In this document: one piece after another, positions 1 to 64,000 of the stretch
Layout: each line of letters opens with the position of its first letter
Numbering within the stretch: position 1 is the stretch's first letter
Assembly (NCBI RefSeq): GCF_014651895.1
Contig: NZ_BMXT01000002.1
Location: 62,001 to 126,000 of the forward strand
DNA: 64,000 nucleotides
Reading direction: 5' to 3'
DNA from: Rhodanobacter panaciterrae
GTDB taxonomy: Bacteria; Pseudomonadota; Gammaproteobacteria; Xanthomonadales; Rhodanobacteraceae
Translations under genes and position numbers: made by a program
Notes under the pieces: model-generated
What the model was told of the DNA's origin: nothing
The model's database searches: none
What the model saw: the letters and a program-made list of their open reading frames with translations, nothing else

Positions 1-36
1 GGACCTCTGCGGTCGGCCCGCTCTGATTGATTTCAT
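1..36 (-). CDS. Possible start of a gene downstream of ruvA (partial)
   Basis: An ATG on the minus strand 9 nt past the ruvA stop opens a frame that runs off the window edge after 12 codons (MKSIRAGRPQRS). It would be the next gene of the ruvC-ruvA run. The peptide does not look like the start of RuvB, and 12 residues are too few to name a family. There is no convincing ribosome-binding site, only a GTGAG. It may equally be noise. Confidence 0.2.
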   Translation of the reverse strand, partial: MKSIRAGRPQRS

Positions 37-45
37 GACTCACGA

Positions 46-642
46 TCAAGCTCCGAGCGCTGCGCGCAGCGCCTTGCGGATGATGGCTTCGGCGTTATCG
101 CCTTCGGCGGCGACCTTCTGCACCAGCCGGGAGACTTCGGCCGGCTTGTAGCCCAGCTGTTGCAGCGCCACGGTAGCTTCGCCGGAGGCATCCAGAGGAG
201 CGCCCGCGGCGTGCACCGGTGCGCCGGAAACGCCGGCCATGCCATCGAGACGATCGCGCAGCTCGACCACGATGCGCTCGGCGGTCTTCTTGCCGATGCC
301 GGGAATCTTGGTCAGCGCGACCACATCACCGGCGTGTACCAGCCGCGCGAAGTGATCGGTGGATACACCGGATAACACGGACAGTGCGATCTTCGCGCCG
401 ATCCCGCTGACCTTGAGCAGGTTGCGGAACAGCACGCGTTCGCTCTCATGCAGGAAGCCGTACAGCGTCACGCCGTCCTCCTTCACCGCATGATGGGTAA
501 GCAGGACGACTTCCTTGCCGAGGCCCGGCAGGTCGTAGATCGTCGACATCGGCGCTTCGACTTCATAGCCAACACCGGCGACTTCGACCAGCAGCGACGG
601 TGGCTGCTTGCTGATCAATGTGCCGCGCAGACGCCCGATCAT
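46..642 (-). CDS. ruvA: Holliday junction DNA helicase subunit RuvA
   Basis: 198 aa, the usual RuvA length. RuvA forms the tetramer that holds a Holliday junction in square-planar form and loads the RuvB motor during recombination repair. The N-terminal OB-fold starts MIGRLRGTL. Two helix-hairpin-helix segments follow, around residues 71-90 ([16 protein letters not shown]) and 106-125 ([16 protein letters not shown]). The C-terminal RuvB-contacting domain contains [12 protein letters not shown]. The start overlaps the ruvC stop by ATGA, so the two genes are translationally coupled. ruvB is not next to it inside the window. Identification is secure. Confidence 0.97.
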
Positions 643-1160
643 CGACGCCGTCTCCAGGCCGTGCGCGGAATGCCGACGCGAACCAGGCTGGCACGGGTGT
701 GCGCATGGGTGACCGCAATCGCCAGCGCATCGGCGGCGTCCGCCTGCAACGGGCCCTTGAGGCCGAGCAGAATGCCAATCATGTGTTGCACCTGGGTCTT
801 GTCGCTGCGGCCGCTACCGACCACGGACTGCTTCACTTCGGTTGCTGCGTATTCGTGCACCACGATCCCCTGACTGACCACCGCGCAGATCGCGGCGCCA
901 CGTGCCTGCCCCAGTTTCAGCGCCGAATCCGGGTTGCGCGCCATGAACACGCGCTCGATCCCGCACTCGGCCGGTTGATGCGCGGCGATGATGTCACACA
1001 GTTCGTCAAAGATGCGTTTCAGGCGCAATGGAAACGTGGCCTCGCCGGCCACCACCAGGGCACCGTGAAAGACATGGGTGAGCTTGCCGGCATCATCTAC
1101 GTCGATGATGCCCACACCGGTGCGCTGACTGCCGGGGTCGATGCCGATAATGCGGGTCAT
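639..1160 (-). CDS. ruvC: Crossover junction endodeoxyribonuclease RuvC
   Basis: 173 aa, normal for RuvC, the Mg-dependent resolvase that nicks Holliday junctions symmetrically after RuvAB migration. The N-terminus [17 protein letters not shown] carries the first catalytic aspartate. The further acidic residues are visible in [14 protein letters not shown] and in [13 protein letters not shown] near the C-terminus. A longer open frame exists upstream, but the family N-terminus fixes the start at 1160. It lies 34 nt after yebC and overlaps ruvA by 4 nt, giving the common order yebC-ruvC-ruvA. Confidence 0.97.
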
Positions 1161-1194
1161 CGTCGGTGCGATGCGAAGGCGCGCGGCCTCCGAC

Positions 1195-1929
1195 TTATTC
1201 GGCGACCTCGGCGGGCAGCAAGGCGTTGTGTGACACATCACTGACATCGTCCAGCGCATCGAGCTTTTCGAGCAGGTCGAGCAGCGATTCCAGCGCGTCG
1301 TCGGGCACCGCGACGCGATTGTTCGGACGCATCACCACGCCACCATGCTGCGCACTCAGGCCGGCATCGACCAGCGCCTGCTGCACGGCTTCGAAGTTCT
1401 CCACCGCGCACAGCACGACACTCTCGCCGTTCTCGTTGACCACGTCGTCGGCACCGGCTTCCAGGGCCGCTTCCAGCACTTTTTCCTCGGCCGCCGCATC
1501 GCCATGGGTGATGAACACCAACTCGCCACAGCGGGTGAACTGGAACGCCACCGAGCCGCTGGTGCCGAGGTTACCACCGTGTTTGGTCAGCGCGTGGCGC
1601 ACTTCGGCGACGGTGCGCACCGGGTTGTCGGTGAAGCTTTCAATGATCAGTGCAATGCCGGCCGGGCCATAGCCCTCATAGCGCAGTTCCTGCATGTCGG
1701 CACCGCCGTCAGCACCGGAACCACGCTTGATTGCGCGGTCGATGGTGTCGCGGGTCATGTTCGCCGACAGCGCCTTGTCCACCGCCGAACGCAGCCGCGA
1801 ATTGGCCGCCGGATCGGCGACGCCGGCGCGGGTGGCGACGGTGATTTCGCGGATCAGCTTGGTGAATACCTTGGCGCGCTTGGCGTCTTCGGCACTCTTG
1901 CGGCCTTCGATGGACGGGCCTCTACCCAT
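1195..1929 (-). CDS. yebC: YebC/PmpR-family protein
   Basis: 244 aa. The family is called a transcriptional regulator in some bacteria and more recently a translation factor that relieves ribosome stalling. The role in this organism cannot be told from sequence. The start [20 protein letters not shown] with VFTKLIREI is the Xanthomonadales variant; most other bacteria begin MAGHSKWANI. Typical downstream segments are GSVAFQF and the acidic [11 protein letters not shown]. The open frame extends 26 codons further upstream, but the family N-terminus sets the start at 1929. It sits just upstream of ruvC, as in many gammaproteobacteria. Confidence 0.95.
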
Positions 1930-2034
1930 GACAATACCTGCACTTGGATCAGATGAACGAACCGGGAATTTTACCTGATTTCGGATCGCGTGCCGGAATT
2001 CCCCCACGCCGCGGTGGAGTGCGGGTTGAGCCAG

Positions 2035-2664
2035 TCAATCGGCCTCGAAACGGCCCTGCTTCAGGAATCGCGCGACCCGCTGAGCCACCTCGGCGGAAAA
2101 CAGCAGGCCGGTATGGTTCGCCTCGACCACGGAGTGGGCAGTCAGTCCGTCCAGCCGGGTTTCGTCGACCGCCACGGTGCCGTCGTGCTCGCCGGCAAAG
2201 CGGCCCAGCATGGCACCGAGACCGAGCGGCATGCGGCCGGCGATCATGCCGACTTCGCGCGGCCCGTCCCAGCGCTCGAAGCCCTGCTCCAGCAATTCGC
2301 GGTTGTGCCCCAGCAGCACTTCGCCGCCGCGGCCCCAGGCGGCAAAGCCACGCGCGGCGGCGCTGCCCTTCAGAGGCGAACCCAGACAGACGATACGGCC
2401 GGGTGGCAGCTCGCCATCGAGGCAAGCACGCAAGGCCAGCAGACCGCCGAGGCTGTGACCGACCAGATGCACCGCATCGGCCTCCGCCGCCAGGCCATTC
2501 ATGCGCGCCTGCAAGCGATCAAGAATGCGCTGCTGGGTCGCCGCCACGCTGAGGTAGTCGAAACGGTGCACGCGAAAGCCCGCCTCGATCAGCCGACGGT
2601 GCAGCATGGACAGCGCAAAGCCGCGCATCCACAGACCGTGCAGCAGGATCACGTGCTCGCTCAT
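2035..2664 (-). CDS. Alpha/beta-hydrolase (putative esterase/lipase-like)
   Basis: 209 aa. The protein begins directly with the first beta strand and oxyanion motif of an alpha/beta hydrolase (MSEHVILLHGLWMRG). The nucleophile elbow is GHSLGG at about residue 70, a likely acidic residue lies in AGEHDGTVAVDE, and the catalytic histidine is probable in VEANHTGLLF. There is no signal peptide, so it is probably cytoplasmic; the substrate is unknown. It resembles the short PGAP1/lipase-class-2-like hydrolases of this order. It starts 40 nt after aspS and could be read through from it. The start is set by homology; the frame continues upstream. Confidence 0.8.
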   Translation of the reverse strand: MSEHVILLHGLWMRGFALSMLHRRLIEAGFRVHRFDYLSVAATQQRILDRLQARMNGLAAEADAVHLVGHSLGGLLALRACLDGELPPGRIVCLGSPLKGSAAARGFAAWGRGGEVLLGHNRELLEQGFERWDGPREVGMIAGRMPLGLGAMLGRFAGEHDGTVAVDETRLDGLTAHSVVEANHTGLLFSAEVAQRVARFLKQGRFEAD

Positions 2665-2704
2665 GGCATGCCGCAGGAAGGTCGCACGGGGAACTGTCGG
2701 CGAT

Positions 2705-4477
2705 TCAGCCGACAGCCTCCTTGCCAGCCGCCACGCGCACATGCAGCTCTTTCAGCTGCGCGTCGCTCACCATCGACGGCGCGTCGGTCATCAAATCCTG
2801 CGCGCTGGTGGTCTTGGGGAACGCGATCACGTCACGGATCGATTCGGTGCCGGCCATCAAGGCGGCGATGCGGTCGATACCGAACGCGAGGCCACCGTGC
2901 GGCGGTGCACCGAACTTGAGTGCCTTGAGCAGGAAACCGAACTTCATCTCGGCCTCTGCGGCGCCGATGCCGAGCAGCTCAAACACCGTACTCTGCATCT
3001 CCGGCCGATGGATACGGATCGAACCACCGCCGATCTCGTTGCCGTTCAACACCATGTCGTAACCGCGGCTCACCGCGTTGGCGGCATTCGCACGCAGGTC
3101 GGCGACGTCGTCGATCTTCGGCGCCGTGAACGGATGATGCAGGGCGACGAAGCGCTGCTCCTCCGCGTCGTATTCGAACATCGGGAAGTCGGTGACCCAC
3201 AGCGGCTTCCAGCTGTCCTCGACCAGGCCGCGATCCTTGCCGGCCTTCAGCCGCAGCGCGCCCATGAAGTCGGTGACCGTCTTCCAGCTACCGGCACCGA
3301 AGAACACGATGTCGCCGGTCTGCGCGCCGGTCGCCTTGAGCACGCCGTCCAGCGCCGCGTCGTCGAGGAACTTCGCCACCGGCGAGTTGATCCCGTCGCG
3401 ACCCTTGGCCAGATCCTCGACCTTCAGCCACGCCAGACCCTTCGCGCCATAACGCGACACATATTCGGTCAATCCGTCGATGTCCTTGCGCGACAGCGTG
3501 CTACCGCCAGGCACACGCAGCGCGGCGACACGGCCGGCTGGATCGTTGGCCGGCTCGGCGAATACCTTGAATTCGACGTGCTTCACCGCGTCGGCGATGT
3601 CGACCAGCTCCAGCGCGATGCGCAGGTCGGGCTTGTCCGAACCGAAGCGACGCATCGCCTCGGCCCAGGTCATGCGCGGGAAGCTCGCATCGAGTTCGAC
3701 GCCTTGCACTTCGCGGAACACGTGGCGGATCAGTTCCTCCACGAAATCCTGCACGTCCTTCTCTTCGACGAACGCGAACTCCAGGTCGAGCTGAGTGAAT
3801 TCCGGCTGGCGATCGGCACGCAGGTCCTCGTCGCGGAAGCAGCGCGCGATCTGGTAGTAGCGGTCGAAGCCGGCCACCATCAGGATCTGCTTGAACAGCT
3901 GCGGCGACTGCGGCAGCGCGTAGAACTGGCCCGGATGCACGCGGCTGGGCACCAGGTAATCGCGCGCGCCTTCCGGTGTGGCCTTGGTCAGGATCGGTGT
4001 CTCGACGTCCTGGAAACCGCGTTCGTCGAGATAGCGACGCAAGGTCTGCACCAGCTTGATCCGCTTGCGCATCATCGCCTGCATTTCCGGACGACGCAGA
4101 TCGAGGTAGCGGTAGGTCATCCGCATGTCCTCGTTCGGATTCTCGTGCAGCGCGAACGGCAGATCCTTCGCGGCGTTGAGAATCTCCACCGTGTCGGCAA
4201 CGAGTTCGACCGTGCCGGTCTTCAACTTGTCGTTGACCGATACGCGTTGACGGATCGTGCCGATGACGCGCAGGCAGTATTCGTTGCCGATCTCGTTCGC
4301 CACCGCAAAGGCAGCTGCGTTATCGCGATCGATCACTACCTGGGCCAGGCCCTCATGATCACGCAGGTCGACGAAGGCGACATGACTCTGCAGCCGCAGG
4401 GTATTGACCCAGCCGCACAGGGTGACAGTCTGGCCGATCAGCGACTCATTGATGAGGCCGCAGTAATGCGTGCGCAT
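2705..4477 (-). CDS. aspS: Aspartyl-tRNA synthetase
   Basis: 590 aa, the bacterial class IIb AspRS size, charging tRNA-Asp with aspartate. The N-terminal OB anticodon-binding domain ([12 protein letters not shown], then [11 protein letters not shown]) is followed by class II motif 1 around [20 protein letters not shown], motif 2 ([16 protein letters not shown]) and motif 3 ([15 protein letters not shown]). The bacterial GAD insertion lies between motifs 2 and 3. GGAG lies 9 nt upstream of the ATG. A 116-nt gap separates it from the DUF3011 gene upstream. A 689-aa open frame on the opposite strand is a shadow of this gene. Confidence 0.98.
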
Positions 4478-4593
4478 GCGTTGGAACTCCGGCGTCGCCG
4501 CAGCGACTTCAGGCGTGGGAAAAGACTGCGAAGTTTACCACCGCGGCGCGGCGGGTCGGCTGGACGCGGCTGTGGGCTGCTCCAGATCCGAGC

Positions 4594-5187
4594 CTACCAG
4601 CGCCGGTCGACGAGAAATTCGCCACGGCAGCCGTGCGCCACCCACACCCCGGCGCGGTTCCAGCCCCAGCTGTAGCCCTCGGTGCAACGGGCGTCGGAGA
4701 GCTGCCGCCCCAGCCGCACGCTGCCATTGCGACCCACGTCGACCTGACACATCTGGTACTTCTTCTTGTTGCTGTCGCACTGCAGGCTGATCTGGCGATT
4801 CCAGTCGGGACCTGGCTGCCAGCCACCTTGGTCGCCGTAACCACGATCACGGCGATCGTCGTCGTAGCGATTGTCGTAACGGCTGTCACGGCGGTCGCCA
4901 TAGCCACCGCGGTCGGCCGGACCGAACAAGCCGCGACAACCGCGATCAACCCACAGGGTGGTGTCATCCATGCCCCAGCTCTGGCCGCGGATGCAATCGG
5001 CCTTCGACTCCTGCTTATACAGCTCGACGTATTGCCACGGCACGGCGCAACGTGCGTAGTGGCCATCGTTGCTCACGCAGCGCACCGGTGCATCCGACTG
5101 CGCCAGGACGGGCGGCGCCACCCCGAGCAAGCCACCCACGAACCCGGCCACGATGATCCCGCCTGCCCATCCGCCCATTGCACGCAT
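4594..5187 (-). CDS. DUF3011-family secreted protein with two repeats
   Basis: 197 aa. An N-terminal signal peptide (hydrophobic GGIIVAGFVGGLLGVAPPVLA, cut near LAQS) leads to two DUF3011-like units, roughly residues 34-85 and 135-192. Each carries paired cysteines and tryptophans (CVSNDGHYARCAVPW and CRGQ/WG types; CDSNKKKYQMCQVDV). A basic, Gly/Asp/Arg-rich linker (RGGYGDRRDSRYDNRYDDD) joins them. DUF3011 has no known function and is common in Xanthomonadales envelopes. AGGAGG lies upstream of the ATG. It is placed between fmdB-like and aspS with about 100-nt gaps, so it may have its own promoter. Cysteines suggest a disulfide-bonded periplasmic protein. Confidence 0.8.
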   Translation of the reverse strand: MRAMGGWAGGIIVAGFVGGLLGVAPPVLAQSDAPVRCVSNDGHYARCAVPWQYVELYKQESKADCIRGQSWGMDDTTLWVDRGCRGLFGPADRGGYGDRRDSRYDNRYDDDRRDRGYGDQGGWQPGPDWNRQISLQCDSNKKKYQMCQVDVGRNGSVRLGRQLSDARCTEGYSWGWNRAGVWVAHGCRGEFLVDRRW

Positions 5188-5290
5188 CGCCCTGCCTCCT
5201 CACTCGTATCGAACCGGCACCGTCGCCAGCGTCTTCGGCATCAGCATATCTTGCGTCGGAATGCAGGAACCGGCCGGGCGTTCTGCCGGT

Positions 5291-5602
5291 TCAGCTGGCG
5301 CTTTCCCCGGAACCGCCGGTCGCAGGCGTGGCGACCGGTGCAGGTGCAGGTGCTGGCGACGCCGCAGTGGTGGTGCCGGACTGGCCACCATCGCCGGCCA
5401 GGTTGCGCTTCTTGTCGCCGTCTTTCTTGAAATCGGTTTCGTACCAGCCACTGCCGGCCAGCCGGAACGATGGCGCACTGACCATCCGCCGCAGATGCGG
5501 CGCATCGCAGGCCGGGCAGATCGAGGGATCGGTATCGGACAACTTCTGCAGGCGATCGAAACGATGACCGCAATGGCTGCATTCAAATTCGTAGATGGGC
5601 AT
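5291..5602 (-). CDS. FmdB-family zinc-ribbon protein
   Basis: 103 aa. The N-terminal MPIYEFECSHCGHRFD plus CPAC about 25 residues later is the CxxC...CxxC zinc ribbon of the FmdB putative regulatory family. A proline- and alanine-rich, probably disordered tail follows. Family members are often encoded just upstream of aspS, as here, but no biochemical role is firmly established. The frame is open 8 codons further upstream; the family N-terminus and GGAG 6 nt before the ATG set the start at 5602. It is the first gene of the minus-strand run ending at ruvA. Confidence 0.88.
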   Translation of the reverse strand: MPIYEFECSHCGHRFDRLQKLSDTDPSICPACDAPHLRRMVSAPSFRLAGSGWYETDFKKDGDKKRNLAGDGGQSGTTTAASPAPAPAPVATPATGGSGESAS

Positions 5603-5780
5603 GAAAACTCCGGACAGTCCAGCCAACGCGGGGCTGGCAGCAGACCATTATCGGCGCGTTCGCGCGGATTTCAATGTCCCACCCGGCGCGTGGCACCGGC
5701 TGTACTGCGGGAGTAGCCTGCGATCAGGGGGCAGAACAGCCCCAGGCCACCCGTTGATCACGGCATCAATCGGGTGGATT

Positions 5781-5804
5781 GGACGTATAGACGTCTATAC
5801 GGCT
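5781..5804. promoter_or_regulatory. Three tandem MetJ-like operator boxes
   Basis: Three abutting 8-mers are GGACGTAT (6/8), AGACGTCT (8/8) and ATACGGCT (6/8) against the MetJ consensus AGACGTCT. The central box lies in a perfect 18-bp palindrome, CGTATAGACGTCTATACG (5784-5801). The block ends one base upstream of the -35 of the TonB-receptor promoter. Known: MetJ binds tandem 8-bp boxes in enteric bacteria. Inferred: a MetJ-like regulator acts here; no metJ gene is in the window. Confidence 0.6.
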
Positions 5805-5805
5805 A

Positions 5806-5834
5806 TTGACGGAGACATGATGCGTCACTAATCT
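5806..5834 (+). promoter_or_regulatory. Sigma70-type promoter of TonB receptor
   Basis: TTGACG (5806-5811), a 17-nt spacer and TAATCT (5829-5834) form a near-consensus promoter. Transcription would begin near 5841, giving a leader of about 35 nt to the ATG at 5876. The MetJ-like boxes sit directly upstream. Confidence 0.65.
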
Positions 5835-5875
5835 GCAATTGCTGCGACGCAGCACCCATGAAACGGAGAGTCCCC

Positions 5876-8350
5876 ATGAGCAAGCGTTCCAATCCGATCG
5901 TACTGGCATGGCTGCCTGCCGCCGTGCTGCTGGCACTGGCCAGCAACGCCGCCGCGCAGGACGCCAGCGCGCCTCCGGCAGCCAAGGCCAAGGACCTGAG
6001 CGCCGTGATCGTCACCGGCACCCGCTCCGACAGCCGCACCGAAAGCAGCTCGCTGACGCCGATCGACGTGGTCTCGGCCAAGGTACTGCAGCAGACCGGA
6101 ACCAACGACCTGCCCACGGCACTCGCCCGCATCATCCCATCACTGAACTTCCCGCGCCCCGCCGCAGCCGATACGGCGGATACGCAGCGTCCGGCGCAGT
6201 TGCGCGGGCTCTCGCCGGACCAGGTGCTGGTACTGGTGAACGGCAAGCGCTGGCATCCCGGCGCGATCCTGCTGAACAACGGCGTGATCGGCCGCGGTTC
6301 GCAGTCGGTGGACCTCAATACCATCCCGCTGTCGGCGATCGATCACATCGAAGTGCTGCGTGACGGCGCGTCGGCACAGTACGGCTCCGACGCCATCGCC
6401 GGCGTGATCAACATCATCCTGAAGAAAGGGGCGAAGGGCGGCGACGTCGAGCTCAGCGGCGGCCAGTATTCCGCGGGCGATGGCCGGCAATGGCAGGGTT
6501 CGGCCAACTTCGGCATCCCGCTGAGCGACGACAAGGGCTGGCTGCGCTTCACCGTACAGAGCGGCAACGAGGATTACACCAATCGCGCCGGGCCAGACAA
6601 GCGCCCGGGCTTCCCCGGTCTTGGCGTGAACTTCCGCCAAGGCGACCCGGCGGTGCATGACACCAACCTGCTGCTCAACGCGCAGTACGACATCACGCCC
6701 GATGTGCAGTTCTACGCGTTTGGCCACTACGGTCGCCGCGAAAGCACCTCGCCGGCATTTTTCCGCTACGGCACCAATTCGCCGAAGCCGAACAATGCCC
6801 TGATCAGCCGGGTTTATCCCGACGGCTTCCTGCCGCTCGAGCACGCCGACTCCACCGACCAATCCTTCGTCGCGGGCCTGCGCGGCACGATCGACGGCTG
6901 GCGCTGGGATCTGAGCGGCAACTTTGGCCGCAATCGCGTTTCCTATCAAACACGGCACAGCCTCAATTACGCCTACTTGCACGATTTCGGCACCACGCCG
7001 ACTACGTTCCACGATGGCCTGCTGTCCGCAGCGCAGCAAAGCCTTGACCTCGACATCGCCAAGGACGTCCCGGTCAGCTGGCTGCCCAACCCGGTCACGG
7101 TAGCGTTCGGCGCGCAATACCTGCGCCAGACTTACGGTATCCAGGCCGGCTCGCTGCCGTCCTGGTACGTCGGCACATCCGGCGTCTCCGGCGGCGCGCA
7201 GGGTTTTGCCGGCTGGCAACCGTCCAACGCCATTGATGCCTCGCGTCAGGACGTGGCCGAATATCTCGACCTGGAAACCAACCTGACCGATAAACTGGGT
7301 GTCGCCGCGGCGGTGCGGCACGAGCACTACAACGATTTCGGCAACACCACCTCGGGCTCGCTGGCGGGCCGCTTCGACTTCACCGATACCTTCGCGCTGC
7401 GCGCCAGCGCTTCGACCGGTTTCCGGGCGCCATCGCTGGGCCAGGAATACTTCTCGCAGACGTCCTCGCTGTTCTTCGCCAACGGCAATTCGGCAGGCCT
7501 CCCTGCCGGCATCTACAACTCGGGTCTGGTGCCGGTTGGCAGCCAGATCGCACGATTGCTCGGCTCGGAGCCGCTGAAGCCGGAGAAGTCGAGGAACTAC
7601 ACCCTGGGCGCGGTATGGAACCCGACCGATGCACTGAACCTCAGCCTGGACGTCTACCAGATCAACATCCAGAACCGCATCGCACTCTCCGGCGCGATCT
7701 CGACCACCGCACCGGCCGTGGTGAATTATCTGACGGCCAATGGCATCGGCACCCTCAACTACAGCAGCATCGACTACTTCACCAACGCCGCCAGTACGCG
7801 CACGCGTGGCGTCGACGTCGTGGCCACCTATCTGGCCGACCTGGGCAGCTCAGGCACCCTCACCACCACACTGAGCGCCAACTACAACCAGAACACGGTC
7901 ACCAGCGTCAAACCCAACCCGGCGGTACTGACCAACCTGGGCGTCAATTTCGTCCGCCTGAGCCGCCAGGACATCAAGGGCTACCTGGCCAATTCGAGTC
8001 CGCGCAGCAAGCTCATCCTCAGCGAGCAGTACAACGTCGGGAACTGGGGAGTGACCGGCACGCTGACCCGCTACGGCCGTTACACCAGCTACGTCAGCAA
8101 TCTCGCCAGCTACAACGTGGCCACCGGCGTGGTCGATCAGACGTTCACACCCAAATGGATCCTCGATCTGGCGGTGAACTACAACCTGCATGACTGGACG
8201 TTCACCGTGGGTGCGGATGACGCGCTCAACATCTATCCGGACAAGAACATTCCCAACAACACCAACAACGGCACGCTGCCGTATTCCACGTTCTCCCCGT
8301 TCGGTTACAACGGCGCCTATGTCTACGGCAAGGTGATATATCGCTGGTAA
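5876..8350 (+). CDS. TonB-dependent outer-membrane receptor
   Basis: 824 aa. Signal peptide (SNPIVLAWLPAAVLLALASN, cut after AAAQ-like site), an Ala/Pro/Lys linker, then a plug domain beginning LSAVIVTGTRSDSRTES and containing QLRGLSPDQVLVLVNGKR, IEVLRDGASAQYGSDAIAG and VINIIL. The rest is a 22-strand beta barrel with TGFRAPSLGQ and the C-terminal aromatic end VYGKVIYRW. There is no extra N-terminal signalling domain, so it is a plain transporter rather than a FecA-type transducer. The substrate is unknown. The MetJ-like boxes upstream hint at a methionine- or SAM-linked control. GGAGAG precedes the ATG; an in-frame ATG at 5858 is less likely. Confidence 0.93.
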   Translation: MSKRSNPIVLAWLPAAVLLALASNAAAQDASAPPAAKAKDLSAVIVTGTRSDSRTESSSLTPIDVVSAKVLQQTGTNDLPTALARIIPSLNFPRPAAADTADTQRPAQLRGLSPDQVLVLVNGKRWHPGAILLNNGVIGRGSQSVDLNTIPLSAIDHIEVLRDGASAQYGSDAIAGVINIILKKGAKGGDVELSGGQYSAGDGRQWQGSANFGIPLSDDKGWLRFTVQSGNEDYTNRAGPDKRPGFPGLGVNFRQGDPAVHDTNLLLNAQYDITPDVQFYAFGHYGRRESTSPAFFRYGTNSPKPNNALISRVYPDGFLPLEHADSTDQSFVAGLRGTIDGWRWDLSGNFGRNRVSYQTRHSLNYAYLHDFGTTPTTFHDGLLSAAQQSLDLDIAKDVPVSWLPNPVTVAFGAQYLRQTYGIQAGSLPSWYVGTSGVSGGAQGFAGWQPSNAIDASRQDVAEYLDLETNLTDKLGVAAAVRHEHYNDFGNTTSGSLAGRFDFTDTFALRASASTGFRAPSLGQEYFSQTSSLFFANGNSAGLPAGIYNSGLVPVGSQIARLLGSEPLKPEKSRNYTLGAVWNPTDALNLSLDVYQINIQNRIALSGAISTTAPAVVNYLTANGIGTLNYSSIDYFTNAASTRTRGVDVVATYLADLGSSGTLTTTLSANYNQNTVTSVKPNPAVLTNLGVNFVRLSRQDIKGYLANSSPRSKLILSEQYNVGNWGVTGTLTRYGRYTSYVSNLASYNVATGVVDQTFTPKWILDLAVNYNLHDWTFTVGADDALNIYPDKNIPNNTNNGTLPYSTFSPFGYNGAYVYGKVIYRW

Positions 8351-8356
8351 CCCCAG

Positions 8357-8393
8357 TCGCCAGCGGATCAGTTCACGCCTGTTCCGCTGGCGA
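8357..8393 (+). terminator. Hairpin after TonB receptor
   Basis: An 11-bp perfect stem (TCGCCAGCGGA, 8357-8367, with 8383-8393) and a 15-nt loop lie 7 nt after the receptor stop. There is no T-run, so intrinsic termination would be weak; it may instead stabilise the 3' end. Confidence 0.4.
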
Positions 8394-8733
8394 TGGCAAC
8401 TCCTCCATGGCCCTTGGCCATCCCGGTCATTGGCGGCAGCAAGCCGTCCTCCCGCACGTTATCTCCCCATCGTCTCTGGCGGATTTCGCTGACAGCAGTT
8501 ACGCAGTCCGCCCTGCCTGACACCGCATGGCGGTGCTCGACGGGATGTCACTTGACAACCCCGATCCGGCGCGACCAGCATCCGCTGGTACTTGCCCGAC
8601 GCCGCTTTTCTGCTCGCGCACGACCGCCATCCGGCAACAGGGGACCTGTGGACACGGGCCAACATGGCAGCACATGGGCCGACGTCCAACGCCGAATCGG
8701 CAACTGCTTGGGGACCGTGTCACACCATCAACC
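8394..8733. other. Intergenic stretch without a supported gene
   Basis: About 340 nt between the TonB receptor hairpin and the CsgG-like gene. Several short open frames cross it on both strands, but none has a plausible start, ribosome-binding site or family resemblance. It presumably carries the promoter of the CsgG-like gene; no clear -35/-10 pair was found. Confidence 0.5.
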
Positions 8734-8745
8734 GGAGGGGATTCC

Positions 8746-9483
8746 ATGAAATCCGCGAATCGTGCAACCACGATCAGCGCCGCACTGGCCATGGCATTGA
8801 CTGTATGCGGCGCGGCCATCGCCCGCGAAGCGCCGACCATGACCGTCGCCGTGATCGACTTCACCAACCAGAGCAGCTCCGCCAACTGGTGGAGCAGCGA
8901 TATCGGCAACCAGCTCGCCGATGTGCTCAGCAACGAACTGAGTGCGACCGGCGATTTCAAGGTGATCGAGCGGCAGAAAATCAATGCCGTGCTGTCCGAG
9001 CAGGATCTCGCCAGCTCCTACCGCATGCGCCCGGGTAGCAGCCCGCATACCGGCAACGTCACCGGCGCCCAGTACCTGGTCACCGGTAGCGTCAGTGCCT
9101 ATACCGAAGGCACCTCCAACACCGGCGGCGGCCTCAACATCGCCGGCTTCCACGTGGGTGGCGGCAAGAGCGAGGCTTATGTCGCCGTCGACGTGCGCGT
9201 GATCGATGCGGAGACTTCCGAGGTGGTGTACTCGCGCACCGTCGAAGGTCGCAGCTCGGGTGGCGGCGTCAATCTCGGCGGCTATCTGGGTGGTGGCGTC
9301 GGCGGCGACTTCATGCATTCGAAAAAGACCCCGGCCAGCAAGGCCGTGCGCGCAGCCCTGATCGAGGCCACCGACTATCTCGATTGCGTGATGGTCAAGC
9401 GCGACGGATGTGAGGCCAGCTACCAGCAGAAGGAACAGCGGCGCCGCGACAGCGACAAAAAGACGCTCGATCTCGACGGCTGA
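8746..9483 (+). CDS. CsgG-like secreted protein
   Basis: 245 aa. Signal peptide (ISAALAMALTVCGAAIA, cut before REAP) and then a CsgG/curli-assembly-like domain: TMTVAVIDFTNQS, IGNQLADVLSNELSATGDFKVIERQKINAVLSEQ split over residues 35-85, YLVTGSVSAYTEG, and VAVDVRVIDAETSEVVYSRT. A glycine-rich stretch (NTGGGLNIAGFHVGGG) interrupts it. CsgG in E. coli is the curli export pore, but many CsgG-fold proteins are periplasmic with other or unknown jobs, and no other csg gene lies nearby. A strong GGAGGGG precedes the ATG, and this overrides the longer frame. The C-terminus is highly charged (EQRRRDSDKKT). Confidence 0.75.
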   Translation: MKSANRATTISAALAMALTVCGAAIAREAPTMTVAVIDFTNQSSSANWWSSDIGNQLADVLSNELSATGDFKVIERQKINAVLSEQDLASSYRMRPGSSPHTGNVTGAQYLVTGSVSAYTEGTSNTGGGLNIAGFHVGGGKSEAYVAVDVRVIDAETSEVVYSRTVEGRSSGGGVNLGGYLGGGVGGDFMHSKKTPASKAVRAALIEATDYLDCVMVKRDGCEASYQQKEQRRRDSDKKTLDLDG

Positions 9484-9539
9484 TCGCACGCGACTGCGCC
9501 ATCTGCAACAGGGCCGACAAGGCCGCGCCGCAAACCGAA

Positions 9540-9571
9540 GCCATGCCGTCACACACCGGTGACGGCATGGC
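9540..9571. terminator. 13-bp hairpin between convergent genes
   Basis: GCCATGCCGTCAC (9540-9552) pairs perfectly with 9559-9571 around a 6-nt loop. It lies between the convergent ends of the CsgG-like gene and clpB. On the minus strand it is followed by TTCGGTTTG, so it is more likely to terminate clpB. Confidence 0.55.
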
Positions 9572-9609
9572 CGAAGACCGACCAAGCTCGAATCGCCGAG
9601 CGAAAAGCC

Positions 9610-12207
<2,598 letters not shown>

Positions 12208-12263
12208 ATCGAGATCCCCTGCAAGAGGTAAAGGATTTGGCGGACTCGCCGCCACTGCCCGCA

Positions 12264-12292
12264 AAGATGCGGACAACGGCAGACGATTCAAG
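12264..12292 (-). promoter_or_regulatory. Sigma32-type heat-shock promoter of clpB
   Basis: Read on the minus strand, CTTGAAT (12292-12286), a 13-nt spacer and CCGCATCTT (12272-12264) closely match the RpoH consensus CTTGAAA-N11-16-CCCCATnT. Transcription would start about 50 nt before the clpB ATG. This fits the known heat-shock control of clpB. Confidence 0.7.
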
Positions 12293-12333
12293 CAGATGGC
12301 ATGACGACGCCGCGTCAAGACCCCGGCGGACAG

Positions 12334-13083
12334 TCAGCTGTCGGCCAGCCAGATCAGGCTGGCGAAGCGGCCGCTGCGTGCCCCGTCGCGACGGTAGGAA
12401 TAGAACCGCGTATCGCTGAACGTATCGAAGCCACCGCCATGGACTCGCGTCACTCCCGCCGCCGCCAGCCGCCGCCGCGCCAGGCCGACCAGATCACATT
12501 GCCAATGGCCCGGTCGAGTCGGTGCGAAGCAATCCATCGCCGCCGCGTCGGCAGCCACGAAAGCGTCGCGTACCTCCTCACCCACCTCGTACGACGCTGC
12601 GCCGATGCAAGGCCCCAGCCATGCCAGCAACCGTTCGCGCGGTGAGTGCAGCTGGGTCAGCGTCGCTTCCAGCACACCGGCGGCGAGGCCACGCCAGCCG
12701 GCATGGGCGGCGCCGATCTCGCTGCCATCGTCGGCACAGAACAACACCGGCAGACAATCGGCAGTGAGGATCGACAGCACGGTGCCGGGGATGTGCGATA
12801 CCGCCGCATCCGCCTGCGGCTCGTCCGGACTGGGCAGAGGGCCCAGCTCGGCCACGTTGATGCCGTGCACCTGGCGCAACCAGCGCGGCGCGGCCGGCAA
12901 CCCCAACGACTGCTGCAGCGCGCTGCGGTTGGTCGCCACCGCGTCGGCCATGTCGCCGCTGCGCAAGCCCAGATTGAAACGCTCGAACGGCGGCGCCGAG
13001 ATACCCGGCCCATGACGGGTGGTGATCGCCGCATGGACACGCGACGGGGCCGGCCAATCGGGAAAGATCCAGGTGTCAGTCAT
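12334..13083 (-). CDS. pgeF: PgeF/YfiH-family protein (polyphenol oxidase fold)
   Basis: 249 aa. YfiH/PgeF proteins were first annotated as multicopper polyphenol oxidase or laccase-like; in E. coli the protein is implicated in correcting L-Ser misincorporation in peptidoglycan, and other members act on purine nucleosides. The signatures are TADCLPVLF, GAAHAGWRGLAAG and LGPCIGAASYEVG, which supply the His/Cys metal-binding cluster. It lies between rluD (13162 end) and clpB, the order found in E. coli. The start fits the family (MTDTWIFPDWPAP). Family assignment is secure, the exact reaction here is not. Confidence 0.92.
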   Translation of the reverse strand: MTDTWIFPDWPAPSRVHAAITTRHGPGISAPPFERFNLGLRSGDMADAVATNRSALQQSLGLPAAPRWLRQVHGINVAELGPLPSPDEPQADAAVSHIPGTVLSILTADCLPVLFCADDGSEIGAAHAGWRGLAAGVLEATLTQLHSPRERLLAWLGPCIGAASYEVGEEVRDAFVAADAAAMDCFAPTRPGHWQCDLVGLARRRLAAAGVTRVHGGGFDTFSDTRFYSYRRDGARSGRFASLIWLADS

Positions 13084-13128
13084 GGGTTCCGGGCATCGGG
13101 GGAGCGGAAGTCCCCCAGCTTAAACGAA

Positions 13129-13146
13129 GCCCGTCGAAAGACGGGC
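13129..13146 (-). terminator. Short hairpin between rluD and pgeF
   Basis: GCCCGTC (13129-13135) pairs with 13140-13146 around GAAA. Read on the minus strand it is followed by TTCGTTTAAG, a poor T-tract. It may attenuate read-through from rluD into pgeF. Confidence 0.35.
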
Positions 13147-13161
13147 ACCGCTGCCTTCAAC

Positions 13162-14136
13162 TCAGTAGTGATCCGAACCGTGCTCGAGCAGATCCGCACG
13201 CAGCGCCTCGATCAGCGCCAATTGGTCAGCCGGCCGCTCGGCGCTGAACGACAACGCCTCATCCGTGATCGGATGGATGAACGACAGCTTCTCCGCATGC
13301 AGCGCCTGCCGCCGGAAGCTACGCAGCATCGCGATCAGCTCCGCGCTGGCACCCTTGGGCAGCTTCAGGCCACCGCCGTACAGCGGATCGCCGATCAGCG
13401 GATGGTTGATATGCGCCAGGTGCACGCGGATCTGATGGGTGCGGCCGGTTTCCAGCTGGCACTGCAGCAGGCTGTGCGCACGAAAGCGCTCGCGCAGCCG
13501 GTAATGGGTCACCGCGCGCTTGCCGTCCTCCTCGTCGCGCACCGCCTGACGCAGGCGATCGCCCATGCTGCGACCGATCGGTTCGTCCACCGTGCCACCG
13601 GCCACCATCGTGCCCAGCACCACCGCCTCGTACTGGCGTTCCACCTCGTGCCGCGATAGCAGGTCGACCAGCGCGGTGTAGGTCGGCAGGGTCCTCGCCA
13701 CCACCATCAGACCGGAGGTGTCCTTGTCCAGCCGGTGCACGATGCCGGCGCGCGGCAGCTCGGCCAGCTTCGGATCGTGATGCAGCAAGGCGTTGAGCAG
13801 GGTGCCGGCCGGATTGCCAGCACCGGGATGCACCACTAGGCCGGCCGGCTTGTTCAGCACCAGCAGGTGCTCATCCTCATGCACGATGTCCAGTGCGATG
13901 TCTTCCGGCGCACTGGTCACCTCGTTTTCCAGCTCGACCTGCAGCCGCACCTGCTCGCCGCCACGCAGCAGCTGCCGCGGCGGCGCCTGCACCCCGTCCA
14001 GGGTCACCGCGCCGGACTTGATCCAGCCGCTGAGCCGCGAACGCGAATAATCCGGGAACATCTCGGCCAAAGCCTGGTCGAACCTGCGTCCTGCTGCGGC
14101 CAGCGGTACCTCTGCCTCATGCCGGATCGTGGTCAT
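13162..14136 (-). CDS. rluD: 23S rRNA pseudouridine synthase RluD
   Basis: 324 aa. RluD makes pseudouridines 1911, 1915 and 1917 in helix 69 of 23S rRNA. An N-terminal S4 RNA-binding domain ([18 protein letters not shown], about residues 31-48) precedes the RluA-type catalytic domain. The catalytic aspartate is in [20 protein letters not shown], with [12 protein letters not shown] before it and [10 protein letters not shown] after it. It is divergent from bamD, exactly as in E. coli. Neighbourhood and motif support RluD over RluA or RluC. Confidence 0.95.
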
Positions 14137-14207
14137 GCCGCGCTCCGCGGGCTGTGGCCGGTTTCGGCTATCATGCCTTTTCGTTCAAACATACTGAATT
14201 CATTCCT

Positions 14208-15074
14208 ATGCGCCTATCAATGGGCTTGTCCAAGTTGCCGATGTTCAAATTGCCTGCCCTGAAAGTGCTCGCGGTGCTCGCGCTGGTGGTTTCCATGAGC
14301 GCCTGCTCGATGTTCAAATCGAAGCACGACACCATCGACAACATGCCGCTGGAAGCGCTTTACGACAATGCGCATGCCTCTCTGCAGAATGCCGACTATG
14401 CCGCTGCCACCAAGGCCTACCAGCGCCTGATCGCGCGCTTCCCGTCGGGCGAGTACAACGAACAGGCCCAGCTCGATCTGGCCTACTCGCAGTACAAGGA
14501 CAACCAGCCGGATGATGCGTTGTCGACCGTGAACCGCTTCATCAAGACCTATCCGACCCACAAACATGTTGATTATGCCTACTACCTGCGCGGTCTGATC
14601 AATTTTGATCGCACCAGCGGCGTGATCGAGCGCTATATCAACCGGGAAGGATCACAGGCACGTCGCGACCAGGGCTACAACCTGCAGGCGTTCGACGACT
14701 TTTCCGAGCTGTCGCGCCGCTTCCCGGACAGCGCCTACACCGCCGATGCGCGCCAGCGCATGATCTACCTGCGCAACGTGCTGGCGCAGTACGAAATCAA
14801 CGTGGCCGAGTTCTATCTGCGCAACAAGGCCTACATTGCGGCGGCCGATCGCTCGCAATACGTGGTCGAGCATTACCAGGAAGCGCCGCAGGCCGGCGAC
14901 GCGCTAGCCATCCTCACCCGCAGCTATCTGGCGCTGGATCAGAAGACCCTGGCCGACCAGACCCGTCAGGTACTGGCACTGAATTATCCGAACCATCCCT
15001 ACCTGACCGACGCCAAGTGGCCGCATGCGCCGTCCACTCTGCGCAAGATGGTGCCGTTCTCGGGCCACCATTGA
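14208..15074 (+). CDS. bamD: Outer-membrane assembly lipoprotein BamD
   Basis: 288 aa from the ATG at 14208. BamD is the essential lipoprotein partner of BamA in the outer-membrane beta-barrel assembly machine. A signal peptide ends in a lipobox-like VSMSAC with the acylated cysteine, followed by tandem TPR-like repeats (LEALYDNAHASLQNADYAAA; YNEQAQLDLAYSQYKDNQPD; YAYYLRGLINFDRT; AYTADARQRMIYLRNVLA). Other in-frame ATGs at 14220 and 14241 leave the lipobox intact, and no start has a clear ribosome-binding site, so the exact N-terminus is uncertain. It is divergent from rluD. Confidence 0.93.
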   Translation: MRLSMGLSKLPMFKLPALKVLAVLALVVSMSACSMFKSKHDTIDNMPLEALYDNAHASLQNADYAAATKAYQRLIARFPSGEYNEQAQLDLAYSQYKDNQPDDALSTVNRFIKTYPTHKHVDYAYYLRGLINFDRTSGVIERYINREGSQARRDQGYNLQAFDDFSELSRRFPDSAYTADARQRMIYLRNVLAQYEINVAEFYLRNKAYIAAADRSQYVVEHYQEAPQAGDALAILTRSYLALDQKTLADQTRQVLALNYPNHPYLTDAKWPHAPSTLRKMVPFSGHH

Positions 15075-15094
15075 TCGATCGGGACGTTTGAAAG

Positions 15095-15125
15095 AAAAAG
15101 CCGGCGAGTGATCGCCGGCTTTTTT
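15095..15125. terminator. Bidirectional intrinsic terminator, bamD / nadE
   Basis: GCCGGCGA (15100-15107) pairs with TCGCCGGC (15112-15119) around GTGA, flanked by A5 on the left and T6 on the right. It is a textbook terminator working in both directions between convergent bamD and nadE. Confidence 0.9.
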
Positions 15126-15133
15126 CATGCCGG

Positions 15134-16765
15134 TCAACGCCAACCGGAAGTGATGGGATAACGCCTTTCACGACCGAACGCGCGGGTGGTCACACGCGGG
15201 CCTGGTGCCGACTGTCGACGTTTGAATTCGTTGAGCAGGACCAGCCGCACCACCCGTCGCACGGTATCGGCATGAAAGCCCTGCGCCACGATCTCCGCCT
15301 GCGACTGCTCGCGCTCGATGAAGCGCTCCAGGATCGCGTCCAGCTCGTCATACGGCGGCAGCGAATCCTGGTCGGTCTGGTTGTCGCGCAGTTCGGCCGA
15401 GGGCGGCCGCTCGATCACCGCGGCGGGAATCATCTCGCCCTCGCCGGCCTTCGCGGCCTGTGCATTGCGCCAGCGCGACAGCTTGTACACCACGGTCTTG
15501 TAGACGTCCTTCAGCGGCGCATAGGCGCCGCACATGTCGCCGTACAAGGTGGCGTAGCCCACCGCCATCTCGCTCTTGTTGCCGGTCGCCAGCAGCAGCC
15601 GGCCGTGCTTGTTGCTCAGCGCCATCAGCATCACGCCACGGGTGCGCGACTGCAGGTTCTCCTCGGTGGTATCGGCGCCCTTGCCGGCGAATGCGGGGGT
15701 CAGCGCGTCGACGAACGATTGATAAGTCGCCTCGATGTCGATCACGTGGTAATCCACGCCGAGCTTTTCCGCCTGCGCACGTGCGCCATCCAGCGACAGT
15801 TGCGAGGTATAGCGGGTGGGCATCATCACCGCGGTGACCCGCTCCGCACCCAGCGCATCGACCGCCAGCGCCAGCGTCAGCGCCGAATCGATGCCGCCGG
15901 ACAGGCCGAGCAGCACGCCGCCGAAACCGTTCTTGTCGATGTAGTCGCGGGTGCCACGCACCAGCGCGGCATACAACGTCGCCTCGATCGAATCATCGGC
16001 GGCAACCGGCCAGTTCTCCCCCGACAAGCTGCGCGTGACCGGATCGAACTCGGCCCACAGCAACGCATCGACAAAGGCCGGTGCGCGGGCGGCGATCGAG
16101 CCGTCGCCGTTCACCAGCAGCGAGGCGCCATCGTAGACCACCTCGTCCTGACCGCCGACCAGGTTGAGATAAACGATGGCGCAGCCGGTTTCGCGCGCAC
16201 GGGCACCCAGCACCGCTTCACGCTCGACCTGCTTGGCGTTGTCCCACGGCGAGGCATTGATCACCAGCAGCAGCTCCGCACCGGCCGCCGCTGCCTGCGC
16301 TGCCGGCTCCGGTTGCCAGATATCCTCACAGACCAACAGGCCGACACGCACGCCGTCGATCATCACGGTGGCCGTCTCGTGACCGGGGCGGAAATAGCGT
16401 TTGTCATCGAACACGCCATAATTCGGCAACGCCTGCTTGTGCGCGGTCACTTCGATGCGCCCTTCGCGCAACAGACTGGCCGCGTTGAACACTTCGCCCT
16501 CGCTGTGCGGATGGCCGACCAGCGCGGCGACGCCGTTGGTGGCCTGCGCCAGCGCATGGAGTTCACTTTCGCAGGCGGCGAGGAAACTCGGCCGCAACAG
16601 CAGATCTTCCGGTGGATAACCGCTCAGGGTCAGCTCGGGAAACACCACCAGGTCGGCACCACCGGTACGGGCCTGTGCGATCAGGTCACCCACCTTCGCG
16701 GCATTCGCCGCCACCGCACCCACCGCGAAATCGAACTGGGCCAGTGCCAGACGCAGCCTTGCCAT
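15134..16765 (-). CDS. nadE: Glutamine-dependent NAD+ synthetase
   Basis: 543 aa, two domains. The N-terminal nitrilase/CN-hydrolase glutaminase (MARLRLALAQFDFAVGA, catalytic triad segments VVFPELTLSGYPPEDL, HKQALPNYG and GLLVCEDIW) supplies ammonia. The C-terminal ATP-pyrophosphatase synthetase (about 270-543, with GLSGGIDSALTLAL, LLATGNKSEMAVGY and YGDMCGAYAPLKDVYKT) converts deamido-NAD to NAD. This is the Gln-dependent form and differs from the short ammonia-dependent E. coli NadE. AGGAG lies upstream of the ATG. It is next to sucD, an arrangement seen in Xanthomonadales. Confidence 0.97.
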   Translation of the reverse strand: MARLRLALAQFDFAVGAVAANAAKVGDLIAQARTGGADLVVFPELTLSGYPPEDLLLRPSFLAACESELHALAQATNGVAALVGHPHSEGEVFNAASLLREGRIEVTAHKQALPNYGVFDDKRYFRPGHETATVMIDGVRVGLLVCEDIWQPEPAAQAAAAGAELLLVINASPWDNAKQVEREAVLGARARETGCAIVYLNLVGGQDEVVYDGASLLVNGDGSIAARAPAFVDALLWAEFDPVTRSLSGENWPVAADDSIEATLYAALVRGTRDYIDKNGFGGVLLGLSGGIDSALTLALAVDALGAERVTAVMMPTRYTSQLSLDGARAQAEKLGVDYHVIDIEATYQSFVDALTPAFAGKGADTTEENLQSRTRGVMLMALSNKHGRLLLATGNKSEMAVGYATLYGDMCGAYAPLKDVYKTVVYKLSRWRNAQAAKAGEGEMIPAAVIERPPSAELRDNQTDQDSLPPYDELDAILERFIEREQSQAEIVAQGFHADTVRRVVRLVLLNEFKRRQSAPGPRVTTRAFGRERRYPITSGWR

Positions 16766-16784
16766 GCACGTACTCCTGAAATGA

Positions 16785-16812
16785 CGAAGGCCGCGACGAA
16801 TCGCGGCCTTCG
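16785..16812 (-). terminator. 12-bp hairpin downstream of sucD
   Basis: CGAAGGCCGCGA (16785-16796) pairs perfectly with 16801-16812 around CGAA, 25 nt past the sucD stop. On the minus strand the tail is TCATTTCAGG, moderately T-rich, so it probably ends sucCD and separates it from nadE. Confidence 0.6.
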
Positions 16813-16836
16813 CATTTTAGAGCAGTCAGTGCCGAC

Positions 16837-17712
16837 TTACTTCTTCATCAGACCTGCGAGGGTCTTGCCGAGGTCAGCCGGTGACTTCACCGTGGTGACG
16901 CCCGCCTTCTCCAGCGCAGCGAACTTCGCCGCCGCGGTGCCCTTGCCGCCGGAGATGATCGCACCGGCATGGCCCATGCGCTTGCCGGCCGGGGCCGAGG
17001 CGCCGGCGATGAACGAGACCACCGGCTTCTTGACGTACTCGCCGATGAACTCGGCCGCGTCTTCCTCGGCGCTGCCGCCGATCTCGCCGACCATGATGAT
17101 GCCTTCGGTCTGCGGGTCGTCCTGGAACAGCTTCAGGCAGTCGATGAAGTTCAGTCCATTGATCGGATCGCCACCGATACCGATGCAGGTGGACTGGCCC
17201 AGGCCTTCGTTGGTGGTCTGGAACACGGCTTCATAGGTCAGCGTGCCGGAGCGCGACACGATGCCGACCTTGCCCGGCATGTGGATGTGGCCCGGCATGA
17301 TGCCGATCTTGCATTCGCCCGGGGTGATGATGCCGGGGCAGTTCGGCCCGATCAGCACGATTTCCGGATGCTGCTGCAGTACGTTCTTCACGCGCAGCAT
17401 GTCCAGCACCGGGATGCCTTCGGTGATCGCCACGATGACCTTGATGCCGGCATCAATCGCTTCGAGGATCGAGTCGGCCGCGAACGGAGGCGGCACGAAG
17501 ATCACCGACGCATCGGCGCCGGTTTCGAGTACGGCTTCATCGACCGAGTTGAAGACCGGCAGGCCGATATGCTCGGAACCGCCCTTGCCCGGGGTCACGC
17601 CGCCGACCACTTTCGTACCGTAGTCGAGGCACTGCTGTGCATGGAAGGTGCCCTGCTGGCCGGTGAAGCCCTGCACGATCACCTTGGTGTTCTTGTTGAC
17701 GAGAACGCTCAT
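16837..17712 (-). CDS. sucD: Succinyl-CoA synthetase alpha subunit
   Basis: 291 aa. This is the CoA-binding, phosphohistidine-carrying subunit of the TCA-cycle enzyme that interconverts succinyl-CoA and succinate with nucleotide triphosphate formation. The Rossmann N-terminus is [18 protein letters not shown]. The ATP-citrate-lyase/succinyl-CoA signatures are [20 protein letters not shown] and [11 protein letters not shown]. The active histidine is in [17 protein letters not shown]. It follows sucC with an 11-nt gap and completes the heterotetramer. Confidence 0.98.
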
Positions 17713-17723
17713 TCGTTTGCTCC

Positions 17724-18887
17724 TCAGCCCTGGGCCGCAGCCACGGCTTTCTGCGCCGCGTCGTTGAGATCATCGGCCGGCGTGATCGCCAGGCCGGAAT
17801 TGGCCAGCAGCTCGCGGCCCTGATCGACATTGGTGCCCTGCAGGCGCACCACCACCGGGATCTTCAGGCCTACTTCCTTGACCGCGGCGATGATGCCCTC
17901 GGCGATCAGGTCGCAGCGCACGATGCCGCCGAAGATGTTGACCAGGATGCAGCGCACCTTGTCCGAGGACAGGATCAGCTTGAACGCCTCGGTCACGCGC
18001 TCCTTGGTGGCGCCGCCACCGACGTCGAGGAAGTTGGCCGGCTCGCCGCCTGCCAGCTTGATCACGTCCATCGTGGCCATCGCCAGACCGGCACCGTTGA
18101 CCATGCAACCGATGGTGCCGTCCATCGTCACGTAGTTGAGGTTGTTCAGCAGCGCGGCCGCTTCGGCAGCGTCTTCCTGGGTCAGGTCGCGCATCGCGGC
18201 CAGGTTCGGATGACGGAACTCGGCGTTGTCGTCGGAGTTGACCTTGCCGTCGAGCGCGGCAAGGTTGCCGTCCTCGAGGATGGCCAGCGGGTTCAGCTCA
18301 ACCAGGGCCAAGTCCTGCTCGTTGAACAGCTTGTACAGGCCAAGCATGATCTTGGTCAGCTGGTTGACCTGCTTGCCGTTGAGATCCATCGCGAAACCGA
18401 GCTGGCGACACTGGTACGGCTGCAGCCCTTCGACGAAGTCGATCACGATGGTGTGAATGTCTTCGGGTGTTTCCTTGGCGACCTGCTCGATGTCCACGCC
18501 GCCGTGCTTGGAGGCGATGAACGACACCGACTTGCTGTCACGGTCGACCAGGATCGACAGGTACAGCTCCTTGGCGATGTTGGTCGCGTCGGTCACCAGC
18601 ACCAGGTTCACCGGCAGCGCGCGGCCGGCTGACTGGTAGGTTTCCATGTTGGTGCCGAGCATGCCCTTGGCGGCGGCACGCACGTCATCGAAGCTGCGGC
18701 AGAACTTGACGCCGCCGGACTTGCCGCGGCCACCGGCATGGATTTGCGCCTTGACCATCCACTGGGTGCCACCCAGCGCCTTGGCGGCGTCGACGGCAGC
18801 GTCGGCGGAATTGGCGATCTTGCCCGGCGGCACGGCGATGCCGTACTGCGCGAACAGTTCTTTGGCCTGGTATTCGTGGAAATTCAT
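17724..18887 (-). CDS. sucC: Succinyl-CoA synthetase beta subunit
   Basis: 387 aa, one residue shorter than E. coli SucC. The ATP-grasp N-terminal domain starts [20 protein letters not shown] and contains [17 protein letters not shown]. The subunit-contact domain carries [13 protein letters not shown] and [16 protein letters not shown] 46-codon upstream extension of the frame was rejected because GAGG lies just before the ATG at 18887 and the N-terminus matches the family. It is divergent from pilS across about 290 nt. Confidence 0.98.
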
Positions 18888-19177
18888 TCGATACCTCGAG
18901 CGAACGGAAAAACGATGGCGGCCGCACGCATGTACAGCAGCGTGGGTCAGGAAGGTCGGACGGCGGAGTGACGCGCTGCCGGGAGGCAAGAGCGCCTGCC
19001 ACACGAAGTGGCAGAAACCGCGCAATACGGCCGCTCATTTTCGCGGAAGCGGGCGTCAATGGAAAGGGCGGCCTGTTTTGACCCCCGCGGAGGCCGGTTT
19101 CATGCGCTTTGGCGCACCGGCACAGCGCCGATCAGCCCGTCTATACTCGGCCGGAACCGCCAGGAGTGCCCACTCAC

Positions 19178-20824
19178 GTGTCCAGCGCACCACCGTTCAA
19201 TGCCTCGTCCACAAGCCCGGCAACGATTCGTCACGAGCTGTCGTTCCTCAATGTGTTCCGGCTGGTGCAGGCCTTGGTGTATGCCGGACTGGCGTTCGGC
19301 CCGTCCGGCATGGGCTGGCCGCAACTGGCCGCACCCGGCTTTGCCCGTACCGTCACCACGCTGTACCTGATCTTCGCGCTGGTGGCGCTGCTGCTGAACC
19401 GGCGCAGCATGCCTTACGCCCGGACAGCGGTGGCAACGACCCTGATGGTGGATATCGCCGCCGCCGTGCTGGCGATTGCCGCCATGCACGATGCGCGCAT
19501 CGGTATCGCGATGATGCTGGCGGTGAACCTCAGTGCCGGTGCGCTGATCCTGCCGTGGCGGCTGTCCAGCTTCTTCGCCGCCGTGGCCACGCTGGGCATG
19601 CTCGGGCATACCTTTTTCAGATCATCGGGAAACAATTCCGGCGGCGACCTGCTGGAAGCGGCGTTGTTTGGACTGGCCTATTTCGCCAGCACCACGCTAT
19701 GTCACGTGCTGGGTCGGCAGTTGCGCGCCACCGAAGCGCTGGCCGAACAGCGCAGCACCGACCTGGCCAACCTGTCGCAGATCAACGAGCTGATCATTCG
19801 CCGCATGAAGACCGGCGTGCTGCTGGTCGACGACGCCAACCGCATCCACCAGATCAACGAATCGGCGTGGATGCTGATGGGCAATCCGGGTGCCGACCAG
19901 CGCGACCTGGGCCAGCTGGCACCGGAACTGTCGCGTCGGCTGTATCACTGGATGACCTCCGGCAAGCTGGACGAGACTGCCACCCAACTCGCCGATGGCG
20001 TGCCCGAAGTGGTGCCGCGCTTCACCCGACTGGCGCCGAACGACGATTCGCACGTGCTGATCTTCCTCGACGACACCTCGCTGCTATCGCGCCGCGCGGA
20101 GGAACTCACGCTGACCTCGCTGGGCCGACTGTCTGCCTCGATCGCGCACGAGATCCGCAACCCGCTGGCGGCGATCCGCTACTCGGCGCAGCTGCTGGCC
20201 GAGTCGACCAGCATGGACGCCACCGACCAGCGCATGGTCGAGATCATCAACAACCACTGCATCCGGCTCAACGAGATCATCGAGAACATCCTGCAGCTGT
20301 CGCGGCGCGAACGCTCGCGGCCGGAAACGCTGGATCTCGGCCACTGGGCACAGGGTTTTGTCGAGGAATACAGCCAGGGCAACGACCTCGGCGCCGATTC
20401 GCTGCGGGTGATCGCCAGCAGCGGCACGCCGGTGGCGGCGGTTGCCGATCCGCAGCAGTTGCAGCAGGTGGTATGGAACCTGGTGCAGAACGCGCTGCGC
20501 TATGGTCGCCTGCCCGGCGAGCCGGCGCGGGTGATGGTGGTGACCAGGCAGGGCGAACACGGCGTGCCGATCCTGGAGGTGATCGACCGCGGCCCCGGCA
20601 TCGCGCCGAAGGTGGCCGCGCAGATCTTCGAGCCGTTCTATACCACCCACGAATACGGCACTGGCCTCGGCCTGTACCTGGCCCGGCAGATGAGCGACGC
20701 CAATCAGGCGGCGCTGGAATACGTGCGCGTGGCCGGCGGCGGCAGCTGTTTCCGGCTGGTGTTGACGCCACCGGCGCGCAGTCCCGCCGACACTGCTGAA
20801 ACCACCCAGAACGCTACGCGTTGA
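19178..20824 (+). CDS. pilS: Type IV pilus sensor histidine kinase PilS
   Basis: 548 aa from a GTG start. PilS senses pilin at the membrane and phosphorylates PilR. Six hydrophobic segments fill about residues 25-180. A PAS-like region (LINELIIRRMKTGVLLVDDAN type) follows, then a HisKA box SASIAHEIRNPLAAIRYSAQ and HATPase motifs WNLVQNALRY, DRGPGIAPK and GTGLGLYLARQM. AGGAG at 19162-19166 lies 11 nt before the GTG; an upstream TTG at 19109 gives a longer frame but has less support. pilR follows after 57 nt. Confidence 0.92.
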   Translation: MSSAPPFNASSTSPATIRHELSFLNVFRLVQALVYAGLAFGPSGMGWPQLAAPGFARTVTTLYLIFALVALLLNRRSMPYARTAVATTLMVDIAAAVLAIAAMHDARIGIAMMLAVNLSAGALILPWRLSSFFAAVATLGMLGHTFFRSSGNNSGGDLLEAALFGLAYFASTTLCHVLGRQLRATEALAEQRSTDLANLSQINELIIRRMKTGVLLVDDANRIHQINESAWMLMGNPGADQRDLGQLAPELSRRLYHWMTSGKLDETATQLADGVPEVVPRFTRLAPNDDSHVLIFLDDTSLLSRRAEELTLTSLGRLSASIAHEIRNPLAAIRYSAQLLAESTSMDATDQRMVEIINNHCIRLNEIIENILQLSRRERSRPETLDLGHWAQGFVEEYSQGNDLGADSLRVIASSGTPVAAVADPQQLQQVVWNLVQNALRYGRLPGEPARVMVVTRQGEHGVPILEVIDRGPGIAPKVAAQIFEPFYTTHEYGTGLGLYLARQMSDANQAALEYVRVAGGGSCFRLVLTPPARSPADTAETTQNATR

Positions 20825-20881
20825 CCTTTTGGTCTGCCCTAGTAACCTTCGACTGAATCAATCGCGGATCAAAGACCTCTC

Positions 20882-22279
20882 ATGACTGTACAGACCGTTC
20901 TGGTCATCGACGATGAACGTGACATTCGCGAGCTGTTGACCATCACGCTGGGCCGGATGGATCTGCAGGTCGACGCCGTCGGCACCGTGACCGAGGCGCG
21001 TCGCGCACTGGCCGAACGCAGCTACGACCTGTGCTTCACTGACATGCGCTTGCCCGATGGCAATGGCCAGGAGGTGATCGAGCTGATCGCTGCGAATCAT
21101 CCTGACATGCCGGTCGCGATGATCACCGCTTATGGCAACGTCGATGCCGCCGTGAACGCACTGAAAGCCGGTGCCTTCGACTTCGTCTCCAAGCCGGTCG
21201 ACATCCAGATGTTGCGCGGACTGGTGCGCACTGCTCTGCGGCTGGCCGAAGAGAAACGCAGCGGCGGCGGCGCGGCAAAGGCGGGCGACTCCAGCGAGCG
21301 ACTGATCGGTGACTCGGCGGCGATGCAGCAGGTTCGTGCCACCATCGGCAAGCTGGCGCGCAACCAGGCACCGGTCTATATCGCCGGCGAATCGGGCGTG
21401 GGCAAGGAGCTGGTGGCCCGGCTGATCCATGAACAGGGTCCGCGCGCCAGCGGGCCGTTCGTGCCGGTCAACTGTGGCGCGATTCCGTCCGAGCTGATGG
21501 AAAGCGAGTTCTTCGGCCATCGCAAGGGCAGCTTCACCGGCGCCAGCACCGACAAGGAAGGCCTGTTCCAGGCCGCGCAGAGCGGCACGCTGTTCCTCGA
21601 CGAAGTCGCCGAACTGCCGCTGCACATGCAGGTGAAACTGCTGCGCGCGATCCAGGAAAAAGCGGTGCGCCCGATCGGCGGTCGCGACGAAATTCCGGTG
21701 GACGTGCGCATCCTGTCCGCCACCCACAAGAACCTCGGCCATCTGGTCGAGCAAGGCCAGTTCCGCCAGGATCTGTTCTATCGCATCAACGTGATCGAGC
21801 TGCGCGTGCCGCCGCTGCGCGAACGCCGCGGCGACGTGCCGTTGCTGTCCGCCTTCATCCTCAAGGCGCTGGCCGGCAAGAGCGGCGAGAGTGTCGGCCA
21901 GCTGTCGCCGGCCGCACGGGATGCGCTGGATGCGTACGACTTCCCCGGCAATGTGCGTGAACTGGAAAACATCCTCGAACGCGCGATGGCGATGTGCGAC
22001 GGCGCCATCATCGACGCGTCCGACCTGATGCTGCCGCAACGCGGTGCACGCGTCAGCCACGACGCGCAGCCGGTCGCCGCGGCGAGTCATGAAGCATCGG
22101 CTGCGCCGGCTGCGGCCAGCGCCAACGGCGGCCTCGACGACTACATCAGCAACCTCGAACGCACTGCCATCGTCAAGGCGCTGGAAGAATCGCGTTACAA
22201 CAAGACCGCCGCCGCCCGCAAACTCGGCATCACTTTCCGCGCCTTGCGCTACAAGCTGAAGAAGCTCGGCATCGACTGA
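20882..22279 (+). CDS. pilR: Type IV pilus response regulator PilR (NtrC family)
   Basis: 465 aa. It has a receiver domain (TVLVIDDERDIRELL, phospho-acceptor in CFTDMRLPDG), a sigma54-interacting AAA+ domain (Walker A GESGVGKELVARLIH, GAFTGA-type loop HRKGSFTGAS, Walker B GTLFLDEVAELP) and a Fis-type helix-turn-helix (NKTAAARKLGITFRALRYKL). In pseudomonads and xanthomonads PilR activates the sigma54 promoter of pilA. Here the pilB, pilA and pilC genes that often follow are absent; the next genes are on the other strand. Confidence 0.95.
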   Translation: MTVQTVLVIDDERDIRELLTITLGRMDLQVDAVGTVTEARRALAERSYDLCFTDMRLPDGNGQEVIELIAANHPDMPVAMITAYGNVDAAVNALKAGAFDFVSKPVDIQMLRGLVRTALRLAEEKRSGGGAAKAGDSSERLIGDSAAMQQVRATIGKLARNQAPVYIAGESGVGKELVARLIHEQGPRASGPFVPVNCGAIPSELMESEFFGHRKGSFTGASTDKEGLFQAAQSGTLFLDEVAELPLHMQVKLLRAIQEKAVRPIGGRDEIPVDVRILSATHKNLGHLVEQGQFRQDLFYRINVIELRVPPLRERRGDVPLLSAFILKALAGKSGESVGQLSPAARDALDAYDFPGNVRELENILERAMAMCDGAIIDASDLMLPQRGARVSHDAQPVAAASHEASAAPAAASANGGLDDYISNLERTAIVKALEESRYNKTAAARKLGITFRALRYKLKKLGID

Positions 22280-22291
22280 GGCACCGGCTTT

Positions 22292-22402
22292 ACTCCCTCC
22301 CCTGCTTGCAGGGGAGGGTTGGGGAGGGGTAGCTCTTGATCTTGATGGAAGATCAAAAGCCACCCCCTCCCAACCTCCCCCTAGCTTTGCCAGGGGGAGG
22401 AG
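22292..22402. repeat. REP-like composite inverted repeat
   Basis: A C/T- then G/A-rich left arm (22292-22330: CTCCCTCCCCTGC, GGGGAGGGTTGGGGAGGGG) and a matching right arm (22362-22402: ACCCCCTCCCAACC, CCAGGGGGAGGAG) enclose a short hairpin with TTGATC and GATCAA. The arms can pair with each other and each also folds on itself. It lies between the convergent pilR and permease genes. Such elements are repeated many times in Xanthomonadales and other proteobacterial genomes and can act as terminators or mRNA stabilisers. Copy number cannot be seen from one window. Confidence 0.75.
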
Positions 22403-22451
22403 CAAAAGCACTCGGCTAGAACCGGATGTTCGCGCCAACCAGATCATGCGC

Positions 22452-23708
22452 TCAAACCGAACGCGTCGCCTCCACCGGCGGCACCGCGGCGGCGCGGCGC
22501 GCCGGACCGAACACGGCCAGCTGGCCAAGCAGCCACAGCAACAGCGCGCCGACGCCGAGTACCCACAGCGGCATCCGCGGCAATTCGTAGTGCGTCATCA
22601 ACGACAGATTCGCGGCGATGCCGAGTGCCACGCCCAGCACCACGCCGATGCCGACGATCAGGGCGTTCTCAGTCTGGAAATAGCGCAGGATGTCGCCACG
22701 CGTCGCGCCCAGTGCACGCCGTACGCCGATCGATCGACGCCGCTGACTGACCCAGAAGCTGCTCAGTCCAACGATGCCGCCCGCTGTCGCCAGTAGCAGC
22801 AACACACACACCGCGCCCATCATGATCGCCACGCCGCGATCGGTGGCGTAGGCCTTCGTGCGTGCCTGCGCCAGCGTGACCACCCCATTCTCCGGGCTGA
22901 TCAGGCGCATGCGGTTTTGCGCGACCAAGGCAGCCGGCGCCGAGCGCAGTACCGCCTCCAGTTGCCCCGGTTGCGTACGCACCAGATAGACCACACCGCC
23001 GGCAAAAGCTGCCCCGTCGCCGGTACTGGCGTAACGCGCCGGCACCAGCACGGTGTCCTCATCGATCGAACGCGTGCTGCTGCCCGCGTAACTGCCTTGC
23101 AGCCGATCGACCACGCCGATGATCGTGCTCGGACTGGCGTCGTTGAGATAGACGCGCTGGCCCACCGCCGCACCGTCGGGGAAAAGCTTGTTGGCCAGGT
23201 CGCGGGTGATGATGATCACCACCGGCACCACCTTGTCGTACGGGCCGAGACTGCCGATCTCGTCGGCGCGGAAATTGCGGCCGGCCACCAGCGCGGTGCC
23301 GAACGTGTCGATCGCGTGCTCGTCGGCAAAGTAGGAAAGCCCCAGTTGCGCCTTCGTCGTCCGCTCGACCCGATGCTTGATACGCACCAACCCGCCGCCG
23401 CCTTCTTCCAGCGGATAGGCCTGGCTGGCAAACGCGTCGCGCACGCCCGGCAGGCTGCGCAAGGTCGCCAGGTCGGTGCGCATCTGCGCATCGATATGCG
23501 GCGTGTCCGACTGGCCAATCCACTGGTTGTTGATCACGAACAGATGCGCCTCATCGGTGCCGCTCGGGCGCGACAGATGCACCACCCGCGTCTTTACGAT
23601 GAACAGCGCATTGCTGACCACGGCCAGGGTCAGCGCGATCTGCAGCACGATGAGCAGCGTGGCCATCTTGTGCCGGCGCAGCGCGGCGAGGATCGGGCGG
23701 ATCTGCAT
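22452..23708 (-). CDS. ABC transporter permease, MacB/FtsX type (second of pair)
   Basis: 418 aa. One N-terminal transmembrane helix (MATLLIVLQIALTLAVVSNALF) leads to a large periplasmic MacB-PCD-like domain (about 40-280). A FtsX-type C-terminal domain has three helices (GVAIMMGAVCVLLLLATAGG; ENALIVGIGVVLGVALGIAA; PLWVLGVGALLLWLLGQLAV) and the coupling segment SQRRRSIGVRRALGATRGDI. MacB-type transporters do not move substrate across the inner membrane but transmit force to the periplasm. No ATPase gene is adjacent. It starts 8 nt after its paralogue. The ATG at 23708 is chosen over a much longer in-frame extension that runs inside the neighbouring gene. Confidence 0.85.
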   Translation of the reverse strand: MQIRPILAALRRHKMATLLIVLQIALTLAVVSNALFIVKTRVVHLSRPSGTDEAHLFVINNQWIGQSDTPHIDAQMRTDLATLRSLPGVRDAFASQAYPLEEGGGGLVRIKHRVERTTKAQLGLSYFADEHAIDTFGTALVAGRNFRADEIGSLGPYDKVVPVVIIITRDLANKLFPDGAAVGQRVYLNDASPSTIIGVVDRLQGSYAGSSTRSIDEDTVLVPARYASTGDGAAFAGGVVYLVRTQPGQLEAVLRSAPAALVAQNRMRLISPENGVVTLAQARTKAYATDRGVAIMMGAVCVLLLLATAGGIVGLSSFWVSQRRRSIGVRRALGATRGDILRYFQTENALIVGIGVVLGVALGIAANLSLMTHYELPRMPLWVLGVGALLLWLLGQLAVFGPARRAAAVPPVEATRSV

Positions 23709-23716
23709 GGTCGTGT

Positions 23717-25063
23717 TCACCCGTTCGACTTCAGCTGCCACGCTGGCTGCACCTGGGCGGCACGCCAGGTGGGATACAGCGCGGCGATCAAGGTGGTCGC
23801 CACCGCAAGCGCCACGGTCAGCAACAACAGCGATGCGTTCAACATCGCCAGCCGAGCGATTTCCGGCGCGAATACGTGGCCGATGCCGGCCATGCCCAGC
23901 GCCGTCAGCAACAATCCCAGCACGCCGCCGGCCAAGCCGATTGCCGCAGCTTCCGTCAGAAACTGAAGATAGATCGAGCCACGCGATGCGCCCAGCGCGC
24001 GACGCACGCCGATCTCCGGCGCGCGACGCATGAAGCGCGCCAGCATCAGGCCCACCACGTTGACGAGGCAGATCAGCAGGAAGCTCAGCGAGACAATCAT
24101 CGACAACGCCGAGGCCTTCGGCACCACGTTCATCAGCTGCAGCCACTGCCCGACATCGGACAGGCGCACGTTCGGTGGCCACGCAAAACGACCGAGACGT
24201 TGCTGCTCGGCCGCATAGTTGTGCAGCCAGTCGCGGTAGCGCGCCACGTCGGCGCGCGTGGGCAACTCCACCCACGCGGCGATCCATGCGCAATTGCTGC
24301 GCAACACGCTGTCCCAGTTCGGCAGGTCGGGATCGACGGTATTCGTGCTGCAGTAAAAATTGCCGGCGGCCGCTTTCTGCAGGTCGATGGCGCGACTGAA
24401 CGGGAGATACAACTGGCGCGGATGACTGAAGGGATACCACGCACTAGCCACATCGAAGTAGCGCGGGCTGGGATTCCAGTCGTCCAGCACGCCCACGATG
24501 CGATAGGCGTGCGTGTCCAGATTGATCTCGCGGCCTACGCTGTCGGCGCCGCCGAACAGCTGCTGGTTGAGCGTGCTGCTGATCACCACCACCGCTGCGC
24601 GTTGATCGTCATCGCCGGCCGACCAGCCACCGCCGTAGCGGAACGGCGCGTCGAACATCGCGAAGAAGTCATGGCTGACTGCATCGCCCTCCTGCGAAGA
24701 CGGCAAGTGTTGCGCGTCACCCGGCAACACCGTCCACTTGCTGGCGTAGATCAACACCTGCCGCCGCGCCTGGCGCGCATGCGACAACGCCACGGCGTCG
24801 GTATAGCTGAGCATGCCCGGCGGCTCGCCTTTATAGTTATGCGCCGGCCCGAAGCTGTCGATCTGCGGCACGAACAGCTGATTCGATTTCCACGGAATCG
24901 GATCAGCTGCAGTGGCACGAAACACCGCGAAGGTGACCATGCAGGTGGCGACACCGCAGCCCATCAGCAACACCACGAGCGCGGTCAGCGCCTTGCTGCG
25001 CCGGCAACTGCGCAGCGCCAGGTCAAAGTAATACGTCAGCAAGGACACCCCCTGAGTGACCAT
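23717..25063 (-). CDS. ABC transporter permease, MacB/FtsX type (first of pair)
   Basis: 448 aa from the ATG at 25063; a TTG at 25042 preceded by AGGGGG would give 441 aa beginning LTYYFDLALRSCRRS, which fits the family better. One N-terminal helix (ALTALVVLLMGCGVATCMVTF), a periplasmic domain with VGREINLDTHAYRIVGVLDD, and a C-terminal FtsX domain with helices around MIVSLSFLLICLVNVVGLML, LAGGVLGLLLTALGMAGIG and LLLLTVALAVATTLIAALY. The coupling motif EIGVRRALGASRGSIY is present. It lies 26 nt after the hybrid kinase gene, so the sensory genes and both permeases may form one transcript. Confidence 0.85.
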   Translation of the reverse strand: MVTQGVSLLTYYFDLALRSCRRSKALTALVVLLMGCGVATCMVTFAVFRATAADPIPWKSNQLFVPQIDSFGPAHNYKGEPPGMLSYTDAVALSHARQARRQVLIYASKWTVLPGDAQHLPSSQEGDAVSHDFFAMFDAPFRYGGGWSAGDDDQRAAVVVISSTLNQQLFGGADSVGREINLDTHAYRIVGVLDDWNPSPRYFDVASAWYPFSHPRQLYLPFSRAIDLQKAAAGNFYCSTNTVDPDLPNWDSVLRSNCAWIAAWVELPTRADVARYRDWLHNYAAEQQRLGRFAWPPNVRLSDVGQWLQLMNVVPKASALSMIVSLSFLLICLVNVVGLMLARFMRRAPEIGVRRALGASRGSIYLQFLTEAAAIGLAGGVLGLLLTALGMAGIGHVFAPEIARLAMLNASLLLLTVALAVATTLIAALYPTWRAAQVQPAWQLKSNG

Positions 25064-25089
25064 TCTGCACGTGACACGAAACGATCAGA

Positions 25090-26652
25090 CTAGCCGCCGC
25101 TGTCGGCGGCACGCAATGCCTTGCGCAGTGTGCGCAGCAATGTCTGGGTGGTGACCGGTTTGTCGATTACGTAGAGATGCTCCAGCGGCGGCAGCTCGTG
25201 CAGATCCGGCGTGGCGCCGGGGCGCGCCAGCAGGATCACCGCACTGCTGTAGCCCTGCTCGATCAGCGCAGCCAGCGTGCGCACGCCGGTGAACAGGTTC
25301 ATGTCCGCATCCAGCACGACCAGGTCGGGCAGGCCGCCGGCTTCGATCCATTGCAACGCGGCGGTACCGCTCTGGCTGGCATGCGCCTGATAGCCGTAGG
25401 CATCGAGCGTATCGGCCAGCAGGGACAGCTGACCGGCTTCTTCCACCACCACCAGCACACGCTCGGCGGCGCCCTCCAGGCTGTCGCGATCGTCCTGTTG
25501 CTCGCTGTCTGCCGCCAGTTCCTCCAGCGGGATATACAGGTCGAAACGGGTGCCGCGACCCGGCGCGCTGTCCACCCGCATCACGCCGCCGTGGCTGCTG
25601 ACGATGCGTTTGCACGACAGCAGGCCCAGTCCGGTGCCGGCTTCCTTGGTGGTGAAGAACGGCTCGAACAGATGCTCCAGCACGTGCTGCTCCATGCCGG
25701 GACCGTTGTCGATCACGCTGATTTGCAGGTAATGGCACACGCGCGACTGCTCTTCCGGCAGGAAGAAATCCGCCACCAGCTGGGTCTGCGCCGTCTCGAT
25801 ACGCAGATTGCCGCCATCGGGCATGGCCTGGATCGCATTCAGGCACAGGTTGAGCAGGCATTGCTGCAGTTCGGTGTGGTTGCCCTCGAAGGACAACTCG
25901 GGGTCGTCGATGACCAGTTCCATCGATACCGTGCGCGGCACACTGCCTTGCATCAGCAGGTCGAACGCACTGAACAGCGCACCCAGCCGCACCTGCTCCG
26001 CGCGCCGCGCGCCGCGCGCGAACGACAGCATCGACTGCACCATGTCCAGGCCGCGCTTGCCGCAGTCGCGCACCAGTTTTCCCAACCGCGCCAAGCGTGG
26101 ATCGTGCTGGTAATCCTGCAGGCTGTCGCCGGCCAGCAGCAGCGGCTGCAGCAGGTTGCGCAGGTCGTGACTGAGGCCGCCGGCAAGCATCGCCAGGCTC
26201 TCGAAACGCTGGGCGCGGATCAGCTCCGATTCGGCCCGGCGACTGGCCCGGCGCGCCTCGGCTTCGCTCAAGGCACGGCGCACCGCGCTGGCCAGCCGGG
26301 CCGGATTCTGCTTGAGGATGTAATCGGTGGCGCCGTTGCGCAACGCCTCGATCGCCGCTTCTTCGCCCAAGGTGGCGGAGACGAAGATGAACGGCAGGTC
26401 CTCGTCGCGTTTGCGCAACAGCTCAAGTGCATGCTGCCCGGAAAAGCCGGGCATGCTGAGATCGGATAACACGATGTGCGGCTTGAACTCGCCCAGCGCA
26501 GCGACAAAGCGCGCCTCGTCGTCGACCAGCCGCACCTCATAGCCGATGTTGTCGGCATCGAGTTCGGCCAGCACCAGCTCGGCATCGAGCTCACTGTCCT
26601 CGACCTGCAGCACGCGAATGGTCGGCATGGCCCGTAGCTGCCGGTTTGGCAT
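25090..26652 (-). CDS. Hybrid signalling protein REC-HisKA-HATPase-REC
   Basis: 520 aa. A first receiver (IRVLQVEDSELDAELV, acceptor in HIVLSDLSMPGFSG) leads to a kinase core with H-box GLSHDLRNLLQPLLLAGDSL, N-box LCLNAIQAMPDGG, DNGPGMEQ and GTGLGLLSCKRIV. A second, more divergent receiver follows (VLVVVEEAGQLSLLADTL, acceptor in LVVLDADMNLF, lysine in VIDKPVTTQ). No membrane segment and no DNA-binding domain are present, so it is a cytoplasmic relay component. CAGGA before the ATG at 26652 supports that start over an internal ATG at 26628. It follows the single receiver gene by 96 nt and precedes the permease pair. Confidence 0.88.
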   Translation of the reverse strand: MPNRQLRAMPTIRVLQVEDSELDAELVLAELDADNIGYEVRLVDDEARFVAALGEFKPHIVLSDLSMPGFSGQHALELLRKRDEDLPFIFVSATLGEEAAIEALRNGATDYILKQNPARLASAVRRALSEAEARRASRRAESELIRAQRFESLAMLAGGLSHDLRNLLQPLLLAGDSLQDYQHDPRLARLGKLVRDCGKRGLDMVQSMLSFARGARRAEQVRLGALFSAFDLLMQGSVPRTVSMELVIDDPELSFEGNHTELQQCLLNLCLNAIQAMPDGGNLRIETAQTQLVADFFLPEEQSRVCHYLQISVIDNGPGMEQHVLEHLFEPFFTTKEAGTGLGLLSCKRIVSSHGGVMRVDSAPGRGTRFDLYIPLEELAADSEQQDDRDSLEGAAERVLVVVEEAGQLSLLADTLDAYGYQAHASQSGTAALQWIEAGGLPDLVVLDADMNLFTGVRTLAALIEQGYSSAVILLARPGATPDLHELPPLEHLYVIDKPVTTQTLLRTLRKALRAADSGG

Positions 26653-26748
26653 GTTGATTCCTGCGACTACCTTTTAGCTTTTACGGCGTCTGTACGCCGG
26701 TCGCGAGCTGCACCATGCAGCCGCATCCCCTTTCGTTCCGCCGCTCGA

Positions 26749-27195
26749 TCAATCCTTTTCGGGTGCCTGGTTCAGCACCGCCCAGAACTGCCCCAGCGTG
26801 CGCACCGCCTCGAAAAACTGGTCCACGTCGACCGGCTTGATCACATACGCATTGGCACCCAGATCCCAGCTGCGCGCCAGATCGCTTTCCTCGCGCGATG
26901 AAGACAGGATCACCACCGGAATCCGCCGCAACCGCTCATCGCCGCGCATCTGGGTCAGCACGTCCAGCCCGTTCATGCGCGGCATCTTGATGTCCAGCAA
27001 CACCACTGCCGGATCGCCCGGCTCACGCGATGCCCACGCACCCCGCGCATAAAGATAGTCCAGGCATTCCACGCCGTCTTCCACATGCACCACCGGGTTG
27101 GCCAAGTGCGCCTCGCCCAGCGCGTCCAGCGCCATCTCGGCATCGGCCATGCTGTCTTCAACCAGCAGGATGGTGCGCAGATCCTTCTTGTTCAT
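26749..27195 (-). CDS. Single-domain response regulator (Rcp1-like)
   Basis: 148 aa, receiver only. ILLVEDSMADAEMALDAL gives the acidic pocket, VVLLDIKMPRMNGLDV the phospho-acceptor aspartate, PVVILSSSREESD the switch threonine/serine region and YVIKPVDVDQF the conserved lysine. The insert EDGVECLDYLYARGAWA is typical of Rcp1-type receivers paired with phytochrome-like or PAS-containing kinases. There is no output domain. It follows the upstream kinase by 12 nt and very likely takes phosphate from it. Confidence 0.92.
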   Translation of the reverse strand: MNKKDLRTILLVEDSMADAEMALDALGEAHLANPVVHVEDGVECLDYLYARGAWASREPGDPAVVLLDIKMPRMNGLDVLTQMRGDERLRRIPVVILSSSREESDLARSWDLGANAYVIKPVDVDQFFEAVRTLGQFWAVLNQAPEKD

Positions 27196-27207
27196 GCTCG
27201 ACTCTCG

Positions 27208-28989
27208 TTATGTATGTGCGCCAGCCGCATCGGTGGCTGGCAGTGAAAAATGGAAGCGGGCACCCTGCCCCGGTTCGGCCTCGGCCCAGACACGTCCACC
27301 GTGACGCGCCACGATCCGTCGCACATTCGCCAGCCCGATACCGTTGCCCGGAAACTCCGAGGCGCGGTGCAGACGCTGGAACACACCGAACAGCTTGTCC
27401 GCATATTGCATGTCGAAGCCGGCGCCATTGTCGGCCACGGTGAATTCGTAGTCGCCACGTCGCCCCTGCTGCACGCTCACTTCAATCTGTGCCACCTCGC
27501 AGTGACTGGTGTACTTGACCGCGTTGCCGAGCAAATTCTGCCATACCGTTCGCAGCATGTTTTCGTCGCCGATCACCATCGGCAATGGCGCGACTTTCCA
27601 CACGATACGCCGATCCTGCACGCCCGATTCGGCCAGTGAACAGGCCTCGTCGACCACCGACTGCATGTCGATCGCCTGCAGCCGCAATGCGCCACGGCCG
27701 AGTCGCGAGAACACCAGCAGGTCGTCGATCAACTGGGCCATGCGCTGGGCCGAACCGGCAATGACCTCGATGTAGTGCGCGACCTTGTCGTCGACGCGGT
27801 CGCCCAGATGCTGTTCCAGCTTGCGCGCGAAACCGGAGATGTGGCGCAACGGCGCGCGCAGATCGTGCGACACCGAATAGCTGAACGCCTCCAGCTCGCG
27901 GTTGACGTCGGAGATCTGGGCCACCTTGCCTTCGAGCTGGCGATTGAGCTCGTTCACCTTCTGCTCGGCCAGTGCGCGCGTGGTGACATCGCTCACCGTC
28001 AGCAGCAGCGCCGGCGCATCGGTATCCTGCTGCTGCAGGCGACGGGCATTGACCACCACATGGCGATCGACACCGTCGGCGGTACGCTGGATCACGTCGT
28101 GGTCCCACAATTCACGATCGCGCAACAGCACGTCGTGCAGCCGTTGCAGCAAGACATTGTCGTTCCATGCGCCGTCGCCGATCACGGCCAGCGACTGTGC
28201 ATTCCGGCTCGGATCCATCCCATAGAGTTCACGGAAGGCGGTGTTCACCAACAGGCTGTTCAGGTCCTTGTCGAACAACGCGATCGGTTCGCGCACGGCC
28301 TGAAAAATCAGCTGCGAGCGCTGCACCGCGCGCCCCTCGCGGCTCTCCGCCACCAGCCGCCGGCTGATCTGCCGTTCGGACGCCACCACGATGATCGCCA
28401 GCAGCAGCAACTGCGCCAGTGCGGTGATGCTGAGCACCATGCGGCCATTGATGGCCTGCTTCCCGGCATCCGCTTGACGCCCCTGCAGCAGGACGTCCTC
28501 GTTGTGCACGATGTCGGTGATCTCGCTGTTGATCGGAAACAGATCGCCAGCATCGCGCAGTGATTGTCGCGCGCCCGCCGAATCGCCCTGCTGCAGACGC
28601 GCCAGTGCCTGGTTCATCAAGGTGATGCGGCCATTCGCACCGCTTTCCAGCGCACCGATCGCGGTCTGTTGATCCGGGTTGTCCAGCGTCATTTCGTGCA
28701 GCTGCCGTACCAGCCCCGGCACTTGCTGGCTGGCCAGCAGAGCACGTTTGCGGGTCAGCTCATTGCCATCACCCGTCAGCAGCCGATAGCCCGCCGACTC
28801 GCTGTCCCGCATCAGATAGGCGATCCGATAGGTGACCGATTTCACCTCGTTGGAATGGATCACCCAGGTGGCGGCCTGCTGCGTATCACGCGAGCTGTTG
28901 AGCGTGACCACATAGGGCAGCGCCACGATGACCAGCATCGCGAGCAGCAGGCCAGCGGTACGCCAGCGCATGATTCCCTTCACTTTCAT
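27208..28989 (-). CDS. Membrane sensor histidine kinase (CHASE3-PAS-HisKA)
   Basis: 593 aa from the ATG at 28989. One transmembrane helix (TAGLLLAMLVIVALPYVVTL), a CHASE3-like periplasmic domain (about 45-185), a second helix (LSITALAQLLLLAIIVVA), a PAS domain (about 225-350), a short coiled coil, then H-box AFSYSVSHDLRAPLRHISGF, N-box WQNLLGNAVKYT and the G box DNGAGFDMQYADKLFGVFQR. The HWE-less, phytochrome-type kinase core pairs naturally with the Rcp1-like receiver downstream. Alternative starts are TTG 29010 and ATG 28971 (AAGGGA close upstream). CHASE3 ligands are unknown. Confidence 0.88.
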   Translation of the reverse strand: MKVKGIMRWRTAGLLLAMLVIVALPYVVTLNSSRDTQQAATWVIHSNEVKSVTYRIAYLMRDSESAGYRLLTGDGNELTRKRALLASQQVPGLVRQLHEMTLDNPDQQTAIGALESGANGRITLMNQALARLQQGDSAGARQSLRDAGDLFPINSEITDIVHNEDVLLQGRQADAGKQAINGRMVLSITALAQLLLLAIIVVASERQISRRLVAESREGRAVQRSQLIFQAVREPIALFDKDLNSLLVNTAFRELYGMDPSRNAQSLAVIGDGAWNDNVLLQRLHDVLLRDRELWDHDVIQRTADGVDRHVVVNARRLQQQDTDAPALLLTVSDVTTRALAEQKVNELNRQLEGKVAQISDVNRELEAFSYSVSHDLRAPLRHISGFARKLEQHLGDRVDDKVAHYIEVIAGSAQRMAQLIDDLLVFSRLGRGALRLQAIDMQSVVDEACSLAESGVQDRRIVWKVAPLPMVIGDENMLRTVWQNLLGNAVKYTSHCEVAQIEVSVQQGRRGDYEFTVADNGAGFDMQYADKLFGVFQRLHRASEFPGNGIGLANVRRIVARHGGRVWAEAEPGQGARFHFSLPATDAAGAHT

Positions 28990-29080
28990 ATGGCTTGCAG
29001 CATCGGCCAACCCGATGTGGAAAAGACTTCGGGGATTCTGGCATGTTTCCGCAAGGCGTCCGTGAAGCTGCCGGCGCGGC

Positions 29081-31432
29081 TCATTCGCCGTATCGACTCA
29101 TCGCGGCGGCCCGCGCCGCATCGCCCTTGCCCCAGTCCTTGTTCGGCTCGGCCTGCATGCTGAAATGCAGCTCGCCGCCGGCCAGGATTTCAGCGTGATG
29201 CAGGTAGACGCGATCCAGCGGCTTGCCGTTGAGCGTCACCGCGCCGACGTAGGGATGCGCGTCATCCAGCGGTGCCGCGCTGACCGTGAACGTATGACCA
29301 TTGCTTAGATGGATTGCCGCATGCGGTACAAACGGCCGACCGATCGCGTACTCGTCGCTGGCCGGTGTCACCGGATAGAAACCGAGCGCGGTGAATACGT
29401 ACCACGCCGACATCTGGCCAAGATCGTCATTGCCAGCCAGTCCATCCGGCCGCGTGGCGTACTGGCTGTCCATGATCTGCTTCAGCCGCTGCTGCGTCTT
29501 CCACGGCGCACCGGCGTAGTCGTACAGGTAGGCGATGTGATGGCTCGGCTCGTTGCCGTGCGCGTACCAGCCGATCAGACCGGTGATGTCCTCGACGTTT
29601 TTGAACTGCGCCGGATCGACCTTGGCATCGAACACCTGGTCGAGCTTGCTGACGAACCTCGCATCGCCGCCCATCGCGCTGATCAGCCCGGCCGCATCCT
29701 GCGGCACATACCAGGAGTACTGCCAGGCGTTGCCTTCGGTGTAGTCGCTGCCGTAGCCGGCGAAGGCCGGATCGAACGGCTCGCGGAACTGGCCGTTGCT
29801 CAACTTCGCGCGCATGAAGCCGGTTTTCGGATCCCAGGCGTTGCGCCAGCTGCCGGCACGCTGGTCGAACGTGGTCGCGATCGCGGTCTTGCCCATCGCC
29901 TTCGCCATCTGCGCCAGCGACCAGTCGTCGTAGGCGTATTCCAGCGTCTTCGAGGCCGCCTCCACCTCCTTGTCGATCGGCACGTAGCCGAGCTTCATGT
30001 AATCGGCGAGGTCGCCATATGGCCCATACGTGGCACTGGCCACCATCGCCGCAAGCGCCTTGTCCGCATCGAAACCGCGCACGCCCTTGATATAGGCATC
30101 GGCGATCACCGGCACCGCGTGATAGCCGATCATGCACCACGTCTCCAACCCCTGGTACGCCCACACCGGCAGGATGCCGAACGGGCTGGCCTGCTGCGCG
30201 GCGATCAACGAGTGGATGAACTGCGTACTGAGATCCGGCCGCAGCAGCACCATCAGCGGCTCCTCGGCGCGATAGACATCCCACATCGACCAGCTGGAAT
30301 AGAACTCGAAACCGTCAGCGCGGTGCACCTGATGATCCGGCCCACGGTAGTCGCCGTTGACGTCCATGCTCAGTGTCGGCGCCAGCATCGCGTGGTATAG
30401 CGAGGTATAGAAGCCGGTGCGCTGTGTCGAAGTACCCGCCACGTCGATCACCGACAGCGCCTTGTTCCAGGCAGCCGTCGCTTCGGTGCGACGGGCATCG
30501 AAGTCCCAGCCGGCGCCGTCCTGATCGAGGTTGGCGATGGCGTTCGCCTCGTTCACTGGGGAAATCGCCACTTTCACTTCCAGCGGCTGCTTCAGCGCGC
30601 CGAAGTCGAACACGCCGACCAGCGCGCGACCGTTCTGCGCTTGCTGATCTTCCGGCTGATTGCCCGGCCCGGCGAAACCCTTGTAGACGACGTCCGCCTC
30701 ACGGTTGTACAGCTCGCGCGAGGTCATCGGCTGCGAGAAGCGCAGCGCGAAACACAGCTCACGCCCCGGCGCCCAGCCACGGGTGGTGCGACAGCCGGTG
30801 ACCGTGCCGTCCGGGTGGACGCGCAGGTTCGCCCACAGCACCTTGCCGGGGTAGTCGTAGATGCTGGGGCGCAGATCGAGCAGGACATGCGCCGGCTTGT
30901 TCGCCGGGAACGTGTAGCGATGCCAGCCGATCCGACGCCCGGCGGTCAACTCCGCGCGCACCCCGTAATCGCTCAACGTCACCGCGTAATAACCGGCCTG
31001 CACCACTTCACTGTCGTGACTGAAGCGCGAGCGGTAGCCGCTGCCGGGCTTGCTCGCATCACCAGGCTCCAGTTTCACATCGCCCGTGATCGGCATCACC
31101 AGCACGTCGCCCAGATCCGAATGGCCCGAGCCGGAGAAGTGCGTGTGCGAGAACCCCATGATGGTGGGATCGCCGTACTGATAGCCCGCGGCCCACTTGT
31201 AGGCATGCTTGAAATCCGGCATCGCGGTATCCGGCGACAGCTGGATCATCCCGAACGGCACTGTGGCACCCGGAAACGTATGTCCGTCGCCGCCGGTACC
31301 GATGCGCGGATCCACCTCTGCGGCATGGCCGCGCGCCTGATCGGTACCCCACGCTACCGCAGGCATCATGGCGGCGATGCCAAGCGCGGCGCCGAGCAGA
31401 CTGGGAAGCACACCACGCAACCGGACAATCAT
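29081..31432 (-). CDS. GH92 alpha-mannosidase, secreted
   Basis: 783 aa. Signal peptide (GVLPSLLGAALGIAAMMPAVAW) followed by the N-terminal beta-sandwich and the catalytic (alpha/alpha)6 barrel of glycoside hydrolase family 92. These are calcium-dependent exo-acting alpha-mannosidases, often alpha-1,2-specific, used on N-glycans and fungal mannans. Characteristic stretches are VDPRIGTGGDGHTFPGA, IMGFSHTHFSGSGHSDLGD, SSWSMWDVYRAEEPL and GNDDLGQMSAWYVFTALGFY. GGAG 6 nt before the ATG at 31432 sets the start; the frame is open 28 codons further upstream. It is divergent from the LacI regulator of the mannose operon, with a LacI-type operator between them. Confidence 0.93.
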   Translation of the reverse strand: MIVRLRGVLPSLLGAALGIAAMMPAVAWGTDQARGHAAEVDPRIGTGGDGHTFPGATVPFGMIQLSPDTAMPDFKHAYKWAAGYQYGDPTIMGFSHTHFSGSGHSDLGDVLVMPITGDVKLEPGDASKPGSGYRSRFSHDSEVVQAGYYAVTLSDYGVRAELTAGRRIGWHRYTFPANKPAHVLLDLRPSIYDYPGKVLWANLRVHPDGTVTGCRTTRGWAPGRELCFALRFSQPMTSRELYNREADVVYKGFAGPGNQPEDQQAQNGRALVGVFDFGALKQPLEVKVAISPVNEANAIANLDQDGAGWDFDARRTEATAAWNKALSVIDVAGTSTQRTGFYTSLYHAMLAPTLSMDVNGDYRGPDHQVHRADGFEFYSSWSMWDVYRAEEPLMVLLRPDLSTQFIHSLIAAQQASPFGILPVWAYQGLETWCMIGYHAVPVIADAYIKGVRGFDADKALAAMVASATYGPYGDLADYMKLGYVPIDKEVEAASKTLEYAYDDWSLAQMAKAMGKTAIATTFDQRAGSWRNAWDPKTGFMRAKLSNGQFREPFDPAFAGYGSDYTEGNAWQYSWYVPQDAAGLISAMGGDARFVSKLDQVFDAKVDPAQFKNVEDITGLIGWYAHGNEPSHHIAYLYDYAGAPWKTQQRLKQIMDSQYATRPDGLAGNDDLGQMSAWYVFTALGFYPVTPASDEYAIGRPFVPHAAIHLSNGHTFTVSAAPLDDAHPYVGAVTLNGKPLDRVYLHHAEILAGGELHFSMQAEPNKDWGKGDAARAAAMSRYGE

Positions 31433-31535
31433 CGTCAACTCCGCCTTTGAAACGATCCAGAGCGGCACGCTAACACCCGCTGCCGGACAAGGCATGCTGC
31501 GCCGCGACGTGTGCAACTGCGTCGATAAGTTACAT

Positions 31536-31549
31536 TTGGATCGTTCTAA
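31536..31549. promoter_or_regulatory. LacI-family operator candidate
   Basis: TTGGATCGTTCTAA is an imperfect palindrome of the form TTnGAnCGnTCnAA with the central CG typical of LacI-family operators. It lies 15 nt before the LacI-family start and about 105 nt before the GH92 start, so it could control both directions. Confidence 0.55.
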
Positions 31550-31563
31550 TCGGGCAAAACTGC

Positions 31564-32616
31564 ATGTCGAGCCACGCTCCCATTGGCCGCAAGGTGACCT
31601 TGAACGACATCGCCGCCGGCTGCGACGTGTCGCGCGCCACCGTGTCGTTGGTGCTGCGCGGCAGCCCGCTGGTCAACAAGCGCACCCGCGCGCGGGTCGA
31701 GGACGAACTGCGCCGGCAAGGCTATGTCTACAACCGCGCCGCGGCCAATCTGCGCCGGCGCAGCTCGTCCAGCATCGCCCTGATTCTGAACGACCTTGCC
31801 AATCCGTTCTTCGCCGAATTCGCCGCCGGCGTGGATGAGGCATTGGGCGCCGCCGGCTTCGTCACCCTACTCGGTTGCACCGGCGAATCGGCCAGCCGCG
31901 AGCAGGCAGTACTGGGTTCGCTGCTCGAACACGGCCCTGGCGGCATCATCCTGTCGCCGGCCGAACACAGCAACGCGCACGACGTGCTGGCCGTGGTCGG
32001 CCGGCGCGCACCGCTGCTGCTGTTCAACCGCGAACTGGGTGGCACCCTGCCCGAATTCGCGCACTGGGATCAGCTGATGCTGGACAACCAGCATGGCGCG
32101 CGACTGGCGACCGAGCACCTGATCGCCCGCGGCCACCGGCGCATCGCGTTCTTCGGCGGCCATCACGATTCCAGTTCGTGCCGGCAACGTCATGCCGGTT
32201 ATGTCGAAGCGATGCATACGGCCAGACTGCGCACCGAACCGGACTGGCGCATCGAATGCGCGCCGACGCGCCTCGATGCCGCCCATCGCACCAGCGCACT
32301 GTTCGACGCCACCTACGTGCCGACCGCGGCGGTCTGCTACAACGACGCCGTGGCGCTGGGCCTTATGCTCGGTCTCCGTCAGCGTGGATTGCGCCCGGGC
32401 CAGGATTTTGCACTGACCGGCTTCGACGACATCGCCGAGGCCGCCTTGGGCATGCCGTCACTGACCACCTTGTCGACCGCGCCGCATGAGCGTGGCCGGC
32501 AGGCGGCGCAGCTGGTCATGCAGCGACTGCAGCAACCACAAGCCGCAAGCCACCAGACCATTGCACCCGTGCAACTGGTCGTACGCGAAAGCAGCTGTCC
32601 ACCACCTACCGCCTGA
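31564..32616 (+). CDS. LacI-family transcriptional regulator (mannose operon)
   Basis: 350 aa. The N-terminal helix-turn-helix is VTLNDIAAGCDVSRATVSLVLRG with hinge helix RRQGYVYNRAAANLRRRSS. The periplasmic-binding-protein-like effector domain contains IALILNDLANPFFAEFAAGV, HLIARGHRRIAFFGG and FALTGFDDIAEAALGMPSLT. It is the first gene of an operon with transporter, fructokinase and epimerase, and divergent from GH92. It is therefore inferred to be a repressor relieved by mannose or a mannoside. The start has no strong ribosome-binding site but fits the family. Confidence 0.9.
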   Translation: MSSHAPIGRKVTLNDIAAGCDVSRATVSLVLRGSPLVNKRTRARVEDELRRQGYVYNRAAANLRRRSSSSIALILNDLANPFFAEFAAGVDEALGAAGFVTLLGCTGESASREQAVLGSLLEHGPGGIILSPAEHSNAHDVLAVVGRRAPLLLFNRELGGTLPEFAHWDQLMLDNQHGARLATEHLIARGHRRIAFFGGHHDSSSCRQRHAGYVEAMHTARLRTEPDWRIECAPTRLDAAHRTSALFDATYVPTAAVCYNDAVALGLMLGLRQRGLRPGQDFALTGFDDIAEAALGMPSLTTLSTAPHERGRQAAQLVMQRLQQPQAASHQTIAPVQLVVRESSCPPPTA

Positions 32617-32636
32617 ACTCACCCCGGGGAATCCGC

Positions 32637-33962
32637 ATGGCCTTCGTCACTCATCCGACACCGACGCCCGACGCCGCCCGATCCGGTGAGCGCTACACCG
32701 ATTACCCGATGGCGATGGGCGTGCTCACCACGATCTTCTTCATGTGGGGCTTCCTCACCTGTCTCAACGACATCCTGATCCCGCACCTGAAGTCGATCTT
32801 CCAGCTCAGCTACGCGCAGGTGATGCTGGTGCAGTTCACCTTTTTCGGTGCGTACTTCCTGATGGCTCTGCCAGCCGGCCGACTGGTCGCCACGCTGGGC
32901 TACAAGAAGGGCATCGTCGCCGGCCTTGCGATCGCCGGGCTGGGTGCGCTCGGCTTCTGGCCCGCCGCCGGCCTCCATCTTTATCCAGCGTTCCTCGGTG
33001 CACTGTTTGTGCTGGCGACCGGCATCACCGTGCTGCAGGTGGCCGCCAATCCCTACGTGGCGCTGCTCGGCCCGGAGCGCACCAGCTCCAGCCGGCTGAC
33101 TTTGGCGCAAGCGCTGAATTCGTTCGGCACCTTTCTGGCACCGTGGTTCGGCGGCCTGCTGATCCTCTCCAACGTGGTGAAGAGCCCGACCGAACTGGCC
33201 ACGCTGGCACCGGCCGAGCAACTGGTCTACCAGACCCAGCAGGCGCAGGCCGTGCAGGGACCGTATATCGGACTGGCCGTGGTGCTGTTCCTGCTGGCGA
33301 TCTTCGTGTGGCTGTTCCGCCTGCCGGCACTGACCGAAGCCACCGACAAGGACGACCACGCCAGACACGGCTACGCCGAAGTGCTGCGTCATCCGCACGT
33401 GCTGTTCGGCGTGCTCGGCATCTTCTTCTACGTCGGCGCCGAGGTGTCGATCGGCAGCTTCATGGTCAATTACCTGTCGATGCCCGACATCGGCCACATG
33501 AGCGAGCAGCAGGCGGCGAAGTACGTGTCCTGGTACTGGGGCGGCGCGATGATCGGGCGCTTCATCGGTTCGGCATTGATGGCGAAGTTCTCACCGCGCC
33601 GATTGCTCGCGCTGTTCGCCGCGATCAACGCCATGCTGGTGCTGACCACCATGTTGAGCAGCGGCAACGTGGCGATGTACAGCATCATCGCGATCGGCTT
33701 GTTCAACTCGATCATGTTCCCGACCATCTTCGCGCTCGGCATCGAACGCCTCGGGCCGATGACCAGCAAGGCCTCCAGCCTGCTGATCATGGCCATCGTG
33801 GGTGGCGCGATCATTCCGCCCCTGCAAGGTCTGTTCGCCGATCACATCGGCCTGCAGCACGCGTTCTTCCTGCCGCTGCTTTGCTATCTGTACATCGTGT
33901 TCTACGGCCTCAGCGGCTCAAGAATTCGCAGCGACGAACTCGATGGGAATCAGCCGACATGA
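32637..33962 (+). CDS. MFS sugar:H+ symporter, FucP/GluP family
   Basis: 441 aa with about 12 hydrophobic helices. The signature FMWGFLTCLNDILIPHLKS near residue 35 and YFLMALPAGRLVATLGYKKG are diagnostic of the FHS group (fucose, glucose/galactose, mannose permeases) of the major facilitator superfamily. GITVLQVAANPYVALLGPE is also typical. GGGGA lies 8 nt before the ATG. It sits between the LacI regulator and fructokinase, with its stop overlapping the next start by ATGA, so mannose is the probable substrate in this context; the family also includes fucose and glucose/galactose carriers. Confidence 0.92.
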   Translation: MAFVTHPTPTPDAARSGERYTDYPMAMGVLTTIFFMWGFLTCLNDILIPHLKSIFQLSYAQVMLVQFTFFGAYFLMALPAGRLVATLGYKKGIVAGLAIAGLGALGFWPAAGLHLYPAFLGALFVLATGITVLQVAANPYVALLGPERTSSSRLTLAQALNSFGTFLAPWFGGLLILSNVVKSPTELATLAPAEQLVYQTQQAQAVQGPYIGLAVVLFLLAIFVWLFRLPALTEATDKDDHARHGYAEVLRHPHVLFGVLGIFFYVGAEVSIGSFMVNYLSMPDIGHMSEQQAAKYVSWYWGGAMIGRFIGSALMAKFSPRRLLALFAAINAMLVLTTMLSSGNVAMYSIIAIGLFNSIMFPTIFALGIERLGPMTSKASSLLIMAIVGGAIIPPLQGLFADHIGLQHAFFLPLLCYLYIVFYGLSGSRIRSDELDGNQPT

Positions 33963-34939
33963 CCACGCGACCCATCCTGTGCTTCGGCGAGGCGCTGATC
34001 GACCTGCATGCGAACGGCAGCGACGATCGCGGCTTTGCCGCCAGCTTCGTACCGTTCGCCGGTGGCGCGCCGGCGAACGTGGCCGTGGCGACCGCCCGGC
34101 TCGGTGGCAAGGCCCGCTTCGCAGGCATGCTTGGGAAAGACCGCTTCGGTGATTTCCTGCTCGACAGCCTGCAGCATGCCGGCGTCGGCACCGATGACGT
34201 CATGCGCACCGAGGCTGCGAACACGGCACTCGCCTTTGTCACGCTGGATGCACATGGCGAACGCAGCTTCAGTTTCTATCGCGGGCCATCGGCCGACCTG
34301 CTGTTCCAACCATCCGACTTCCGCATGGATACGTTCCGCGATATCGCGGTATTCCATGTCTGCTCCAACAGCATGACCGATCCGGCCCTGGCGGCGACCA
34401 CGCGCGAAGGCATGCAGCGCGCGCATGGCGTCGGCGCATTGGTCAGCTTCGACGTCAACCTGCGTCCGGCATTGTGGCCGGCCGCTGCCGATCCGCGCCC
34501 GCTGCTGTGGCCGGCGCTGCATCTGGCCGACGTGGTGAAGTTGTCCGCCGAGGAATTCGCGTGGCTCGCGCTGGATGGCGAACAGGCCGCGCTCGACCGC
34601 CTGTGGCAGGGCCGCACGCGCCTGGTCGTGGTGACCGACGGCGCGCAACCGCTGCGCTGGTTCCATCCCGACGCCGAAGGTGAATTGCCGTGCTATCCGG
34701 TCAAGGCGATCGATACCACCGCCGCCGGCGATGCCTTTGTCGGCGGCCTGCTGTGCTGCCTGGCCGAGCTTGAAGCGACTCCGGAGCGGATTGATCAACT
34801 GGTCACCGAGCTGCCGCGCCTGCACGCGATGCTGCGCTTCGCCGCGGCCTGCGGCGCGCTCACCGTGACCCGTCAGGGTTCGTTCGCCGCGATGCCCAGC
34901 GGCGACGAAGTGCTGGCCTTCATGGAGCAACAAGTATGA
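33959..34939 (+). CDS. Fructokinase (PfkB/ribokinase family)
   Basis: 326 aa. PfkB-family signatures are FAGGAPANVAVATARLGG near the N-terminus and the ATP/anion-hole motif DTTAAGDAFVGGLL near residue 255, with catalytic Asp in the latter. ILCFGEALIDL is the usual start of bacterial fructokinases. In the operon it would phosphorylate the fructose produced by the downstream isomerase, giving fructose-6-phosphate. It overlaps both neighbours by 4 nt. A longer in-frame extension through the transporter gene was rejected because the ATGA overlap and family N-terminus fix the start. Confidence 0.92.
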   Translation: MTTRPILCFGEALIDLHANGSDDRGFAASFVPFAGGAPANVAVATARLGGKARFAGMLGKDRFGDFLLDSLQHAGVGTDDVMRTEAANTALAFVTLDAHGERSFSFYRGPSADLLFQPSDFRMDTFRDIAVFHVCSNSMTDPALAATTREGMQRAHGVGALVSFDVNLRPALWPAAADPRPLLWPALHLADVVKLSAEEFAWLALDGEQAALDRLWQGRTRLVVVTDGAQPLRWFHPDAEGELPCYPVKAIDTTAAGDAFVGGLLCCLAELEATPERIDQLVTELPRLHAMLRFAAACGALTVTRQGSFAAMPSGDEVLAFMEQQV

Positions 34940-36171
34940 GCGCCGTACCCACCACGCCCGACTTCCGCTCCGCCACCTTCCTGCGCGAACACATCGCACA
35001 GACGATGGCGTTCTATCACCCGCACGCGATCGATCCGGCCGGTGGCTTCTTCCACTACTTCAAGGACGACGGCACGATCTACGATCGCAGCCATCGACAC
35101 TTGGTCAGCAGCACGCGCTTCGTCGTCAACTATGCGCTGGCAGCGATCGAGTTCGGCAACGATGCGGCGCTCCATCGTGAATACATCGATGCCGCGCGAC
35201 ACGGCCTGCGCTATCTGCGCGAGGCGCATCGCGATCCGTACAGCGGCGGCTACGCCTGGACGATCCGCGACGAGCAACCGGAAGACCGCACCAACCATGC
35301 CTACGGCGTCGCCTTCGTGCTGCTCGCCTACTCCACGGCATACAAGGCCGGCATCAGCGAAGCCGCGCTGTGGATGGACGAAACCTGGAACCTGCTGGAG
35401 CAGCGTTTCTGGGATGCCGACGCCGGGCTATACCGCGACGAGGCCGATGCCGACTGGCACTTCAGCGGCTACCGCGGCCAGAACGCGAACATGCACATGT
35501 GCGAGGCGATGCTGGCGGCTTATCAGGCCAGCGACGAGCCGCGTTATCTGGAACGCGCACTCACGCTCGCCGATCACATGACCCGTCGCCAGGCCGCCAA
35601 AGCCGGCGGACTGGTGTGGGAGCACTACGACCGCGAGTGGAACATTGACTGGGATTACCACCGCGACGATCCGAAACACCTGTTCCGTCCGTGGGGTTTC
35701 CAGCCCGGCCATCAGACCGAATGGGCCAAGCTGCTGCTGATCATGGAGCCGCTGCTGCTCGAACGCGGTCGCGAGGAAAACTGGCTGCTGCCGACCGCGA
35801 TGCACCTGTTCGACACCGCGCTGACACGCGCATGGGACAACGAACACGACGGCATCTGTTACGGCTTCGCACCGGACGGCAGCGTCTGCGACGACGACAA
35901 GTATTTCTGGGTGCAGGCCGAATCGCTGGCCGCTGCTGCGCTGCTGCATGCACGCACCAGCCTGGCCGTGTATGACGATTGGTACGGGAAGCTGTGGGCA
36001 TATGCGTGGCAGCATTTCGTCGATCACCGCTACGGTGCGTGGTACCGCATCCTCACCCGCGACAACCGCAAATACGACGACGACAAGAGTCCGGCCGGCA
36101 AGACCGATTACCACACCATGGGCGCCTGCCACGAAGTGCTGGCGCTGATCCGTTCCGGCGGCCGGCCGTAA
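34936..36171 (+). CDS. AGE-family isomerase, probable mannose isomerase
   Basis: 411 aa, an (alpha/alpha)6 barrel of the N-acylglucosamine 2-epimerase superfamily. Family segments are [81 protein letters not shown] and [15 protein letters not shown], which carry the conserved histidines. D-mannose isomerases (mannose to fructose), YihS-type and cellobiose 2-epimerases share this fold. The partner fructokinase and MFS carrier favour mannose isomerase, completing mannose to fructose to fructose-6-phosphate without hexokinase or phosphomannose isomerase. Confidence 0.88.
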
Positions 36172-36200
36172 ATCCCGCTTCTTCTTCCCCAAGGCATCGC

Positions 36201-38180
36201 ATGAAGAACCTCACGCTTTCCCTCGCCGCCACGCTCGCCGTGCTGCTGGTCGCACCGGCATTCGCTGCCAATCCCGCGACTGCACCATTCGATCCGCCGC
36301 AGACGTTTGCACCGTACAGCTACCCGCAACCGGCCACGGCCTATCGCTCGGCCAGTGGCAAACCCGGTCCGCTGTTCTGGCAGAACCGTGCGGACTACCA
36401 GATCAAGGCCACACTCGATCCGGCCACGCGCCTGCTCAGCGGCAGCGAAGTGATCAGTTACAGCAACCACAGTCTCGATGCGCTCGATGTGCTGTGGCTG
36501 CAGCTGGATCAGAACCGCTACCGCAAGGACGCCCGTGGCGCGTTCACCGACGGCAAGTTCCCGACCGAGTTCACCGACGGCTATCACATCGATTCGATCG
36601 AGGTCGACGACGGCTCCGGTCACCTGCAAAAAGCCACGTGGACAGTTTCCGACACGCGCATGCAGGTGCAATTGCCGACCGCGCTGAAGGCGAAGGACGG
36701 CCAGCTGCGCCTGCACATCCGCTGGAGCTTTACCGTGCCCGGCGAGTTCGGCGGACGCATGGACGTGAATCTCAGCAAGAACGGCGAGATCTTCGAGATC
36801 GCGCAGTGGTATCCGCGCATGGCCGTGTACGACGACCTGCGCGGATGGGATACCGCGCCCTACCTCAACAGCGAGTTCTACCTGGAATACGGCGACTTCG
36901 ATTATTCGATCACCGTGCCATGGGACATGATCGTGGCCGGCTCCGGCGAATTGCTGAACCCCGAAGACGTGCTGACCAAGACCGAGCAGCAGCGGCTGGA
37001 ACAGGCACGCCATAGCGACAAGACGGTGATGATCCGCAGCGCAGATGAAGTCACCCAGCCGTCCAGCCGTCCAAAGCAGGACGGCACGCTGACCTGGCAC
37101 TTCCGCATGCAGAACACGCGCGACGTCGCGTTCGGCGCGTCGAAAGCGTTCGTGTGGGATGCCGCGCGGATCAACCTTCCCGGCGGCAAGACCGCACTGG
37201 CGATGTCGGTTTACCCAGCCGAAAGCGGCGGCGATGCTGCCTGGGGTCGCGCCACTGAATACCTCAAGGCTTCGACCGAATATTTCTCGAAGCAGTGGTA
37301 TCCGTATCCGTGGCCGGTGGCGATCAACGAGGCCGGCACCGCCGGCGGCATGGAGTACCCGGGCATCACGTTCGACCACAAGCTCGCCAAGGGCAAGATC
37401 CTGCACATGGTGATTGCGCACGAGATCGGCCATATCTGGTTCCCGATGATCGTGGGCAGCAACGAGCGCCGCGCCGCGTGGATGGACGAAGGCTTCAACA
37501 CCTTCATCGACGTCTACGAGGACGACGCGTTCAATCACGGTGAATACGCGCCCAAGCGCGACAGCGAATACGCGCCGGGTGGCGGCAACCCCGCCGACGA
37601 GATCGCCAAGGTCCTGATGGACGCGGACGCGCCACCGCTGCTGATCGGCGCCGACATGACGCCTGAGAAATATCGTCACCCGATCAGCTACTTCAAGGGC
37701 GCTTTTGGCATGGTGCTGCTGCGCGAGCAGATCATCGGACCGGAGCGCTTCGATCCGGCATTTCGCAAGTACATCGCCACCTGGGCCTACAAGCACCCGA
37801 GCCCGTCGGACTTCTTCCGCTTCATGGAGAGCGAAACCGGCGAGGACCTGGGCTGGTTCTGGCGCGGCTGGTACGAGCACAACTGGAAGCTCGACCTCGC
37901 CGTGCAGAAAGTTGCCTACACCGATGGTGATTATCGCAAGGGCGCCGACATCACCGTGGCCAACCTGGACAAGCTGGTGCTGCCGGCCACGCTCGAAGCG
38001 ATCTACGACGACGGCAGCAAACAGGATGTGCGCGTGCCGTGGGAAACCTGGCAGCAGCACCGCAGCTTCGTGGTCCACGTGGACGGCACGCGCCAGCTGA
38101 AGTCCGTCACCATCGATCCGGCCCATGCCCTACCCGACCATGATCGCAGCAACAATACTTTCGTAATACCGCAAGCATGA
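36201..38180 (+). CDS. Secreted M1-family metallopeptidase
   Basis: 659 aa. Signal peptide ([19 protein letters not shown]), an M1-type beta-sandwich N-domain, then a gluzincin catalytic domain. The exopeptidase-like motif is AGGMEYPG (382-388), and the zinc site is HEIGH (407-411) with a second glutamate in WMDEGFNTF (Glu430), spaced as in M1 aminopeptidases. Related annotations call these gluzincin-family or M1 aminopeptidases; substrate specificity is unknown. It begins 29 nt after the mannose isomerase gene and is probably co-transcribed, pairing deglycosylation with peptide hydrolysis. Only AAGG precedes the ATG. Confidence 0.88.
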
Positions 38181-38193
38181 GCGCGTGAACGAA

Positions 38194-38223
38194 AAAGGCG
38201 GCAGTCCTGTGACTGCCGCCTTT
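38194..38223 (+). terminator. Intrinsic terminator of the mannose/M1 operon
   Basis: AAAGGCGGCAGTC (38194-38206) pairs with 38211-38223 around CTGT, with TTT at the end of the stem and a further GAACG/CGTTC outer pairing. It lies 13 nt after the M1 stop. Confidence 0.8.
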
Positions 38224-38414
38224 CGTTCAACTGCCTGCCCACCTTCGCCACAGCAATTGACCAGCTTCGCCAGCGAAACTTACCACGGCCGGCGTCCACG
38301 CTTCCCATCATGGCCCAGCACCGTACTCCCTTGTGGCCATTAGAGGCCGATCTGGAGATGAGCTGCCAGATCGCCAGGTCCGGACAACATCGTCCATTTC
38401 GCTGTTCGAGAAAC

Positions 38415-38443
38415 TGGCCGGCACAGCCATGCTGTACCGGCCA
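38415..38443 (-). terminator. Hairpin downstream of the adhesin gene
   Basis: TGGCCGG and ACAGC pair with GCTGT and CCGGCCA around a CAT loop with one mismatch. It starts 18 nt past the adhesin stop; on the minus strand it is followed by AGTTTCTCG. A probable terminator with a short T-tract. Confidence 0.6.
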
Positions 38444-38461
38444 CATCTTTCATGCAGTTAC

Positions 38462-41400
38462 TTACAGATCCACGCCGAAGCCGGCACCCACGGACGTCTG
38501 TGAACCACTCGCCGTGGCACCCACGCTGACGTGCATGCGGTTACCCAGCGGTGCGGCATAGCCCACCGAGATGGCCGAACGTCCTGACTGTTCACCCACG
38601 CCTGCCGCGATCCGGCCGTTGCCGGAGGCGCCTGCCGCATTGATCGCCATCTGGGTGGCCGCGGCACTCATGGCGCCGTCCTCATTGATGTGCTTGTCGA
38701 CCTGCTGGAACCGGTCGTTCATCTGGTTCTGCACATTGCCCAACGCGAAATCCGTATATCCCTTCGCCGCGGACAAGGTCTGCGAGGCACTGGTGTCGGT
38801 ATAGGTCTTGGCCGTCTGTAGTGCCGCGTTCACCTGGCTGCTGACCTGACCCACGTTGGCGGCATCGGTGTCGTTCACACCGGCGGCGACATTGGTGATC
38901 TGACGCTGGTTGGTCGCCGAACCGACGGACACCGTGTTGGCGACGTCGGCAACCGAACCCTGGCCCAAGGCCACGGCATTGGCGGCCGTCACCGACGAGC
39001 CCTGACCGATGGCCGTACCCGAGGACGCCGTGACGGATGCGCTTTCACCGACGGCCACGGCATTCGTCGCCGTCGCGGCAATGGCCGTATTGGCACCCAC
39101 GGCCGTGCTGCCATCGGCATTCACCTTGGCGTTGCCGCCAAGAGCCGTGTCATTCGGACCCGCGGCAAAACTGCCGCCGCCCACGGCCGTACCGTTGCTG
39201 CCGCCCGCCGCGGCGCCGTTGCCGATCGCCACACCACTCGTACCGGTCACCACGGTGGCGCCAGTGCCGCCGTCCACCGCGATCGTGGGCGGCAACGATG
39301 GGCCGGCGTTCTGCAAGTTGGTGATTGAACCCTGCACGGTCAACATCGCGCTGTTGAGCAGACTGATCTGGGACGCATCCAGGCTTTCCAGCGCGCTCAG
39401 CGCATTGAGCTGGCCCATGTTCACTGCATCGGTGTTGGCCACACCGGCGGCAACATTGTGGATCACCGTGCCATTGGTACCTCCGAGCGTAACGCTGCTC
39501 ATGTCGGCAGCATCGTAATTCACCGCCATGGCGCTGACCTGCGACATGCCCGAGGTGATCGCCGACGTAAGCTGACCAAGATTCACCGCGTCCGTGGCCT
39601 GAGTGCCGTCCGCAACGTTGGACACCTTCACCGGCGTCGTGCCGTTACCCAGGGTCACACCGGTATGCGTGGCGTCGGTGTACATGACCGCGTTGCCGAC
39701 CGTGGCGGTCAGCGTATTGACGGCCTGGTTGGTCGCATACAGCTGCGAACCGTTCACCGCATCGGTGCTGGTCGCGTTGAGCTGGCCGGCGGTCACGTTG
39801 GTGATGCTACTCGTGAACTTCGTGCCACCCGAGCTGCCGTCATTACCCACCGATACGGTGTTGGCGGTAGTTGCCCGCGCATTGGCACCCAACGCGACCG
39901 CGTTGCTGGCCGAGGCGATCGCACTGGTGCCCAAGGCCATCGCATTGGTGACCTGCGAGGTCGCCCCAGTCGGAGTCTTCACTTGCGCGCTGTAGCCGAT
40001 CGCCACGGAGTTGCTCGGCATGTAGTTCTGCGGGGCGGTTGCGCTGGTGTTCCAGGCCGAGTAATTGAAGATGGCGGCGTTCGCGCCAATCGCCACGTCA
40101 TTCTTGCCTGCGGCGGCCGCGGAACCCAGCGCGGTACCATTTTGCGTTACCTCGACGCCCCAGCCAATTCCCGTACCGTTGTTGTAGTAGAGATCGTTCC
40201 CCAAGGAATCCTGGTACCCCGCCATCATCGCCTGAGTACCGATAATGGTTGAATACTGGCCATTGGCAGCCGCGTTGTAACCAATGCCGATAGAGTACGT
40301 GCCCAACGCGTTGGCGAACGTACCCACGGCGACCGTATCTCTGCTACCGGTCATGGCTTGGAAACCAACAGCGACCGACGCCCCTGACTCGGTGATTGCG
40401 TTGTACCCGAGCGCGGTGGAGGCTCCACCTTGGGTCATGGCATAGCCACCCAGCGCAATGGACTGGTCACCCGCGGCATTCGATGAATAGCCGATACCAA
40501 TCGATTGCGCACCGCTGACAGAAGCGGCAGTGCCGATAGCAATGGCACTCGAACCGGAAGCGGCGGCGGTATAGCCGATAGCCACGGCCTCAGTACCCGT
40601 TGCAACGGACCCGAAGCCGTTGGCGATGCTGGCGGCGCCCTGCGCCAATGCCGCAGGCCCCATGGCCATGCTGTAGTCGCCGGTGGCCGTGGAAGAATTG
40701 CCGATGGCCACGGCATTCGCACCACTCGCCTGCGTGGTAACGCCAAGGGCGATGGAGCCATGGCCCGAAGCCACCGCACTGGCGCCGATGGCTGTGGAGA
40801 GATCACCCGAGGCGGCCGCTGCCTGGGGGTTGCCGGATGCGTCGTAAGCCAGTGCGTTACCGCTGGCGTCCACCGCGACCCCACCCAGCGCCACGCTGCT
40901 GCGACCACTGGCCTGCGCGTTGGCGCCGACGGCGATCGTGTTCAAGTTCGTAGCGCCCGCACCGAAGCCGAGCGCGGTCGCGTAGTTGGCGCCGATGCCG
41001 GTGAAGGCACCATAGCCAAGCGCGGACGAGCCGATGCCATAGACCTTGGAGTTGGAACCGACGGCCGTCGTCTGATCATCAGACGCGTAGCTGTTATAGC
41101 CGAGGGCCGTGCTTTCGAGGCCCAGCGCCGTGCTCAGCGTGCCGGTGGCGGTGCTGTTGTCGCCCAGCGCAAAGCTGTTGTAGCCCAGCGCGGTACTCCC
41201 GGTGCCGATTGCCGTACTGAGTGCGCCGCCGGCGGTGCTGTCGGTGCCGAGCGACTGTGCGTTGTCGCTGCCGTCCGCGGCGCCATCAGCCGAAAAGTAG
41301 ATCGGCGTGGTGGGGTTCGGCGCTGGCGAGGAGGTTTGCGTTGTCACCTGCGGTGTCGTTGTCTGCGCCGGACCGTCAGCCGCCATGGCGGACGTGGTGG

Positions 41401-41551
41401 ACAGCGCCATGCCGAACGCCATCGAGGCAGCGGCCAGACCCGCGCGCATGCGCTTGGCACTGCCTCCCTTGCCGTTGGCCTTGGCAAACTCGCCGGCCAC
41501 GACCATTGCGCCAAGCGACTTGTTCCAGATCTTGCTGTGGATCTTGTTCAT
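38462..41551 (-). CDS. YadA-like trimeric autotransporter adhesin
   Basis: 1029 aa. An ESPR-type extended signal (MNKIHSKIWNKSLGAMVVAG) precedes a hydrophobic core (GLAAASMAFGMALSTTSAMA). The head has many 14-15-residue YadA repeats of the form SxAxGxxSxAxG (for example TALGYNSFALGDNSTATG). Neck/HIM motifs recur: STDAVNGSQLYATNQAV, QATDAVNLGQL, NTDAVNMGQLNAL and DTDAANVGQVSSQV. A short coiled-coil stalk leads to the C-terminal YadA anchor (RSAISVGYAAPLGNRMHVSVG, ending GFGVDL). Type Vc secretion displays it on the outer membrane for adhesion or biofilm. GGGGA precedes the ATG at 41551. MetJ-like boxes lie 83 nt upstream. Confidence 0.92.
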   Translation of the reverse strand: MNKIHSKIWNKSLGAMVVAGEFAKANGKGGSAKRMRAGLAAASMAFGMALSTTSAMAADGPAQTTTPQVTTQTSSPAPNPTTPIYFSADGAADGSDNAQSLGTDSTAGGALSTAIGTGSTALGYNSFALGDNSTATGTLSTALGLESTALGYNSYASDDQTTAVGSNSKVYGIGSSALGYGAFTGIGANYATALGFGAGATNLNTIAVGANAQASGRSSVALGGVAVDASGNALAYDASGNPQAAAASGDLSTAIGASAVASGHGSIALGVTTQASGANAVAIGNSSTATGDYSMAMGPAALAQGAASIANGFGSVATGTEAVAIGYTAAASGSSAIAIGTAASVSGAQSIGIGYSSNAAGDQSIALGGYAMTQGGASTALGYNAITESGASVAVGFQAMTGSRDTVAVGTFANALGTYSIGIGYNAAANGQYSTIIGTQAMMAGYQDSLGNDLYYNNGTGIGWGVEVTQNGTALGSAAAAGKNDVAIGANAAIFNYSAWNTSATAPQNYMPSNSVAIGYSAQVKTPTGATSQVTNAMALGTSAIASASNAVALGANARATTANTVSVGNDGSSGGTKFTSSITNVTAGQLNATSTDAVNGSQLYATNQAVNTLTATVGNAVMYTDATHTGVTLGNGTTPVKVSNVADGTQATDAVNLGQLTSAITSGMSQVSAMAVNYDAADMSSVTLGGTNGTVIHNVAAGVANTDAVNMGQLNALSALESLDASQISLLNSAMLTVQGSITNLQNAGPSLPPTIAVDGGTGATVVTGTSGVAIGNGAAAGGSNGTAVGGGSFAAGPNDTALGGNAKVNADGSTAVGANTAIAATATNAVAVGESASVTASSGTAIGQGSSVTAANAVALGQGSVADVANTVSVGSATNQRQITNVAAGVNDTDAANVGQVSSQVNAALQTAKTYTDTSASQTLSAAKGYTDFALGNVQNQMNDRFQQVDKHINEDGAMSAAATQMAINAAGASGNGRIAAGVGEQSGRSAISVGYAAPLGNRMHVSVGATASGSQTSVGAGFGVDL

Positions 41552-41633
41552 TAGATTCCCCGAAATGATTGGACCGTGGTGCGCGTGGCGACCTTCAGGT
41601 GCGAGCCACTTGATGTGCGATGCCACGGATACG

Positions 41634-41649
41634 AGACGTCTGGACGTCC
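41634..41649. promoter_or_regulatory. Two tandem MetJ-like boxes upstream of the adhesin
   Basis: AGACGTCT (8/8 to the MetJ consensus) is directly followed by GGACGTCC (6/8), giving GACGTC-N2-GACGTC. It is 83-98 nt upstream of the adhesin ATG on the minus strand. The same central box is found before the TonB receptor at 5789. No clear -35/-10 pair was found next to it. Confidence 0.5.
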
Positions 41650-41751
41650 ATAAAAAATGGATAAAGCAGAAGTACCGCCTTCCTTTCGACAAAGCGCTCC
41701 CTGGCAGCCGTTTAAAGCCGCCCAACGGGAAAACTTCGTCGTCCGGTGGAG

Positions 41752-41775
41752 AGGTGCCTGCTTACCCAGGCACCT
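41752..41775 (-). terminator. Hairpin after the S53 peptidase gene
   Basis: AGGTGCCTG (41752-41760) pairs perfectly with CAGGCACCT (41767-41775) around a 6-nt loop, 27 nt past the S53 stop. There is no T-run, so it is a weak or factor-assisted terminator. Confidence 0.45.
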
Positions 41776-41802
41776 GACCCGCTAGTGAAAACGGCCCATC
41801 GT

Positions 41803-44055
41803 TTACTGCCAGCTGCCGATGACGCTGACGCCGCTGAAGATGGCGCTGCCACCCGTAAGCGTCACGTAATAGGTGCCTGCCGTGACCGGGCGGATGGTTA
41901 CCGTCTCGCTGTTGGTATTGGCGTGCGCCGACACGTAGTCGTAGGACGATGCACTCGCGGCACTTCCACACTTCACGTACATCGTCACGTCGCCCGTGCC
42001 ACCGTAGGTGTTGAAGGTGAGCGTCCTGGCACCCGCGGGCACCACCAGCGTGAACTGCTGTGCCGCACCGGCGGTGCCCTGCGTGGTGACCGCGACGTTG
42101 TTGGTCAGCGCAGTGAGCACCGGCGGCGGCGCAACGCCCGACGGCGGGGTGCCGTTGCCCCAGGTATAGGCCAGCAAGTTGAAGGCGTTGATGTCGAGCG
42201 AGCCGTAGCCCGTGGTGAAATCCCAGCCCGCTGCGGCGTTGTAGCCGTAGGTCGTGCCGGCAAGCCACACGCCGTTGTTGCCCGAGGTCACGTCATGCAG
42301 CACGGCCGGGTGGTTCGGAAAATCCCGGTACATATCGCTGGCCGGGAAGCCGATCGAGTTGTTCGCGTAGGTCTGTGCGCGCGCAAACACGCCGACGAAA
42401 ATCGGCGAAGCGAGGCTGGTGCCACCGACCCCATACTTCTGGCCGCCGATATAGATCAGGGCGCCGGTAACCGACGATGCGTCAAATGCGATGTCCGGTA
42501 CCTGGCGCGCGGTCGCTCCCAGCGCCGTGGCCTGCCATGCAGGGGCCGCTTCGAACAGGCTCACGCCACCACCGGTGGCCCAGATGCGATTGTCGCCGTC
42601 GCCGGCATCCGCGATGCCGTCATTCCAGGTGACTTCTCCTGCCCATGCGGTGCCATTGGTGGTCAACTCCGTACCACCCACGGCGATGACATTCGGCGAC
42701 ACCGCCGGCTCACTCGCCGAATAGGTACTGAGGCTGAACGGTGCCGGCAATACCACGCCAGCGTTGGTTTCGAATTCGCCACCGGTCGCGGTGTACACGC
42801 CCTGGTCGCCGGAAGCGACCGAGAAGGTCTGCCCCTGCGCCACGGCCTGGGCAAAGATCGCGTCATCCGCGGTCTGGGAACCCGACTCGTGGGTCGCCGT
42901 CTCGTCTCCGCCCAGCGACACGTTGATGATCTTGGCGATGTTGTCGGTGACCGCCTTGTTGTAGGCGGCCGTGATGCCAGCGTCGGTCAGCTCTTCGTCA
43001 TAAGCGCCATAGCGGCCATTGGCCACCGTATAGAACACGAGTTGCTTGACGCCGCCGGATGTGCCGACGATGGTCTGCGAATCCAGATTCCACTCACCGT
43101 CACCGTTGGGGTCATCGGAGAAGTCCCTTTCGCCCGCGAGCGTCACCGGCACGACCTTCACGTTGACCGGATTCATGCCGTTCACCGTCGTCATCGTCCT
43201 CAGGTCGGCCTGCGTCTGGGTCAGGTCGCCCCAGGTGATGATGCCCACCGTGGTGTTGTATGCGGACGGCGTGCTCGCGGCGTCATAGATCAGCGGAAAC
43301 TGCGTGGGCGGGTGCAACACATTGGTCGGGCCGGTCTGCGTACCCGTCGCGGCCACCGAGGAAATCTGTGCGCCGACGTGGCTTAGCGGATGCCTCACGC
43401 TGACGTTCTGCAGGCCGGTCACCGCACCGACAATGCCGCTCAACGCCTGCGGCACCATGGCGTCGCTGTCATTGCCGAAGCGCAGCTTGCCGTTCTCGGT
43501 GTACGACTTCATCGTCGCATTGAACGCCGTGCCTACGGCTGCGGGATTGCCGTCCGCGAACACCAGCGTGTTGTTTGGCGACACCGTGATGTTGGTGAAG
43601 CCCGACTGCTGCATGTGCGTCACGACGGCCTGCACTTGCGCGTCGGTCGGCGCGTAGGACGCCTTGAACTGGGCCGGGGTGAGGAACTGACGGTAATTGG
43701 CGCTGCCCGGTGTGTTCAGGCTCTTGTTGAAGGCCTGCAGCTGGTCGACGTTACGCAGGTTGAGACTCACGGCCACATGCAGCAGCTTGGTGCTGTCCAG
43801 CGGCGTGACCAGCGCCTGCACGGCGGGCCTTCCGTACGCATTGATCCGGTAGGTAGTGGTCGGGACGGCGGCGCGGCTCATGCCGGTGACCGAAGTCGAC
43901 TCGGCCTTCAGCAAGGCGGCATGCGTCGTGGTGGGCGCCCACGCGGTGGCCGCGTGGCCACTCATCGGGCTCAGCGCCAAGGCCAGGGCCATGGGCAGCA
44001 ACGCCTTGTTGCAGGACTCGACAGCCGATTTCAGCTTTTGTATGCGACTCAACAT
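41803..44055 (-). CDS. Secreted S53 (sedolisin/kumamolisin) peptidase with PPC domain
   Basis: 750 aa. A long signal region (LLPMALALALSPMSGHAATA) is followed by the pro-kumamolisin activation domain (about 75-220) and the catalytic domain. The Glu-Asp pair EWNLD (E321, D325) and the serine motif GVGGTSLASP (S547) match the Ser-Glu-Asp triad of sedolisins, acid-active serine-carboxyl peptidases; xanthomonalisin is the nearest known type. A bacterial pre-peptidase C-terminal (PPC) domain occupies about 664-735. Some kumamolisins cleave collagen, but specificity here is unknown. GGGGAT precedes the ATG at 44055; the frame is open 37 codons further. Confidence 0.93.
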   Translation of the reverse strand: MLSRIQKLKSAVESCNKALLPMALALALSPMSGHAATAWAPTTTHAALLKAESTSVTGMSRAAVPTTTYRINAYGRPAVQALVTPLDSTKLLHVAVSLNLRNVDQLQAFNKSLNTPGSANYRQFLTPAQFKASYAPTDAQVQAVVTHMQQSGFTNITVSPNNTLVFADGNPAAVGTAFNATMKSYTENGKLRFGNDSDAMVPQALSGIVGAVTGLQNVSVRHPLSHVGAQISSVAATGTQTGPTNVLHPPTQFPLIYDAASTPSAYNTTVGIITWGDLTQTQADLRTMTTVNGMNPVNVKVVPVTLAGERDFSDDPNGDGEWNLDSQTIVGTSGGVKQLVFYTVANGRYGAYDEELTDAGITAAYNKAVTDNIAKIINVSLGGDETATHESGSQTADDAIFAQAVAQGQTFSVASGDQGVYTATGGEFETNAGVVLPAPFSLSTYSASEPAVSPNVIAVGGTELTTNGTAWAGEVTWNDGIADAGDGDNRIWATGGGVSLFEAAPAWQATALGATARQVPDIAFDASSVTGALIYIGGQKYGVGGTSLASPIFVGVFARAQTYANNSIGFPASDMYRDFPNHPAVLHDVTSGNNGVWLAGTTYGYNAAAGWDFTTGYGSLDINAFNLLAYTWGNGTPPSGVAPPPVLTALTNNVAVTTQGTAGAAQQFTLVVPAGARTLTFNTYGGTGDVTMYVKCGSAASASSYDYVSAHANTNSETVTIRPVTAGTYYVTLTGGSAIFSGVSVIGSWQ

Positions 44056-44235
44056 TTTTGATCCCCAAAAAAATGGAAGGCCCCGCGGCGACTTGACTGC
44101 GGCTGCCTCGTTTCTGATATGCGCCATCAGGCGGTGTATGGACGTCGAGATGTCCGCGTCCTGCAATCGCCTTGCAAAGAGAATTCGCTATGCAGACGGT
44201 GGAGTCACGCACGGTTTTCCACGAAATGTTTCCAT

Positions 44236-44250
44236 GAACTTCTGAAGTTC
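44236..44250. promoter_or_regulatory. Perfect 15-bp palindrome
   Basis: GAACTTCTGAAGTTC has two 7-bp arms around a central T. It lies in the 290-nt intergenic region between the S53 gene and the histidine kinase gene, and abuts two 20-bp direct repeats. It is a likely regulator-binding site; the protein is unknown. Confidence 0.5.
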
Positions 44251-44290
44251 ACGCAACATTGCAGTCGCTTACGCAATGTTGCAGTTGCTC
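44251..44290. repeat. Two 20-bp direct repeats with internal inverted repeat
   Basis: ACGCAACATTGCAGTCGCTT and ACGCAATGTTGCAGTTGCTC follow one another with 16 of 20 positions equal, and a partial third unit begins ACGGAACG. CAACATTG and CAATGTTG also form an 8-bp inverted repeat with 12-nt spacing. A 20-bp period puts both copies on the same helix face, as expected for cooperative binding of a response regulator. Confidence 0.55.
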
Positions 44291-44345
44291 ACGGAACGAG
44301 CTCATGCGACAACTGTCACGCGAGAGGTCGTGATTTGGAGGCACC

Positions 44346-45749
44346 GTGATCAAAAAGGCTTGGCGTGCCATAGGCGAATGGCTGGCGCGGGTTCCAGTGA
44401 TGGATCCCGTGGATCGACGCAATGCACCTTTCGTGCAGGCACTGCTCATTGGCATGGGTTTGCTGATGCCGGTCGACAAGGTGGTCCGCCTGTGTTTCGG
44501 TTCGTTTCGGCACACCACGAGCTTGCCAGTTCAAGTGGTGAACACGCTCACCGACGTGCTGATCACGGTTGCTGCCTGGGCGTGCCTTTATCTTGTCCGC
44601 GTCGGCCGCTTCCGGCTGGCCATCAAGTTGTATCTTGGGGTGATGCTCTTTTTGGCTGCATGCGCCTATGCCGTGATCGGCCTGGAGCCGCTGTCGGACG
44701 ATCCGTTGCCACTGCTACTGCTCGGCATGAGCGGGCTGGCCCTCGGCCGGCGTGCGCTATGGACGGTGTTTGCGGTGTTGATGGTGGTGTTCGCCATTGG
44801 CGACGCGTCGGATGCCATTCGGCAAGTGGGGCACGGCGTCGTGGCATGGAGCCTGGACCAGCAAGCATCGATGGCCATTAGCTACGTCGTCGTGGCCGTC
44901 GTGCTTGATCGCACCATTGCCGGGCTACGCGAGAGCCTGGTCGAATCCAACGCGCGCGGGCGGATGCTGCAGGTGTCCAATGAGCGGTTGCACCGCGAGA
45001 TGGAAGACCGTGCCCGTGCTCAGCAGCTGCTGATCCATGCCCAGAAGCTGGAGACGGTAGGGCGAGTCGCAGGTGGCGTGGCTCACGATTTCTCCAACGT
45101 GCTCGGGGTGATCCTGGGTTATGCGCAGCGCCGCGAGCGGCTTGCCGATAGTGGGCCGGAGGCCTTGCTGAAAGCTCTGCAAGGCGTGGAGATGGCGGCC
45201 CGGCGAGGCTTGGCAATTACCCGTCGCCTGCTCAGTTTCAGCCGTCAGGAGCCCACCCAACTGGAAGTATTCAACGCCGACGAAGCGCTACGCGAGCTAC
45301 TGCCCATGGTCTGCCAACTGTTCGAGGCCAACGTGCGGGTAAGTCTGGCGGTGAGCGAAGGGCCCCTGCCTATTCGTTTCGACCGTTCGCAATTCGAACT
45401 GGTCATCCTCAGCATGGCAGCCAACGCCCGCGATGCGATGCCCGAAGGCGGACACTTTCAGCTGGGAGCTTGCCCATGCGAGCAACGCCCTGCCGAAGCC
45501 ATCGAGGTCACACTGATCGATAGCGGACACGGCGTATCGGAAGAGGTGAAATCACGCATGTTCGACGCCTTCTACACCACCAAGCCGCCGGGGAGCGGTA
45601 CCGGGCTAGGGCTGGCCGTGGTGAAGGATCTGGTGGTGGACGCCGGCGGCCGCATCGACGTTAAAAGTTCGCCCGGCCGGGGTACTTATTTCCGCATCCG
45701 CCTACCCTGCGCGGACGTGCCTCACAGGGAATTGCACCTGTCGGCCTGA
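44346..45749 (+). CDS. Membrane sensor histidine kinase
   Basis: 467 aa from a GTG start preceded by GGAGG. Five to six hydrophobic segments fill about residues 28-185 (for example VQALLIGMGLLMP, YLGVMLFLAACAYAVIGL, LWTVFAVLMVVFAIG). A short coiled coil (about 190-235) precedes the kinase core: H-box RVAGGVAHDFSNVLGVILGY, N-box LSMAANARDAMPEGG, DSGHGVSEEVKSRMF and GTGLGLAVVKDLV. The HDFSN H-box resembles NtrB-like hybrid kinases. No receiver is fused; the OmpR-type regulator at 45833 is convergent and the obvious partner. The palindrome and repeats at 44236-44290 lie upstream. Confidence 0.88.
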   Translation: MIKKAWRAIGEWLARVPVMDPVDRRNAPFVQALLIGMGLLMPVDKVVRLCFGSFRHTTSLPVQVVNTLTDVLITVAAWACLYLVRVGRFRLAIKLYLGVMLFLAACAYAVIGLEPLSDDPLPLLLLGMSGLALGRRALWTVFAVLMVVFAIGDASDAIRQVGHGVVAWSLDQQASMAISYVVVAVVLDRTIAGLRESLVESNARGRMLQVSNERLHREMEDRARAQQLLIHAQKLETVGRVAGGVAHDFSNVLGVILGYAQRRERLADSGPEALLKALQGVEMAARRGLAITRRLLSFSRQEPTQLEVFNADEALRELLPMVCQLFEANVRVSLAVSEGPLPIRFDRSQFELVILSMAANARDAMPEGGHFQLGACPCEQRPAEAIEVTLIDSGHGVSEEVKSRMFDAFYTTKPPGSGTGLGLAVVKDLVVDAGGRIDVKSSPGRGTYFRIRLPCADVPHRELHLSA

Positions 45750-45761
45750 ACGCTTGTTACC

Positions 45762-45782
45762 CTCCCTCGTGGGAAGAGGGAG
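45762..45782. terminator. Hairpin between convergent kinase and regulator genes
   Basis: CTCCCTC (45762-45768) pairs with GAGGGAG (45776-45782) around a 7-nt loop. It is a weak stem without a T-run, resembling a half-unit of the C/T-rich repeat at 22292. Confidence 0.4.
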
Positions 45783-45832
45783 ACGGCTGAATTACAACGG
45801 CGTGATCGGTGAACCAGTCCGAATGAGGGCGC

Positions 45833-46597
45833 TCAGTGCTGCATCTCCGCCACGAAAACGTAGCCACTGCCGCGTGCCGTGAGTAGCGGCACTGCCTCGC
45901 TGGTGCACTTGCTTATCTTCCGGCGCAGGCGATGGATCAGCATGTCCAGCCGATGTGGATCGAAGTTGTAGATATCCTTGGTGACCAAGGCAATCAGCGC
46001 CTCTCGATCTACCGGTGCACCGGCCGCCGCTATCAGCGCGCTGAGCAGGCCGCGCTCGGGTGCGCTAAGGGCGATGACTTCGCCCCTGGGGGAGACCAGG
46101 CACCATCCATCGGTATCCAGATGCCAGCGCGCACTGGCATCCGCCGGCATCTCGAACGCCTCTGGCCCCGTGCGCCTCCGTATCCGGCGGGAAAGGCTGT
46201 GCAGCGTGGCCGCCAGCACTTCAATGTCGGCAGGTTTGGCCAGATAAGCGTCAGCACCTTCGCGGAGCGCGCGGACCCGATCATTGCGTGAATGGTTGCC
46301 CGTAAGCATCACGATGCCAAGGTCGGGTAACTCTTGCAGGTGGCGAACCACACTAAGGCCATCTTCGTCGGGCAAGCCGATATCGAGCACCACCATGTCG
46401 AAGGCCTGCTTCACCATATGCCGATACAGTTCTGCCGCGGTGCCGGCGGCAGTCACTTCGAAGCCGAAATCGCGCAGGCCGGGCAGGAGAATAGCATCCC
46501 GCAATTCGGGATCATCTTCCAAAACCGCCACGCGCAGCGCCTTGGAAGCCTTGCCAGAAGTGTTGGATTGCACGCTAACTTTCATGGATGTAGCCAT
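45833..46597 (-). CDS. OmpR/PhoB-family response regulator
   Basis: 254 aa. Receiver domain with LRVAVLEDDPELRDAILL, acceptor in DMVVLDIGLPDEDGLSV, IVMLTGNHSRNDRV and lysine in AYLAKPADIEVL; then a winged-helix effector (LSAPERGLLSALIAAAGAPV and RLDMLIHRLRRKISKCT, ending SGYVFVAEMQH). It ends 83 nt from the convergent kinase and is its likely partner. Targets could include the S53, adhesin or GH63 genes, but nothing in the sequence proves this. Start is uncertain: ATG 46597 has GGAGGG too close, ATG 46585 has it rather far. Confidence 0.88.
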   Translation of the reverse strand: MATSMKVSVQSNTSGKASKALRVAVLEDDPELRDAILLPGLRDFGFEVTAAGTAAELYRHMVKQAFDMVVLDIGLPDEDGLSVVRHLQELPDLGIVMLTGNHSRNDRVRALREGADAYLAKPADIEVLAATLHSLSRRIRRRTGPEAFEMPADASARWHLDTDGWCLVSPRGEVIALSAPERGLLSALIAAAGAPVDREALIALVTKDIYNFDPHRLDMLIHRLRRKISKCTSEAVPLLTARGSGYVFVAEMQH

Positions 46598-46685
46598 CCC
46601 TCCACTGCAACAGATACTGCCGTTATCCCGCTGACAAGGCGACGCAGACGGTCGAAGATCAAGCTCTGCTCGATCACCGCACACT

Positions 46686-48761
<2,076 letters not shown>

Positions 48762-48777
48762 TCAGTCTCCCACCTGC

Positions 48778-48811
48778 CGTCGCGTCGACCGCTGATGCGG
48801 CCGACGCGACG
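48778..48811. other. Long intra-operon hairpin
   Basis: CGTCGCGTCG (48778-48787) pairs with CGACGCGACG (48802-48811); after one mismatch CCGC pairs with GCGG around TGAT. It lies between the TonB receptor and GH63 genes. Without a T-run it may set unequal expression or mark an mRNA 3' end for the receptor gene. Confidence 0.55.
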
Positions 48812-48850
48812 CGGGTTTCCGGATAACAGCAGCTGCCGTTACCCCACTCT

Positions 48851-51415
48851 TCAGAACTTGTACTTGACCTGGAAGTTGACCTCACGCCCTTCGATCGAGC
48901 GGGCGAGAATCACGCCGCCGCCGCTGGCAAAGCCGAACAGGCGGGCGTTGCCTTCGGTGATGCCGATCTCGTTGGTGATATTGGTACCACGCAAGGTCAA
49001 CATCCAGTTCTGGCCGATGTTGGCGATGGCGCCGATGGCGAGGTCGTGATAGCTGCCCAGTGGCTGCTGCTGCAGCTGGTCGCCATAGCGATTGCCCACG
49101 TGTTCATAGGTGAACCAGAACTTCATGCTGCCCCAGCTGGTCGGGACCACATAGGCGGGGGTCAGGCGGTACTGGATTTTCGGCTGACGGTCCAGAACCA
49201 TGCCGCTGATGGTGTCGCACCGCTGGCTGCCGTCCTGGCCGACGTAAGGCACGCAGCTGTCGTAGCCCGAGTAGTGACCATCCATGTAGTTGCCGCTCAA
49301 CGCAATCGAGAAATGCTCGAACGGCGTGACCGTCACCTGCGTGTTGATGCCCTTGGTCACCGAGCCATAGACGAGGTTGACCTGTCCGGTGGGCAGATCG
49401 ATCGAGTACGGGATGCCATGGAACAACCGGCGATAGGCACTGATGTCGGCATAGATCCACGGCGCCTGATACTTGAAGCCAAGTTCCATGTTGTGGATTT
49501 TCTCCACCGGCGGATTCCCCTGGTTCACGATGTCGTCGAAGCTGGGCAGGAATACGCCGTCATTGACGCGCGCATAGGCGCTCATGTTGTCGCTCAGCGC
49601 GTAGTTCGCTCCGAGGGTCCACGACGATGCGCTCCTCGATCCGGAAGGATGCTGGTAGCTGTTCGTCAGATACTCGGCGTTGTTGTTGTACACGGTGTAC
49701 GGGTTGCCATCGAGGTCGCCGGAGGTCGTGTTCTGGAACCAGCCGCCGATGTCGTCATGCTGGATTCGCATGCCGCCGTCGAACCGCCACTTGCCGATGT
49801 TCCACTCGTCGGCAACGAAGAACGCCGTGGTCGTGGCGTGCCAGCGCTCGTTGAAGGCCATCCATGACTGCGGATTGGAATTCCAGAACAGTCCCTGCGA
49901 ATCGGTCAAGGCGTAGTTGTTCGTGCCATCGCTCAGATTGACCACGATCGGGTTCGGATTGCTCTTCGCCTGCAGCAGCTGATTGAGCCCGTCGTACTCG
50001 GCATGGTTCAGCGAGTACACCGCCGTATAGTTGCCGACCGTCAGGGTGTTGCCCTCGAACAATTCCTTGCTCAGACGAAATTCATTGCTGACGGACTGGA
50101 CCTTCTTGGGAATGTACTCGGGGTTCTGAACGGTGACGTTTTCATTCATATCTGCCGCTTTGCCGTTGGTGTACGTGGCCTTCGCGGTGAGATTGGCGGG
50201 AAGCCCGAAGTCCGAAGCAGCGCCGGCAATGAAGTTGCCCAGCGTGGTCGGATTGTCGCCCGTGCTGAAGAACGCGTTGATATCCATGTGGCCGGCGACG
50301 AACAACGCCTTGTCCGACAGTGACCAGCCGTTGTCGAAAGACAGGTCCAGATTGGCGCCCAGCATGTGAATATTGCCGCCCTCGCCGTTGGCCATGTCGA
50401 TATTCTGGCCGCCCGGCTTGCAGCCTGCGGTGAAGCACGGCGTGGTCTCAAGGTACTGGCGCCGGTCGGCATTGCTGCCAAAGGTGCCGGTCAACGGATT
50501 GAACCCCGGATAGGCCGAGAACTGGCCGGGCGCCGGGTTGAGGATCGGCGTATCGGTGACGAACTGGTTCTTGTCCTTCAACACTCGCGCATAGAACATG
50601 ACCGAACCGTGGGCGAGGTCGTGGCTCAAGGTCGCGGTGAGCTGGCCACCCTTGTCGGCGGGGAATTGCGGATCGCGCACGCCGTCGGATTTGCGCCAGA
50701 AGCCGCCGATGCTGCCGTACCAGCCGCTGTCCTTGCCGCCGATGGGAAAGCCATAGAAACCATCGAGGCGCTCCATGCCCTCCGATCCGTAGGTCACGCC
50801 GATGCTGCCCGTCGGCGTCGAGGAGCCTTCCTTGAGAATGAAGTTCGCAATGAGTCCGGGCTGGCCGTTGCCATACAGGACCGAGGTTCCGCCCTGCACG
50901 GCTTCCATGCGATCGATGGTGTCATCGAGGCGGAACATCGCGTCGGTGAAGTAGTCCCACTTCGGGAAAAGCGGCGAGCCGTTCATCTGCAAGGTGACGA
51001 ACGGTGCACCACTGTCCGACGGGAAGCCGGCGACTTCGATGTTCGCGCCGGTCTGGCCGCCGGAAGATTCCGGGTACACGCCCGGCGATACCTTCAGCAG
51101 ATCCGCCACGCTGATCGGGTTGAGTTCCTTGATCTGCTGGCTCGTCACCGTGGTGACCGAGTAGCTGGCGTCGATCTTCTTGATGCCGCCGAAAGCGGAG
51201 TTGCCGGTGACCACGATCTGGTCGAGCGTCTGCGCGGATGCCGGCGCGGCGGCTTTCTGCTTGCCGTGCTCAGCGGATGGCGCGGCTTGGGACGGTGCAG
51301 CTTGGGGCGCCGCGGCCTGGGACGTGGCGTCCTGGGCCTGGACTGCACCAGTCGCCAGCATGATGCCGATGGCAACACTTAGAGCCCGTCGATTGATCTG
51401 CGTGCAAGTTCTCAT
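48851..51415 (-). CDS. TonB-dependent receptor of the galactoside island
   Basis: 854 aa. Signal peptide (ALSVAIGIMLATGAVQAQ), an Ala/Pro/Gln linker of about 35 residues, then the plug (TLDQIVVTGNSAFGG, VADLLKVSPGVYPESSGGQ, RMEAVQGGTSVLYGNGQPG) and a beta barrel ending EVNFQVKYKF. It resembles siderophore-type receptors in the plug but lies in a sugar locus, where receptors of this sort import glycans or glycopeptides. GAGGAG lies 9 nt before the ATG at 51415. The promoter on the minus strand has TATACT at 51608-51603, inside the operator at 51591-51609. Confidence 0.92.
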   Translation of the reverse strand: MRTCTQINRRALSVAIGIMLATGAVQAQDATSQAAAPQAAPSQAAPSAEHGKQKAAAPASAQTLDQIVVTGNSAFGGIKKIDASYSVTTVTSQQIKELNPISVADLLKVSPGVYPESSGGQTGANIEVAGFPSDSGAPFVTLQMNGSPLFPKWDYFTDAMFRLDDTIDRMEAVQGGTSVLYGNGQPGLIANFILKEGSSTPTGSIGVTYGSEGMERLDGFYGFPIGGKDSGWYGSIGGFWRKSDGVRDPQFPADKGGQLTATLSHDLAHGSVMFYARVLKDKNQFVTDTPILNPAPGQFSAYPGFNPLTGTFGSNADRRQYLETTPCFTAGCKPGGQNIDMANGEGGNIHMLGANLDLSFDNGWSLSDKALFVAGHMDINAFFSTGDNPTTLGNFIAGAASDFGLPANLTAKATYTNGKAADMNENVTVQNPEYIPKKVQSVSNEFRLSKELFEGNTLTVGNYTAVYSLNHAEYDGLNQLLQAKSNPNPIVVNLSDGTNNYALTDSQGLFWNSNPQSWMAFNERWHATTTAFFVADEWNIGKWRFDGGMRIQHDDIGGWFQNTTSGDLDGNPYTVYNNNAEYLTNSYQHPSGSRSASSWTLGANYALSDNMSAYARVNDGVFLPSFDDIVNQGNPPVEKIHNMELGFKYQAPWIYADISAYRRLFHGIPYSIDLPTGQVNLVYGSVTKGINTQVTVTPFEHFSIALSGNYMDGHYSGYDSCVPYVGQDGSQRCDTISGMVLDRQPKIQYRLTPAYVVPTSWGSMKFWFTYEHVGNRYGDQLQQQPLGSYHDLAIGAIANIGQNWMLTLRGTNITNEIGITEGNARLFGFASGGGVILARSIEGREVNFQVKYKF

Positions 51416-51590
51416 GATGAAATCTCCTCCCCGAGACATATGGATCAATAGTTATTTGCCTGGACTCGATGCCGTTGCGCCTGCGCGCCAGCCAGTCCCA
51501 CGTGGTTCCTGAAGCTCTCGCCTCTTCTCCCGCTATCCACGCCACGGGTATCGCATCGGCGAGCTCGCATCCTAACTCAGAAAATTCCAT

Positions 51591-51609
51591 TTGTACTACC
51601 ATAGTATAA
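51591..51609. promoter_or_regulatory. GntR/FCD-type operator over the TonB-receptor promoter
   Basis: TTGTACTA-CCA-TAGTATAA is an inverted repeat with 7 of 8 arm positions matched. The minus-strand -10 TATACT (51608-51603) is inside the right arm, so binding would block receptor transcription. Its half-site TTRTACTA recurs at 57419-57429. FCD-subfamily GntR regulators bind short TTGTA-type inverted repeats; the adjacent gntR gene is the likely source. Confidence 0.65.
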
Positions 51610-51851
51610 AATGCGGAGATCCGGAGAGGACGCGCACGGTCACACGACACGGGGAGGCGCCCGCGGGATGGCGGCTGGAAAGGTGTGCAAGGACGGGTGC
51701 ACCAGCGATGCCATCGCACGGCCCATGGCGGGCCCAGGGCAATATGCGAACGTGGCCATGTCTCAAAGCGACAACGGATCGCTGCCGCCGACCTTCAACC
51801 CTGCGCGGCCGCCTGTATTTCCGCGCGCCACGCGACCTTCACTCAGTACGT

Positions 51852-51862
51852 TTGTATGATAA
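51852..51862. promoter_or_regulatory. Weak candidate operator upstream of gntR
   Basis: TTGTATGATAA differs from TTGTANTACAA at two positions and lies 111 nt before the regulator ATG. It could be an autoregulatory site but chance is not excluded. The remaining sequence of the 557-nt gap 51416-51972 shows no supported gene. Confidence 0.2.
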
Positions 51863-51972
51863 ATTTCGAGCGTTATCGCACTGCAGCATGCGGCGACATC
51901 CGGTCCACATGGCTTCATGCCACGACTGCGTGACAACGCTGGAAGCGCTCTTACCACGGAGAGAAGTTGAAC

Positions 51973-52692
51973 ATGAAGGCTACGGATTCACGCAATCTGC
52001 ACGGCCATGTGATCCGTGAATTGGGCAAGCGGATCGTTATCGGCGACTTGCGTCCGGGCGATATATTGCCGCGCGAAGAGGCTCTGGCCGAAAGCATGGA
52101 TGTGAGTCGCACGGCTCTGCGCGAAGCCTTGAAGGTGCTGTCCGCCAAGGGCCTGATCGAGTCGCGCCCGCGAGTGGGTACCCGCGTACGTGCGACGCAC
52201 TTCTGGAACCAGCTTGATGCAGACGTCCTTTCATGGCGCTGCGCCTCGATGCCGACCGACGACTTCATCGAGAAACTGGTGGAGATGCGGGAAATCATCG
52301 AGCCGGCCGCAGCGGCAGCGGCAGCACGCCGGCGCACTGCGGCACAGCTGACGCAGGTGGATCTGGCCTACCGGAAAATGGAGGCCGCTCGCGACCCTGA
52401 CGAGTGGGCGGCGGCGGATCTCAGCTTCCATGATGCCGTGCTACAGGCGACCGGCAATGAATTGATGATCTCGCTGTTCTCGGTGGTCGAAAGCGCGCTC
52501 GGGATGTTCTTCGTGTTGTCGGCGAAAACGGCCGGCGACTTCAGCTATTCGCTGCCGCAGCATCAGAAAGTGCTTGAAGCGATCCGCCGCAAACAGCCGG
52601 AGGTCGCCCGCAAGGCGATGCAAAGCATGATTGCGGACTCGCTGGCCAACCTGCACAAGAAGCGCAAGGGCAGCTCCAAGAAAGCCTCCTGA
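51973..52692 (+). CDS. FadR/GntR-family regulator (FCD domain), DgoR-like
   Basis: 239 aa. GntR winged helix at the N-terminus (HVIRELGKRIVIGDLRPGD, LAESMDVSRTALREALKVL, LIESRPRVGTRVRA) and a C-terminal FCD ligand domain with metal-site histidines and acidic residues (MREIIEPAAAAAAA, DLSFHDAVLQATGN, QHQKVLEAI). DgoR of E. coli, the galactonate-responsive repressor of the dgo operon, belongs to the same group. The ATG at 51973 has GGAGA 8 nt upstream; a TTG two codons earlier is not needed. It lies next to operator-like sites over the receptor and GH42/kinase promoters, so it is the probable regulator of the island. Confidence 0.9.
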   Translation: MKATDSRNLHGHVIRELGKRIVIGDLRPGDILPREEALAESMDVSRTALREALKVLSAKGLIESRPRVGTRVRATHFWNQLDADVLSWRCASMPTDDFIEKLVEMREIIEPAAAAAAARRRTAAQLTQVDLAYRKMEAARDPDEWAAADLSFHDAVLQATGNELMISLFSVVESALGMFFVLSAKTAGDFSYSLPQHQKVLEAIRRKQPEVARKAMQSMIADSLANLHKKRKGSSKKAS

Positions 52693-52836
52693 TGCTTGAT
52701 CTGCTGAAACTCGCCACCCGCTGCGTTTGCCAATCCATCGACACCCATGCCGTCGTTCGCTCCATCATCATGGCTTGAAGCTGCGGGCAGCTTCTTCACC
52801 GTCTCGCGCTATTGAGCCACTTCGGAGGAAGAAGTT

Positions 52837-54339
52837 GTGGCGAGTGATGTCGAGGGTATGAGTAGTCTGTTCGAAATTGCTTTTGACCCGCCGCCCAGAG
52901 GAAGCCGCCGATCTGCGGAATCCGTCTACGCGCAGTTGCGAGCCGCCGTTCTTGATGGTCGGTTGGTTGCCGGGTCCAAACTACCGGGGGAGCGTCAGTC
53001 GGCTGTCTTTTTCGGTGTATCGAGAAACACGGTCGCCCGGGTTTATGCGCGGCTGGCGATCGAGGGTTTGGTACAGCCCCGGCAAGGGTCGGGAACGTAT
53101 GTGGCGCCGAAGCAAAATCGTCCGCAACGCGAACGCTTCCTGACACAGCAAACGCCCGATCCACGTCTGAATTCGCTGTGGTCGCGGCCTGAGCTGATCC
53201 GGACACTCAACTTCTGGCACGACAATCAGCGTGCAAGGGCGCCGAGCGCGGCCGCGTTCCTGGACTTCCGGCCTGCATTGGTCGATCCGCGATTATTCCC
53301 CTTCGAAACATTTCGTCGACTCAGCGCCAAGCAGCTCCGGCGAATGGAATTGAAGCCGCCTGCCTTCAAGAGTCCGCAGGGCAACCAGGGGCATTTTCCG
53401 TTGCGAGAAGCCATCGCGACGCACATCGGCATCTCGCGCGCGGTCGTGTGCGAGCCCGACGATGTGCTGGTTACCGCCGGCGCACAGCAGGCGTTCGATA
53501 TTCTCGCCCGTGTACTGGTAACCCCTGGGGTTACCACGGTCGCCATTGAAGATCCAGGCTACCCACCGATGCGCGCTGCATTTCTTGCTGCCGGTGCCAA
53601 GGTCGTGCCGGTACCGGTCGACACCGAAGGGCTGGGGGTCGACGCCCTGCCGATCCCGATACAGATCGTCTGCGTATGCCCTTCACACCAATTCCCGTTC
53701 GGCGTATCCATGTCCGCGCAAAGGCGGGCGGCACTGCTCGACTTTGCGCGCAAGCATGGGGCCGTCATCGTCGAGGACGATTACGACGGCGAATTCCGCT
53801 ACGACGGCACGCCACTGCAAGCGCTGCGATCCACGGCGACCGCGGATGATGTGTTCTACGTCGGCACCTTTTCCAAGTGCATGCTGCCCGCACTGCGATT
53901 GGGATTCACCGTGGCGCCCCGGTGGGCCATGCCAGCGCTGATCACGGCAAAGAACTGTCTCGATTGGCATTGTCCGACGTTGACGCAGATGGCGGTTGCC
54001 CGTTTCATCGCGGATGGGCATCTGGCGCGGCACGTGCGAAAGCTCCGTGACGTATACAGGAAGCGACGGGATCTCATCGAAGAGATCCTGCGGTCGGACT
54101 TCTCGGGTGTACTGTCACCGATGCAGTCGCACTACGGCATGCATGTGGCAGCGTTCTCGACGTTATCCAAGCACCTCGAACGTGTCACCGCACGATTGCT
54201 GGAGTCAGACATGCATTTGCATTCGTTCGAACGCTATTTTTTCGGTGCACCCACGTCGGAAGGCCTGGTTTTCGGCTATGGCGCCGTTGACCTCAAGGCT
54301 ATCGAGCAGGGTCTGCAGGCGTTACGACGCGTGCTCTAG
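52837..54339 (+). CDS. MocR/PdxR-type regulator (GntR + aminotransferase fold)
   Basis: 500 aa from a GTG start with GGAGGA 8 nt upstream. The N-terminal GntR winged helix (SVYAQLRAAVLDGRLVAGSK, VSRNTVARVYARL, GSGTYVAPKQ; about residues 30-93) is fused to a fold-type I aminotransferase-like domain (about 140-500) with the PLP lysine in VGTFSKCMLPALRLG and DDYDGEFRY. MocR-type proteins use PLP and an amine ligand to regulate amine, GABA, taurine or PLP genes. It lies between the GntR regulator and a DUF1579-like gene and near the PLP-dependent phospho-lyase. Control of the phospho-lyase/kinase pair is possible but unproven. Confidence 0.9.
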   Translation: MASDVEGMSSLFEIAFDPPPRGSRRSAESVYAQLRAAVLDGRLVAGSKLPGERQSAVFFGVSRNTVARVYARLAIEGLVQPRQGSGTYVAPKQNRPQRERFLTQQTPDPRLNSLWSRPELIRTLNFWHDNQRARAPSAAAFLDFRPALVDPRLFPFETFRRLSAKQLRRMELKPPAFKSPQGNQGHFPLREAIATHIGISRAVVCEPDDVLVTAGAQQAFDILARVLVTPGVTTVAIEDPGYPPMRAAFLAAGAKVVPVPVDTEGLGVDALPIPIQIVCVCPSHQFPFGVSMSAQRRAALLDFARKHGAVIVEDDYDGEFRYDGTPLQALRSTATADDVFYVGTFSKCMLPALRLGFTVAPRWAMPALITAKNCLDWHCPTLTQMAVARFIADGHLARHVRKLRDVYRKRRDLIEEILRSDFSGVLSPMQSHYGMHVAAFSTLSKHLERVTARLLESDMHLHSFERYFFGAPTSEGLVFGYGAVDLKAIEQGLQALRRVL

Positions 54340-54468
54340 CCGGCTGTTGAGAAATCTCCCAACGCCGCGTCGGCAAAGTGGACTACCTTAAATTTCTCCG
54401 ACTGCCCCTTCTGGCATCACGGGTTTTCCCTAAAGTCTCGTCCTGGGCTTGGTTATGTGGAGAACGCG

Positions 54469-55020
54469 ATGATGTGGAGACTGCTGATACGCGGGGTCAT
54501 GGTTGCCGGTGTTCTGGCATGCGCGTCCTTGAATGCACGGGCCGCGTCGCCTCGGGACGGCGCGCATGATTTCGACTTCGCGCGCGGGGTTTGGCATACC
54601 CATGCCACGCAGGTGCTCGACCCGTTCGATGGCGGGACCCACACGGTGACCATGGACGGTACAAAGACCGCGCGACCGGTGTGGAATGGCCGCGCGTGGC
54701 TTGAGGAAATCGAAGCCGACGGCCCCAACGGACATTGGGAGGGCGCGACGCTCTTCGTCTATAACGCCAAAGCCGGGCAATGGAGCCAGACTTACATCGA
54801 CAGCGACTCGGGAGAGATGGAGGCCCCGACCATCGGAGGCTTCAAGGACGGCCGGGGCGAATTTTTCGGCACGACCGTCCACAAGGGCCGCACGGTTCTG
54901 GTCCGCGGCGTCTGGTCCGACATCACGGCCAACGCTCATCGCTTTGAGATTTCCTACTCCCGAGACGGCGGCCGAACATGGGCAACCGCGTTCAAGGCTT
55001 ATTTGACGCGACTGAAGTGA
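54469..55020 (+). CDS. Secreted DUF1579-like hypothetical protein
   Basis: 183 aa. Signal peptide (LLIRGVMVAGVLACASLNARA) then a predicted all-beta lipocalin-like domain with GAHDFDFARGVWHTHATQVL, GTKTARPVWNGRAWLEEIE, ATLFVYNAKAGQWSQTYIDS and VRGVWSDITANAHRFEISYS. The pattern resembles DUF1579/heme-binding-like small beta barrels; no function is known. GGAG 6 nt before ATG 54469 sets the start; a GTG at 54457 is less likely. It begins 129 nt after the MocR gene and ends 31 nt from the convergent phospho-lyase. Confidence 0.7.
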   Translation: MMWRLLIRGVMVAGVLACASLNARAASPRDGAHDFDFARGVWHTHATQVLDPFDGGTHTVTMDGTKTARPVWNGRAWLEEIEADGPNGHWEGATLFVYNAKAGQWSQTYIDSDSGEMEAPTIGGFKDGRGEFFGTTVHKGRTVLVRGVWSDITANAHRFEISYSRDGGRTWATAFKAYLTRLK

Positions 55021-55051
55021 TCGCGCTCGGGCTCCCGCTCGTCATGTCGGA

Positions 55052-56374
55052 CTACGACTCGCGCAACACCTGATCGAGCTTGTCCAGAAATTCTTCGGCG
55101 TTGGCCTGACTGAACACGATCGGCGGCTTGATCTTCAGCACGTTGTCGTCCGGACCCTCGGTGGAAAGCAGCACGTGGCGTGCCTTCATCGCTTCCACCA
55201 CGGCCTTGGCCTTCGGCTGGTCGGGCGTTCTCGCCTCGCAATCTCTCACCAGTTCGGCACCGACAAACAGGCCGCGCCCGCGTACATCGCCAATGCAATC
55301 GTGGCGTTGCTGCAATTCGCGCAGTCCTTCCATCAGGAAGGCGCCGACGCGACGTGCGTTCTCCTGCAGCTGTTCGTCGGCAATCACATCCAGCACGGCC
55401 AGCGCGATCGCGCAGGACACCGGATTGCCGCCAAAGGTATTGAAGTACTCCATGCCGCTGACAAAGCTCGCCGCGATCTCCGGCGTGGTCACCACGGCAC
55501 CCATCGGATGGCCGTTGCCGATCGGCTTGCCCAAGGTGACGATATCCGGCACGACGCCCTGGTGCTCGAACGCCCAGAAATGTTCGCCGACCCGGCCAAA
55601 ACCGACCTGCACTTCATCGGCCAGGCACACGCCACCGGCCGCACGCACCGCCGCGTAGGCTTCAGGCAAGTAGCCTTCCGGCAGCACGATCTGGCCACCG
55701 CAGCCCAGCAGCGATTCGCAATAGAACGCCGCCGGCGCGATACCGCTCTGACGCAGGCTGTCGATGGCCGCTGGCAACAGCTGGCCATATTGCATTCCGG
55801 CCGTGGAAGCTTCGCGGAAAGGTCCACGATAAGTGTCGGGCATGCCCACTACACCTACATGCGGACTCTGCCCTGCTCCACCCTTGCCGTTGAACTTGTA
55901 CGGACTCAACTCGACCATCGACGGCGAATGGCCGTGGTAGGCGTGATCCACCACCACCACGCCCTGTGCGCGGGTATGTGCCCGCGCCAGGCGCAAGGCC
56001 AGATCGTTCGCCTCGGTGCCCGAGTTGGTGAGAAACACGACTGACAACGGCTTCGGCAAGGTCGCCGTCAGGCGCAGCGCGTACTCGACGATGTTGTCAT
56101 GCAGATAGCGGGTGTTGGTGTTGAGCTGCGCCATCTGCGCCTGCCCGGCCGCAACCACGCGTGGGTGGCAATGCCCGACATGGCAAACGTTGTTGACCAT
56201 GTCCAGGTAGGCCTGACCGTACTGGTCGTACAACCAGACACCTTCACCGCGAACGATCTTGAGCGGCTCGTTGTACGACACGCTGAGGGTCGGATTCAGC
56301 AGCTGTTTGCGCAGGCGCAGAATGTCGGCATTGCTACGTTGCGGCACGTTGCTGGAGGCGGTGGGATCAGTCAT
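55052..56374 (-). CDS. Class-III aminotransferase-like O-phospho-amine phospho-lyase (AGXT2L type)
   Basis: 440 aa, PLP fold type I. Segments diagnostic of the animal AGXT2L1/AGXT2L2 (ETNPPL/PHYKPL) group are NNVCHVGHCHPRVV (61-74), LNTNTRYLHDNIVEYA, VVVDHAYHGHSPSMVELSPY, DTYRGPFRE, LADEVQVGFGRVGEHFWAFE and GMEYFNTFGGNPVSCAIAL. The PLP lysine is K283 in LGKPIGNGHPMG and the pyridine-binding aspartate is D253. These enzymes remove phosphate and ammonia from phosphoethanolamine or 5-phosphohydroxylysine rather than transaminate. It overlaps the upstream kinase gene by 8 nt, so kinase and lyase are coupled. Which substrate applies cannot be told from sequence. Confidence 0.88.
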   Translation of the reverse strand: MTDPTASSNVPQRSNADILRLRKQLLNPTLSVSYNEPLKIVRGEGVWLYDQYGQAYLDMVNNVCHVGHCHPRVVAAGQAQMAQLNTNTRYLHDNIVEYALRLTATLPKPLSVVFLTNSGTEANDLALRLARAHTRAQGVVVVDHAYHGHSPSMVELSPYKFNGKGGAGQSPHVGVVGMPDTYRGPFREASTAGMQYGQLLPAAIDSLRQSGIAPAAFYCESLLGCGGQIVLPEGYLPEAYAAVRAAGGVCLADEVQVGFGRVGEHFWAFEHQGVVPDIVTLGKPIGNGHPMGAVVTTPEIAASFVSGMEYFNTFGGNPVSCAIALAVLDVIADEQLQENARRVGAFLMEGLRELQQRHDCIGDVRGRGLFVGAELVRDCEARTPDQPKAKAVVEAMKARHVLLSTEGPDDNVLKIKPPIVFSQANAEEFLDKLDQVLRES

Positions 56375-57386
56375 GGCTTGGTTCCAGAAAGGGGCCGACG
56401 ATGGCATCGTGGTTGACTTCGGCGAGTTCGCGCAACAACGCGCGCACGCCTTGCTGCGACACGAGGATGAACGGGTTATCGGGCTCTTCCCGATGCGCAC
56501 GTGTCGCCATCAGCACACTGTGGCAAAGGCGCGCGAGGATGAAGGCATGCAGTTGCTCGAGCTCGATGCGCAGCAGCGGGCACTGCGCCAGATAGCCACG
56601 GACGATGGTGCGCGCGCACGCCACCGGATCGGCCTCATGCTGCATCGCGTAGGTACAGGCGATCGCCAGGTCGGCCAGACGGAAACTGGTGCACATGTCG
56701 CCGAAATCGATCACCGCGCGGACGCGCTGGCCGTCGCCGTCATCCGCCACGATCACATTCAGATCGTTGGCATCGTTGTGCAACACCGTGATCGGCAGCT
56801 GCGCCCCCCATTGCGGCAGACGGGCGCAGAACGTCTCGGCGTGCGTCTGCACGATGGCGCGCAGCCCGGCATCTTCGATATGCGCGATTTCGCCGCACAG
56901 CGTTGGCAGGCGCAGCAGATTCCAGTCGTGCTGGCGATCGGCCGCCGGATGATGAAAATCCTGCAGCCCACGTGTCAGCCGACCGACCGCACTACCGAGA
57001 CTCTCGTGCAACGCCGCGCGCTGCGTCTTCGGGACGGCTCCGATGGCATCCGCATACGTCGTGCCGGGCACGAAGCTCAACACGCGCACCTGGCACGGCT
57101 GCCCCGCAATCGGCAAGGTCAGCAGGTGCTCGCCGTCCACGGCGAGCTGCACGCGTGGCCATTGCAGCGCCGGCTCGCGCTCGGCCAGCGTCATCATGGC
57201 CTGATTCTCGAGATCCAGATCCAGCCGCGACCATGACGGGTGCGCCACCTTCAGCACATACTCGCCATGCTCGGTGCGGATACGGAAGTTCTGATCGGCA
57301 TAGGATGGCAGTGCGCAAATATCGCCATGGATGCGCCAGTACCGGTCAGCTAGCACCAGCGCCGCGTCGGGAGTCAGGATGTCCAT
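56367..57386 (-). CDS. Hydroxylysine-kinase-like phosphotransferase (APH family)
   Basis: 339 aa from ATG 57386. An aminoglycoside-phosphotransferase fold with N-lobe QNFRIRTEHGEYVLKVAH, catalytic loop TVLHNDANDLNVIV (H203, D205) and metal motif VIDFGDMCTSFRLADLAIA (D227). The IDFGDM plus following helix resembles animal hydroxylysine kinase (HYKK/AGPHD1) more than antibiotic-resistance kinases. Bacterial relatives are often fused to the same lyase family; here the genes are separate but overlap by 8 nt. No strong ribosome-binding site is visible. The ATG at 57437 would lie upstream of the predicted transcription start, so 57386 is preferred. Confidence 0.82.
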   Translation of the reverse strand: MDILTPDAALVLADRYWRIHGDICALPSYADQNFRIRTEHGEYVLKVAHPSWSRLDLDLENQAMMTLAEREPALQWPRVQLAVDGEHLLTLPIAGQPCQVRVLSFVPGTTYADAIGAVPKTQRAALHESLGSAVGRLTRGLQDFHHPAADRQHDWNLLRLPTLCGEIAHIEDAGLRAIVQTHAETFCARLPQWGAQLPITVLHNDANDLNVIVADDGDGQRVRAVIDFGDMCTSFRLADLAIACTYAMQHEADPVACARTIVRGYLAQCPLLRIELEQLHAFILARLCHSVLMATRAHREEPDNPFILVSQQGVRALLRELAEVNHDAIVGPFLEPSHD

Positions 57387-57418
57387 AGGGTTGCGCACAA
57401 ATATTGCGGGAGTCTTAA

Positions 57419-57429
57419 TTGTAGTATAA
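57419..57429. promoter_or_regulatory. Shared operator between kinase and GH42 genes
   Basis: TTGTAGTATAA (minus strand TTATACTACAA) matches the TTRTACTA half-site found at 51591-51609. It covers the minus-strand -10 TATACT (57428-57423) of the kinase/lyase genes. On the plus strand TATAAG (57425-57430) with TTGCGG (57404-57409) could serve GH42, with a 26-nt leader. Binding would control both directions. Confidence 0.6.
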
Positions 57430-57462
57430 GTTGACATTTGAAACTCACCACAGGCGCATCCC

Positions 57463-59595
57463 ATGTTTCGGCCCTTGCTGGCGGCGGTATTGGCCACTGC
57501 CATGATGATCACCGCTGCTAACGCGAATCCGGTCGATGCCGGCGGCCCGCATCCGGCGCCGCTGCAAGGCGCGGCGTTGCTGCACCAGCGCGAGCCGATG
57601 AGCTTTGGCGTGTTCTATTACCCGACGCAATGGCCGCGCAGCCAGTGGCAGCGCGACTTCGACGGCATGGCCAAGCTCGGCTTCGACTTTACCCACATGG
57701 CCGAATTCGACTGGACCTACCTGGAGCCGGTCGAAGGCCAGTTCGATTTCGCATGGCTCGATCACGCCATCGATCTGGCCAACAAGTCCGGATTGCGCGT
57801 GATCCTCGGCACGCCGTCAGGGGCACCGCCAAGCTGGATGGACGAACGCTACCCCGAGGTTTACCGGGTGGACGAGCACGGCCAGCGCCACGAGCACGGC
57901 ATCCGCGCGGAAGTATCCCTGGCCAATCCAAAGTACGAAGCCTTCGTGGCGCGCCTGGTCACCGCCATGGCCCAGCATTACGGCCACGATCCGCGCGTCT
58001 GGGGCTGGCAGGTCGACAACGAGCCCGGCAGCTTCCTCGATTACAGCGACAGCGCGCGGGCGGCGTTCCAGGAGTGGCTGCAGAAGAAGTACGGCAGCAT
58101 CGATGCGATGAATACCGCGTGGGCCGGTTCGTTCTGGAGCACCCGCTACGGCAGCTTCAAGCAGGTGCACCTCCCCAATGCCACGCTCGCGGCCGAAGAC
58201 AAGCTGAGCCCCCACGCACAGCTCGACTTCGCCCGCTTCCAAGCCGACACCACCGCGCACTTTCTCGATACCCAGGCGTTGATCATCAAGAAGTACGCCC
58301 GCACCGGACAATGGGTGACGACCAACTACACCAATGTCTCCACGGCTACCGATCCGCGACGCAGTCACGACCTGGATTTCCCGACCTTCACCCTCTACCC
58401 GGTCGCCGGCGCGAATGTGTTGGGTGGCGACAGCTACGAAATCGGCAAACCCGCCAACCTGATGGAAGCCGCGGCGTATTTCCGTTCCATCAACGGCACC
58501 TTTGGCGTGATGGAATTGCAGCCGGGCCAGGTCAACTGGGGCGAGATCAATCCGCAACCGATGCCCGGCGCGGTCAGCATGTGGATGTGGCATGCCTTTG
58601 CGTCCGGCGCCTCCTTGCTCAGCACCTATCGTTATCGACACCCGCTGCGCGGCAGCGAGATGTACCACGAGGGCATCGTTGGCACCGACGGCGTGACGCT
58701 CTCGCGCACGGGGCGTGAATTCGTCGACACCTTGCATCAGATCAAGTCGCTTGAATCGCAACTCGATACCAAGGCGCCACTGCCGCAAAAACTGGCGGCA
58801 CGTTACACCGCTTATTTGTGGAGCCAGGACGTATTCTGGGATCTGGAAATCCAGCCGCAAACCACGCTGTGGAATAGCTGGGCCTACCGCAACGGCTACA
58901 CGCTGGCCGTAAAGAGCACCGGCGCGCCGATGGATTTCATTGCGGAAGATGATGACTTCAGCCGCTATCCGTTCCTGATCGCACCGGCCTACCAGATGGT
59001 CAGCAAGCAGCTGGCGGACAAGTGGCGGCGCTATGTGGAACAGGGTGGCCATCTGATCCTGACCAGCCGCACCGGGCAGAAAAACGAGCTCGGACAGTTC
59101 CATGAAGGACCGTGGTATGCGCCGATCCTCGATCTGATCGGCGCCGATGTCGATGGCTTCGACATGCTGCCGCCAAGCGCCAGCGCGCAGGTAAGCGCAG
59201 GCGGCAAGACGCATGACTGGCATCGCTGGGCCGACATTCTTTCGCCGCGGCTAGGCACCGAAGTACTCGCCACGTATGCCGATCATTACTACGCCGGCAA
59301 AGCGGCGGCGACCACCCGCAAGCTGGGCAAGGGCAGCGTCACCATGATCGGCGTGTCGACCGATGACGGCGAACTGGAGCGCGAGATCGTGCGCAGCGTC
59401 TATCAACGTGCGGGCGTGGCGATCGAAGATCTGCCCAAGGGCGTATTCATCGACTGGCGCGGCGGCTTGGATTTCATGGTGAACTACAACCCGCAGCCGT
59501 TTTCCCCCGTGCTTCCGGCAAGCGCGAAGATCGTGCATGGCCAGATGCCGCTGGCCCCGGCGCAGACGCTGATCTGGAAGGACACCACGCCGTGA
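57463..59595 (+). CDS. GH42-type beta-galactosidase, secreted
   Basis: 710 aa. Signal peptide (LLAAVLATAMMITAANANP) then a TIM barrel starting FGVFYYPTQWPRSQW. The acid/base glutamate is E187 in WGWQVDNEPGSF and the nucleophile E351 in FGVMELQPGQVNWG. A trimerisation-like domain follows (YLWSQDVFWDLEIQ, HLILTSRTGQKNELGQ) and a C-terminal beta domain. Family GH42 enzymes cleave beta-galactosides; a periplasmic location is inferred from the signal peptide. It is the first gene of a plus-strand operon with dgoK-dgoA-dgoD-SDR-lactonase, so free galactose is the probable product for that pathway. Confidence 0.93.
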   Translation: MFRPLLAAVLATAMMITAANANPVDAGGPHPAPLQGAALLHQREPMSFGVFYYPTQWPRSQWQRDFDGMAKLGFDFTHMAEFDWTYLEPVEGQFDFAWLDHAIDLANKSGLRVILGTPSGAPPSWMDERYPEVYRVDEHGQRHEHGIRAEVSLANPKYEAFVARLVTAMAQHYGHDPRVWGWQVDNEPGSFLDYSDSARAAFQEWLQKKYGSIDAMNTAWAGSFWSTRYGSFKQVHLPNATLAAEDKLSPHAQLDFARFQADTTAHFLDTQALIIKKYARTGQWVTTNYTNVSTATDPRRSHDLDFPTFTLYPVAGANVLGGDSYEIGKPANLMEAAAYFRSINGTFGVMELQPGQVNWGEINPQPMPGAVSMWMWHAFASGASLLSTYRYRHPLRGSEMYHEGIVGTDGVTLSRTGREFVDTLHQIKSLESQLDTKAPLPQKLAARYTAYLWSQDVFWDLEIQPQTTLWNSWAYRNGYTLAVKSTGAPMDFIAEDDDFSRYPFLIAPAYQMVSKQLADKWRRYVEQGGHLILTSRTGQKNELGQFHEGPWYAPILDLIGADVDGFDMLPPSASAQVSAGGKTHDWHRWADILSPRLGTEVLATYADHYYAGKAAATTRKLGKGSVTMIGVSTDDGELEREIVRSVYQRAGVAIEDLPKGVFIDWRGGLDFMVNYNPQPFSPVLPASAKIVHGQMPLAPAQTLIWKDTTP

Positions 59596-59641
59596 TGCAC
59601 ATGACGTCCACATCGCGGCGCCATGAGGAAAGGCCGAATCC

Positions 59642-60586
59642 ATGAGCGGCTTGATCGGACTCGACTGGGGCACGTCCAGCCTGCGCGCCTACTGGCTCGA
59701 TGGAGCTGGCGAAATCCGCGAGACGCGGACGCGCGCCTGGGGCATCCGCCATCTGCCGGATGGCGGCTTCGACGCCGCATTGACCGACATCACCGCGGGC
59801 TGGCCTCGGCTGCCCCGACTGGCCTGCGGCATGGTCGGCAGCCGCCAAGGCTGGCTGGAGGTACCTTACATGGACGTTCCCGCCGACACCGCGCAGCTCG
59901 GCAGCGCCGTCCGCAGCCTGCGCACCAAGGATGGTTTGGACGTCCATATCGTTCCCGGCCTGCGCAACCCGCAAGGCCCCGATGTGATGCGTGGCGAGGA
60001 AACCCAGCTGCTGGGTGCCCTTGCCCTGCGCCCGGCGCTGATCCCCGATTCCAGCTGGATCCTGCCAGGCACGCACAGCAAGTGGGCCCGCGTGCGCGAT
60101 GGCGCCGTGGCCGATTTCTGTACGCTGATGACGGGCGAATTGTTTGCGCTGCTGCGGCAGCATTCGATTCTTTGTGCCGGCTCGGGCGATGCGGCGGTGG
60201 ATCATGACGCGTTTGCGCGCGGCGTCATTGCGGCACGCGACAGCGGCAGCGCCGGAGCATTCAGCCGGCTGTTCTCGGCACGCGCCTTGATGCTCGACGG
60301 TGCACTGGCGCCGGACGCCGTGCCCGAGTATCTCTCTGGCCTGCTGATCGGCGAGGAGCTGCGTTCCAGCCTTGCCACGAATCGTTTCCGCCACGACGCG
60401 CCGCTCCAGCTGATTGGCGATGCCGTGCTGTGCGCGCGTTATCGGCTGGCCGCATTCCACTTCGACCTCGATCTCGCCGAACCCCTGGTGGATGCCGCTG
60501 CGCACGGGCTGTGGCAGATCGCCTGCGATATCGGCCTGGTCAGCGCCAATTCGTCCACGACATCCAAGGAATCTTCGTCATGCTGA
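59642..60586 (+). CDS. dgoK: 2-keto-3-deoxygalactonate kinase
   Basis: 314 aa. It phosphorylates 2-keto-3-deoxygalactonate at O6 in the galactonate branch. The protein starts with the ASKHA-type phosphate loop LIGLDWGTSSLRAYWLDG; further DgoK segments are GMVGSRQGWLEVPY, VMRGEETQLLGAL, LPGTHSKWARV and FCTLMTGELFALLR. It follows GH42 by 46 nt and overlaps dgoA by 7 nt. GAGGAA lies about 11 nt before the ATG. Confidence 0.93.
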   Translation: MSGLIGLDWGTSSLRAYWLDGAGEIRETRTRAWGIRHLPDGGFDAALTDITAGWPRLPRLACGMVGSRQGWLEVPYMDVPADTAQLGSAVRSLRTKDGLDVHIVPGLRNPQGPDVMRGEETQLLGALALRPALIPDSSWILPGTHSKWARVRDGAVADFCTLMTGELFALLRQHSILCAGSGDAAVDHDAFARGVIAARDSGSAGAFSRLFSARALMLDGALAPDAVPEYLSGLLIGEELRSSLATNRFRHDAPLQLIGDAVLCARYRLAAFHFDLDLAEPLVDAAAHGLWQIACDIGLVSANSSTTSKESSSC

Positions 60587-61224
60587 GCCCCTGGCTCAAT
60601 CCGCTGCCGCTCGTCGTGATTCTGCGCGGCATACGTCCCGACGAAGCCGTGAGCATTGGTCATGCGCTGGCCGATGCTGGCTTTCGCGTGTTGGAAGTGC
60701 CGCTCAATTCGCCGCAACCGATGGAAAGCATTCGTCGCCTCACCCAGTCTCTCGGCGACGGCTATCTCATCGGCGCCGGCACCGTGATGACGCCGGCACA
60801 GGTGGATGAAGTCGCCGCTGCCGGTGGGCGGCTGATCGTGATGCCGCACGCCGATACCGCCGTGATCCGCGCGGCCAAGGCGGCCGGCATGGTCTGCGTG
60901 CCCGGTGTCGCCACGCCCACCGAGGCCTTCGCTGCGCTGGCGGCCGGTGCCGACGGACTGAAGCTGTTTCCCGCCGACCAGGTGTCGCCCGCAGCACTCA
61001 AGGCCTGGCGTGCCGTGCTGCCCAAAGAGCTGCCGGTGTTGCCGGTCGGCGGCATTGCGCCCGACAACATGGCGGCATGGGTCGCCGCCGGCGCGCAGGG
61101 GTTTGGCATCGGTGCCGCGCTCTATGCGCCCGGCCTCGACGCCGATGAAGTCGCCAGTCGTGCCCACGCCTTCGCTCAAGCGTGGGCAGCTGTCTCTCCA
61201 AAGTCTCAGGAACACCGTGCATGA
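60580..61224 (+). CDS. dgoA: 2-keto-3-deoxy-6-phosphogalactonate aldolase
   Basis: 214 aa. A class I aldolase that splits KDPGal into pyruvate and glyceraldehyde-3-phosphate. Signatures are [45 protein letters not shown], and the Schiff-base lysine in [20 protein letters not shown] lies 8 nt before the ATG at 60580, which sets the start against a 50-codon upstream open frame that lies inside dgoK. The stop overlaps the dgoD start by ATGA. Confidence 0.95.
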
Positions 61225-62369
61225 AGATCACCAAACTCACCACCTTCCTGGTGCCACCACGCTGGTGCTTCCTGCGCATCGACACCGATGCCGGTATTTG
61301 CGGCTGGGGCGAGCCGGTGGTGGAAGGTCGCGCACATACCGTGGCCGCTGCGGTCGAGGAACTATCCGATTACCTGATCGGCAAGGATCCCCGCCATATC
61401 GAGGATCTGTGGAACGTGATGTATCGCGGCAGCTTCTACCGCGGCGGCCCGATCCTGATGAGTGCCATCGCCGGCGTCGACCAGGCGCTATGGGACATCA
61501 AGGGCAAGCATCTCGGCGTGCCGGTGCATGAGTTGCTCGGTGGCCCGGTGCGCGAACGCATTCGCGTGTATTCGTGGATCGGCGGCGACCGTCCCGCGGA
61601 TACGGCCATGGCGGCGAAGGCTGCGGTCGAACGCGGCTTCACCGCAGTCAAGATGAATGGCACCGAGGAGATGCACTTCGTCGACAGTCACGCCAAGGTC
61701 GAGCGCGTGCTGGAGAACGTGCAGGCCGTGCGCGAGGCGGTCGGCCCGCACATCGGCCTGGCCATCGATTTCCACGGCCGCGTGCACAAGCCGATGGCCA
61801 AGGTATTGATGCGCGAACTGGCGCCGTACAAGCTGATGTTCATCGAGGAGCCGGTGCTGTCCGAGCATCTGGATGCGATTCCGGAACTCGCCAGCATCGC
61901 GCCGGCACCGATCGCGCTGGGCGAGCGTCTGTATACGCGCTACGACTTCAAGCGCGTGCTGCAGATGGGCGGCGTCGACATCATCCAGCCCGACCCTTCG
62001 CATGCCGGCGGCATCACCGAAACCCGCAAGATCGCGGCGATGGCCGAAGCCTACGACGTGGCGCTGGCGCTGCACTGCCCGCTCGGCCCGATCGCGCTGG
62101 CGGCGAATCTGCAGCTCGATGCGGTCTGCCACAACGCCTTCATCCAGGAACAGAGTCTGGGCATCCATTACAACGCCGCCAACGACCTGCTCGACTATGT
62201 GGTCGACCGCAATGTATTCGCCTACGCGGATGGTTACGTCGCGATTCCCGGCGGCCCGGGCCTCGGCATCGAGGTCAACGAAGCCTACGTCGCCGAGCGC
62301 GCCGAGGTCGGTCATCGCTGGCGCAATCCGCTGTGGCGCCACGACGATGGCAGTGTCGCCGAATGGTGA
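61221..62369 (+). CDS. dgoD: D-galactonate dehydratase
   Basis: 382 aa, identical in length to E. coli DgoD. An enolase-superfamily enzyme that converts D-galactonate to 2-keto-3-deoxygalactonate. The capping domain starts [20 protein letters not shown]; the barrel carries AVKMNGTEE, the metal-binding acids in [19 protein letters not shown] and [13 protein letters not shown], and the catalytic His/Asp region [15 protein letters not shown] and [13 protein letters not shown]. It overlaps dgoA by ATGA and precedes the SDR gene by 31 nt. Confidence 0.96.
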
Positions 62370-62400
62370 GCATGTCTTTTTCCGATTGCGGAGTCTGCTG

Positions 62401-63165
62401 ATGCCTACCTTCGCCAGCTATCCCAGCCTGATCGATCGCAGCGTGCTGATCACCGGCGGCGCCAGCGGCATCGGCGCGGCCTTTGTCGAAGGCTTCGCGC
62501 GCCAGGGTGCGCGGGTGGCGTTTCTCGACGTGGACGATGCCGGCGCGGCGTCGCTATGTGCGTCGCTCGCCGACGCGCCGCATGCACCGCACTATCTGCA
62601 CTGCGATCTCACCGACCTGGACGCGCTTCATGCTGCGATCGTTGCGGCACGCGCGCAGATCGGACCGATCGCCGTGCTGGTCAACAACGCGGCCAACGAC
62701 GCCCGCCATGCACTGGCCGACATCCAACCCGCGGATTTCGAGCGCAACGTGGCTGTGAACCTGCGCCACCAGATCTTCGCCACCCAGGCGGTGATTCCCG
62801 ACATGCGCCAGCTCGGCGGCGGCTCGATCATCTGCCTGGGTTCCACCGGCTGGATGAAAAAGAATGCGGGCTACCCGCTCTACGCTATGGCCAAGGCGGC
62901 GGTGCATGGCTTCGTCAACGGCATGGCGCGCGAGCTCGGCCAGCAGCACATCCGCATCAACAGCCTGGTACCGGGCTGGGCCATCACCGACAAGCAGGCA
63001 CGCCTGTGGCTGGACGACGCCGGCCGCGAGGAGATTGCGCGCACGCAGTGCATGCCCGGCTTTCTGATGGCCGAGGATCTGGCGCGTGCCGCCCTGTTCC
63101 TCGCCGCCGACGACAGCCGCATGTGCACCGGACAGGACTTCATCGTGGACGGCGGCTGGGTATGA
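62401..63165 (+). CDS. SDR-family oxidoreductase, probable galactose 1-dehydrogenase
   Basis: 254 aa. Short-chain dehydrogenase with the nucleotide loop LITGGASGIGAAFVEGF, NNAAND, catalytic serine in ICLGSTGWMKK, the YxxxK pair in YPLYAMAKAAVHGF, and the C-terminal GQDFIVDGGW. The LDVDD after strand 2 suggests NAD preference. Its place between dgoD and a lactonase suggests oxidation of D-galactose to galactono-lactone, the first step of the DeLey-Doudoroff route. Related SDRs act on L-fucose, L-arabinose or D-xylose, so the sugar is inferred from context. GGAG lies 7 nt before the ATG; the stop overlaps the next gene by ATGA. Confidence 0.85.
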   Translation: MPTFASYPSLIDRSVLITGGASGIGAAFVEGFARQGARVAFLDVDDAGAASLCASLADAPHAPHYLHCDLTDLDALHAAIVAARAQIGPIAVLVNNAANDARHALADIQPADFERNVAVNLRHQIFATQAVIPDMRQLGGGSIICLGSTGWMKKNAGYPLYAMAKAAVHGFVNGMARELGQQHIRINSLVPGWAITDKQARLWLDDAGREEIARTQCMPGFLMAEDLARAALFLAADDSRMCTGQDFIVDGGWV

Positions 63166-64000
63166 CGGCCCCGACCGTACTGGCGCCGATGGAGGTTGCG
63201 CTGGACGCCGGCAATACCTTGGGCGAAGGCATCGTCTGGTGCGAGCGCGCCCAGGCGCTTTACTGGACCGACATCCAGCGCGCCACGCTGTACCGCCTGC
63301 ACATTGAAAGCGGCACGCTGCAACACTGGCCGATGCCCGAGCGACTCGCCTCGTTCGCGCTATGCGAAACCGATGGCTGGCTGCTGCTGGCGCTGGCCTC
63401 GCAGCTGGCGTTTTTCCGTCTCGCCGATGGCCAGCTGCAGACGCTGCACGAGATCGAGCCCGGGCTGCCGACACGTTGCAACGACGGTGCCTGCGATCGC
63501 CAGGGCCGCTTCGTGTTCGGCACGATGCACGAACCCGCGGAAGGCAGCAAACAGGCGATCGGCAGTTTCTGGCGACTCAATGCCGACCTCAGCCTGGAAC
63601 AACTTGCGCTGCCGAAGGTGGCCATCAGCAACAGCATCGCCTTCAGTCCCGATGGCACCACGATGTACTACTGCGACTCGCTGGCACGCTGCATCCAGCG
63701 CTGTGCGTACGGCGACACGCTGGGCACGCCACAGCTGTTCGCGGACCTGGGCGAGCTTGCCGGCGAACCGGACGGCTCGTGTGTCGACGCCGACGGTTCG
63801 CTGTGGAACGCGCAATGGGGCCTGGCTCGCGTGGTCTGCTATGCCGCCGATGGCTCGGTGCGCCAAGTGCTGCCGGTACCGGCGCGCCAGCCGACCCGAC
63901 CCGCCTTTGGTGGCCCCGATCTCGACACGCTCTATGTCACCAGCGCGCGTGATGGATTGTCCGGGGCGCAGCTGGATGCCGACGTCCACGCCGGCGCGCT
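63162..64000 (+). CDS. SMP-30/gluconolactonase-family lactonase (partial, 3' end outside)
   Basis: 279 codons are visible before the window edge, close to a complete protein of this family (usually about 290-300 aa). SMP-30/GNL/LRE-type six-bladed beta-propeller: GEGIVWCERAQALYWTDI, PTRCNDGACDRQGRFVFGTM, AISNSIAFSPDGTTMYYCDS and PDGSCVDADGSLWNAQWG supply the metal-binding Glu, Asn and Asp residues. It would hydrolyse the galactono-lactone made by the SDR to galactonate for DgoD. It starts on the SDR stop (ATGA). Any inner-membrane galactose transporter must lie beyond the window. Confidence 0.9.
   Translation, partial: MTAPTVLAPMEVALDAGNTLGEGIVWCERAQALYWTDIQRATLYRLHIESGTLQHWPMPERLASFALCETDGWLLLALASQLAFFRLADGQLQTLHEIEPGLPTRCNDGACDRQGRFVFGTMHEPAEGSKQAIGSFWRLNADLSLEQLALPKVAISNSIAFSPDGTTMYYCDSLARCIQRCAYGDTLGTPQLFADLGELAGEPDGSCVDADGSLWNAQWGLARVVCYAADGSVRQVLPVPARQPTRPAFGGPDLDTLYVTSARDGLSGAQLDADVHAGA

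Follow-up and report, generated by a model that had tools for sequence, protein, structure and literature searches.

A putative MetJ operator at the promoter of a TonB-dependent receptor gene in Rhodanobacter panaciterrae and its relatives

The receptor gene and the sequence in front of it

The window analyzed here, a stretch of 64,000 nucleotides from Rhodanobacter panaciterrae, contains a gene for a TonB-dependent receptor that is a single-gene unit. Its reading frame is open from 5858, and the better start is the ATG at 5876, after GGAGAG. The gene, the elements upstream of it and a second site further along the window are the following:

5781..5788, + strand: putative MetJ box 1, GGACGTAT; the word is also found in the metJ promoter, and among receptor orthologues it is the least conserved of the 3 boxes
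5789..5796, + strand: putative MetJ box 2, AGACGTCT; RGACGTCT/CC in nearly all orthologues with the operator
5797..5804, + strand: putative MetJ box 3, ATACGGCT; ATACGKCT or AAACGTCT in orthologues
5784..5801, no strand: perfect 18-bp palindrome CGTATAGACGTCTATACG, made up by the triple box
5806..5811, + strand: -35 element TTGACG, separated by 1 nt from the operator upstream of it; the 38 receptor promoters compared all have TTGAC, the word by which they were chosen
5829..5834, + strand: -10 element TAATCT, a poor match by E. coli standards
5876..8350, + strand: TonB-dependent receptor, Pfam Plug and TonB_dep_Rec above cut-off; not BtuB
41634..41649, - strand: second tandem MetJ-like site GGACGTCC-AGACGTCT, some 80 nt before a gene of the trimeric-autotransporter type, whose start is probably near 41551

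The three 8-mers stand head to tail from 5781 to 5804 and are followed by a single A (5805), TTGACG, 17 nt and TAATCT. The first-pass annotation had recognized the tandem triple with its perfect central box as the layout of a MetJ operator, ending one base before TTGACG-N17-TAATCT and preceding a TonB receptor. All of this was confirmed, the last point by the Pfam domains encoded downstream. Its description of the promoter as near-consensus holds for the -35 element, which agrees with the consensus at 5/6 positions, but not for the -10 element, with 3/6 by E. coli rules; a promoter scan of the window did not have the TAATCT -10 among the promoters listed, yet the orthologues show TARYCT at this place. 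An Rfam search of the window returned 0 RNA elements, and the receptor gene has no SAM-I riboswitch.

Within the window, the tandem pattern RGMYGTHTRGAYGTCY matches the operator site and the second site at 41634-41649 and is found in none of 100 dinucleotide shuffles, a test that is not decisive because the pattern was partly derived from the operator site itself. The lone word AGACGTCT, allowing one mismatch, does not exceed its chance frequency in the window. A palindrome search with 3 mismatches mostly gave matches inside genes, and the 8-mer tandem pattern was used instead. Weak sites (up to 3 mismatches to the tandem pattern) were discarded as evidence on their own, being near background (207 versus 154 for the reversed pattern). 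The decisive tests for an operator are those across genomes, namely conservation, a register control and the inspection of genomes that lack MetJ.

Occurrence of the boxes and of MetJ across genomes

We found 59 loci encoding relatives of the receptor, nearly all of them in Rhodanobacter, Dyella, Fulvimonas and Frateuria. Related species have kept the operator: it lies just before the promoter in 41 of the 58 testable loci, is degenerate in 3 and is missing from 14. In the 38 promoters aligned with TTGAC as anchor, most positions from -18 to -1 nt relative to this word carry 1.1-2 bits (lowest about 0.8), as compared to about 0.2 bits in the 40 columns further upstream. The receptor gene of Rhodanobacter is located between aspS-fmdB and clpB; several Dyella carry it at another genomic place, where the operator is still found with it. 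R. glycinis has the textbook form, AGACGTCT-AGACGTCT. Frateuria and some Dyella orthologues are without operator despite the presence of MetJ in the genome, suggesting that control of the receptor was lost or gained there. In 3 outgroup genomes reached via distant receptor relatives, neither MetJ nor the operator was found. We could also observe 3 Dyella species in which the receptor operator is degenerate and so is the autoregulatory site of metJ, as if the two had been lost together (L113, L118 and L119 with L083, L085 and L086).

The tandem pattern RGMYGTHTRGAYGTCY has 445 sites (231 + 214) in 26 Rhodanobacteraceae genomes, while its reversed form has 10. Inserting a 3-nt spacer between the boxes reduces the 445 sites to 5 in the same genomes, so the 8-bp register matters. 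The 18 MetJ-lacking genomes of the same order contain 1 site in all, and at least one tandem match is present in 9 of 10 MetJ-bearing genomes outside the Rhodanobacteraceae. Codon bias (Arg-Leu-Asp-Val) as a source of the tandem words was rejected on the grounds of the +3 control and of the MetJ-lacking genomes, which have almost none; the sampled GC content of the MetJ-lacking families is 53-68%, several being equal to the Rhodanobacteraceae.

Not every tandem word marks a promoter. In 3 Dyella genomes, 9 of 18, 4 of 16 and 2 of 7 sites were called inside genes, at least one of these (L154) being a metX promoter mis-called by the gene finder. Tandem MetJ-like sites within genes are more frequent than expected from the spaced control (e.g. 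L139, L140, L142 and L146; genomes G022, G029 and G042). Outside the Rhodanobacteraceae, every tandem site found in a MetJ-bearing genome lies between genes or at the start of one.

The window genome encodes exactly one MetJ (Pfam E=2.1e-35). It scores 120.6-122.3 bits against PF01340 (cut-off 25) and 125.6 bits against NCBIfam NF003622 (cut-off 110), and matches the solved E. coli repressor structure 1cma at 2.5e-31. With 54 of 82 aligned residues identical to E. coli MetJ, the N-terminal part of about 80 residues shows 66% identity to the known repressor (PDB 1cma/1cmc), and the DNA-reading residues are invariant. An alignment of 29 MetJs from the family displays K23, T25, R40, R43, N53 and E59 without exception; we take K23 and T25 to be among the DNA-reading residues. 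R40 has been described as such a residue, and Glu39 and Arg42 as SAM contacts (PMC2775130). The latter two are kept in 16 of the 29 MetJs and replaced by L plus H or Y in 13. The window genome, like Rhodanobacter MetJ in general, has E39L and R42H, and the SAM response could therefore differ from that of E. coli MetJ.

The other end of the protein also differs from E. coli. In the window-genome MetJ, about 98 residues following residue 78 take the place of the E. coli C-terminus; they are 40% Lys and 38% Ala and weakly match histone H1-like models. Such a tail of about 90-110 residues is a feature of the Rhodanobacteraceae MetJs (L001:1489-2025 and 28 more sequences). MetJ was present as a long open frame in every Rhodanobacteraceae genome sampled, and as short frames (80-104 aa, one of 143) in two other families of the order; in the sample, it is absent from most of the remaining families.

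MetJ had been recorded in six gammaproteobacterial groups but in none of four Xanthomonadales genomes, where SamR and MetR act on the methionine regulons (Leyn et al. 2014, PMC4239095). These regulons likewise concern methionine and sulphur genes and belong to the same order; in contrast to that survey, every Rhodanobacteraceae genome sampled here has MetJ. In a Rhodanobacter strain exposed to nitrate, MetJ and MetQ protein levels rise and methionine enzymes go down, and MetJ was already named there as a putative repressor (PMC12146267). The open-access literature yielded no report that combines MetJ with "histone H1-like" or with Xanthomonadaceae.

Other genes with MetJ-type boxes

The words of the receptor operator recur upstream of metJ, metX and metQ. 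The sequence GGAYGTATRGAYGTCY has 3 exact matches in the genome: the metJ promoter, the operator in the window and a site upstream of a second TonB receptor. With a matrix trained on receptor promoters only, 26 of 29 genomes show a tandem site between -163 and -177 relative to metJ, the chance of such a score being about 1-2% per 500-bp stretch as judged from flanking DNA. Upstream of metX, whose product is a homoserine O-succinyltransferase (above family cut-off), we found AGATGTTT-AGACGTCT-A-TTGACA. A gene for a MetQ-family lipoprotein has GGCCGTAT-AGACGGCC upstream of it, and GGCCGTTTGGATGTCC is found where a methionine aminotransferase gene starts. Our view of the regulon comes from pattern searches and chosen genome stretches.

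The metX operator is followed by a SAM-I riboswitch (E=1.9e-17 in the window genome), which was seen in 6 of 6 genomes, that is, the window genome and five further examined. SAM-I (S-box, RF00162) is an OFF switch. Here it is part of the metX leader and comes after the MetJ operator; what differs from the usual SAM-I arrangement is the MetJ-type promoter upstream, which gives one gene two SAM-sensing layers. Searching 19 genomes for a box followed by one purine and TTGAC, we fetched 30 loci, of which 15 were metX and 11 the receptor type of the window. The layout of box, one base and TTGAC is thus found almost only at metX and the receptor.

These boxes resemble the met boxes known from E. coli and other gammaproteobacteria (btuB, metJ, metB) in being gapless tandem 8-bp units with the consensus AGACGTCT, near promoters of methionine and uptake genes in a genome with MetJ. 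Unlike them, the Rhodanobacteraceae boxes end a single nucleotide short of TTGAC at two promoters that are unrelated, use the words GGACGTAT / ATACGKCT for boxes 1 and 3, and have a TonB receptor other than BtuB as target.

Additional sites were noted along the way. Two related trimeric-autotransporter-type genes are preceded by tandem MetJ-like sites (41634-41649 in the window and L018:1501-1516), and both adjoin a secreted-protease-type gene. MetJ-like sites are present at the second TonB receptor of the window genome and at its Fulvimonas soli counterpart, and Rhodanobacter sp. L36 carries an extra TonB receptor gene beside the orthologue, with a triple MetJ box of its own (L093:7670-7693). 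Two Dyella genomes and the window genome share sites at corresponding positions (L137, L162, L174), apparently between converging genes near a terminator-like hairpin and with no obvious promoter. Candidate sites also precede cysG/cysB, cysJ, ppc and the gene of an amino-acid transaminase (L159 and L160 in D. marensis, L163 and L134 in Dyella, L168 in Frateuria terrea) and point to a wider regulon of sulphur and aspartate-family genes.

Control of the receptor and its likely cargo

Taken as sequence, 5781-5804 is almost certainly a MetJ operator. With ample SAM, and hence ample methionine, SAM-loaded MetJ dimers would occupy the neighbouring 8-bp boxes in a cooperative manner and deny RNA polymerase access to the receptor promoter; as SAM declines, MetJ would come off and the receptor would be produced. 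A repressor and an OFF riboswitch acting on the biosynthetic gene metX make a coherent pair, and from this we infer that the receptor is repressed by MetJ too, which appears quite likely. We hold the reading as a whole, a SAM-dependent MetJ operator against the -35 element that would repress a receptor with a probably methionine-related cargo, with high confidence.

The receptor was suspected in the first-pass annotation of taking up a methionine- or cobalamin-related compound. The second option, a transporter of cobalamin or another corrinoid under MetJ control like E. coli btuB, is rather unlikely. It would fit the role of btuB as a core MetJ target in other gammaproteobacteria (PMC4239095), and the predicted structure, a barrel with a mean pLDDT of 76, resembles BtuB among others (TM-score by target 0.81-0.84). 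However, the structure is closest in fold to PirA, PfeA and Cir, with identities of about 16%, as for BtuB, and the receptor reaches 93 bits against the BtuB model TIGR01779, far under the cut-off of 599.7. The model is that of a generic siderophore/BtuB-type barrel and names no cargo. In addition, the same genome has a separate BtuB homologue (463 bits for a fragment of 469 aa) that is preceded by a cobalamin riboswitch, and this weakens ordinary cobalamin as cargo. Since the receptor is not the BtuB of this genome, the methionine-related option is favoured: judging from MetJ control alongside metX and metQ, the cargo is probably a nutrient that contains sulphur or is related to methionine, and not ordinary B12.

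An alternative that concerns the direction of control is that MetJ, alone or with a partner, activates the receptor, as the placement upstream of the -35 element had suggested. The geometry would allow it: the boxes end 1 nt before TTGAC at the receptor and at metX, and the centre of the last box falls near -40, about 40 nt upstream of the expected transcription start, a position used by class II activators. Nevertheless, we regard activation as improbable: metX shares the layout and in addition has a SAM-I riboswitch, which activation by SAM-MetJ would oppose. In the groups covered by the 2014 survey, MetJ is moreover given as a repressor (PMC4239095).

It is still less probable that another palindrome-site regulator, of the LacI, GntR, TetR or SamR type, had converged on a merely MetJ-like word. 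The perfect 18-bp palindrome within the site would suit such a protein, but the orthologous operators keep the 8-bp boxes and not the palindrome, as in R. glycinis. The same boxes occur at metJ and metX, they track the presence of MetJ and need the exact register, the tandem word being nearly absent from MetJ-lacking relatives, and the published SamR motif, ATC-10 nt-GAT, is different (PMC4239095). Chance resemblance in GC-rich intergenic DNA, for which one could cite the unremarkable frequency of the lone word in the window, is refuted by the conservation, with the register and co-occurrence tests also against it.

Returning to repression by MetJ, one extension of this reading is possible but tentative. 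MetJ with its H1-like tail may respond to SAM as a regulator and, in addition, coat DNA away from promoters, as the excess of tandem sites inside genes over chance would suggest, and the receptor may be a dedicated importer of methionine or a methionine-derived compound. We know of no TonB receptor class described for outer-membrane import of methionine or a derivative.

Compared to the literature that we found, what is new is the presence of MetJ throughout the Rhodanobacteraceae, its Lys/Ala-rich, H1-like tail and the non-BtuB TonB receptor as a conserved putative MetJ target. The MetJ regulon would thereby extend to a family of an order in which a large survey recorded none. E. coli MetJ now has a direct counterpart for comparison in a family-wide MetJ that carries an H1-like tail and an altered SAM pocket, and metX brings together MetJ boxes at the promoter and SAM-I control at the RNA level on one gene. 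The conserved TonB receptor, as a core MetJ target beside metX and metJ, would offer a testable route to a methionine-related outer-membrane transporter.
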